From: Bacteroidota bacterium | GTDB lineage: Bacteria > Bacteroidota > Bacteroidia > Flavobacteriales_F > PHOS-HE28 | Direction: 5' to 3' | Length of the DNA: 34,170 nucleotides | Assembly (NCBI GenBank): GCA_014584605.1 | Contig: JACTMO010000076.1 | Span: forward strand, 1-34,170 | Shown: positions 1-34,170 of the stretch, one piece after another | Layout: each line of letters begins with the position of its first letter | How positions within the stretch are numbered: the first letter of the stretch is position 1 | Program-made: the position numbers and the translations under genes | Notes under the pieces: model-generated | Told to the model about the DNA's origin: nothing | What the model saw: the letters and a program-made list of their open reading frames with translations, nothing else | The model's database searches: none

Positions 1-270
1 AAGGAGGGCAAGGGCCACATCACCCTCACCGTGGAGCCGCGCGGCGACCAGCTCCTGTGGATCATCGAGGACGACGGCGTGGGCCGCAACGCCCCCAAGA
101 CCGCCGCACCCGAGCAGCCCACCAAGAAGACCTCCCTGGGCACGGCCATCACCCGCAGCCGACTCGATCTGGTGCAGAAGCAGCACGGCGGCCACGCCGG
201 CTTCCGCTACGTGGACCGCCCCACCGGCACCCGCGTGGAGGTGGAGATGCCGCTGCTGAGGGACGCGTAG
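1..270 (+). CDS. LytS-type sensor histidine kinase, C-terminal end (5' truncated by window edge)
   Basis: The reading frame is open from base 1 and ends at TAG 268-270, giving the last 89 residues of a larger protein. The residues IIEDDGVGRN form the G1 box of a GHKL ATPase (Asp-x-Gly-x-Gly). The stretch KTSLGTAITRSRL matches the region after the ATP lid in Bacteroidota LytS/YehU-type kinases, where SLG-x-x-I-T-x-x-R-L is usual. The C-terminal GTRVEVEMPLL is the final strand that normally closes the domain. It would bind ATP for autophosphorylation and pass phosphate to a LytTR regulator. The sensor part and the phospho-accepting His lie outside the window, so the signal is unknown. A structured intergenic repeat begins 8 bases after the stop. 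The internal GTG at 31 is not a likely start, because the domain is already under way upstream of it. Confidence 0.85.
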   Translation, partial: KEGKGHITLTVEPRGDQLLWIIEDDGVGRNAPKTAAPEQPTKKTSLGTAITRSRLDLVQKQHGGHAGFRYVDRPTGTRVEVEMPLLRDA

Positions 271-278
271 ACTCAACT

Positions 279-559
279 CCCCTCCTGCGCGTGGATCGCT
301 CCACGCGCCGAACAAGGAGGGGCTGGGGGAGGCTTCAACTCAGAAAACACGCCATCTCTCCTTCAGCGGTAACCACCCCGTTCCCCTCCTTGCCGGGCCC
401 GGCGGAGCGGTCCGCCGGACAGGAGGGGCCTTCATACCGTTCAATTCCCCTCCGCGTGTGTCGTTGTCCACTGCCGCCGTCAGGTCGCCTCCCATCTTTC
501 TTCCTGGCTCTTCCTCCTTGCTCCTTCCTCCCTCCTGCTCCCGCCCTGCGGGAAGGCCG
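279..559. repeat. 281-bp structured intergenic repeat, copy 1
   Basis: This stretch recurs at 10167-10447 with a constant offset of 9888 bases, no indels and about 7 substitutions by eye (at 333, 345, 382, 395, 490, 491 and 540). It contains three stem-loops. Hairpin 1 (279-322) has outer arms CCCCTCCT and AGGAGGGG around a perfect 9-bp inner stem, GCGCGTGGA/TCCACGCGC, with a TCGC loop. Hairpin 2 (383-428) has the same outer arms around CCGGCGGA/TCCGCCGG with a GCGG loop. Hairpin 3 (539-553) is TCCCGC-CCT-GCGGGA. A pyrimidine-rich tract with TTCCTCC motifs lies at about 494-540. Open frames cross it but look like no protein, and both copies lie between genes. It may be a mobile repeat, a structured RNA or a bidirectional terminator. 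Confidence 0.9.
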
Positions 560-641
560 GGTAACATCGACCTGTACCGCCCTGCGGGATGATCTTCTGA
601 CCCACGCATTTTTCCCCTGTTCGGGATCTCTGGAATTGCAT

Positions 642-676
642 AACGCCTGCCGCCGACCACCAATGGCGGAGGCGTT
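642..676. other. Intergenic hairpin
   Basis: Arms AACGCC (642-647) and GGCGTT (671-676) enclose a second stem, CCGCC (650-654) and GGCGG (665-669), with a 10-base loop. It lies in the gene-free stretch 271-841, downstream of the repeat. No T tract follows directly. The rest of this stretch holds a second CCGCCCTGCGGGA hairpin-like sequence near 579-591 and four AGGC units at 737-752. No gene is visible in it. Confidence 0.5.
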
Positions 677-698
677 GATCCTCGGTCCAGGGCCCTCG

Positions 699-725
699 CC
701 CGGAGCGGACGGGCCGGGTTTTATT
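699..725 (+). terminator. Candidate intrinsic terminator
   Basis: A stem CCCGG (699-703) / CCGGG (714-718) with a 10-base loop is followed at once by TTTTATT (719-725). A competing stem GGCCC (691-695) / GGGCC (711-715) overlaps it. This is the best terminator-like structure between the upstream kinase gene and the next ORF, but it sits about 430 bases past the kinase stop, so the transcript it ends is uncertain. Confidence 0.4.
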
Positions 726-841
726 CCCGGGTACAGAGGCAGGCAGGCAGGCGGAGCCCGCATCGGGTAGGATCAGGTCCGTGCGGGATGGTGCGTCGGC
801 TCATTCTACAGCTCGCGGCCAACAGATAATTTCCCACCGCG

Positions 842-1057
842 ATGACGCATGAGGAACAGCAGCGGTTGGACCTGGAGCACCGCACCGGGCGCATGGGCGA
901 CCAGAAGGCCCGAGCCACCCTGGGGTGGAGCGAGGACCAGTACCGGACCGTGCGCGATGCGCTGGTGGACCAGGGCCTGCTGGTGCAGGGGGCGGGCAGG
1001 GGTGGAAGCGTGTGGAAAGGGCACCGGCTCGCGGAGAGGATCATAGAAGTGGTATAG
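842..1057 (+). CDS. Small winged-helix-like protein (71 aa), hypothetical
   Basis: This is a 71-residue ORF from ATG 842 to TAG 1055-1057, with the next gene starting 10 bases later. The central part, LGWSEDQYRTVRDALVDQGL followed by VQGAGRGGSVW, reads like a helix-turn-helix followed by a glycine-rich wing. Similar short segments occur at the C-terminal ends of some restriction-modification DNA methyltransferases, so this may be either a stand-alone domain or a remnant of such a gene; that link is from memory. No catalytic motif is present. The residues are charged and there is no signal peptide, so it should be cytoplasmic. A weak -7-like TAATTTCC lies at 827-834, just upstream. The coding call is moderate; the function is inference. 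Confidence 0.55.
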   Translation: MTHEEQQRLDLEHRTGRMGDQKARATLGWSEDQYRTVRDALVDQGLLVQGAGRGGSVWKGHRLAERIIEVV

Positions 1058-1067
1058 GTGCAGAGCG

Positions 1068-1847
1068 ATGGAACACCCGGAACAACTTCTGGCATACTGT
1101 AAGGCGAATGACCGCGTGTGCCCTCAGCCCCAATGTTGGAATAAGCTATGGAACATGCCGCCCGGCAATAGGCGCAAGGGCGCCGGCTTGGAGCCACCGC
1201 TGCCGCTGATCCGGGCAGCCTGGTGGGACACACCGCTCCTGAGCAAGGTGCCTCGGTTCCAGGAGCACGTCCATTGGGCAGCGGGGCACGGGGCGCAGGA
1301 AGAGGTCGGTGCCTTTCTGCGAAGCCTGCCCGAAGATCAGTGGCACCACGGGAACGATCAGCATCTTATCCTGCAACGCCCACACCGCACCATGCCCGAC
1401 AAAGAAATCTACAGCACGCGCCTGCGCGCAGGCCGCAGGACCTACTTCCTGGATGTGAAGGAGGGCGACGACGGCCATGCCTACCTGAAGATCACGGAAA
1501 GCCGCAAGACCGGTGAGGCCTTCGAGCAGAGCCGCATTGTGGTGGACAAGGAGCATGCGGAGGACCTGCTTGAGAGCATGGCGGATGCCGTGCGGCGCTT
1601 GATGGCCCAGCAGTTCAAGAAGGAACCGGTGCCCGTGGAGAAGGACAAGGCGTACAGCGTGGAGGAGAAGCGCGAGAAACACCCGCAAGCCTACGCGCGC
1701 TGGACCAAAGAAGATGATGTGCGCCTGGAGCAGTTGTTCTGCGGAGGGAAGAAGAACAAGGAGCTGGCCGTGATCTTCGGGCGTGATCCAGGGGCGATCG
1801 CCGCCCGCATCAAGAAGCTCGAGCTCCGGGAGAAGTACGGCAGGTGA
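1068..1847 (+). CDS. PUR-like (DUF3276) nucleic-acid-binding protein with Myb/SANT-like C-terminus and extra N-terminal domain
   Basis: Three parts are visible. Residues 1-97 are rich in Trp, Pro and Cys (CPQPQCWNKLW, AAWWDTP, WHH) and resemble a small conserved hypothetical domain. Residues about 110-180, starting MPDKEIYSTRLRAGRRTYF and continuing LKITES, match the Bacteroidota PUR-alpha-like family DUF3276, which binds single-stranded DNA or RNA. Residues about 209-255 (YARWTKEDDVRLEQLF, then ELAVIFGRDPGAIAARIKKL) read as a SANT/Myb-like helical motif. PUR proteins usually begin just before the KEIYS segment, so translation may start at ATG 1393 (residue 109). A -7-like TATCCTGC lies 18 bases before it. 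The longer start is given because the frame is open throughout, so this may be a true fusion or two genes joined by loss of a stop. The stop overlaps a GTG of the next frame (GTGA at 1844-1847). Confidence 0.75.
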   Translation: MEHPEQLLAYCKANDRVCPQPQCWNKLWNMPPGNRRKGAGLEPPLPLIRAAWWDTPLLSKVPRFQEHVHWAAGHGAQEEVGAFLRSLPEDQWHHGNDQHLILQRPHRTMPDKEIYSTRLRAGRRTYFLDVKEGDDGHAYLKITESRKTGEAFEQSRIVVDKEHAEDLLESMADAVRRLMAQQFKKEPVPVEKDKAYSVEEKREKHPQAYARWTKEDDVRLEQLFCGGKKNKELAVIFGRDPGAIAARIKKLELREKYGR

Positions 1848-1849
1848 CG

Positions 1850-3721
1850 ATGGGCGGGTCGGCTGGCCATACCGAACGGGTCCGGATGCCGGGGAGATGG
1901 ATCGGGCTGGTGCTCATCGCCATCCCCTTGATCATCCACGCCCAACGCCCAGGTGGGGCGGCGGACCTGCAAGTCCGCTTCGACCATGCGCTGACCTTAA
2001 GCGACAGTCTACAACGCACTGAACCGCGCCAGGCACTCCATTGGGCGCGGGAGGCCCGGTGGCTGGCCGGTCGGTTGGGCGACGATAAGATGGGCCAGGC
2101 TCACGAGAGGCTGGCGCGCGCTTACATGGAGCTGGCGGAGCTGGACACGGCCATGGCCCATGCGGATTCGGCGATCCTGGCCGCGAAGGCGACGACAGCC
2201 ACCGTGGCCCTTGATCGTGCCGAGCGCATGCAGGGTGAGGTGTACCTGCGGATGGGCGATCTGGTGAGCGCGGTGGAGCACCTGGAGGCGGCCCTGGACG
2301 GAGCCACCCGGCGCGGCGACCGCAGGGCCATCGCCGCTGTGCGGATGCGCCTGGCCTACGCCCATTACGTGGGGCGTCAGGCAGTGGAAGCCTACGCCCA
2401 CCTGGACGTCTGCGAACGCCTCTACCGGGAGCTGGGCGACACGGCCGGACTGGCGGCCTGTTACGGCCGGCGCGCGATGACCATGGCGGAGGACGACGAA
2501 CTGGATTCGCTACCACTGGCGAGGCTGACCATGGACACCGCCCGCGCCCTCGCACGGCTGGCCAGCGACCGCCGGGAGTTGACCCGCCTTCACATCAACT
2601 CGGCCTTGATCGCCATGAACCTGGAGGACCTGGCCGTGGCTGACGCACACAACGACACCGCGTTGCTCCTCGCCCGGGCGTTGCAGGATTCCTTTATGCT
2701 GGTGCACGTGCATGAGAACAGGGCCCAGCTGCACAGCCGGCTGATGCAACCCGACCTGGCCCTGCCGGAATGCCGGGTGATGCTGGACTATGGCATCCGC
2801 CACGGTCTTCTGCGCCTACAGCGGGACGGATGGCACTGCGTCATGAACTGCATGCGCGACCTGGGGGACTGGAAAGCGGCGTACGAAGCCTACGGGAAGT
2901 ACTGGGAGCTGAACGAACGCATGGCGAACAAGACCGCGCGCGAGCACATGCTGCGGCGGTCGTTGAGCACCGAGTCGGCCAGGCGGGAGCAGGCGCTGCA
3001 CGAGGCGCATGCCGCCCGGCTGGCCAACGACCGCCTGTGGGCCCTGCTGATCGGGGTGGTGCTGGTGGCCGCCGCCGCCTACCTGGTGGTGCGGCAGCGC
3101 GGCCGCGTGGAGCGGGAGAAATCCCGCGCCCTGCGCCTGCGCATCGACCAGCACTTCGTGGGCAACGCCATGGCCAGCCTCTCCGGCTACGTGATGAAGG
3201 AGGAGCGCCAGCAGGCGTATGATGTGCTGGTGCGCTACGACCGCTTCATACGCAACACACTGGTCCATTCGGCGGCTGAGGCCATCACCCTGCGGCAGGA
3301 AATGGACGCCCTGGCCAACTACCTGGCCATCGAACAGGCCCTCTGTGGCGGCCGCTTCACCTTCGCCCTGCACGTGGAGCGCGCCCTGGATCCCGATGCC
3401 GTGCACCTGGCGCCCATGCTGGTGCAGCCCTGGGTGGAGAACGCCGTGAAGCATGGCGTGAAGGCCCTGCCGCAAGGTGGGCGCATCGAAGTGCGCTTCA
3501 CCCTGGACGGCCGCACGCTGCAGGTGGTGGTGGAGGACAACGGACCCGGCATGCGCGCCACGGCCGACCACCGGTCAGGCGCATCGTGGGGCACGCGCAT
3601 CACGGGTGCACGGCTCAAGGCCCTCTCGCGGCGCTGCGGCCGGGCGGGCAACTACCGCTACGACCCTGTGGCGCAGGGCACGCGGCTGGTCCTCCGGCTG
3701 CCGACGATCCGTATGAATTGA
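1850..3721 (+). CDS. TPR-containing LytS-type sensor histidine kinase
   Basis: This kinase probably phosphorylates the LytTR regulator encoded next. ATG 1850 is given; ATG 1886 leaves a cleaner signal peptide (MPGRWIGLVLIAIPLIIHAQ), and GTG 1844 is also possible. Residues about 30-390 form an all-helical, Ala-rich region with TPR-like repeats, predicted to be periplasmic. One membrane segment follows at about 396-417 (WALLIGVVLVAAAAYLVV), then a short coiled linker and the His_kinase (PF06580-type) core. The phospho-acceptor is probably His435 in DQHFVGNAM, which departs from the usual NPHFLFN. The N box QPWVENAVKHG (Asn at about 531) and G box VEDNGPGM (Asp at about 563) are intact, and GTRLVLRLP closes the domain. 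TPR-plus-LytS kinases are common in Bacteroidota. The gene nearly overlaps the PUR-like gene upstream and precedes the regulator by 179 bases. Confidence 0.9.
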   Translation: MGGSAGHTERVRMPGRWIGLVLIAIPLIIHAQRPGGAADLQVRFDHALTLSDSLQRTEPRQALHWAREARWLAGRLGDDKMGQAHERLARAYMELAELDTAMAHADSAILAAKATTATVALDRAERMQGEVYLRMGDLVSAVEHLEAALDGATRRGDRRAIAAVRMRLAYAHYVGRQAVEAYAHLDVCERLYRELGDTAGLAACYGRRAMTMAEDDELDSLPLARLTMDTARALARLASDRRELTRLHINSALIAMNLEDLAVADAHNDTALLLARALQDSFMLVHVHENRAQLHSRLMQPDLALPECRVMLDYGIRHGLLRLQRDGWHCVMNCMRDLGDWKAAYEAYGKYWELNERMANKTAREHMLRRSLSTESARREQALHEAHAARLANDRLWALLIGVVLVAAAAYLVVRQRGRVEREKSRALRLRIDQHFVGNAMASLSGYVMKEERQQAYDVLVRYDRFIRNTLVHSAAEAITLRQEMDALANYLAIEQALCGGRFTFALHVERALDPDAVHLAPMLVQPWVENAVKHGVKALPQGGRIEVRFTLDGRTLQVVVEDNGPGMRATADHRSGASWGTRITGARLKALSRRCGRAGNYRYDPVAQGTRLVLRLPTIRMN

Positions 3722-3900
3722 GCGACGATCCATGGATCCGGATCGACGATCCGTGTGATCACGCCCGCTGGACCGTCGCCCCTTGCGCAGGTTGCGGCAT
3801 GAAACGCGCACCCATCCCCGGAGCCAACCCCACCAGCGTGGAAGTGGTACCTTGGTTGGAGCGCGTTCCGCAGCCCATGAGCCCCCATCCACTTCCGGCG

Positions 3901-4626
3901 ATGAAGGCGGTGATCGTCGAGGACGAACGGGCCTTGGCGGACCTGTTGCAGAACCTCCTCGCCATGCGCCACCCCCAGGTGCAGGTGCTCGGCATCGCCT
4001 CCACCGTGGCCGACGCGCTGGAGCTGGTGACCCGTCACCGGCCCGATCTGTTGTTCCTGGACATCGGCCTGCGCGATGGGGTGCAGGGCTTCTCCGTGCT
4101 GGAGCAACTGGGGCCTTCCGCGCCGCGGGTCATCGTCACCACCGCCAGTGCCGACCATGCGGTGAGCGCCTTCCGCTTCGACGCCGTGGACTACCTGCTG
4201 AAGCCGATCGATGTGCAGGCCCTGGACCAGGCCCTGGCGCGCGTGGCCGAGCGCCTGCGCCAGCCGGGTCCGCGGGAGGAGGGACGCACCGGCCACCGGG
4301 TCTGGTGGGAGGTGCCTACCGCCACGGGCTTCACCCGCGTACGGGTGCAGGACATCGTGGTGGCCAGCGCGGAGGGCAGCTACACCCTGTTGCACCTGGC
4401 CGGCGAGCCCCGGCCCATGACCATCTCCCGCGCCTTGGGCGAGGTGGAGAAGGAACTGGGCCCCGGCTTCCTGCGCACCCACCGCAGCCACCTGGTGAAC
4501 CCCGCCCATGTACGCGACTTCATCCGGCCGGATGGGGAGCGCCTCCACCTGAGCAACGGCAGCACCGTGCCCATCGCCCGCGATCGTGTGCAGGAGGTGC
4601 TGCAGCGGTTGAGGGAGGAGGGGTGA
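3901..4626 (+). CDS. LytTR-family response regulator
   Basis: This 241-residue cytoplasmic regulator has a receiver domain at about 1-120 and a LytTR DNA-binding domain at about 130-240. In the receiver, VEDE (7-10) is the acidic pocket, Asp54 in LFLDIGL is the phosphorylation site, TTAS (about 80-83) carries the switch Thr/Ser, and LKPI (Lys101) is the conserved lysine. In the output domain, VVASAEGSYTLLHL and LRTHRSHLVNPAHV are typical LytTR signatures. ATG 3901 starts right at the conserved MKAVIVEDE; ATG 3877 would add eight residues. The frame is open back to 3586, but that stretch overlaps the kinase gene and is unlike the family. It most likely acts with the kinase upstream. The target genes are not visible. 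Confidence 0.93.
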   Translation: MKAVIVEDERALADLLQNLLAMRHPQVQVLGIASTVADALELVTRHRPDLLFLDIGLRDGVQGFSVLEQLGPSAPRVIVTTASADHAVSAFRFDAVDYLLKPIDVQALDQALARVAERLRQPGPREEGRTGHRVWWEVPTATGFTRVRVQDIVVASAEGSYTLLHLAGEPRPMTISRALGEVEKELGPGFLRTHRSHLVNPAHVRDFIRPDGERLHLSNGSTVPIARDRVQEVLQRLREEG

Positions 4627-4634
4627 GAGGGGGT

Positions 4635-4829
4635 ATGACCAGAACCATGGCTACCGGAATCAACAACCCAAGCAGCGCGCATCGGGACCAGCCCGATCGA
4701 AGCTCAGTTCATTTCGAAAGCATGGGCCTGCTGAGCCATGTTCGCCCGCACGAAGCGGCGATCCCATCCGCGCTAAGCCAGGCGCTGGACGAGATCACCC
4801 GGCTGCGGGAACGGGTGGGGATTTTGTAA
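4635..4829 (+). CDS. Possible small ORF (64 aa), hypothetical
   Basis: This ORF starts at ATG 4635, eight bases after the regulator stop, and ends at 4829. The first half is polar and low in structure. The last part, PSALSQALDEITRLRERVGIL, could form an amphipathic helix or short coiled coil. No family is recognised. A second in-frame ATG lies at 4647. The spacing fits co-transcription with the regulator, but the ORF is short and in GC-rich DNA, where chance frames are common, so it is offered only as a candidate. Confidence 0.35.
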   Translation: MTRTMATGINNPSSAHRDQPDRSSVHFESMGLLSHVRPHEAAIPSALSQALDEITRLRERVGIL

Positions 4830-4896
4830 ACACGATGAACCTGATCTGATGGAACAGCTTGACCACATCAGCACAGCGAGCAAGCGGAGCACAGGA

Positions 4897-5544
4897 ATGA
4901 GCATGAGCCCTTGGGCCATTGGCATCGTCGTTTTGCTCACGCTGGGCGCCTGCCAGAAGAATGAACCGCTGGACAAGTACGGATGCACGGACATGGAGTA
5001 CGACAACTACGATCCGGATGCGAATGCGTCCAATGGGAGCTGCTGCCGGTTTGTGGATGCCGGTTCGCGGATCTGGCGTGGTACGGTGACGGATTCGGTC
5101 TCTGGCTTTGTGATACCTTACATGGCCGCCAGGGTCGCCGGCTGGTTGGAGGGGCCGTGCATAAATATGGACCGCGGAGCGATCTGTGTCGTTACCGACG
5201 ATGTGTGTGGGATGGGTCCGTGCAGAATAGACGTGCCCTATTATGAGCTGAATTCGTCCTATCATCCAATGAACAGGGATGCTGAAGCCTTCTTCATCCT
5301 CAATATAGAGGATTGTTGTTTAGACCCTATAGATATGTCAGGGTCACCAGACCCAGATTTTATAACATTGGAAACGTCGTATTATTCTAATGATGAAGTG
5401 GTTTATAGAGATACTACTGTAAATCGTGTCCGGACAACCGGTCGATATCGAAATGGAATCTCAGGCCAAATACAGTATCCAGTTCCAGAACGCACCATCG
5501 ACAGTGTTTCGGTGCGGATACTTGAAATAACATTTTACCCATGA
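4897..5544 (+). CDS. Predicted lipoprotein with Gly-Cys-Thr-Asp/Asn-Tyr-Asp motif
   Basis: ATG 4897 gives a lipoprotein signal: MSMSPWAIGIVVLLTLGAC with a lipobox ending in LGAC. GGAG at 4886-4889, seven bases before the ATG, is a fair ribosome-binding site. The alternative ATG 4849 would add 16 polar residues before the signal and is less likely. Soon after the lipid Cys comes YGCTDMEYDNYDPDANAS ending in NGSC, a variant of the Cys-flanked GCTD...NYDP.A....GSC motif that recurs in secreted Bacteroidota proteins. The rest, about 170 residues, has several cysteine pairs (CGMGPC, DCC) and ends in beta-like strands; no enzyme family is recognised. The second half of the gene is AT-rich compared with its start. 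Its stop overlaps the start of the next gene (ATGA, 5541-5544), so the two are probably translated together. Confidence 0.8.
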   Translation: MSMSPWAIGIVVLLTLGACQKNEPLDKYGCTDMEYDNYDPDANASNGSCCRFVDAGSRIWRGTVTDSVSGFVIPYMAARVAGWLEGPCINMDRGAICVVTDDVCGMGPCRIDVPYYELNSSYHPMNRDAEAFFILNIEDCCLDPIDMSGSPDPDFITLETSYYSNDEVVYRDTTVNRVRTTGRYRNGISGQIQYPVPERTIDSVSVRILEITFYP

Positions 5545-7829
5545 CCATCGCTACACTCCGATCCATATCGGTCATTGCCTCACTAACCATCACTGCGGTC
5601 AGCAATGAGGGCGCCAGCGCACAGTACCTCGGATACTTCATCGATGGCACGTGGCGGGAAGTCCAGCTCGACAGGTCGATTCAAGAGAGTCAGGCGAAGT
5701 ATGTGAATGGTCAGCTCTGGTGTACGCCGATTAGTATGTCTGGAGGAGGTGTGCGTACAGGCATACTAATGGATTATCCTTTAAAAAGGCTTCGACATTT
5801 ATCTTTTGTATGTAGCCCTACGGTGGTCTTCACTCAGTTGTCAGGTCGATTCCACTTTAGCTCAGAAACGCCACCATTTCCGACGAATATTGTGTACCCT
5901 CTGAATGGTTCAGGGTATAGCGACAAGGGTTTTAGGGTGCAGAATGTATTCAGTACGAAGGGTTCGGTTGCACTGAAGGTTAGAGTAGCGCGCGGATTGG
6001 TCATTCGCCTGGGCGCCTCAGTGTACATACCAGTCTACGCTAGCCAACGGACACAATGGACTAGGACGATCAAGGATGATCTCGGACAGGAGTACGTGTA
6101 CGAGCATGATGAAACTGTATCAGGGAAGCCTGAAGTCCTTTATTACGGTGGAAGTTGGCCCCTTATTATCGAGGGGTTTGCTGAGATGGGGTATGAGTTT
6201 AAGAACGGAATCGGATTGTTTATCAGAGGATCGCGAAGTCCTGAAATGAGTCGCTCACTTCCCTATAACACCATACCGAGAATGGAATCGAATTGGAGGA
6301 CCTATGCGTTTGGCTTCGGTATCTGCTTCCAGATTGTACGCAGCATACCAGCATCCAACTGGGGCGGGGTCAAACCCGTGAGCACCGAGGAGGCGCGTGA
6401 GCTGCGGAGGGCGCGGAAAGCGACCAACGCGCGGGTTCAGGACACCATGCCAATGGTCCAACCGCCATCAGCTGCACCCGTCCTGGTGACCCCGCCACCT
6501 CCTGTGGATGCGCTGCTCCCTGTACCGCCGCAGGACACAGCGATCACCTTTGCGGATACGGCGCTCCGCGCAACTGCGGACCCTGTTCATGAAGGGATGG
6601 TGCCTCCGGTGGTGCCGACCCCAAGGTCCGAGGCTCCTGCGGTGCAGGATGCGCAGTACGCAGGATGTGCGGTGGCCCTGGAGCGGACGGATGGCACTGT
6701 CACCCAGGTGCGATCGGAAGAGGTCGGTTCGGCGCCTCCAGCAAGTTCGACCGCCCTCCGTGTGCAGTGGGCAGGGCGTGCCGACGGGAAGCGCTGGCTT
6801 TGGTTGCGCCTGCTTCCGGCATCAGGTGCGCCCCCTCCGCTCGTGCGTGCCACCCTGGCCTGGAGCGATGGGCGGCGCTTGGTGATCGCCTCCGACCTAC
6901 GGCCTGCGGAGGCGGAGGTGCGCCCGGACGGCAGTACGTGGCATGGCATGCAACTGACCGACCAGGAATGGCGGGCCGTAGGTGAACAGATGCCGAACGA
7001 ACTGGCGTTGGTGACCAAGTCCGGCCCCTTGCAGGTGGTGTGGATGGCAGAAGAACGCAGGACGCTTGAGGAACAGCGAGCCTGTCTGGACCAATGGTTC
7101 CTCGCAAATTCTTCCGCCGCGATACGGACGGGAGCACGCAGCCCTATCGGGTCAGGAACCATGCCACCCGTGCAGGCACAACACCTCGGTGATACCAAGC
7201 AAGAGGTGGACCTCTCGGGAGGTGCTGCAGTGACCAATGTGGCGGCTCCGCCGCCTGGTCAACACGTTCAACAGGATTCATTGTCGACCATTGCTGGCAC
7301 AACGACCAGATCTCCGGACGAAGGAAGACTGGCCTACAAAGTGATCACGGAACACCCGGAGGACTTCGCAGCGGTCAGCGTGTATACGCTGCTGCATGAG
7401 TTCAGCACACCGTTCGCATTGGACACCTTCAGGGTGGTGACCCGCCACGGGCCCATGGGTGGGTTGAAACATGAACTTTGGATCAGCACCCTGACAGGAG
7501 CCACGTATCGGGAGGAGCTATACCCGGTGCCTTTGGAAGGTGCCTCAGATGCAGGCAGGACCACCGGCGAGGAGATGGAGATGCTGCGGGTGCGTATGGC
7601 CCTGGCACCGGGTGCATTCCAGCCCAACCCGATCTCCGTGGACGATTGGCGCCTTTCTGGAGCCCGGGCGGGCCGCGACCTGCTCTATGATCTGTCCATC
7701 GCCGAGTTCGATTCCGTGTTCTTCGAAAAGCCTGCGATCGGTTTTCGCTTTCAGAGCGATGCGGAGACGCGAAGGGAGCTGGTGTACTCCAGCACCTTGC
7801 GCCGCATCGTGAACGTCGCTCCCCAATGA
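5541..7829 (+). CDS. Envelope protein: outer-membrane-barrel-like N-terminus joined to Pro-rich linker and unknown C-terminal region
   Basis: The 762-residue protein starts with a signal peptide ending near GASAQ. Residues about 28-268 alternate polar and hydrophobic strands with many aromatic and glycine residues and end in FGFGICFQIV, as in small Bacteroidota outer-membrane barrels; this is a pattern call, not a family match. Residues about 270-300 are charged and helical, about 300-365 are Pro/Ala-rich, and two further globular-looking parts follow (about 370-525 and 595-762) that I do not recognise. The DNA of the barrel part (to about 6350) is AT-rich, with some 60-base lines at 33-40% GC. 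From about 6361 it returns to the GC-rich norm, at the same point as the predicted domain change. That suggests a composite gene. It overlaps the lipoprotein gene by four bases and ends nine bases before the TonB-domain gene. Confidence 0.75.
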   Translation: MTIATLRSISVIASLTITAVSNEGASAQYLGYFIDGTWREVQLDRSIQESQAKYVNGQLWCTPISMSGGGVRTGILMDYPLKRLRHLSFVCSPTVVFTQLSGRFHFSSETPPFPTNIVYPLNGSGYSDKGFRVQNVFSTKGSVALKVRVARGLVIRLGASVYIPVYASQRTQWTRTIKDDLGQEYVYEHDETVSGKPEVLYYGGSWPLIIEGFAEMGYEFKNGIGLFIRGSRSPEMSRSLPYNTIPRMESNWRTYAFGFGICFQIVRSIPASNWGGVKPVSTEEARELRRARKATNARVQDTMPMVQPPSAAPVLVTPPPPVDALLPVPPQDTAITFADTALRATADPVHEGMVPPVVPTPRSEAPAVQDAQYAGCAVALERTDGTVTQVRSEEVGSAPPASSTALRVQWAGRADGKRWLWLRLLPASGAPPPLVRATLAWSDGRRLVIASDLRPAEAEVRPDGSTWHGMQLTDQEWRAVGEQMPNELALVTKSGPLQVVWMAEERRTLEEQRACLDQWFLANSSAAIRTGARSPIGSGTMPPVQAQHLGDTKQEVDLSGGAAVTNVAAPPPGQHVQQDSLSTIAGTTTRSPDEGRLAYKVITEHPEDFAAVSVYTLLHEFSTPFALDTFRVVTRHGPMGGLKHELWISTLTGATYREELYPVPLEGASDAGRTTGEEMEMLRVRMALAPGAFQPNPISVDDWRLSGARAGRDLLYDLSIAEFDSVFFEKPAIGFRFQSDAETRRELVYSSTLRRIVNVAPQ

Positions 7830-7838
7830 CCCTTCCGC

Positions 7839-10055
7839 ATGTGGTCCTGGACGACGCTCCTCACTGACCGGATCATCGCCCTGATCGATGGCGGCGCCTT
7901 CTTTCGCCGGCCCTGGCGCACGGGGTATGCGGTGATCGCCGCGCTTCTTGCCATCGCCGGGGTGCTGTGGGCCGTTGCGCTGGTCTCGATCGGTCTGTAC
8001 GGGCTGGTGCGGCTGTACGTCGAACAGCACTACGTGATCGCGGTGCAAGGCGTCCGCGCGGCGATCCTGCTGGCGGCGGCCATCCTGTTCATCGCCATGG
8101 TCCTCGCCCGGTTGTGGTGGATGCGCAAGGAGGACATTGAGCGGGATACCCAAGGCCACAAGGTCTATATCGTAGGTCCGGTGGTGGCACATCTCGTCCG
8201 GATCTTGGGCGAGTCGTCCGGCCTGCTCGTCGGCTTCTTCGGGCTCCTGGCCTATCCCGTCCTCATGCCGGCACGGGACCTGCTCGATGCCGTGCCACTG
8301 CTCAATGTCCTGAGCGGTCTGTTCTCCTTCAACTGGACCTGGCAGGTGATCGCCGCACCGATCGGCGGATTCCTCATCATCCTGTTCAGCCGCTGGATGG
8401 GCGATTCCATGGAGGTACTGTTCGCCATCGCGAACAACACGAAGCATGTGGCCATCGGCGCCGGGCAGCAACCCGTGGATGCGACAGGTGCGGAGCGCCG
8501 CTTGTTCACGTGGGAGGGTGCCTTGCTTGGCCTGCTGTTCTACCTGGTGCTCGCGTTGCCCTTGCACGCTCACCTCATCACGTTGCCGACCCTGGGGTTG
8601 CTGGCCTACGGCCTGGTCAAGGGCTTGCGAACGGCCGCCCTGGTCTGGGTCGGTGTCTCGGCCATCCTACTGCTTAGGGATCTCATGGCGCTTTTTGCGT
8701 TCGTGGATGAGCGGTCCTTGGCTCAGGTCTATGTAGAGCGTGAACAAGTCCTGCTCATTATCCTGTTCATCCTTGTCTGTGCCGGGCTGGTCCTCACGCT
8801 CTATGAACGTACCGGTCGTAGGGCTACCCCGCTGTCGACCGCGCAGGTCTGGGTGTTCGGGAGCGCCTTGATCATCCTCTATGCGCTGTACCCTTTGACG
8901 GGTGTGATGATCGAAGCGGGCAGGCGACATGAACTCACCAGCTTGGAACATAAGCAGGTCCGATCGCTGTTCAACACCTACGAAGGCCGCAAATTCGGAT
9001 TCAGAGATCATAATGGGGTGGATACCGTCACCACGTTCACGGTGCCTGGACCACGATACACGGCGGATCTCTACGGAACGATCCACGTCACGCACGAACT
9101 TTACCTGGCCAACCGGAAGCTCGGAACGGAGTTCACATTGCACCATCGGTCCATAATGCTGCCCGATAGTTTGGTGTACAGGACCGGAGGCGATCTGATC
9201 ACGATCAGCTACCACAAGGACAGCATTCATTTCGATGGCCGTGGTAGTTCAAGGGACCGGCAAGCCACTGCGGTGGCCCTGGATGCCTACGCACGTTCCA
9301 TGGAGTCCTCCCGCCAGTCCCGTGCTGACGCGCTACGGGCCTTGCGTGACAGCCTGGAGGCCCAGCTGGATACGTTGTTCGGCCAGTACACCAGCTATGA
9401 CTGCAGCACGGGCCCTTGTTTCGCATGGTTCGACGTGCAAGGTCCCTCTGGAACGATGAAACGCTCCTTTCACTGTCCATCCGACCTGATCGATGGATAT
9501 CCCATCAAAGCGCTGCCCAAGGACGGCGAAGGATGGCGTTTGGTGGTCAGAAAGACCATTTCAACGGAGGACGGTGACCCGACCCAAGGACGCATCGTGT
9601 TCATGGACGAACTGGTCGGGCTCCAGCCGGTAGTGCGTTCAGCTCCAGTATCACCTGAAGATCCGGTGCGAACGATCGCGCCGATCGAGAACCGACCGAT
9701 CACACAGGCCACTGTCAAAGTGGAGCCCGGGTACAGGATCTACACGGAGCAAGAAGTGGATGTCGCACCGGAGTTCCCCGGTGGCCGTTCAGGATTGAAG
9801 GCCTATTTGGCCAGCCGAGCATACCCACAAACAGAAAGGAACGCGGGACATGTCGCGAAGGTCAGGGTCCGTTTCGTGGTGGGAAGCGATGGTCGCCCAA
9901 CGAACATCAAGGTTCTGGCCTCAGGCTATCCAGGATTTGATGCGGAGGCCTTGCGACTGGTAAAGGCTATGCCGAAGTGGTCACCGGGTACGGTCAAAGG
10001 ATCACCGGTCGCAGTTGCGACGATGGTAACGGTGGATTTCAGCCTGAACGAATGA
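7839..10055 (+). CDS. Polytopic inner-membrane protein with C-terminal TonB domain
   Basis: This 738-residue protein has about eight membrane segments in its first 360 residues (for example AVIAALLAIAGVLWAVALV near 31-49, VLLIILFILVCAGLVL near 303-318 and WVFGSALIILYALYPLTGVM near 338-357). A periplasmic region of about 290 residues follows, with a short coiled coil (about 485-520). The last 90 residues are a TonB C-terminal domain (PF03544-like): the Bacteroidota signature PEFPGG, then VRVRFVVGSDG, FDAEALRLVKAMPKWSPGTV and a final beta strand. Such domains touch outer-membrane partners to pass on proton-motive energy. No HExxH is visible, so this is not an obvious BlaR1/M56 peptidase fusion. 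It starts nine bases after the barrel-like gene. A partnership with that gene and the lipoprotein is inference from the gene order. Confidence 0.85.
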   Translation: MWSWTTLLTDRIIALIDGGAFFRRPWRTGYAVIAALLAIAGVLWAVALVSIGLYGLVRLYVEQHYVIAVQGVRAAILLAAAILFIAMVLARLWWMRKEDIERDTQGHKVYIVGPVVAHLVRILGESSGLLVGFFGLLAYPVLMPARDLLDAVPLLNVLSGLFSFNWTWQVIAAPIGGFLIILFSRWMGDSMEVLFAIANNTKHVAIGAGQQPVDATGAERRLFTWEGALLGLLFYLVLALPLHAHLITLPTLGLLAYGLVKGLRTAALVWVGVSAILLLRDLMALFAFVDERSLAQVYVEREQVLLIILFILVCAGLVLTLYERTGRRATPLSTAQVWVFGSALIILYALYPLTGVMIEAGRRHELTSLEHKQVRSLFNTYEGRKFGFRDHNGVDTVTTFTVPGPRYTADLYGTIHVTHELYLANRKLGTEFTLHHRSIMLPDSLVYRTGGDLITISYHKDSIHFDGRGSSRDRQATAVALDAYARSMESSRQSRADALRALRDSLEAQLDTLFGQYTSYDCSTGPCFAWFDVQGPSGTMKRSFHCPSDLIDGYPIKALPKDGEGWRLVVRKTISTEDGDPTQGRIVFMDELVGLQPVVRSAPVSPEDPVRTIAPIENRPITQATVKVEPGYRIYTEQEVDVAPEFPGGRSGLKAYLASRAYPQTERNAGHVAKVRVRFVVGSDGRPTNIKVLASGYPGFDAEALRLVKAMPKWSPGTVKGSPVAVATMVTVDFSLNE

Positions 10056-10120
10056 CATGCTCAGGCTTAGCGGCTTCGCCAAGGACCAAGAACCCCCAAC
10101 CCACCCGCCAGCCGATCAAC

Positions 10121-10142
10121 GGCCTCCGACCGGCCTGAGGCC
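10121..10142. terminator. Hairpin after the TonB-domain gene, possible terminator
   Basis: Arms GGCCTC (10121-10126) and GAGGCC (10137-10142) flank a 10-base loop, 66 bases past the stop of the upstream gene. No T tract follows, so it is at best a weak or Rho-aided terminator. The gene-free stretch 10056-10499 otherwise holds the repeat copy below and a short extra unit, GGGGCCTTCAT (10145-10155), that recurs inside the repeat at 10313-10323. Confidence 0.35.
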
Positions 10143-10166
10143 TGGGGGCCTTCATCCCATCCAACG

Positions 10167-10447
10167 CCCCTCCTGCGCGTGGATCGCTCCACGCGCCGAA
10201 CAAGGAGGGGCTGGGGGAGGTTTCAACTCAGAGAACACGCCATCTCTCCTTCAGCGGTAACCACCCCGTCCCCCTCCTTGCCAGGCCCGGCGGAGCGGTC
10301 CGCCGGACAGGAGGGGCCTTCATACCGTTCAATTCCCCTCCGCGTGTGTCGTTGTCCACTGCCGCCGTCAGGTCGCCAGCCATCTTTCTTCCTGGCTCTT
10401 CCTCCTTGCTCCTTCCTCCCTCCTGCTTCCGCCCTGCGGGAAGGCCG
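10167..10447. repeat. 281-bp structured intergenic repeat, copy 2
   Basis: This matches 279-559 base for base except for about seven substitutions. Hairpin 1 spans 10167-10210 and hairpin 2 spans 10271-10316, both with outer arms CCCCTCCT/AGGAGGGG and intact inner stems. The hairpin 3 position keeps CCGC-CCT-GCGG but has lost one outer base. Compared with copy 1, it is preceded by a partial extra unit (from 10145) that resembles the sequence after hairpin 2, so the element may be built from repeating modules. It ends about 50 bases before the start of the beta-propeller gene, so it may lie in that gene's upstream control region. Confidence 0.9.
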
Positions 10448-10466
10448 CACGCCCATTCCCAGGCAC

Positions 10467-10474
10467 GACCTTTG
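10467..10474 (+). promoter_or_regulatory. Candidate -7 box for the beta-propeller gene
   Basis: GACCTTTG, followed by CCC, lies 25 bases before ATG 10500. It differs from the Bacteroidota -7 consensus TAnnTTTG only at the first base and resembles the TACCTTTG upstream of sucA in this window. No clear TTTG -33 element is visible at the expected distance. Confidence 0.4.
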
Positions 10475-10499
10475 CCCTACGTCCCAAGACCCACCGACC

Positions 10500-12452
10500 A
10501 TGACGCACCCGCTACGCCCTTCCGCCCTGCTCGCACTCGTCGCCCTGACCACCGGTGCAAGCGCCCAGTTGAGCCCGGCCTGGACCGCCGCCACCGGCCC
10601 CGTGCAGTGGATGCGCACCACCAGCGCCGGCGCCCTCGTGGTGGCCACCGCCGACGCCCTCAAGGGGGTGGACCCCGCCACCGGCACGGTGGCCTGGTCG
10701 TTGAAGGAACTGGCCAACGCCCCGGTGGACGGCTACCGCGAGGTGGAGCGCAGTCCCTTCATCGCCCTGGCCCCGCAAGGCCGCCCCGACGCCCTCTTCA
10801 TGGTGGAGCCCTTCAGCGGCACCACGGTCTTCAGCAGCGATGCGGCCGGCATCAGCAACGTCACAGGCTCCTGGTTCCTTTACGCCAACAACGCCATCGT
10901 GGTGGTGGGCCAGAAGGCCGACAAGACCGCCGCCATGGCCTGCGTGGACATGAACACCGGCGCCGTGCGCTGGACCAAGGACGACAGCTTCAGCCGTGTC
11001 ACGGCCTGCAACAGCGCCGACCCCGACGCCATCCTGCTCAGCACCCTCTTCTTCGCCTACAAGCTGGATGCACGCACCGGCGCCGAGCTCTGGAAGAAGA
11101 GCCCCGACCCCGCTTTCGAGAAGATGAGCGGCCTGGCCGCCATGCTGGACAAGGGCGGCGCCAACATCAACGTGCCCGGGATCACCGGCCTCTTCGTCAC
11201 CACCCCCCACGCACCCGGCCTCGGCTTCATGGGCATGCAGACCGAGCAGCGCAAGGAGAGCACCGACAGCCAGGGCAAGAAGACCGTGACGGTGACGTAC
11301 AAGACCTTCGTGAACGCCTTCCGCCTGGACGACGGCGGCTACGCCTGGAGCGCGCCCCTGCAGATGCAGCAGAAGCTCGGCACCATCGTGCCGTTGAAGC
11401 AGGGCCTGCTGGTGGGCGCCGGCGACAACCGCAGCGTGGACCTGCTCGACTACGCCACCGGCGCGGGCAAGTGGGGCAAGAACGGCAAGGGCATCAACGT
11501 GAAGGGCGTGCTGGCCGGCGCCGTGGAACTGGGCGACCGTACCCTGCTCACCAGCGGCGGCGATGATGGCGTGGTGAGCCTGGTGGACGCCGCCGGCACC
11601 GAGCTGTGGAAGAAGCCCGTGAAGCTGGACGGCGTGGTGCGCAGCGTGCGCCTGCTGGGCGGCGATGTGCTGGTGGCCACCGCCGAGGAGGTCGACATCA
11701 TCGACCTCGCCTCCGGCCTCTCGCGCCTGCCCGACCCCCTGAAGGGCGGGGCCGACCTGGTGGCCGTGGACGCGAGCACCACCTACGTCTTCAACACCAA
11801 GGATGGACTGCTGTACACCGTGCCGGAGAACGGCGGTGCGGCCCGTGCGCTGGGCACCACGCCCGTGGTCTTCGAAGGCAAGGAGAAGCCCACCGCGTTG
11901 GAGAGCGCTCCCGACGGCCTGGTGCTGAGCAGCGACCAGAACCTGGCGCTGCTGGGCACGGATGGATCGCTGAAGTACCGCAAGTACCTGCCGGCACCGC
12001 GCGAGAGCGGCCTGGTGCGCGCCTTGAAGTACGCCAGCGCCGTGCGCGCCATCTACGCGGCGGCGGCCTACAGCTACACCAGTGCGGCCTTCGGTGCGGC
12101 CAGCCAGAGCATCCAGGTCACCGATGCGGGCAGTGCCGCCGCACGCGACATCACCGGCGCGGTAAGCCAGGTGTACGGCGAGGGGGCCGTGGCCGCCACC
12201 GGCGCCGCCGCCCGCTTCTTCCAGGAGGCCAACGCCCGCTTCAAGGCGAGCACCACCACCGCCGAGATCCACTTCCTGATGACCGAGGCCGGCAAGGGCG
12301 AACACGTGCTGAAGGCCCTGCGTCGCAGCGATGGCCATGAGGTCGGCAGCATCCCCCTGGGCACCGAGAAAGCACCGCGCTACGAGGTGGATGCCTTCAC
12401 CAACACCGTGTACCTGGCCGAGGGCGAAGGCGTGAAGGGGTTCAAGTTGTAG
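10500..12452 (+). CDS. Secreted PQQ/WD40-like beta-propeller protein
   Basis: ATG 10500 begins a clear signal peptide (MTHPLRPSALLALVALTTGA then SAQ), giving 650 residues. The open frame extends upstream through the intergenic repeat, but nothing there looks coded. The mature protein has repeated blade-like units typical of PQQ-enzyme-type propellers: LKGVDPATGTVAWSL, ACVDMNTGAVRWTK, YKLDARTGAELWKK, LLDYATGAGKWGK and LVDAAGTELWKK. These fit an outer quinoprotein-like fold at about 30-500. Residues about 500-600 are Ala-rich and helical, and the C-terminus returns to strands. No quinone-binding or catalytic residues can be assigned. A structural or binding role in the periplasm or at the surface is more likely than PQQ enzymology. 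No BamB-like lipobox is present. Confidence 0.85.
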   Translation: MTHPLRPSALLALVALTTGASAQLSPAWTAATGPVQWMRTTSAGALVVATADALKGVDPATGTVAWSLKELANAPVDGYREVERSPFIALAPQGRPDALFMVEPFSGTTVFSSDAAGISNVTGSWFLYANNAIVVVGQKADKTAAMACVDMNTGAVRWTKDDSFSRVTACNSADPDAILLSTLFFAYKLDARTGAELWKKSPDPAFEKMSGLAAMLDKGGANINVPGITGLFVTTPHAPGLGFMGMQTEQRKESTDSQGKKTVTVTYKTFVNAFRLDDGGYAWSAPLQMQQKLGTIVPLKQGLLVGAGDNRSVDLLDYATGAGKWGKNGKGINVKGVLAGAVELGDRTLLTSGGDDGVVSLVDAAGTELWKKPVKLDGVVRSVRLLGGDVLVATAEEVDIIDLASGLSRLPDPLKGGADLVAVDASTTYVFNTKDGLLYTVPENGGAARALGTTPVVFEGKEKPTALESAPDGLVLSSDQNLALLGTDGSLKYRKYLPAPRESGLVRALKYASAVRAIYAAAAYSYTSAAFGAASQSIQVTDAGSAAARDITGAVSQVYGEGAVAATGAAARFFQEANARFKASTTTAEIHFLMTEAGKGEHVLKALRRSDGHEVGSIPLGTEKAPRYEVDAFTNTVYLAEGEGVKGFKL

Positions 12453-12524
12453 GGGAGGGGCGGGCTGCGTGGACCTGCCTGGCCGGACGGGGCGGAGTTC
12501 GGAACCGTGGGGTCGGCAGTTAGT

Positions 12525-12666
12525 GTGGTGGCCCCTAAGTTGGTTAACTGAAGATCTGCCCCTATTTCGTCTTCATGCAAGGCGGAACATGCGCGGCGTA
12601 GCGGGCGCTACGGCGAAATGTTCCAACGCGGCGGCGGAGATGGTTAATGAATTCAGGGGCCACCAC
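12525..12666. repeat. 142-bp palindromic element with 12-bp perfect terminal inverted repeats
   Basis: The ends are GTGGTGGCCCCT (12525-12536) and AGGGGCCACCAC (12655-12666), a perfect 12-bp inverted pair. The pairing continues imperfectly inward (GTTAAC against GTTAAT). In the centre is a second palindrome: GGAACAT (12584-12590) / ATGTTCC (12618-12624) enclosing CGTAGCG/CGCTACG (12597-12603, 12606-12612). It lies 72 bases after the propeller gene stop. The nested symmetry looks like a miniature inverted-repeat element (MITE) or a structured RNA. No target-site duplication is obvious. Confidence 0.65.
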
Positions 12667-12686
12667 ACCAGGCTCAACCACGCGGG

Positions 12687-12719
12687 TGGCCCGCTCCGGA
12701 CCGTCGTCCGGACGGGCCA
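12687..12719. other. GC-rich intergenic hairpin
   Basis: TGGCCCG (12687-12693) pairs with CGGGCCA (12713-12719), enclosing CCGGAC (12696-12701) and GTCCGG (12706-12711) around the loop CGTC. It lies 20 bases after the palindromic element. No T tract follows. It may help end transcription of the propeller gene. Confidence 0.45.
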
Positions 12720-12896
12720 TCCTGAACGGACCGCACCGTTCCTTCCCGTACGCGGATCACCCGCATACCGGATCGGGTGGTGTCCACTTCGATCCTTCGG
12801 AACGGACGGACGGGGTCGTCGCTCACGTGAAGCGGACGGCCGCCCCAGGGCCGGTCGTACCTGAGGTCGATGCCCCGGGCCTCACCCGACGCACAG

Positions 12897-12950
12897 GGCC
12901 GCAACGAGGTCAGCCTCAGCCTTCCTGCCCGCTCCGCTGACCTCACGGCC
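12897..12950. other. Long intergenic hairpin; otherwise gene-free stretch
   Basis: GAGGTCAGC (12906-12914) and GCTGACCTC (12936-12944) form a perfect 9-bp stem, extended by GGCCG (12897-12901) and CGGCC (12946-12950). CTTTTC follows about a dozen bases later, so a + strand terminator is possible. Apart from the palindromes listed, 12453-13130 holds no ORF I can support; the open frames there are short and overlap each other. Confidence 0.4.
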
Positions 12951-13130
12951 GGTCTGCGGCTTTTCACGTCCGTGGGCCGCGCCGCACTTCAGGCAGCCTC
13001 CTTCCTTCGATCCCCGCCTTCCTGACAAGGTCCATCGCACCCGACCCGCCGCATGGCCGCAAGCCATGTTCCGACCCCTCCGGCCCGCTTACGCTTTTCG
13101 CTTTCTTCTTTCCCGTCCACATCCCGCACC

Positions 13131-13138
13131 TATCTTGC
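13131..13138 (+). promoter_or_regulatory. Candidate -7 box, four bases before a GTG start
   Basis: TATCTTGC at 13131-13138 resembles the Bacteroidota -7 element (TAnnTTTG) and ends four bases before GTG 13143. TTTC at 13109-13112 could be a weak -33 element, 18 bases upstream. If real, transcription would start at or next to the start codon, giving a leaderless mRNA. Confidence 0.35.
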
Positions 13139-13142
13139 CCCC

Positions 13143-13721
13143 GTGCGCCGCATCTGCACCGTCCTCCTGTTGCTGATGGCGCATACCGTTCCGGCGCAGG
13201 ACGGTGTCTTCGAGATCATCAAGGGAGACAAGCGTGTGGGCCGGATCGATGTGCGGCGCACGGAGACCGGGGACCGTTCAGTGTACCGGATGACCTCGCG
13301 CTCCTCGATCGCGGTGCTTTGGACCCACGATGTGCGCAGCGACCTGTGCACCGAGTACCTGGACGGGCGGCTGACCCGCTGCCACAGCACCTACCATGTG
13401 GACACCGAGCTGCGCGACAGCAGTTCGATGCTGCTGGTGGGCGGACGGCGGCTGTGCTATGTGCATCCGGGCAAGGTGTTCGTAGGCAACGCTACCGGCG
13501 GGTGGACCGTGGCGCGGATGTACTACGAGGAGCCCGTGGGGCAGGACAGCGTGTTCGTGGAGAGCGTGCTGCAGGATTGCCCGTTGGTGGCGCTGGGGAA
13601 CGGCCGCTACGTGCTGACGATGCCGGACAACAGCACCAACCACTACACGTACCTGGGCGGGGTGCTGCGCGAGGTGTACGTGGACCGTACGCTGTTCAAC
13701 CTGCGCTTCCGGCGGACCTGA
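13143..13721 (+). CDS. Secreted DUF6134-like protein, hypothetical
   Basis: GTG 13143 gives 192 residues with a signal peptide, MRRICTVLLLLMAHTVPAQ. The longer frame from ATG 13053 adds a Ser/Pro-rich stretch before the signal that looks untranslated. The mature part is beta-rich: FEIIKGDKRVGRIDVRR at the start, LYF-like turns replaced by RMYYEEPVGQDSVFVES in the middle, and YTYLGGVLREVYVDRTLFNLRF at the end. This ordering matches my memory of the Bacteroidota family DUF6134, whose function is not known. It is probably periplasmic or at the surface. The stop TGA (13719-13721) directly abuts the stop of the convergent gene on the other strand. Confidence 0.7.
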   Translation: MRRICTVLLLLMAHTVPAQDGVFEIIKGDKRVGRIDVRRTETGDRSVYRMTSRSSIAVLWTHDVRSDLCTEYLDGRLTRCHSTYHVDTELRDSSSMLLVGGRRLCYVHPGKVFVGNATGGWTVARMYYEEPVGQDSVFVESVLQDCPLVALGNGRYVLTMPDNSTNHYTYLGGVLREVYVDRTLFNLRFRRT

Positions 13722-14828
13722 TCACAGGCCGACGCGCTGGGCGAGGTACCGATGCACCTTGGCCACCCGTTCCACCTGGCCTTTGGCGGCGAAGCGCTCG
13801 TAGAAGCCCTCGTCGCGGAACTCCCGGGCCACCTCGCTCCAGGGCCCCAGTCGTTGGGCCCAGCGGCGTTCGCGGCCTTCGTCGGCCAGCCCGTCCGCCA
13901 AGGCCAGGTCGGCGCACACGCGCAGCATGGCCTTGAGGGTCACCGGCTTGGTCACGTGGTACTTGGGGTGGCCCCAGGCGTCGCCCCAGGCGCTGCGGGC
14001 CGCGCGCAGGAACTCCTGCACGGTACGGTAGCGCTTCTCCACGGTGCGGGCGTTGGCATCGACGGTCTCTCCGCGCTTGGTGCTGCGCACGATCCAGCGG
14101 TGCACCTCGTTGAAGAGCTCGGCCTGCATGATCCACTTCTCCTGCTTGCTGCGGTTGCCCAGGCGATTGATGCGGTAGCGCAGCGGGCTGTCGGGATCGG
14201 CGTAGAGCCGTTCGATCACCTTGGCGGCCAGCCGCTTGTCGGGCTTCTCCCAGCTCACCTTCTCGTAGAGATCGATCAGATGGCTCTTGTTGATGCGGGT
14301 GGGGGTGCTGTTGATGATCACGAACATCTCGGCGGCGAAGTCCTCGCTCTGCCCGTCGAACACCACACAGGGCACGTGGATGCTGCGCGCCTCCTCGGGA
14401 TGGCTGCGGAAGAAGAACTCCAGGGCGGCCAGGCGGTGCTGCCCGTCGATGATGAGGTACTTCTCCCGCGGTTCCTTGAGGTCGCCCACATGCTGGTATT
14501 GGCCCAAGGGGCTGAAGTCGAGCGTTTCGCTGGTGAACAGCAGCACGGTGCCCGGAATGGGGGGCTGGGTGACGGCGGTTTCGTAGAAGTTGCGGATGGC
14601 CTTCACCTTGGCCCTGCTCATGGTGCGCTGGAAGGCGGCGTCGCTGCGCTCGATCCGGCCGATGAAGGCGGCCACCTCATCGTCCTTGGCCCCCGGATCG
14701 GCGCCGATGCCGACCTCGCCCTCGGCGTAGTAGCGGCTGATGAAGCGCACCCGACGCAGAAGGTCCTCGGCCGGGTAGCTCACGAAGTAGAAACGGGCGT
14801 CCTTCTGGGGGATGCGGGTGGCGATCAT
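13722..14828 (-). CDS. DGQHR-domain protein (DndB-like)
   Basis: The 368-residue cytoplasmic protein carries the defining motif DGQHR at residues 128-132 (KYLIIDGQHRLAALEFF), followed by IPCVVF-like and VIINSTPTRINKSHLIDLYE segments. These are shared by the DGQHR family, which includes DndB, the regulator of DNA phosphorothioation. ATG 14828 fits the conserved start; an in-frame codon at 14843 would add five residues but overlaps a promoter-like box. No dndCDE, restriction or ParB-like gene lies nearby, so a role in phosphorothioation cannot be claimed. The motif resembles the ParB/Srx nucleotide-binding box (GxxR/H), so nucleotide binding is plausible. It could be a stray defence gene or an orphan regulator. 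It faces away from the T9SS operon and ends head-on against the DUF6134-like gene. Confidence 0.8.
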   Translation of the reverse strand: MIATRIPQKDARFYFVSYPAEDLLRRVRFISRYYAEGEVGIGADPGAKDDEVAAFIGRIERSDAAFQRTMSRAKVKAIRNFYETAVTQPPIPGTVLLFTSETLDFSPLGQYQHVGDLKEPREKYLIIDGQHRLAALEFFFRSHPEEARSIHVPCVVFDGQSEDFAAEMFVIINSTPTRINKSHLIDLYEKVSWEKPDKRLAAKVIERLYADPDSPLRYRINRLGNRSKQEKWIMQAELFNEVHRWIVRSTKRGETVDANARTVEKRYRTVQEFLRAARSAWGDAWGHPKYHVTKPVTLKAMLRVCADLALADGLADEGRERRWAQRLGPWSEVAREFRDEGFYERFAAKGQVERVAKVHRYLAQRVGL

Positions 14829-14832
14829 ACCC

Positions 14833-14840
14833 CGAAGATA
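14833..14840 (-). promoter_or_regulatory. Candidate -7 box, four bases before the DGQHR gene start
   Basis: On the minus strand TATCTTCG (14840 down to 14833) fits TAnnTTTG with one change. It is separated from ATG 14828 by only four bases (GGGT), the same spacing as at 13131. This implies a leaderless or nearly leaderless transcript. Confidence 0.4.
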
Positions 14841-14899
14841 CACGGCGGCGGCTTCCCGGGGAAAGGCCCCACAGGCCGCGGCTTGCGCGGAACGAGGAC

Positions 14900-14922
14900 G
14901 GGCCCCTGCATCGCAGAGGCCC
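14900..14922 (-). terminator. Hairpin after the OmpA-family gene, probable terminator
   Basis: GGGCC (14900-14904) pairs with GGCCC (14918-14922) and CTGC (14906-14909) with GCAG (14913-14916), with one C/A mismatch and a three-base loop. It lies 27 bases past the stop of the T9SS operon. The T tract is poor, so end-forming strength is uncertain. Confidence 0.5.
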
Positions 14923-14948
14923 GCCGCTCTTCCAACTACCCCCCTACC

Positions 14949-17144
14949 CTATTTCGACAGGACCTTGAACTCGGTGCGCCGGTTGCGCTGATGCTGGTCC
15001 TCGCTGCATTGTTCGCACACACACTTCTCGCTGGGCGCCGTCTCGCCGTACCCCTTGCTGGTCACGCGGTCCTTGGCGATGCCCGCGCGGATGATATGGT
15101 CCACGGCGCTCTTGGCCCGTTTCTGCGAAAGGCTGAGGTTGTACGCATCCTTGCCCCGGCAGTCGGTGTGGCTGCTGAGCTCGATCTTCACCGTGGGGTT
15201 GTCGTTGAGGGTCTGCACCAGCTTGTCCAGCTCCAGGGCGGCGTCCGGCCGGATGTTCCACTTGTTGTAGTCGTAGTAGATGTTGTCCAGGCGTACCACC
15301 TGGTCGATCTTCAGCGGGAAGAGGCGGAAATCGGTGTGGATCACGGCGCTGGGCTTGCCCTTGGTGCTTATGCGTGCGCTCTGCTTGAAGAAATCGACCT
15401 TTTCCACGCGCAGGCGGTAGTCGCTTTCGGGCTTCAGGGCGAAGGCGTACTTGCCCGTGGCGTCGGTGATGCGCTCCTCCAGCACCTGGTCGTTGCCGTC
15501 CAGCAGGGTCACCCGTGCACCTTCCAGCGGGGCTTCGGTCTCGCCGTGCAGCACCAGACCTTCGGCGGCGTAGTCGTACTTGGTCATCTCCACGGTGATG
15601 TCCTCCAACGGGTCGCTGTCGGTCATCACGGTCACCTCCTGCTGGAAGTAGCCGTTCTTGTTGGCCACGATGACGTACTTGCTGCGGTACTCGGCGTCGA
15701 TCTTGAACCTGCCACCGGGCTCGGTCTCCAGCTGGAAGCGCTTGACGTGCTCGTTCCTTTCGTCCTTCAGCAGGATGGTGGCCCCCTCGATGGGTTCGCG
15801 GGTGGCCTTGTCGATGACGATGCCGGCGAGGTACATCATGGGCGGGCGCACGGTGCATCCGTAGATGTCGTCGCTGCCCTTGCCGCCGGGGCGGTCGCTG
15901 ACGAAGAAGCCGGTGCTGTCGTCGGCCAGCAGGAGCAGGCCGAAGTCGTTGTACCGCGAGTTCATCGGCGCCTTGAGGTTGAAGACGGTGCCGGGCCCGC
16001 CGGGCAGCAGCTTCACGCGGAAGAGGTCGAGGCCGCCCAGGCCGGGGTGGCCGGTGCTGGCGAAGTAGAAGGTGCTGTCGCGGCCGATGTAGGGGTACAT
16101 CTCATTGCCCGGGGTGTTCACCTTGGGCCCCATGTTCTGGGGCGCGCCCCAGTTGTTGCCCAGGTTGTCGCAGTACCAGATGTCGGTGCCACCCTGCCCG
16201 CCGGGCATGTCGCTCACGAAGTACATGCGCCGACCGTCGTGGCTCACGCAGGGGTGGCCGGTGCTGTACTGCGGGTTGTTGTGGTCGAAGGGGATCAGGT
16301 TGCCCCACTCCTGGTTGCCGAACTCCCCGGTGGTGATGTCGCTGAAGAAGATGCCGAGCTTGAGCTCGCCGTCGTCGGCCAGGTCCTTGGTGCCGTAGAA
16401 GAAGTTGTTGCGGGTGAAATAGAGGCGGTCGGCCAGGGAGTCGAAGCTGGCCGTGCCGTCGTGGAAGCGGCTGTTGACGTCCTTGCGCATCACCATGGGC
16501 TCCTCGGCGGTCTGGCCCTTGAGCAGGGCGCTGTACAGGTTGAGATAAGGTTGCTCGTCCCAGTTGTAGGCGGCCCTGCCCCCAGCGCCCTCACCGCGTG
16601 CACTGCTGAAGATCAGCAGCTCGTCCAGGACGGTGAGGCCCAGATCGGCCTGCGGGCTGTTGATGGGCACCGTGCGGATGCTGGCGCTGCTGCTGTCGCG
16701 GTTGAGGCGGTCGAAGAGGTCGGGATGCTTGACATAGACCTGGGCGCGGGGGTTGTCGGGGTTCTGCTCCAGGGAGCGGGCATAGAGCTGGTTGGCCTCG
16801 GTGTACTTGCCGTTGGCGCGCAGCACTTCGGCATGGTCGAAGAGGTCCTGGGCACTGGGGGTACCGGCGGTGAGCCTGGCATAGGTGGCCTCGGCCATGT
16901 CCAGGCGACCCATGCGCTTGTAGGCCATGGCCAGGCGGCGCAGGGCGGTGGCGTCGGCCTTGCCCTTGTCGGCCATGCCCTGGTACATCCTGGCCATGGT
17001 CGGATAGTCGAACTGCTCGGCGTAGTGGTTCGCCACGCGCTCCTTGAGCTTCTGGGCGGCGGCGGCCAGCGGCAGCACGGCCAGGAGCAGCAGGCCGAAG
17101 GTGCGTGCGGTGGTGCGGTTCATCGTTCGGTGGGTCTGCGTCAT
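14949..17144 (-). CDS. OmpA-family peptidoglycan-binding protein with TPR, PD40-like and CarboxypepD_reg-like regions
   Basis: The 731-residue protein has a signal peptide (MNRTTARTFGLLLLAVLPLA, from ATG 17123; ATG 17144 is given because it lies three bases after the upstream stop). TPR-like helices come next (about 35-140), then a PD40/WD40-like propeller (about 165-430; repeated FVSDMPGGQGGTDIWYCD and FFVSDRPGGKGSDDIYG motifs), and carboxypeptidase-regulatory-like beta domains (about 435-600; LAGIVIDKATREPIEGA). The OmpA C-terminal domain (about 615-731) has VKIELSSHTDCRGKDAYNLSLSQKRA, the peptidoglycan-binding site with Asp and Arg in place. This is the standard architecture of the OmpA/SprE-like partner that follows PorP/SprF genes in Bacteroidota. 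It should tether the surface complex to the cell wall. It is the last gene of a three-gene operon. Confidence 0.92.
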   Translation of the reverse strand: MTQTHRTMNRTTARTFGLLLLAVLPLAAAAQKLKERVANHYAEQFDYPTMARMYQGMADKGKADATALRRLAMAYKRMGRLDMAEATYARLTAGTPSAQDLFDHAEVLRANGKYTEANQLYARSLEQNPDNPRAQVYVKHPDLFDRLNRDSSSASIRTVPINSPQADLGLTVLDELLIFSSARGEGAGGRAAYNWDEQPYLNLYSALLKGQTAEEPMVMRKDVNSRFHDGTASFDSLADRLYFTRNNFFYGTKDLADDGELKLGIFFSDITTGEFGNQEWGNLIPFDHNNPQYSTGHPCVSHDGRRMYFVSDMPGGQGGTDIWYCDNLGNNWGAPQNMGPKVNTPGNEMYPYIGRDSTFYFASTGHPGLGGLDLFRVKLLPGGPGTVFNLKAPMNSRYNDFGLLLLADDSTGFFVSDRPGGKGSDDIYGCTVRPPMMYLAGIVIDKATREPIEGATILLKDERNEHVKRFQLETEPGGRFKIDAEYRSKYVIVANKNGYFQQEVTVMTDSDPLEDITVEMTKYDYAAEGLVLHGETEAPLEGARVTLLDGNDQVLEERITDATGKYAFALKPESDYRLRVEKVDFFKQSARISTKGKPSAVIHTDFRLFPLKIDQVVRLDNIYYDYNKWNIRPDAALELDKLVQTLNDNPTVKIELSSHTDCRGKDAYNLSLSQKRAKSAVDHIIRAGIAKDRVTSKGYGETAPSEKCVCEQCSEDQHQRNRRTEFKVLSK

Positions 17145-17147
17145 GGC

Positions 17148-18092
17148 TCAGAAGTAGCGCGGTGAGCGGATGCCCTTCAGGCGTTTGCCGAAGTCGAAGC
17201 CGAGCATCACTTCGTGGCTGCCCCCGCTGTAGTTGCGCAGGGGGCTCAGCGGGTAGTCGTAGGCATAGCCGGCACAGATGCCGTCGGTGAAGTAGTACTG
17301 GGCCAGGGCGCCCACGGCATCCTCGTGGCGGTACATGGCACCCAGCCAGAACTTCTCGAAGAAGAGGAAGTTGGCGCTGAGGTCAAAGCTCACCGGAGCA
17401 CCCTGCACGGCCTTCACCAGGAAGGTGGGCTTGAACTTGTGGTACAGGCCCATGTTGAACACGTAGCCGCCCGTGAGGAAGTAGTGGGGTCGCTGACCCT
17501 GCTGCCAGGCCGTTCCCGTGGTGTCGATGGGGGCGTCCTTGAAGAACTCGGTCCGCAGGAGCTTGGGGGTGCTCAGGCCCAGGTAGAAGCGGTTGCCGTA
17601 GTACATCACCCCGAAGCCGAACTGCGGGTCGAGCTTGGTGTTCACGTTCTGCTGGAACACCTGGTCGCCGCTTTGCAGGGGGTTCAGCTCACCAAAACGG
17701 CCCTGCACCAGCGTCATGCCGCCTTTGAGGCCGAAGGCCAGCTTGCGTTCGTTGGCGAAGTGGATGCGGTAGGCCGCATCGATCATGAAGCCGTACTGGC
17801 TCACGGGTCCATGCTCATCGCGCATGATGGTGCCGCCCAGGCCCACGGTCTCGCGGGCCAGCGGGGCATGCACCGTGAGGGTCTGCGTGCTCGGCGCCCC
17901 CTCGAAGCCCACCCACTGGTGGCGGGTGAGGGCCTTGATGCTCACGCGCTCGGCGCCGCCGGCAAAGGCCGGGTTGATGGCCAGCAGGTTGAACATGTAC
18001 TGCGTGAACTGCGGGTCCTGCTGTGCGGCCGCCGGTGCCACGAGCACAAGGGCCAGGAACAGGGCTTTCCAACGGGAGGCCATGGTCGCCAT
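17148..18092 (-). CDS. PorP/SprF-family type IX secretion outer-membrane protein
   Basis: ATG 18092 gives 314 residues with the signal MATMASRWKALFLALVLVAP then AAAQ. The frame is open to 18146, but the extra residues (Arg/Pro-rich) do not fit a signal n-region. The mature start, QQDPQFTQYMFNLLAINPAFAG, is the hallmark of the PorP/SprF family, followed by the usual barrel strands and a C-terminal GSHEVMLGFDFGKRLKGIRSPRYF. In Flavobacterium johnsoniae SprF is needed to bring SprB to the surface. Members placed next to type B cargo genes probably act as cargo-specific surface anchors or export partners. Here it sits directly after the giant cargo gene, 56 bases from its stop, and three bases before the OmpA-family gene. 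Confidence 0.93.
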   Translation of the reverse strand: MATMASRWKALFLALVLVAPAAAQQDPQFTQYMFNLLAINPAFAGGAERVSIKALTRHQWVGFEGAPSTQTLTVHAPLARETVGLGGTIMRDEHGPVSQYGFMIDAAYRIHFANERKLAFGLKGGMTLVQGRFGELNPLQSGDQVFQQNVNTKLDPQFGFGVMYYGNRFYLGLSTPKLLRTEFFKDAPIDTTGTAWQQGQRPHYFLTGGYVFNMGLYHKFKPTFLVKAVQGAPVSFDLSANFLFFEKFWLGAMYRHEDAVGALAQYYFTDGICAGYAYDYPLSPLRNYSGGSHEVMLGFDFGKRLKGIRSPRYF

Positions 18093-18148
18093 GGTATGAA
18101 CGCCGGAGGGCGCGGTGTTGCGGGGATGGTTCCTCGGGATGCGCATGG

Positions 18149-21100
18149 TCAGCGGCGGATGTAGATGTAACCGGTGAAGGGTTCCTCACCGTTGCCCAGG
18201 TCCAGAATGAAGTAGTAGGTGCTCTCGGGCAGCTCCTCGCCCCAGTTGAGGCTGTTCTCGCTGCGGCCGTCCCAATCGTTGGTGTAAGGCGAACGGTCCA
18301 ACACCTTGGCGCCCCAGCGGTTGAACACCTGCAGGCTGTTGTCCGGGTAGCTCTCCAGGTTGTGGACCACGTAAGTGTCGTTCACGCCGTCGCCGTTGGG
18401 GCTGAAGGCGTCGGGCACGATCACCGTCAGGCAGTCCTTCAGGCGCACCAGCACCGAGTCCATGGTGGTGCCGCACACCCCGTTGCTCACCGTCCAGACG
18501 AACCAGGTGTTGCCCAGCGCCAGGTCTTCCACGAAGCAGGCCGGGTCGCCCGGGTCGCTGAGGGTGGCCGTGCCGCCCGCGATGGACCAGACCCCGGTGG
18601 CCAGGTCGTCGAACACGGGCTCGGCATCGAGCGCGGTGCCGCTGAACAGGTGCTGGCAGAACTCCTGGTCATCGCCCGCATCGGCCGGGGCCAGCGCACT
18701 GTCGTACACGAAGAAGCTCATCTGGTCGCTGGTGGTGCCGCAAGCGCCGTTGTCGATGGTCCACTCGAAGACCGTCTCACCCAGGCCCAGGTCGGTCACC
18801 GCGGTGAAGGGACTGGTGGGATCGGCCAAGGTGCCGGTGCCGGTGATCAAGGTCCAGAGACCAACGGCCGGGGGAATGGGTGAGCTGGCGAACATGGTGG
18901 TGCTGGGTGCGGGTGAACAGAAGCTCTGGTCGTCGCCGGCAAGTGCGGCGGCGGCGGTGTGATCGAAGACCTGGATCACCACGGTGTCGGTGGTGAGACC
19001 CGGTGTGCAGGGCCCGTTGTCGATGGTCCACAGCAGCACGGTGGTGCCCGGGGTGAGCCCGATGATGGTGCTGGTGGGGCTGGCCGGGTCGGTCACCGTG
19101 CCGCTGCCGCCCAGCACCGTCCAGGTACCGGTGGCCGGGAAGATGAGGGCGTTGCCGGCCAGTGTGGTGCTGCTGGTGGGCGTGCACAGCTCCTGGTCGG
19201 GACCGGCGTCCGCCGCATCCTGGCCCGCATCGAACACGCTGATGCTGACCTGGTCGGTGGTGGTACCGTTGGGGCAGGGCCCGTTGCTCACGGTCCATTC
19301 GAACACGCTCACGCCCACCTGCAGGTCGGTGATGGTGGTGGTGGGGCTGGCCGGGTCGGTGATGGTGCCCGTGCCGCTCACCAGGGTCCACAGGCCGGTG
19401 GCCGGGTAGGTGGGCGGGATGGCGGCCATGGTCACCGTGTTGGGGAAGGTGGGGATGCAGATCTCCTGGTCGGGACCGGCGTCCGCAACGGCGGAGTTCA
19501 GATCGAAGAGCGTCACCTGCATGGTGTCGGTGGTCACCGCATTGGGGCAGGGCCCGTTGTCGATGGTCCACACGAACACGTTGTCACCGATGCTCAGGTT
19601 GAAGACCGCGGTGTTGGGGTCGCTCGCATCGGCCAGGGTTCCGCCACCCTGCAGCACCGTCCACTGGCCCGTGGCCGGGAAGATGGGGTCGTTGGCCGTG
19701 AGCACCGTGCCGGTGGTGGGCGTGCACAGTTCCTGGTCGGGACCGGTCTGCGCGGGCGGCTGGTTCTCGTCGAAGATGAAGATGCTCACCGTGTCGGTGC
19801 TCGGCGGCCCGAAGCCGCATTGGCCGTTGTAGATCTGCCACACGAACACGTTCTCGCCGACGGCCAGGTCGGTGATCATGCTGAAGGGGTTGTGCATCTC
19901 CACGATGGTGCCGGACCCGCTCACCAGGCTCCAGGTGCCTTCACCCGGGAACGCGGGGATGTTGCCCTGCATCATGGTGTTCACCTGCGGGGTGCACAGC
20001 TCCTGGTCGTCTCCGGCATCGGCCGTGGGCGCCGTGGGGTCGTACACGAAGACCTGCATCGTGTCGCTCATGATGCCGTTGGGCGGGCAGGGACCGTTGT
20101 CCAGGGTCCAGACCAGGGTGGTGATGCCCACGGCGAGGTCGGTGACCGCCGAAGTGGGGTTCGCCGGGTCCACGACGGTGCCCGAGCCGCCGATGATGGT
20201 CCAGCTGCCCGTGGCCGGGGCCTGCGGGGGCGCGGCGGCCATGGTGGTGCTGGTCAGGGGCAGGCACACCTCCTGGTCGGGACCCGCATCGGCGGCGCTG
20301 GTGCTGTCGTCATACAGGATCACCGTCACGTCGTCGAAAGTGATGGGGTTGGCACAGGGGCCGTTGTCCACCGTCCAGCGGAAGGTGTTGACACCGATGC
20401 TCAGGGTGCTCACCAGCGTACCGGGGTCGCTGGCATCGGCGAACACGCCCGTGCCGGCGATCACCGTCCAGGTGCCCGTGGCGGGGAAGATGGGCGTGTT
20501 GCCCGCCAGGAAGGTGCTGTCGGTGGGCACGCACAGCTCCTGGTCCACGCCCGCGTCGGCCGCCGGGCTGTTCGGGTCGAACACGAAGATGCTCACCAGG
20601 TCGTCGCTGATGCCGCAGACACTGTTGTCGATGGTCCACTGGAAGATGTTCTCACCCACGGTGAGCCCGGTGACCTCCGTCAGCGGATCGTTCGCATCGG
20701 TGAACACGCCGGTGCCCTGCACCACGGTCCAGGTGCCGATGGCCACGCCCACGGCGGCGTTGCCCTGCAGCAGGGTGGTGCTGGTGGGTGCGCAGAGCTC
20801 CTGGTCGGGGCCTGCATCGGCCGGCGGCGCATTCTCGTCGAAGAGGTCGATCACCATGTTGTCGGTGGTGAGGCCGTTGGCACAGGGGCCGTTGCTCACC
20901 GTCCAGGCGAACTCGTTCTGGCCGATGCCCAGGCCGGTGACGGTGGTGTTGGGGTCGCTGGGGTCGGTGATGGTGCCCTGGCCGCTCACCAGCGTCCACT
21001 GGCCCGTGGCCGGGAAGGTCACCGGGCTGCCGCTCAAGGTGGCGCTGGTGATGGGCGTGCACCGTTCCTGGTCGGGGCCCGCGTTGGCATCGGGGTTGGT

Positions 21101-24100
21101 GCTGTCGTAAATGAACACGCTCATCGCATCGCTGGTCACCGGGTTGGCGCAGGGGCCGTTGGTCACCGTCCACAGGAAGACGCTCTCGCCCACCGTCAGG
21201 CCCGTCACCGCCGTGTTGGGGTCGGTGGGGTCCACGATGGTGCCGCTGCCGCTCACCAGGGTCCACTGGCCGGTGGCCGGGTAGGTCACCGGGCTACCGG
21301 CCAGGTTGGTGGTGGTGTCGGGCGTGCAGTGCTGCTGATCGGGGCCGGCATCGGCCACGGGGTTGTTCTCGTCATAGAGGAAGATGCTGAGCGTATCGCT
21401 CGTCAGCCCGTTGGCGCAGGGGCCGTTGTCCACGGTCCAAACCAGCACGTTCTGCCCCACCAACAGCCCGCTCACGGTGGTGGCCGGGTCGTTGGCATCG
21501 GCGAAGCTGCCGCCACCGGCGAGCACCGTCCATGTGCCCACGCTTGGGAAGATCGCGGGGCTGCCGGCGAGCGTGGCGCTGGTGGTGGGTGTGCACAGGT
21601 CCTGATCGGGGCCCGCATCGGCGCTGGCGCTCTGCGGATCGAAGACCTGGATGCTCACCTGATCGGTGGTGATGCCGCTGGTGCAGGGGCCGTTGTCCAC
21701 GGTCCACGCCAGCACGGTCTCGCCCACCCCGAGGTCGGTGACCACACTGTTCGGGTCGGCGGGGTTCACGATGGTGGCACTGCCGCTCACCACCGTCCAG
21801 AGGCCGGTGGCCGGGAAGGTCACCGGGCTGCCCGCCAGGGTCACCGTATTGTCCGGCGCGCACAGCTCCTGGTCAGGACCGGCGTCGGCCACCGGGTTGG
21901 CATCGTCGAACACGAAGAGGCTCACCAGGTCGCTGGTGCCGGCGTTCGCACAGGGACCGTTGTCCACCGTCCATTGCAGCACGGTCTCCCCGACGCCCAG
22001 ACCGGACACCAGGCTGCCCGGGTCGTTGGGGACGGCGATGAGGGCGCTGCCGCTCACCACCGTCCAGGTGCCGACGGCCGGGAAGATCGGCGTGTTGCCC
22101 GCAAGGGTGGTGCTGCTGGTCGGTGTGCACAGCGCCTGATCGGGGCCGGCATCGGCATTGGCGTTGCTGGCATCGAAGAGGAACACGCTCACCGTGTCCG
22201 AGGTGATGGCGCCATTGCACGGACCGTTGCTCACGGTCCACACCAGCACGTTCTCACCCACGCCCAGGCCACTGACCACGGCGTTCGGCATGCCCGGATC
22301 GTTGATGGTGCCGCTTCCGGCGATGAGGGTCCAGCTCCCCGTGGCCGGAAAGGTCAGGGTGCTGCCCGCCATGGTGGCGTTCACGTTCGGCGTGCACAGC
22401 TCCTGGTCAGGGCCCGCATCGGCCACCGGGTTGTTCTGGTCGAAGACGAAGAGGCTGACCTCGTCGAAGGTGATCGGGTTGGAGCAGGGACCGTTGCTCA
22501 CCGTCCAGCGGAACACGTTCTCCCCGACCGGCAGGCCGGTGATGGCCGTGGTGGGGCTGCCGGGCGTGACGATGGTGCCTCCACCGCTCACCAGGGTCCA
22601 GGTGCCGGTGGCGGGGCTGGTGAGCGGGCTGCCGGACATGGTGGTGCTGGTGTTCGGTGTGCACAGCTCCTGATCGGGCCCGGCATCGGCGGGCGGATGG
22701 TTCGCGTCGAACACCAGGATGCTCACCTGGTCGCTGGTATTGCCGTTCAGGCAGGGACCGTTGTCCACCGACCATTGGAAGGTGTTGATGCCGATCGCCA
22801 GGCCGTCCACCGTGGTGTTGGGATCGGTGGGGTCGGCCAGGATGCCGCTGCCGGAGACCAGGGTCCACAGGCCGGTGGCGGGGGCCAGCAGCTCGCTTCC
22901 ATCGAGCACGGCCGCATCGTCCGGCGTGCAATACTGTTGGTCGGGCCCGGCGTTGGCGATGGGGTTGTTGTTGTCGTACACCACCACGCGCAGGGTGTCC
23001 ACGGTGATCCCGTTGGCGCAGGGACCGTTGCTCACCGTCCAGGTGTACAGGTTGGTGCCGACCGAGTAGCCGCTGAGGTTGGTGAAGGGGGCGTTCTGAT
23101 CGGCGAAGGTGCCGCTGCCGCTCACCACGGCCCAGGTACCGGTGGCCGGGAAGGTCACCGGGCTTCCGTTCACCACGGTGAGGGTGGTGAGGATGCAGAG
23201 CTCCTGGTCGGGGCCTGCATCGGCCACCGCGTTGTTCTGGTCGAAGACGAAGAGGCTGACCTCATCGAAGCTCGGCGTGCCGCACACGCCGTTGTCCACC
23301 GTCCACCGCAGGACGGTCTCGCCCACGCCGAGGCCGGTCACCAGGGAGGCCGGGTCGTTGGGGTCCGCGATGTTCGCGCTGCCGCTCACCACGGTCCAGG
23401 TGCCGATGGCGGGGAAGGTCACCGGACCGCCTGCCAGCGAAGTGCTGCTGGCGGGCGTGCACAGCTCCTGATCGGGACCTGCATCCGCCGCCGCGTTTCC
23501 GCCATCGAAGACGGTGATGCTCACCTGGTCACTGGTGATGCCGTTCGCACAGGGGCCGTTGTCGATGGTCCACTGGAACACGTTCACCCCGACACCAAGG
23601 CCGTTCACCACGGTCAGCGGGTCGTTCGGGTTCAGGATGTTGCCGCTGCCGCTCACCAGGGTCCAGGTGCCCGTGGCGGGGAAGGTCACCGCGTTGCCGG
23701 CAAGCGTCACCTGGTTGGGTACATTGGGGATGCAGATGCTCTGGTCGGGGCCCGCGGTCGCGTTGGCCTGTGTTGCGTCGAACACCGTCACCGTCATCAC
23801 ATCCGTGCTCACTCCGCAGGCACCGTTGTCGATGTTCCACTGCAGCACGTTGGTGCCCACGCTCAGGCCGGTGACCTGGGTGGTGGCGCTCGTGGGATCG
23901 GCGAAGGTGGCCGTGCCCTGCAGCACGGTCCAGCTCCCTGTGGCCAGGCCCGTGGGCGTGTTGCCGGCCATGGTGATGGTCGTGGTGGTGCTGCAGATCG
24001 TCTGATCGGGACCTGCGTCAGCAGGTTGGGCGTTGCCGTTGAACAGGTTGATCGTCACCTGGTCGTTGGTGATGGGGTTCGCGCAGTTGCCGTTGCTTAC

Positions 24101-27100
24101 GGTCCACTGGAACACGTTGGGCCCAAGGCCCAGGCCGGTCACCTGGCTGTTGGGGTCGGCCGGGTTCACGATGGTGCCGCTGCCGCTCACCAGGGTCCAG
24201 GTGCCCGTGGCGGGCACGATGAGCGGGCTGCCGGCGAGCACCGTGCCGGTGATCGGCGTGCACAGGTTCTGATCGGGCCCGGCATTGGCCACGGGATTGG
24301 CGGCATCGAACACGAACACCGTCACCTCATCGGTGGTGAGGCCGTTGGCACAGACGCCGTTGTTCACCGTCCAGCGGAACACGTTGATGCCCACGGCCAG
24401 GCCGGTCACCAGCGTGTTCGGGTCGTTGGGGTCCGCGATCGTTCCAGAGCCGCTCAGCAGGGTCCAGGTGCCTACGGCCGGGGGGATCACGGCACTGCCC
24501 TGCAGGTTCACTTCCGACGGCACGGTGGGCACGCAGATCTGCTGGTCGGGCCCGGCATTGGCCACCGGATTGGTGCTGTCGAAGAGGGTGATGGACACTT
24601 CATCGGAACTGCTGCCCGCACAAGGGCCGTTGCTCACCGTCCAGCGGAAGACGTTCACCCCCACGCCCAGGCCGGTGATGGCGGTGCTGGCCGTGTTGGG
24701 CGAGGCGATGGTACCCGCACCGCTCACCAGGGTCCAGGTGCCGGTACCGGGGAAGATCACCGCACTGCCCGTCAGGGTGGTGCTGTTCGTGGGCGTGCAG
24801 AGCTGCTGGTCGGTACCGGCGTTCGCCGCGGGCATGGTCGGGTCGTACAGGGCAATGGTCACCTGATCGGTCGTCGGTGCGCCGCACGCTCCGTTGTCCA
24901 CCGTCCATTGGAACACGTTGTTGCCCACGGCCAGACCCGTCACCGCGCTGTTGGGATCGTTCGGTGTGCTGATGCTTCCACTGCCGCTCACCAGCGTCCA
25001 GGTACCGATGCCCGGTGCGGTCACGGCGTTACCGGCCAGGTTTGTGGTGGTGGTCGCGCAGAGCGCCTGGTCCGGACCGGCGGCCGCAGCGGCCTGGTTC
25101 ACGTCATACACCATCACGGTCACCTGATCGCTGCTCACCGGGTTCAGACAGGCCCCGTTGCTCACCGTCCACTGGAACACGTTGGCCCCCAGGCCCAGGC
25201 CGGTGACGATACTGGCGGGGTTGCCGGGGCTTGCGATGGAGCCGCTGCCATTCACCAGCGTCCACACCCCGGTGGCGGGGAAGGTGGGCGTGTTGCCGGC
25301 CAGGGTGATGGAGGTCGTGGAGGAACAGATGGACTGGTCCGGCCCGGCATAGGCGGCCGGTGCGTTGACATCGAACACCCGGATGGTGACCTCATCGTTG
25401 GTGAGGCCGTTGGCGCAGGGCCCGTTGTTCACCGTCCAGCGGAACACGTTGTTGCCCACGCCCAGGTTGGTCACCGGGGTGGTGGGCGATCCCGGGTTCA
25501 CGATCGTGCCGCTGCCGCTCACCAGGGTCCAGGTGCCCGTGGCCGGCGGGATCGGCGCGTTGCCGGCCAGCTGGGTGCTGTTGGTACTGCTGCAGATCTC
25601 CTGGTCGGGCCCGGCGTTGGCCGAGGGCGAAGCACTGCTGAACACGGTCACGCTCACCTGGTCCTGGGTCACGCCGTTCCCGCAAGGCCCGTTGTTCAGG
25701 GTCCACTGGAAGATGTTGACGCCCAAGCCCAGGTTGGTCACCAGGGTACTGGGGCTGTTCGGGTTGGAGAGCGTGCCTTGACCGCTCACCAGGGTCCAGG
25801 TGCCGGAGGCGGGTGCGATGGGCGCATTGCCCGTGAGGGTGATGCTGTTCGGCGGGGCACAGAGCGTGAGGTCCGCTCCGGCATTGGCGTTCGGGCTGTT
25901 CTGGTCGAACACGGTCACGGTCACCTCATCCTGGGTGCTCGGAGGTGCGCAGGGCCCGTTGCTGATGGTCCAGCGGAAGCGGTTCACCCCGATGCTCAGG
26001 CCGGACACACCGCTGGTGGGGCTGTTGGCGTTGGCGAACACCCCGCTGCCCTGCAGCACGGTCCAGGTGCCCGTGGCCGGGAAGATGGGCGTGTTGGCGG
26101 CGAGGGTGGTGGCGGTGGTGGGGGTGCACAGTTGCTGGTCGGGACCGGCGTTGGCCGCGGCCTGGGCGTTGTTGTACACGAAGATGGTCACCTCGTCCAT
26201 CGTCGGTGCGCCGCAGGGCCCGTTGTTGATGGTCCACCGGAAGGTGTTGGCACCCACGCTCAGACCGGTCACCGGGCTGGTGGGGCTGTTGGGGTTGGTC
26301 ACGGTGCCGGTGCCGTTCACCAGGGTCCAGGTGCCCACCGCGGGTGCTGCGGCCGTGTTGGCGCCCAGGGTGGTGCCGGTGGCCGGCAGGCAGAGCGCCT
26401 GGTCCGGTCCCGCGTTGGCCGCGGCCTGTCCGGGGTTGAAGCTGGTGATCGTCACCTGGTCGGTGGCGATGCCGCAGGTGCCGTAGTCCACGCTCCATTG
26501 GAACACATTGGTCCCCTGCGCCAGGCCGCTCACCGCGCTGGTGGGCGAGTTGTCATCGGCGAAAGTGCCGCTGCCGCTCACCACGGTCCACGTACCGGTC
26601 ACCTGGTTGTAGGGCAGCTGTCCGGCCAGGGTGGCCGTGCCGCCGCACACCTGCTGGTCGGGCCCGGCAATGGCCGGGGTGAAGGGCGGGGTCACGATCA
26701 CCGAATAGCCGAAGTCGTTGGTGCCGACCAGCGGACAGGCGTCATCGGTGACCGTCACCGTGAAGTTGTTGGTGCCGATGTCGGCCACGGTGGGCGTCCA
26801 GTTGAAGGTGCCCGTGGGGAAGGGCGTTCCGGCCGTGGTGAACGTGGCGCCGCTGATGCCGCCGTTCCAGTTCATCTGCACGGTCTGCCCGGCGTTCGCA
26901 TCGTTGGAGTTGATGGTGAAGGTGATGGGCACGCCCGCGCATACCGAGGCGGTGTAGTTCGCCGAACCGTTGATGCCGCTGGCCGTTGGCGCGGTGTTGC
27001 CGGCGCACGAGCGCACCACCACCTGCACATCGCGGGTCACCGAGCCGATCTGCACCCCGTTGCGGAACTCGCGCACCCGATAGGTCACCACCGCCACCTG

Positions 27101-27904
27101 CAGCTGGCTGGGCACCACCGTCATGGTGCCGGTGGTGGCGTTGAGCTGGACCGCGCCGCCACCACCGCCGTTGCGCACCGGTTGCAGGGCGCTGTACCCG
27201 GCGGCGTAGGTGAGGTTGTTGCCGTTGGCGCCGCGGGCGGCGATCAGTTCATAGGTCAGCTGATCACCGTCGGGGTCCACCGCACCGGGATTGTAGCTCA
27301 CGCTCTGGCCCAGGCAGTAGAACGGCGTGGGGTTGGTGAGGAAGTCCGCCGAGTTGTTGCACGGCGACACGGTGTTGTTCAGGGTGGCGTCCAGGTACAG
27401 GTTCTGGTTGCCGGGGTTCTGCAGGGAGGTGATGGCGTTGTTGCGGCAGCACAGCGACCAGCTGAACACCCAATCGGTGCCGCAACCGGCCCAGGCGCTG
27501 AGGTCGACCAGTTTGGTGTAGGTGTACTTCTCCACACCGTACACGCCATTGCTGTTCAGGCAGCGGTCGGTCTCGCTGGCACATATGGGCGTGATCACCT
27601 GCACGCTCTGGAAGGTGAAGCACTGGTTGAAGTTGGCTCCGCACTGTGTGCTGCGCACGTTGAAGCTGAGCCCGTTGTTGCAGTTGGTGGGCGCGGCCAC
27701 ACCGTTGCAATCGCGGTAGAAGTCCAGCGTCACCAGGTACTGGTTCGGGGCCACACAGGTGTAGCTGATCTCACCGCCCATGGCGTGGGTGGCGCGGGCC
27801 TCATGGCCCCAACCCAGCATGGCGAGCACGGCCAGGGGAGCGAGGGATCGACGGAGGAGTTGCGCGACGCGCGACGTGCAGTGGGAGCGTAGGGTTCGGG
27901 TCAT
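18149..27904 (-). CDS. Giant T9SS-exported adhesin-like protein with 31 tandem modules and type B sorting domain
   Basis: The protein has 3251 residues. A signal peptide ends near EARA, followed by THAMGGEISYTC, the usual start of Bacteroidota gliding-associated surface proteins. Residues up to about 410 form beta-rich domains with paired cysteines and a cadherin/Ig-like segment (about 310-405). Then come 31 tandem modules of about 83-91 residues, each opening with a form of AGPDQxxC, a central GTWTLVSGSGTI and V-x-GLGVG-x-N-V-F-x-W, and a late NGPC. The last 94 residues are a T9SS type B (gliding-motility-associated) sorting domain: VPDAFSPNGDGVNDTYVV, LQVFNRWGAKV, then TYYFILDLGNGEEPFTGYIYIRR. 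The protein should leave the cell by the type IX system and stay at the surface, perhaps for adhesion or gliding. No enzyme domain is seen. It heads the operon with the PorP/SprF and OmpA-family genes. Confidence 0.95.
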   Translation of the reverse strand: MTRTLRSHCTSRVAQLLRRSLAPLAVLAMLGWGHEARATHAMGGEISYTCVAPNQYLVTLDFYRDCNGVAAPTNCNNGLSFNVRSTQCGANFNQCFTFQSVQVITPICASETDRCLNSNGVYGVEKYTYTKLVDLSAWAGCGTDWVFSWSLCCRNNAITSLQNPGNQNLYLDATLNNTVSPCNNSADFLTNPTPFYCLGQSVSYNPGAVDPDGDQLTYELIAARGANGNNLTYAAGYSALQPVRNGGGGGAVQLNATTGTMTVVPSQLQVAVVTYRVREFRNGVQIGSVTRDVQVVVRSCAGNTAPTASGINGSANYTASVCAGVPITFTINSNDANAGQTVQMNWNGGISGATFTTAGTPFPTGTFNWTPTVADIGTNNFTVTVTDDACPLVGTNDFGYSVIVTPPFTPAIAGPDQQVCGGTATLAGQLPYNQVTGTWTVVSGSGTFADDNSPTSAVSGLAQGTNVFQWSVDYGTCGIATDQVTITSFNPGQAAANAGPDQALCLPATGTTLGANTAAAPAVGTWTLVNGTGTVTNPNSPTSPVTGLSVGANTFRWTINNGPCGAPTMDEVTIFVYNNAQAAANAGPDQQLCTPTTATTLAANTPIFPATGTWTVLQGSGVFANANSPTSGVSGLSIGVNRFRWTISNGPCAPPSTQDEVTVTVFDQNSPNANAGADLTLCAPPNSITLTGNAPIAPASGTWTLVSGQGTLSNPNSPSTLVTNLGLGVNIFQWTLNNGPCGNGVTQDQVSVTVFSSASPSANAGPDQEICSSTNSTQLAGNAPIPPATGTWTLVSGSGTIVNPGSPTTPVTNLGVGNNVFRWTVNNGPCANGLTNDEVTIRVFDVNAPAAYAGPDQSICSSTTSITLAGNTPTFPATGVWTLVNGSGSIASPGNPASIVTGLGLGANVFQWTVSNGACLNPVSSDQVTVMVYDVNQAAAAAGPDQALCATTTTNLAGNAVTAPGIGTWTLVSGSGSISTPNDPNSAVTGLAVGNNVFQWTVDNGACGAPTTDQVTIALYDPTMPAANAGTDQQLCTPTNSTTLTGSAVIFPGTGTWTLVSGAGTIASPNTASTAITGLGVGVNVFRWTVSNGPCAGSSSDEVSITLFDSTNPVANAGPDQQICVPTVPSEVNLQGSAVIPPAVGTWTLLSGSGTIADPNDPNTLVTGLAVGINVFRWTVNNGVCANGLTTDEVTVFVFDAANPVANAGPDQNLCTPITGTVLAGSPLIVPATGTWTLVSGSGTIVNPADPNSQVTGLGLGPNVFQWTVSNGNCANPITNDQVTINLFNGNAQPADAGPDQTICSTTTTITMAGNTPTGLATGSWTVLQGTATFADPTSATTQVTGLSVGTNVLQWNIDNGACGVSTDVMTVTVFDATQANATAGPDQSICIPNVPNQVTLAGNAVTFPATGTWTLVSGSGNILNPNDPLTVVNGLGVGVNVFQWTIDNGPCANGITSDQVSITVFDGGNAAADAGPDQELCTPASSTSLAGGPVTFPAIGTWTVVSGSANIADPNDPASLVTGLGVGETVLRWTVDNGVCGTPSFDEVSLFVFDQNNAVADAGPDQELCILTTLTVVNGSPVTFPATGTWAVVSGSGTFADQNAPFTNLSGYSVGTNLYTWTVSNGPCANGITVDTLRVVVYDNNNPIANAGPDQQYCTPDDAAVLDGSELLAPATGLWTLVSGSGILADPTDPNTTVDGLAIGINTFQWSVDNGPCLNGNTSDQVSILVFDANHPPADAGPDQELCTPNTSTTMSGSPLTSPATGTWTLVSGGGTIVTPGSPTTAITGLPVGENVFRWTVSNGPCSNPITFDEVSLFVFDQNNPVADAGPDQELCTPNVNATMAGSTLTFPATGSWTLIAGSGTINDPGMPNAVVSGLGVGENVLVWTVSNGPCNGAITSDTVSVFLFDASNANADAGPDQALCTPTSSTTLAGNTPIFPAVGTWTVVSGSALIAVPNDPGSLVSGLGVGETVLQWTVDNGPCANAGTSDLVSLFVFDDANPVADAGPDQELCAPDNTVTLAGSPVTFPATGLWTVVSGSATIVNPADPNSVVTDLGVGETVLAWTVDNGPCTSGITTDQVSIQVFDPQSASADAGPDQDLCTPTTSATLAGSPAIFPSVGTWTVLAGGGSFADANDPATTVSGLLVGQNVLVWTVDNGPCANGLTSDTLSIFLYDENNPVADAGPDQQHCTPDTTTNLAGSPVTYPATGQWTLVSGSGTIVDPTDPNTAVTGLTVGESVFLWTVTNGPCANPVTSDAMSVFIYDSTNPDANAGPDQERCTPITSATLSGSPVTFPATGQWTLVSGQGTITDPSDPNTTVTGLGIGQNEFAWTVSNGPCANGLTTDNMVIDLFDENAPPADAGPDQELCAPTSTTLLQGNAAVGVAIGTWTVVQGTGVFTDANDPLTEVTGLTVGENIFQWTIDNSVCGISDDLVSIFVFDPNSPAADAGVDQELCVPTDSTFLAGNTPIFPATGTWTVIAGTGVFADASDPGTLVSTLSIGVNTFRWTVDNGPCANPITFDDVTVILYDDSTSAADAGPDQEVCLPLTSTTMAAAPPQAPATGSWTIIGGSGTVVDPANPTSAVTDLAVGITTLVWTLDNGPCPPNGIMSDTMQVFVYDPTAPTADAGDDQELCTPQVNTMMQGNIPAFPGEGTWSLVSGSGTIVEMHNPFSMITDLAVGENVFVWQIYNGQCGFGPPSTDTVSIFIFDENQPPAQTGPDQELCTPTTGTVLTANDPIFPATGQWTVLQGGGTLADASDPNTAVFNLSIGDNVFVWTIDNGPCPNAVTTDTMQVTLFDLNSAVADAGPDQEICIPTFPNTVTMAAIPPTYPATGLWTLVSGTGTITDPASPTTTITDLQVGVSVFEWTVSNGPCPNGTTTDQVSISVFDAGQDAADAGPDQELCTPTSSTTLAGNALIFPATGTWTVLGGSGTVTDPASPTSTIIGLTPGTTVLLWTIDNGPCTPGLTTDTVVIQVFDHTAAAALAGDDQSFCSPAPSTTMFASSPIPPAVGLWTLITGTGTLADPTSPFTAVTDLGLGETVFEWTIDNGACGTTSDQMSFFVYDSALAPADAGDDQEFCQHLFSGTALDAEPVFDDLATGVWSIAGGTATLSDPGDPACFVEDLALGNTWFVWTVSNGVCGTTMDSVLVRLKDCLTVIVPDAFSPNGDGVNDTYVVHNLESYPDNSLQVFNRWGAKVLDRSPYTNDWDGRSENSLNWGEELPESTYYFILDLGNGEEPFTGYIYIRR
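18434..26672 (-). repeat. 31 tandem coding repeats of about 264 bp
   Basis: The internal array of the giant gene covers about 8.2 kb. I counted 31 modules by the AGPDQ-like opening (variants AGADL, AGTDQ, AGVDQ, AGDDQ, TGPDQ). Every module keeps two cysteines, one five to eight residues after the opening and one in the NGPC-like segment. The residue just before the opening is mostly Asn in modules nearest the N-terminus and mostly Asp further on. The last three modules (nearest 18434) are the most divergent. The array also keeps long antisense frames open; these are by-products. Such arrays are prone to recombination and to assembly collapse, so the module number may vary between strains or assemblies. 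Confidence 0.93.
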
Positions 27905-28051
27905 GGACCGGCCGGTTGTGGCCCTTGCGGGAGCACGGCGTTGTCCCTGTTCGCAGGGTCGCCTTCCGGCCGGGTCACCGATCCGCCGGGGCCCGCTGCC
28001 CTGCGGGATCCGTCGGCGTGTGATCCGCCCATGCTCCGTTCAGGTGCCGGA

Positions 28052-28059
28052 CAAACGTA
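28052..28059 (-). promoter_or_regulatory. Candidate -7 box for the giant T9SS operon
   Basis: On the minus strand TACGTTTG (28059 down to 28052) is a perfect match to TAnnTTTG. It would give a leader of about 140 bases before ATG 27904. That leader is GC-rich and holds short inverted repeats such as CCGCTGCCCTGCGGG near 27989. No TTTG -33 element is evident; GGCGCC-rich palindromes lie just upstream (near 28075-28092). Confidence 0.5.
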
Positions 28060-28175
28060 GCCGCGCCTCTGCCGGGCGCCGGTGCGGCGCCCCCCGCAGT
28101 TGTCAACACGGTGATGTGGGATGGCCGCGTGGCTCTAAGCCTTCACGCAGTCCCCCTTTCAAAGCCCGCGCGAGC

Positions 28176-29561
28176 TCAACGCTTCACGACGCGCTCGATC
28201 CTCCGTGTGCCATCGGAAAGCAGGAGCTCCAGCAACAAGGGGCCGGGGGCGACGGCCCGCAGGTCGATCACACCCCGGTCGCCGCGCGGAAAGCTGCCCT
28301 GCAACAGCGGCCGGCCCATCGTATCCCGAAGCGTCCACGCGTTCAGGGCCGCACCGCTGGCCGGTTCCACGACGAGTTCATCCGTTGCGGGCAAGGGGTA
28401 CACGCGCACAGCGCCCGCACGCGCGGGCGGAAGACCCACGTTGCCACCCACCAGCTCCAGGTCGTCCACGTATAGCACGGAGCCAGGCCGGTCTCCCGCC
28501 TGGAAAGCGATCAGCACGGTGTCCGGGGCGATGAAGATGTTGGTCGTCGCGCTCACCAGGGTCCAGTTGCTCACCGTGCCGCCCACTTCGGTATAGCCCA
28601 GTCCCACGGGCAGGCCGTTCTTGAAGAACATGGCCAGGAAACTGGCCGTATCCTGTCCCGCCGGCTCGTAACGCACCCAGACGTTCATGGTGGTCGGCAT
28701 GTCGGTGTAGGCCTCCCCTCCGCTCACGGCGTCATCGGCCAGCCTGCCGTTGGTGAGGATGCCCGGCAGGGTGTCGTTGCCGAGGCCCAGGGTCGCGATG
28801 CGCGCGCAGAAGGCACCGCCGTGGGCCGGGGTGTAAGGCGTCACCGCGCTCAGCTGCAGGGGTGCAAGCAGGTTGTTGTAGGAGGTCCAACCGTCCGGGT
28901 CCTCGCTCGTCACCGGGTCCCACAGCTCGAACTCGTGGTTGGGCAGCTCATCCGGCATGGGCGTGATCGTGGAGGTCAACCGCACGGCATCCACCTCGAG
29001 CCAGGAGCCCGGGACAATGCCCGCAGGTACCAGGGGGTTGGAGCTGGCGAAGGCCACGATCACACTGTCCGGGGCGATGGGCACGCCCTGGTTCACCGGC
29101 AGATCGAAGGCGGTCCAGGTGGGCTGGGCGCCGCCGATGGTGTGCAGGTCCATCACGGCCAGGACCCCGAAGCTCCACACCCCCACGAGCACCACGGCCG
29201 AATCGCCGGGCTGCAGGTCGCAGCGATAGTATCCCTGGACCGCATCGATCGCGGTGGTGAAGGGCACGCCGGCCACGGGGACATCGTTCTGGTCGATGTT
29301 CCCGAGCATGGCAAAGCCGAAGGCCGTGTCGGTGCCCACGACCACGGTCTCCATGCGGGCGGCGTAGGTGCCCGAGGCGCCCGCCACGCGCGTGGTGTTG
29401 TCCAGACCGAACGGCGCGGAGCCCCCGGTGCGCCATTCCTGCAGCCGTTCGTACAGCACGGAGGTGCTCCACTGGTCGAAGCTGCTGTTGGCGAGGCCTT
29501 GTGCCCGGGATGTGCAGGGGATCAGGACGGCGAGGTACAGGGGAAGGAGGCGCGGGCGCAT
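28176..29561 (-). CDS. T9SS type A cargo protein with two related beta-sandwich-like halves
   Basis: The 461-residue secreted protein has the signal peptide MRPRLLPLYLAVLIPCTSRA. Residues about 25-205 and 210-375 look like two copies of one fold: each begins N-x-x-F-(D/E)-x-W, has an AR-containing strand (YAARMETV, FCARIATL) and ends with APDSVIVAF / APDTVLIAF then (L)EVDAVRL / YVDDLEL. This pattern recalls carbohydrate-binding or PCMD-type jelly rolls, but no ligand residues can be named. The last 75 residues, from VRVYPLPATDELVVEP to a final Arg/Val-rich strand, form a type A T9SS sorting domain. It is monocistronic by appearance: its own -7-like box lies upstream, and the giant gene downstream has a separate one. 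Confidence 0.85.
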   Translation of the reverse strand: MRPRLLPLYLAVLIPCTSRAQGLANSSFDQWSTSVLYERLQEWRTGGSAPFGLDNTTRVAGASGTYAARMETVVVGTDTAFGFAMLGNIDQNDVPVAGVPFTTAIDAVQGYYRCDLQPGDSAVVLVGVWSFGVLAVMDLHTIGGAQPTWTAFDLPVNQGVPIAPDSVIVAFASSNPLVPAGIVPGSWLEVDAVRLTSTITPMPDELPNHEFELWDPVTSEDPDGWTSYNNLLAPLQLSAVTPYTPAHGGAFCARIATLGLGNDTLPGILTNGRLADDAVSGGEAYTDMPTTMNVWVRYEPAGQDTASFLAMFFKNGLPVGLGYTEVGGTVSNWTLVSATTNIFIAPDTVLIAFQAGDRPGSVLYVDDLELVGGNVGLPPARAGAVRVYPLPATDELVVEPASGAALNAWTLRDTMGRPLLQGSFPRGDRGVIDLRAVAPGPLLLELLLSDGTRRIERVVKR

Positions 29562-29578
29562 GGGGTGTTGTTGTCCCG

Positions 29579-29586
29579 CGAAACTA
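29579..29586 (-). promoter_or_regulatory. Candidate -7 box for the type A cargo gene
   Basis: On the minus strand TAGTTTCG (29586 down to 29579) fits TAnnTTTG with one change and lies 17 bases before ATG 29561. A clear -33 element is not seen. A perfect 14-bp palindrome GCGGCAGCTGCCGC lies upstream at 29626-29639 and may be an operator or part of the terminator zone after sucB. Confidence 0.4.
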
Positions 29587-29656
29587 CGCGGAACCGGTCA
29601 CCGCCGCACGTTCCATGTCGATCACGCGGCAGCTGCCGCACGCACGGCGATGGAAC

Positions 29657-29673
29657 GCCCCGCCCGTTGGGGC
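29657..29673 (-). terminator. Hairpin directly after the sucB stop
   Basis: GCCCC (29657-29661) and GGGGC (29669-29673) form a 5-bp stem with a 7-base loop, starting immediately after the TAG of sucB (29674-29676). A second palindrome, GCGGCAGCTGCCGC, follows at 29626-29639 in the direction of transcription. There is no T run, so a Rho-type or structure-based end is as likely as an intrinsic one. Confidence 0.4.
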
Positions 29674-30906
29674 CTACAGGCCCAGCAGCACCTCGCCGGG
29701 GTCCTTGCCGCCGAACACCAGTTTGTGCGGGTCCTCGATCATCTCCTTCACCTTGTACAGGAAGCTCACGCTCTCCTTGCCGTCGATGATGCGGTGATCG
29801 TAGCTGAGCGCCACGTACATGATCGGCCGGATCACCACCTGGCCATGGACGGCCACCGGGCGATCCACGATGTTGTGCATGCCCAGGATGGCGCTCTGCG
29901 GCGGGTTGATGATCGGCGTGCTGAGCATGCTGCCGAACACACCGCCGTTGGTGATCGTGAAGGTGCCGCCCGTCATCTCGTCGATGCTCAGCTTTCCATC
30001 GCGCGCCTTGACCGCGAGCTCCTTGATCCGGGCCTCGATCTCGGCCAGGCTCATGCGCTCCGCGTTGCGCAGGATGGGCACCATGAGCCCCTTGGGGCTG
30101 CTCACCGCGATGCCGATGTCCGCGTGATCGAAGGTGACGATCTCGTCACCCTGGATCTGGCCGTTCACCGCGGGGAACTGGCGCAGCGCCTCGGTCACCG
30201 CCTTGGTGAAGAAGCTCATGAAACCGAGACCCGTGCCCTTCTGCTCCTTGAACTTTTCCTTGTACTTGTCGCGCAGCGCCATCACCGCGCTCATGTCCAC
30301 CTCGTTGAAGGTGGTGAGCATGGCCGTGCTGTTCTTCACGCTCACCAGGCGCTCGGCCACCTTCTTGCGCAAGGTGGTCATCCTGGCCCTGTTGTCGTTG
30401 CGGGTGCCGCCCCAGCCGTTCATCAGCTTGCCGCCGGCCTCCACGCCGCCGGCGATGTAGGCCTCCACATCGCTCTTGGTGATGCGTCCATGGGGACCGC
30501 TGCCCTTCACCTTCGCCGGGTCCACGCCCTTCTCGTCGAGCATGGCCTTGGCCACGGGGGTGGCGTGCGCGGCCGTCGCAGTGGCGGGTGCCGGTGCATC
30601 AGCGGACTTCTTCTCCACCTTCTCCACCTTCACCACCTTCACCTCCTTCACCTTCTTCTCCGCCTTCACGCTGGTATCGATCCTCGCCACCACGTCGCCC
30701 ACGTTCACCGTGGCATCGGCGGCGGAAAGCACTTCAATGCGGCCCTCGGCCTCGGCGCTCAGCTCCAGCGTGGCCTTGTCGCTGTCGATCTCTGCGATCA
30801 CCTGGTCCTTCTCCACCGTGTCGCCGCTCTTCACGAGCCACTGCGCGATGCGTACCTCACTGATGCTCTCTCCGGGGCTCGGGACCTTGACGTCTACGGT
30901 TGCCAT
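29674..30906 (-). CDS. sucB: 2-oxoglutarate dehydrogenase E2, dihydrolipoyllysine succinyltransferase
   Basis: This is the E2 core of the 2-oxoglutarate dehydrogenase complex in the citric acid cycle: it takes the succinyl group from E1 on lipoate and passes it to CoA. The 410 residues are close to the usual length of about 405. The lipoyl domain (1-78) carries the lipoylated Lys44 in [11 protein letters not shown] charged Lys/Val/Glu linker follows (about 81-100), then the E3-binding domain (about 115-153; [27 protein letters not shown]). The catalytic domain ends with [16 protein letters not shown], giving His371 and Asp375, then [11 protein letters not shown]. The lipoyl start [15 protein letters not shown] is typical of succinyl- rather than acetyl-transferases. 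It starts 47 bases after sucA ends, on the same strand, so the two are very likely one operon. Confidence 0.97.
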
Positions 30907-30953
30907 TCGAGGGGTGTGGGAATGATGGAACGTACGGATGTGGGCCTCGGTGC

Positions 30954-33749
30954 TCAGGCGCGCGCCTTGCGGCCGGTGGCGGCCTTTTCACCGGCGGGGG
31001 AACTGCCTGCGAAGGCCTGTTCGATGATCGTGACCTGTTGCTTCGCGCTGCGCTTGCTGCTGCCGGTGGCAGGTGCGCCGCTGGCCGGCCTGCTGATGCA
31101 CTCCAGGGGTGTCTTGAGCGCGGGCTGCAGGTGTGTGAGGATGTGCGTCCAGGCACCCATGTTCCCGGGTTCCTCCTGCACCCACAGGAAACGCCCGGCC
31201 TTGTTGTAGCGCTTCAACGCGGCCTTGATCGCATCGACCGGCAGCGGATGCAGTTGCTCGATCCGCAGCAGCGCCGTGTCGGTGATGCCGTTCTTGTCGC
31301 GATGCTCGGCCAGGTCGTAGTGCACCTTGCCCTGGGTGAGGATCACGGTGCGCACCTGCCCGGGGTCGGCGCCGGCGTCGTCGATGAAGGGCAGGAAGCG
31401 TCCCCCCGCCAGCTCGTCGAGCGGGCTCACGCACTTGGGGTGGCGCAGCAGGCTCTTGGGGGTGAACACCACCAGCGGCTTGCGGAAGTCCCAGGCCATC
31501 TGACGGCGCAGGGCATGGAAGAAGTTGGCGGGCGTGGTGCAGTTCACCAGCACCATGTTGCCGTCGGCGCAGCTCTGCAGGAATCGTTCCATGCGCGCGC
31601 TGCTGTGCTCGGCGCCCTGGCCTTCATAGCCATGGGGCAGCAGCAGGACGATCCCGTTCTGCGTGTCCCACTTCTCCTCGGCGCAGCACAGGTACTGGTC
31701 CAGGATGATCTGCGCGCCGTTGACGAAGTCGCCGAACTGCGCCTCCCAGATGGTGAGCGTCTCGGGGTTGGTGAGCGCATAACCGTACTCGAAGCCGAGC
31801 ACCGCGTACTCGCTGAGCAGCGAATTGTGGATCTGCAGCAGCGCCTGCCCCTCCTGGATGTGCTTCAGGTGGATGAACTCCTCCTCGCTGTCCTCCACCT
31901 TCACCACGGCGTGCCGATGGCTGAAGGTGCCCCGCTCCACATCCTGTCCGGTGAACCGCACGGGATGGCCCTCGACCAGCAGGGACCCGTACGCGAGCAG
32001 TTCGGCCATGCCCCAGTCGAGCACCTCGTCCGCCATCATCTTCCGGCGGTCGTTCAGGATCTTCTCCAGCTTGCTGAAGAACTTCTTGCCGTCGGGATGC
32101 AGCACGGTGAGCTTCTCCCCGATCCGCTTCAGCGTCGCCTTGGGCACCCCGGTCGCGGGTGCGGCAAGCAGGTCGGCGGTGCTGGCGCGGCGGAAGCCCT
32201 TCCAGCGTTCGGCCATGAAGTTGGTGATCTGCCCCACATCCTGCCGCCTGGCCTCGATGAGACGTTCGTCGAGCATGGCCGTGAAGCTGCGCTCCATCTC
32301 GGCGGCCAGCTCCGCGGCGCCCTCCACCCCGCTGTCGATGAGCTTGCGGGTGTAGATCTCGCGCGGATCGGGATGCGCCGCGATGGCCTTGTACAGCAGG
32401 GGCTGCGTGAACTTGGGTTCGTCGCCCTCGTTGTGGCCGTGTTTGCGGTAGCACAGGATGTCCACCCACACGTCGGTGCCGTATTGCTGGCGGTAATCCA
32501 TGGCCAGCTCCATGGTCAGGGCCACGGCCTCGGCATCATCGCCGTTCACGTGGAACACCGGGCACTGCGTCACCTTGGCCACGTCCGTGCAGTAGGTGCT
32601 GGTGCGTGCGTCGATGTAGTTGGTGGTGAAGCCCACCTGGTTGTTGACGATGATGTGGATGGTGCCGCCCACCTCGTAGGCCTTGAGGCCGGCCATCTGC
32701 ACCATTTCGTACACCACGCCCTGGCCGGCCACCGCCGCATCGCCGTGGATGAGGATCGGTGCGGTGGCCCCCTTGCGGAAATGGTCATCGCGCTCGATGA
32801 TGGCGCGGCTGATGCCCTGCATCACGGGCCCCACGCTCTCCAGGTGGCTGGGGTTGGGTGCCAGGGTGAGGCGCACCTCGCGGCCGCTGTTCGTGCGGCG
32901 CACCGAGCTGTAGCCCATGTGGTACTTCACATCGCCCTCCACGAGCTCGTCCGCGTAGTCCTTGCCGTCGAACTCGCTGAAGATCCGGTCGTAGCTCTTG
33001 CGCAGGGTGTTGGCCAGCACGTTGAGGCGGCCGCGGTGGGCCATGCCGATCACGTACTCGGTGATGCCCAGGGCGGCGCCATGCTCGATCACCATGTCCA
33101 GCGCGGGGATCAGGGCCTCGGCCCCTTCGATGCTGAAGCGCTTGGCCCCGATGAACTTCTTGCCCAGGTATTTCTCGAACACCACGGCCTCGTTGAGCTT
33201 GGCGAGGATGGCCTTCTTCTGCTCGATGGTGAGGACGGGCGTGTTGCGCGTGCCCTCCATGCGCTCCTGCAGCCACTTCACCTTGCCCGGGTCGCGGATG
33301 AAGCGGAACTCCGCACCGATGCTCTGGCAATAGGTCTGTTCCAGCAGGCCCACGATGTCGCGCAACCGGGCCGGCCCCAGGCCCACCTCGGCGCCTGCGG
33401 CGAACACCGTGTCCAGGTCGGCCTCGCCCAGCCCGAAGGTGGCCAGGCCCAGGGGCGGTGCGTACTTGCGGCGCTCGCGCACCGGGTTGGTGCGGGTGAA
33501 CAGATGGCCGCGCTCCCGGTAACCGTTGATGAGCTCGATCACCTTGAACTCCCGGGCCAGCTGCTCGGAGCCCGCACCGGCGGCCGGCGTGGCGGCGGGC
33601 AACACCTCGTGGTGCGTCCGCGCCAGCTCGAAGCCCTCGAAGAAGCGGGCCCATCCGGGATCCACCGCGGCGGGGTCCTTCAGATACTGCTGGTAGATGC
33701 TTTCGAGCGCGGCCGGATCGGCGTTGCTCAGGTAGGAATGCTTGTCCAT
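30954..33749 (-). CDS. sucA: 2-oxoglutarate dehydrogenase E1 component
   Basis: This is the thiamine-diphosphate-dependent E1 that decarboxylates 2-oxoglutarate. It has 931 residues, against 933 in Escherichia coli SucA. The N-terminal helix (1-45; [26 protein letters not shown]) is the usual E2-binding tail. [20 protein letters not shown] (235-254), [14 protein letters not shown] (335-348), NNQVGFTT (369-376) and VNGDDAEAV (401-409; the ThDP/Mg segment) are conserved, as is HGHNEGDEP (438-446). The C-terminal half has the transketolase-like pyrimidine domain ([32 protein letters not shown]) and the ending [12 protein letters not shown]. After it come about 70 less conserved, Lys/Ala-rich residues (to the stop at 30954), a somewhat longer tail than usual. 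A perfect -7-like box lies 19 bases before the start. It leads the sucA-sucB operon. Confidence 0.97.
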
Positions 33750-33768
33750 CGGCGGCGGACCGGGGTGG

Positions 33769-33776
33769 CAAAGGTA
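33769..33776 (-). promoter_or_regulatory. Candidate -7 box for sucA-sucB
   Basis: On the minus strand TACCTTTG (33776 down to 33769) matches TAnnTTTG perfectly and is followed by CC, with 19 bases to ATG 33749. No TTTG -33 element stands out at the expected distance. It is the best promoter-like box in the window for a housekeeping operon. Confidence 0.55.
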
Positions 33777-33872
33777 GCCAGCGGACCGGGCCGATGTACG
33801 ACTTTGACCGTCAGGAGGTTACGACAACAGCCGCCTTAAGCTCCGAAGACGAACAAAGCAATCGATGACCCC

Positions 33873-34085
33873 TTACTCCGACCGCAGCTTCAAGACAAGC
33901 CCATTCAGCAGTTCAAGCTGGGCCTTCATCAGGTCTTCGAGTATCCTCGTACGCTCGCGGCTTTCGCCCATTAACCGCTCGACGACCTCCAGCGGCACAG
34001 TGTGCTGTTGTTGATTCTGAGTGCTCACATACCCGTTGTTCCCATGGTTATTGGTCAGCGACAATGACACTGGTGCTCTAGCCCC
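33873..34085 (-). pseudogene. C-terminal remnant of a small regulator-like protein, probably cut by the adjacent IS
   Basis: A minus-strand frame encodes about 65-70 residues ending at TAA 33873-33875. A GTG at 34070 could start it, but the frame runs on to a TAG at 34086-34088, right beside the proposed IS end. The sequence has an Asn/Gln-rich polar part (NNHGNNGYVSTQNQQQ) followed by a helix, VPLEVVERLMGESRERTRIL and on to LNGLVLKLRSE. That layout is seen in the tails of XRE-type helix-turn-helix regulators of Bacteroidota, whose N-terminal DNA-binding domain is missing here. The DNA is less GC-rich than its neighbours. It may instead be a small intact gene started at 34070. Confidence 0.5.
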
Positions 34086-34089
34086 CTAA

Positions 34090-34170
34090 TGACCCGGACA
34101 CGATTACAGTGGCAAAACTGTAAACTGTGTCCCGATGAGCAACAAACGGAAATTCAGCAAGGAAGAGAAG
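34090..34170 (+). mobile_element. Left end of an IS3-like insertion sequence (runs off the window)
   Basis: Composition and coding change at about 34089. TGACCCGGACAC starts at 34090 and could be the element's left end, as many IS3 elements begin with TG. A hairpin follows: GGACAC (34096-34101) / GTGTCC (34127-34132) enclosing ACAGT (34106-34110) / ACTGT (34117-34121). It is placed just before the transposase start, as expected for terminal structures that limit outside readthrough. The right end is outside the window, so the exact ends and target duplication cannot be seen. Confidence 0.55.
34135..34170 (+). CDS. Transposase OrfA-like N-terminus (3' truncated by window edge)
   Basis: Twelve codons from ATG 34135 read MSNKRKFSKEEK and continue past the window. 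A short basic start with (K/R)-(K/R)-(F/Y)-S-x-E-x-K is typical of the helix-turn-helix OrfA subunit of IS3-family transposases (PF01527), which binds the element ends. With so few residues the family is inferred from the pattern and from the palindromic sequence just upstream, not shown. Confidence 0.55.
   Translation, partial: MSNKRKFSKEEK

Follow-up and report, generated by a model that had tools for sequence, protein, structure and literature searches.

What is the 281-bp stretch that occurs twice between genes within 34,170 nucleotides of a Bacteroidota bacterium (contig JACTMO010000076.1, positions 1 to 34,170, called the window here), and how did it come to be copied? A preliminary description had placed the copies at 279-559 and 10167-10447 with about seven differences and no indels, and direct comparison of both copies gave exactly 7 differing positions of 281 (333, 345, 382, 395, 490, 491 and 540) and 0 indels, the similarity reaching to 274-559 and 10162-10447 (97% over 286 nt). 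Likeness beyond chance, which had also been claimed, was evident from the 281-bp query, matching at 18 places in the own genome of the bacterium (G000), and from the pattern CCCCTCCT-N8-38-AGGAGGGG, with 19 occurrences in that genome versus 1 for the reversed-pattern control. In our judgement the element is probably a REP/BIME-like (REPIN-like) dispersed palindrome, non-autonomous, built as an inverted dimer and spread in trans.

The repeating unit is shorter than the doubled stretch. Only the first ~155-180 bp of the 281 bp are common to most other copies, and the last ~105 bp (454-559, or more loosely from about 447) match a different repeat, which stands alone in the genomes G008 and G026; the 281 bp are thus a composite that was copied once, and the length first given for the unit has to be replaced. 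The natural element is a hairpin dimer of ~160 bp, present at 273-434 and 10161-10322. In copy 1 (273..434, the part common to other copies), covariance model hits cover 273-340 on the plus strand (89.6 bits) and 365-434 on the minus strand (64.6 bits), and between conserved 6-nt flanks the order is monomer Hb, a 60-nt spacer and monomer Ha. Hb (279..322, plus strand), as delimited by the sequence and by pairing counts on 34 related monomers, has its clamp at 279-286/315-322 and the inner stem GCGCGTGGA/TCCACGCGC at 287-295/300-308, with the loop TCGC (296-299) and the tail CGAACA (309-314). The spacer (323..382) is variable in its centre and partly complementary at its ends (GGGGGAGG at 325-332, AACCACCCC at 371-379). 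Ha (383..428, minus strand, i.e. in opposite orientation), placed by sequence and model hit, has its clamp at 383-390/421-428, the tail TGCCGG at 391-396 and the inner stem GCCCGGCGGA/TCCGCCGGAC at 397-406/411-420 around the loop GCGG (407-410). Hence the earlier observation of two hairpins with common outer arms around different perfect inner stems and 4-nt loops is accurate. Downstream lie a linker with a degenerate clamp CCCCTCC (429..453), apparently of a truncated further unit and resembling the one that separates the tandem units of contig C65, and a pyrimidine-rich segment of the different repeat (454..559), copied along with the dimer and matching the dimer-less loci of G008 and G026. 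Copy 2 (10161..10322; model hits 10161-10228 on the plus and 10253-10322 on the minus strand) has an identical Hb (10167..10210, plus strand) and an Ha (10271..10316, minus strand) with one change, the equivalent of G395A, in the unpaired tail; comparison with copy 1 places its linker and the same foreign segment at 10323..10447. Elsewhere in the window (18149-27820, minus strand), a 3223-aa gene contains about 30 repeats of 267 nt that are 60-78% alike.

Across the family the monomer consensus reads T(C/G)AA(G/C)(C/T) - CCCCTCCT - inner stem of 9-10 bp - 4-nt loop - inner stem - CNNNCA - AGGAGGGG - NNNGGGGWGGTTTC, so that in each monomer the clamp CCCCTCCT/AGGAGGGG, which hardly changes, encloses an inner stem of variable sequence, and a GGGGWGGTTTC tail follows. 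The two monomers of a pair point towards each other, tail to tail, at a distance of mostly 52-60 nt, or more where an extra hairpin is inserted. Such an extra hairpin, TCCGCCGTCGCTTCGCTATGGCGGAC, was seen in Hb between AGGAGGGG and GGGGGAGG at the same point in three species (L043 ~591-625, L116 ~2220 and L186 ~2145). Inner-stem types include GCGCGTGGA (that of Hb), GAGCAGCGA, GTCCGGCGGA, GGCGATCGA, GTTCGGCGGA and GAGGGGCGA, among others, and every script-parsed dimer combined two different types (61 rows, both strands counted), these heterotypic pairings not being independent as dimers replicate as units. On contig C65 the units stand in tandem with a period of ~164 bp.

The covariance model identified 23 monomers at 11 sites in the own genome, and with this the possibility of only two copies arisen by one segmental duplication falls away. 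In seven other genomes of the genus the model found 38, 36, 20, 11, 2, 1 and 1 monomers, the carriers including the Flavobacteriales MAGs SJ163 and Go_SlAct_bin_145, and in the remaining 37 of the 45 genus genomes it found none. We infer mobility from this patchy distribution; against the REP reading, 11-38 monomers in the richer genomes is a low number for a REP family. Pontibacter (Cytophagales) and other genera of the phylum have a similar core, CCCCTCC-loop-GGAGGGG-NN-GGGGTGG, in many cases with short loops, and these possibly related hairpins score at most 28.6 bits with the model, a match that is partly that of the simple clamp. The phylum scan (5/395) is a lower bound for that subtype only, since the 2-nt linker of the pattern misfits the 3-nt linker of the own genome. 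Extra short-loop clamp hairpins beyond the one by which the stretch was fetched were seen in several of eight 8-kb Pontibacter stretches (L136, L141, L143, L149), which suggests high copy number there. The element had no match in phage and plasmid collections, and the viral collection gave a single isolated exact match to the pattern, in one viral contig.

Substitutions between the two window copies do spare the stems of hairpins 1 and 2, as the preliminary description noted (0 of 7). Given 70 paired positions among the 281, however, such an outcome is expected by chance with a probability of 0.135, so that two copies alone prove nothing on structure. The wider family gives a stronger signal. 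In 34 monomers 98.3% of pair cells were paired, and covariation was 0.264 versus 0.093 after shuffling (0/500 shuffles); in 41 monomers from G005 and G462 the values were 96.3% and 0.360 versus 0.115 (0/500), the latter alignment having been made by the covariance model and therefore leaning towards it. The shuffles ignore relatedness, alignment A2 is dominated by two stem types, and alignment A1, with inconsistent gaps in 9- and 10-bp stems, was left out of the pair counts. Once the pairing partners were slid, the score fell to 0.00-0.05. The double changes sit in the inner stem, and the clamp hardly varies. Compensated single pairs were found also inside stem types, i.e. on contigs C65 and C71 a change from GCGCGTGGA to GCGTGTGGA, matched by TCCACACGC, GGTGGA/TCCACC in G005 and GTGGC/GCCAC in G026, and C-A and T-G (G-T) intermediates are present among these changes. 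Thus the search of the genome and its relatives returned what had been predicted, many intergenic copies with compensating stem changes. The element is, as first suggested, a modular repeat whose nested hairpins are conserved, and probably a non-autonomous one.

Within one dimer subfamily (12 dimers) there was no excess covariation, which places the signal between stem types, where it could reflect a small number of events or the repair of palindromes by template switching; covariation cannot separate selection from such repair. Whole dimers have strong predicted folds, with z-scores of -4.6 as RNA and -6.1 as DNA. A four-way junction is the predicted minimum-energy fold in most dimers tested, and as its central stem and long-range pairs had no covariation in the one subfamily analysed, it is to be read as a prediction only. 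In the predicted folds the complementary spacer ends pair, a pairing without covariation support, and the comparison of local with long-range clamp pairing gave a mixed result on few informative cases.

By a codon-based gene caller, all clusters but one were intergenic, the exception being a remnant in a doubtful call within repeat DNA. A sensor histidine kinase gene ends with its stop codon 8 nt before copy 1, and copy 2 lies 111 nt after a gene for a TonB C-terminal domain and about 50 nt before another gene. Both copies are thus 3' of a gene, as the preliminary description had it, but the association with membrane signalling or transport that it drew from this is coincidence, because the neighbour genes across the family are of all kinds. 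Flanking genes are in tandem in 24 cases, convergent in 13 and divergent in 5 (convergent versus divergent, one-sided p 0.048). All 13 elements at most 25 nt from a gene follow a stop codon, and as five of these come from one kinase family, about nine are independent (9/9 after stops, p about 0.002).

The hairpins lie in many cases 6-13 nt past stop codons, as intrinsic terminators might, but no T-run follows either hairpin and no terminator-like site was found within either copy, so that the bidirectional terminator suggested at first is extremely improbable. That the element is a 3'-UTR structure kept by selection, e.g. an mRNA stabiliser or processing site, would agree with the strong RNA and DNA folds, the stem covariation, the 3' position beside stops and the fact that four species have kept it behind the same kinase gene. 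It accords poorly with the lack of the element in most relatives and with the varied neighbours, and the presence of both hairpin orientations in every dimer means that no strand is fixed. A known structured RNA, another of the first proposals, is not indicated either, as no Rfam 15 family matched at the gathering threshold and below it only weak hits to unrelated eukaryotic families appeared. We regard a selected function in the 3'-UTR as distinctly unlikely.

Comparison of loci bears on how copies persist and change. The kinase-linked copy is common to the own genome, where it follows two paralogues, and to G008, G026 and G033, and its Ha inner stem is of GTCCGGCGGA type in G000 versus GAGCAGCGA type in the other three; judged from these sequences, it is an old, inherited copy that has undergone stem exchange. 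Window positions 1-417 and contig C86 of the same genome (36735-37151) have near-identical histidine-kinase 3' ends plus the element, both running to a contig end, and represent a paralogue pair or an assembly ambiguity. Elsewhere the element is absent in G008 beside the corresponding gene; several flanks in that genome are without it, and its intergenic regions are too rearranged for the insertion ends to be fixed. A check for target-site duplications gave no clean one; the longest flank match was 5.2 versus 4.7 in permutations, a difference that came from the conserved flanks of the repeat itself. Around many copies in the genus we observed repeats of the form CACGTCATCGCGAGGCGGGC...GAAGCGATCTCC (L106 3000-3110, L193 4720-4780 and L044 around 640-700), which resemble CGTC-tagged REPs. 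On contig C19 of G000 a hybrid hairpin is found where G008 has two copies with 4.2 kb between them, suggesting that copies have recombined with each other. This hybrid and the exchanged kinase-site stem, together with the lack of covariation excess in the subfamily and of a cognate transposase, would suit spread without transposition by any enzyme: copies would recombine, undergo gene conversion and exchange sequence by template switching during replication, processes that would also make the stems perfect. Such spread does not readily account for copies in many places whose sequences, flanks included, are unrelated, nor for 0 copies in 37 of 45 genomes versus 11-38 in five, and we consider it unlikely.

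A mobilising enzyme was sought in the genomes. The element carries no gene, no linked transposase was found in the surroundings of the copies, and no encoded parent transposon in their immediate surroundings. The sole Y1-type, RAYT-like gene of the own genome is intact and lies on contig C43, a 3-kb contig on which no clamp hairpin was found; its relatives (55-74% identity) are mostly in element-less genomes, none being detected in G005, G033 and G024. Neither was a clamp hairpin found at the RAYT/Y1-type loci examined in G000, G005, G008, G020, G026 and G462, which represent part of the genus; PF01797 was searched in part of the genus, and G026 and G033, outside that part, may hold an undetected RAYT. 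For the genes examined, a resident RAYT as linked mobiliser was rejected, co-occurrence with the element and flanking hairpins both being absent. GTAG and CGTC tags were not found, the hairpin foot being CCCCTCCT/AGGAGGGG with the 5' flank TSAASY. In favour of a classical REPIN with a resident RAYT as its mobiliser are the inverted pair, spacer and tandem clusters, as in REPINs (PMC3116915), and the intact gene; the RAYTs of Bacteroidetes subclass 2.6 are reported with atypical, non-GTAG structures (PMC6006769), which leaves room for a RAYT origin. Given the hairpin-free RAYT contig, the missing co-occurrence across the genus and the missing GTAG tag, such a classical REPIN is very unlikely.

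For the REP/BIME-like reading preferred here, the unit consists of two ~65-nt monomers that differ in stem type and form an inverted dimer; it would spread as DNA, probably through a nuclease or transposase in trans that acts on the single-stranded hairpin. Clamp and tail may then be the recognition sequence, and the inner stem of 9-10 bp would serve as structure, free in sequence provided that pairing holds. Settling 3' of genes would be where the element does least harm, and later persistence may be due to descent, tandem amplification and recombination between copies. If transcribed, the element would place a strong hairpin in the untranslated RNA at the 3' end, and this might secondarily affect how stable the mRNA is. 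Going further, it is a tentative possibility that these are RAYT-independent palindromic mobile repeats of Bacteroidota with fixed clamp-and-tail recognition and the inner helix as an exchangeable module, in which a dimer must pair two different helices, may form a four-way junction in single strands, and is copied by an enzyme to which no mobilisation of repeats has so far been ascribed.

The clamp is itself a target of mobile DNA. In G033 an IS110-type left end, CTTTAGGATCGCAG, is joined at AGGA|GGGG of the clamp in three different elements (L178 ~576, L181 ~155 in reverse complement, L182 ~2325), the insertion sequence being typed by PF01548/PF02371 and NF033542. IS elements are known to target REPs (PMC1525189). 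By resemblance, this targeting may be called REP-like, without being proof of REP membership. The IS110-type element also has a 7-mer CCCCTCC about 40 nt before its ATG, within the non-coding region on the 5' side; this 7-mer is, as a weak lead, a candidate bridge-RNA guide.

ERIC and Correia-type palindromes and MITEs are, like the element, imperfect palindromes of about 130-170 bp, intergenic and non-coding, and we know of no sequence relation between them and the element. Proteobacteria are the best-known source of GTAG-tagged REPs, and those of Bacteroidota are, to our knowledge, poorly described. REPs have been described as inverted dimers of two different monomers, lying between genes close to 3' ends and having a spacer with complementary ends, and CGTC-tagged REPs have been reported from Bacteroidetes (PMC3733652). 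With REPINs and BIMEs (PMC3116915, PMC3733652) the element shares short palindromic monomers in inverted pairs with different stem types per dimer, complementary spacer ends, tandem clusters, a non-coding, extragenic position near 3' ends and the role of IS target; it differs by the absence of a GTAG or CGTC tag, the fixed 8-bp clamp around a variable inner stem, the lack of a linked RAYT, the low copy number and the restriction to some species of the genus. Being dispersed, extragenic, palindromic, multicopy and in inverted pairs, it falls under REP/BIME/REPIN in the broad sense, but it has neither GT[AG]G at the hairpin foot nor, at the loci examined, a RAYT flanked by the same REP, as GTAG REPs and RAYT-associated REPINs do. 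CGTC-tagged REPs are likewise intergenic hairpins in dimers, and CGTC-resembling repeats surround many of the elements, whereas the element has no CGTC terminus and no free-standing stem of 8-9 bp with a 4-5 nt loop. The clamp hairpins of Pontibacter and other Bacteroidota share the core and, in Pontibacter, long-inner-stem forms as well, but many have loops of 2-6 nt without inner stem and their pairs are mostly outward-facing.

The element is thus probably a new branch of a known class of small mobile bacterial palindromes, the REPs, in which the signal splits cleanly into a clamp fixed in sequence and an inner stem kept in structure only. Three IS110-type insertions at one clamp position suggest that a bridge-RNA recombinase recognises the clamp as its target, and the presence and absence of the element among close species, with 8 carriers versus 37 non-carriers, allow the missing enzyme to be looked for by phyletic profiling.
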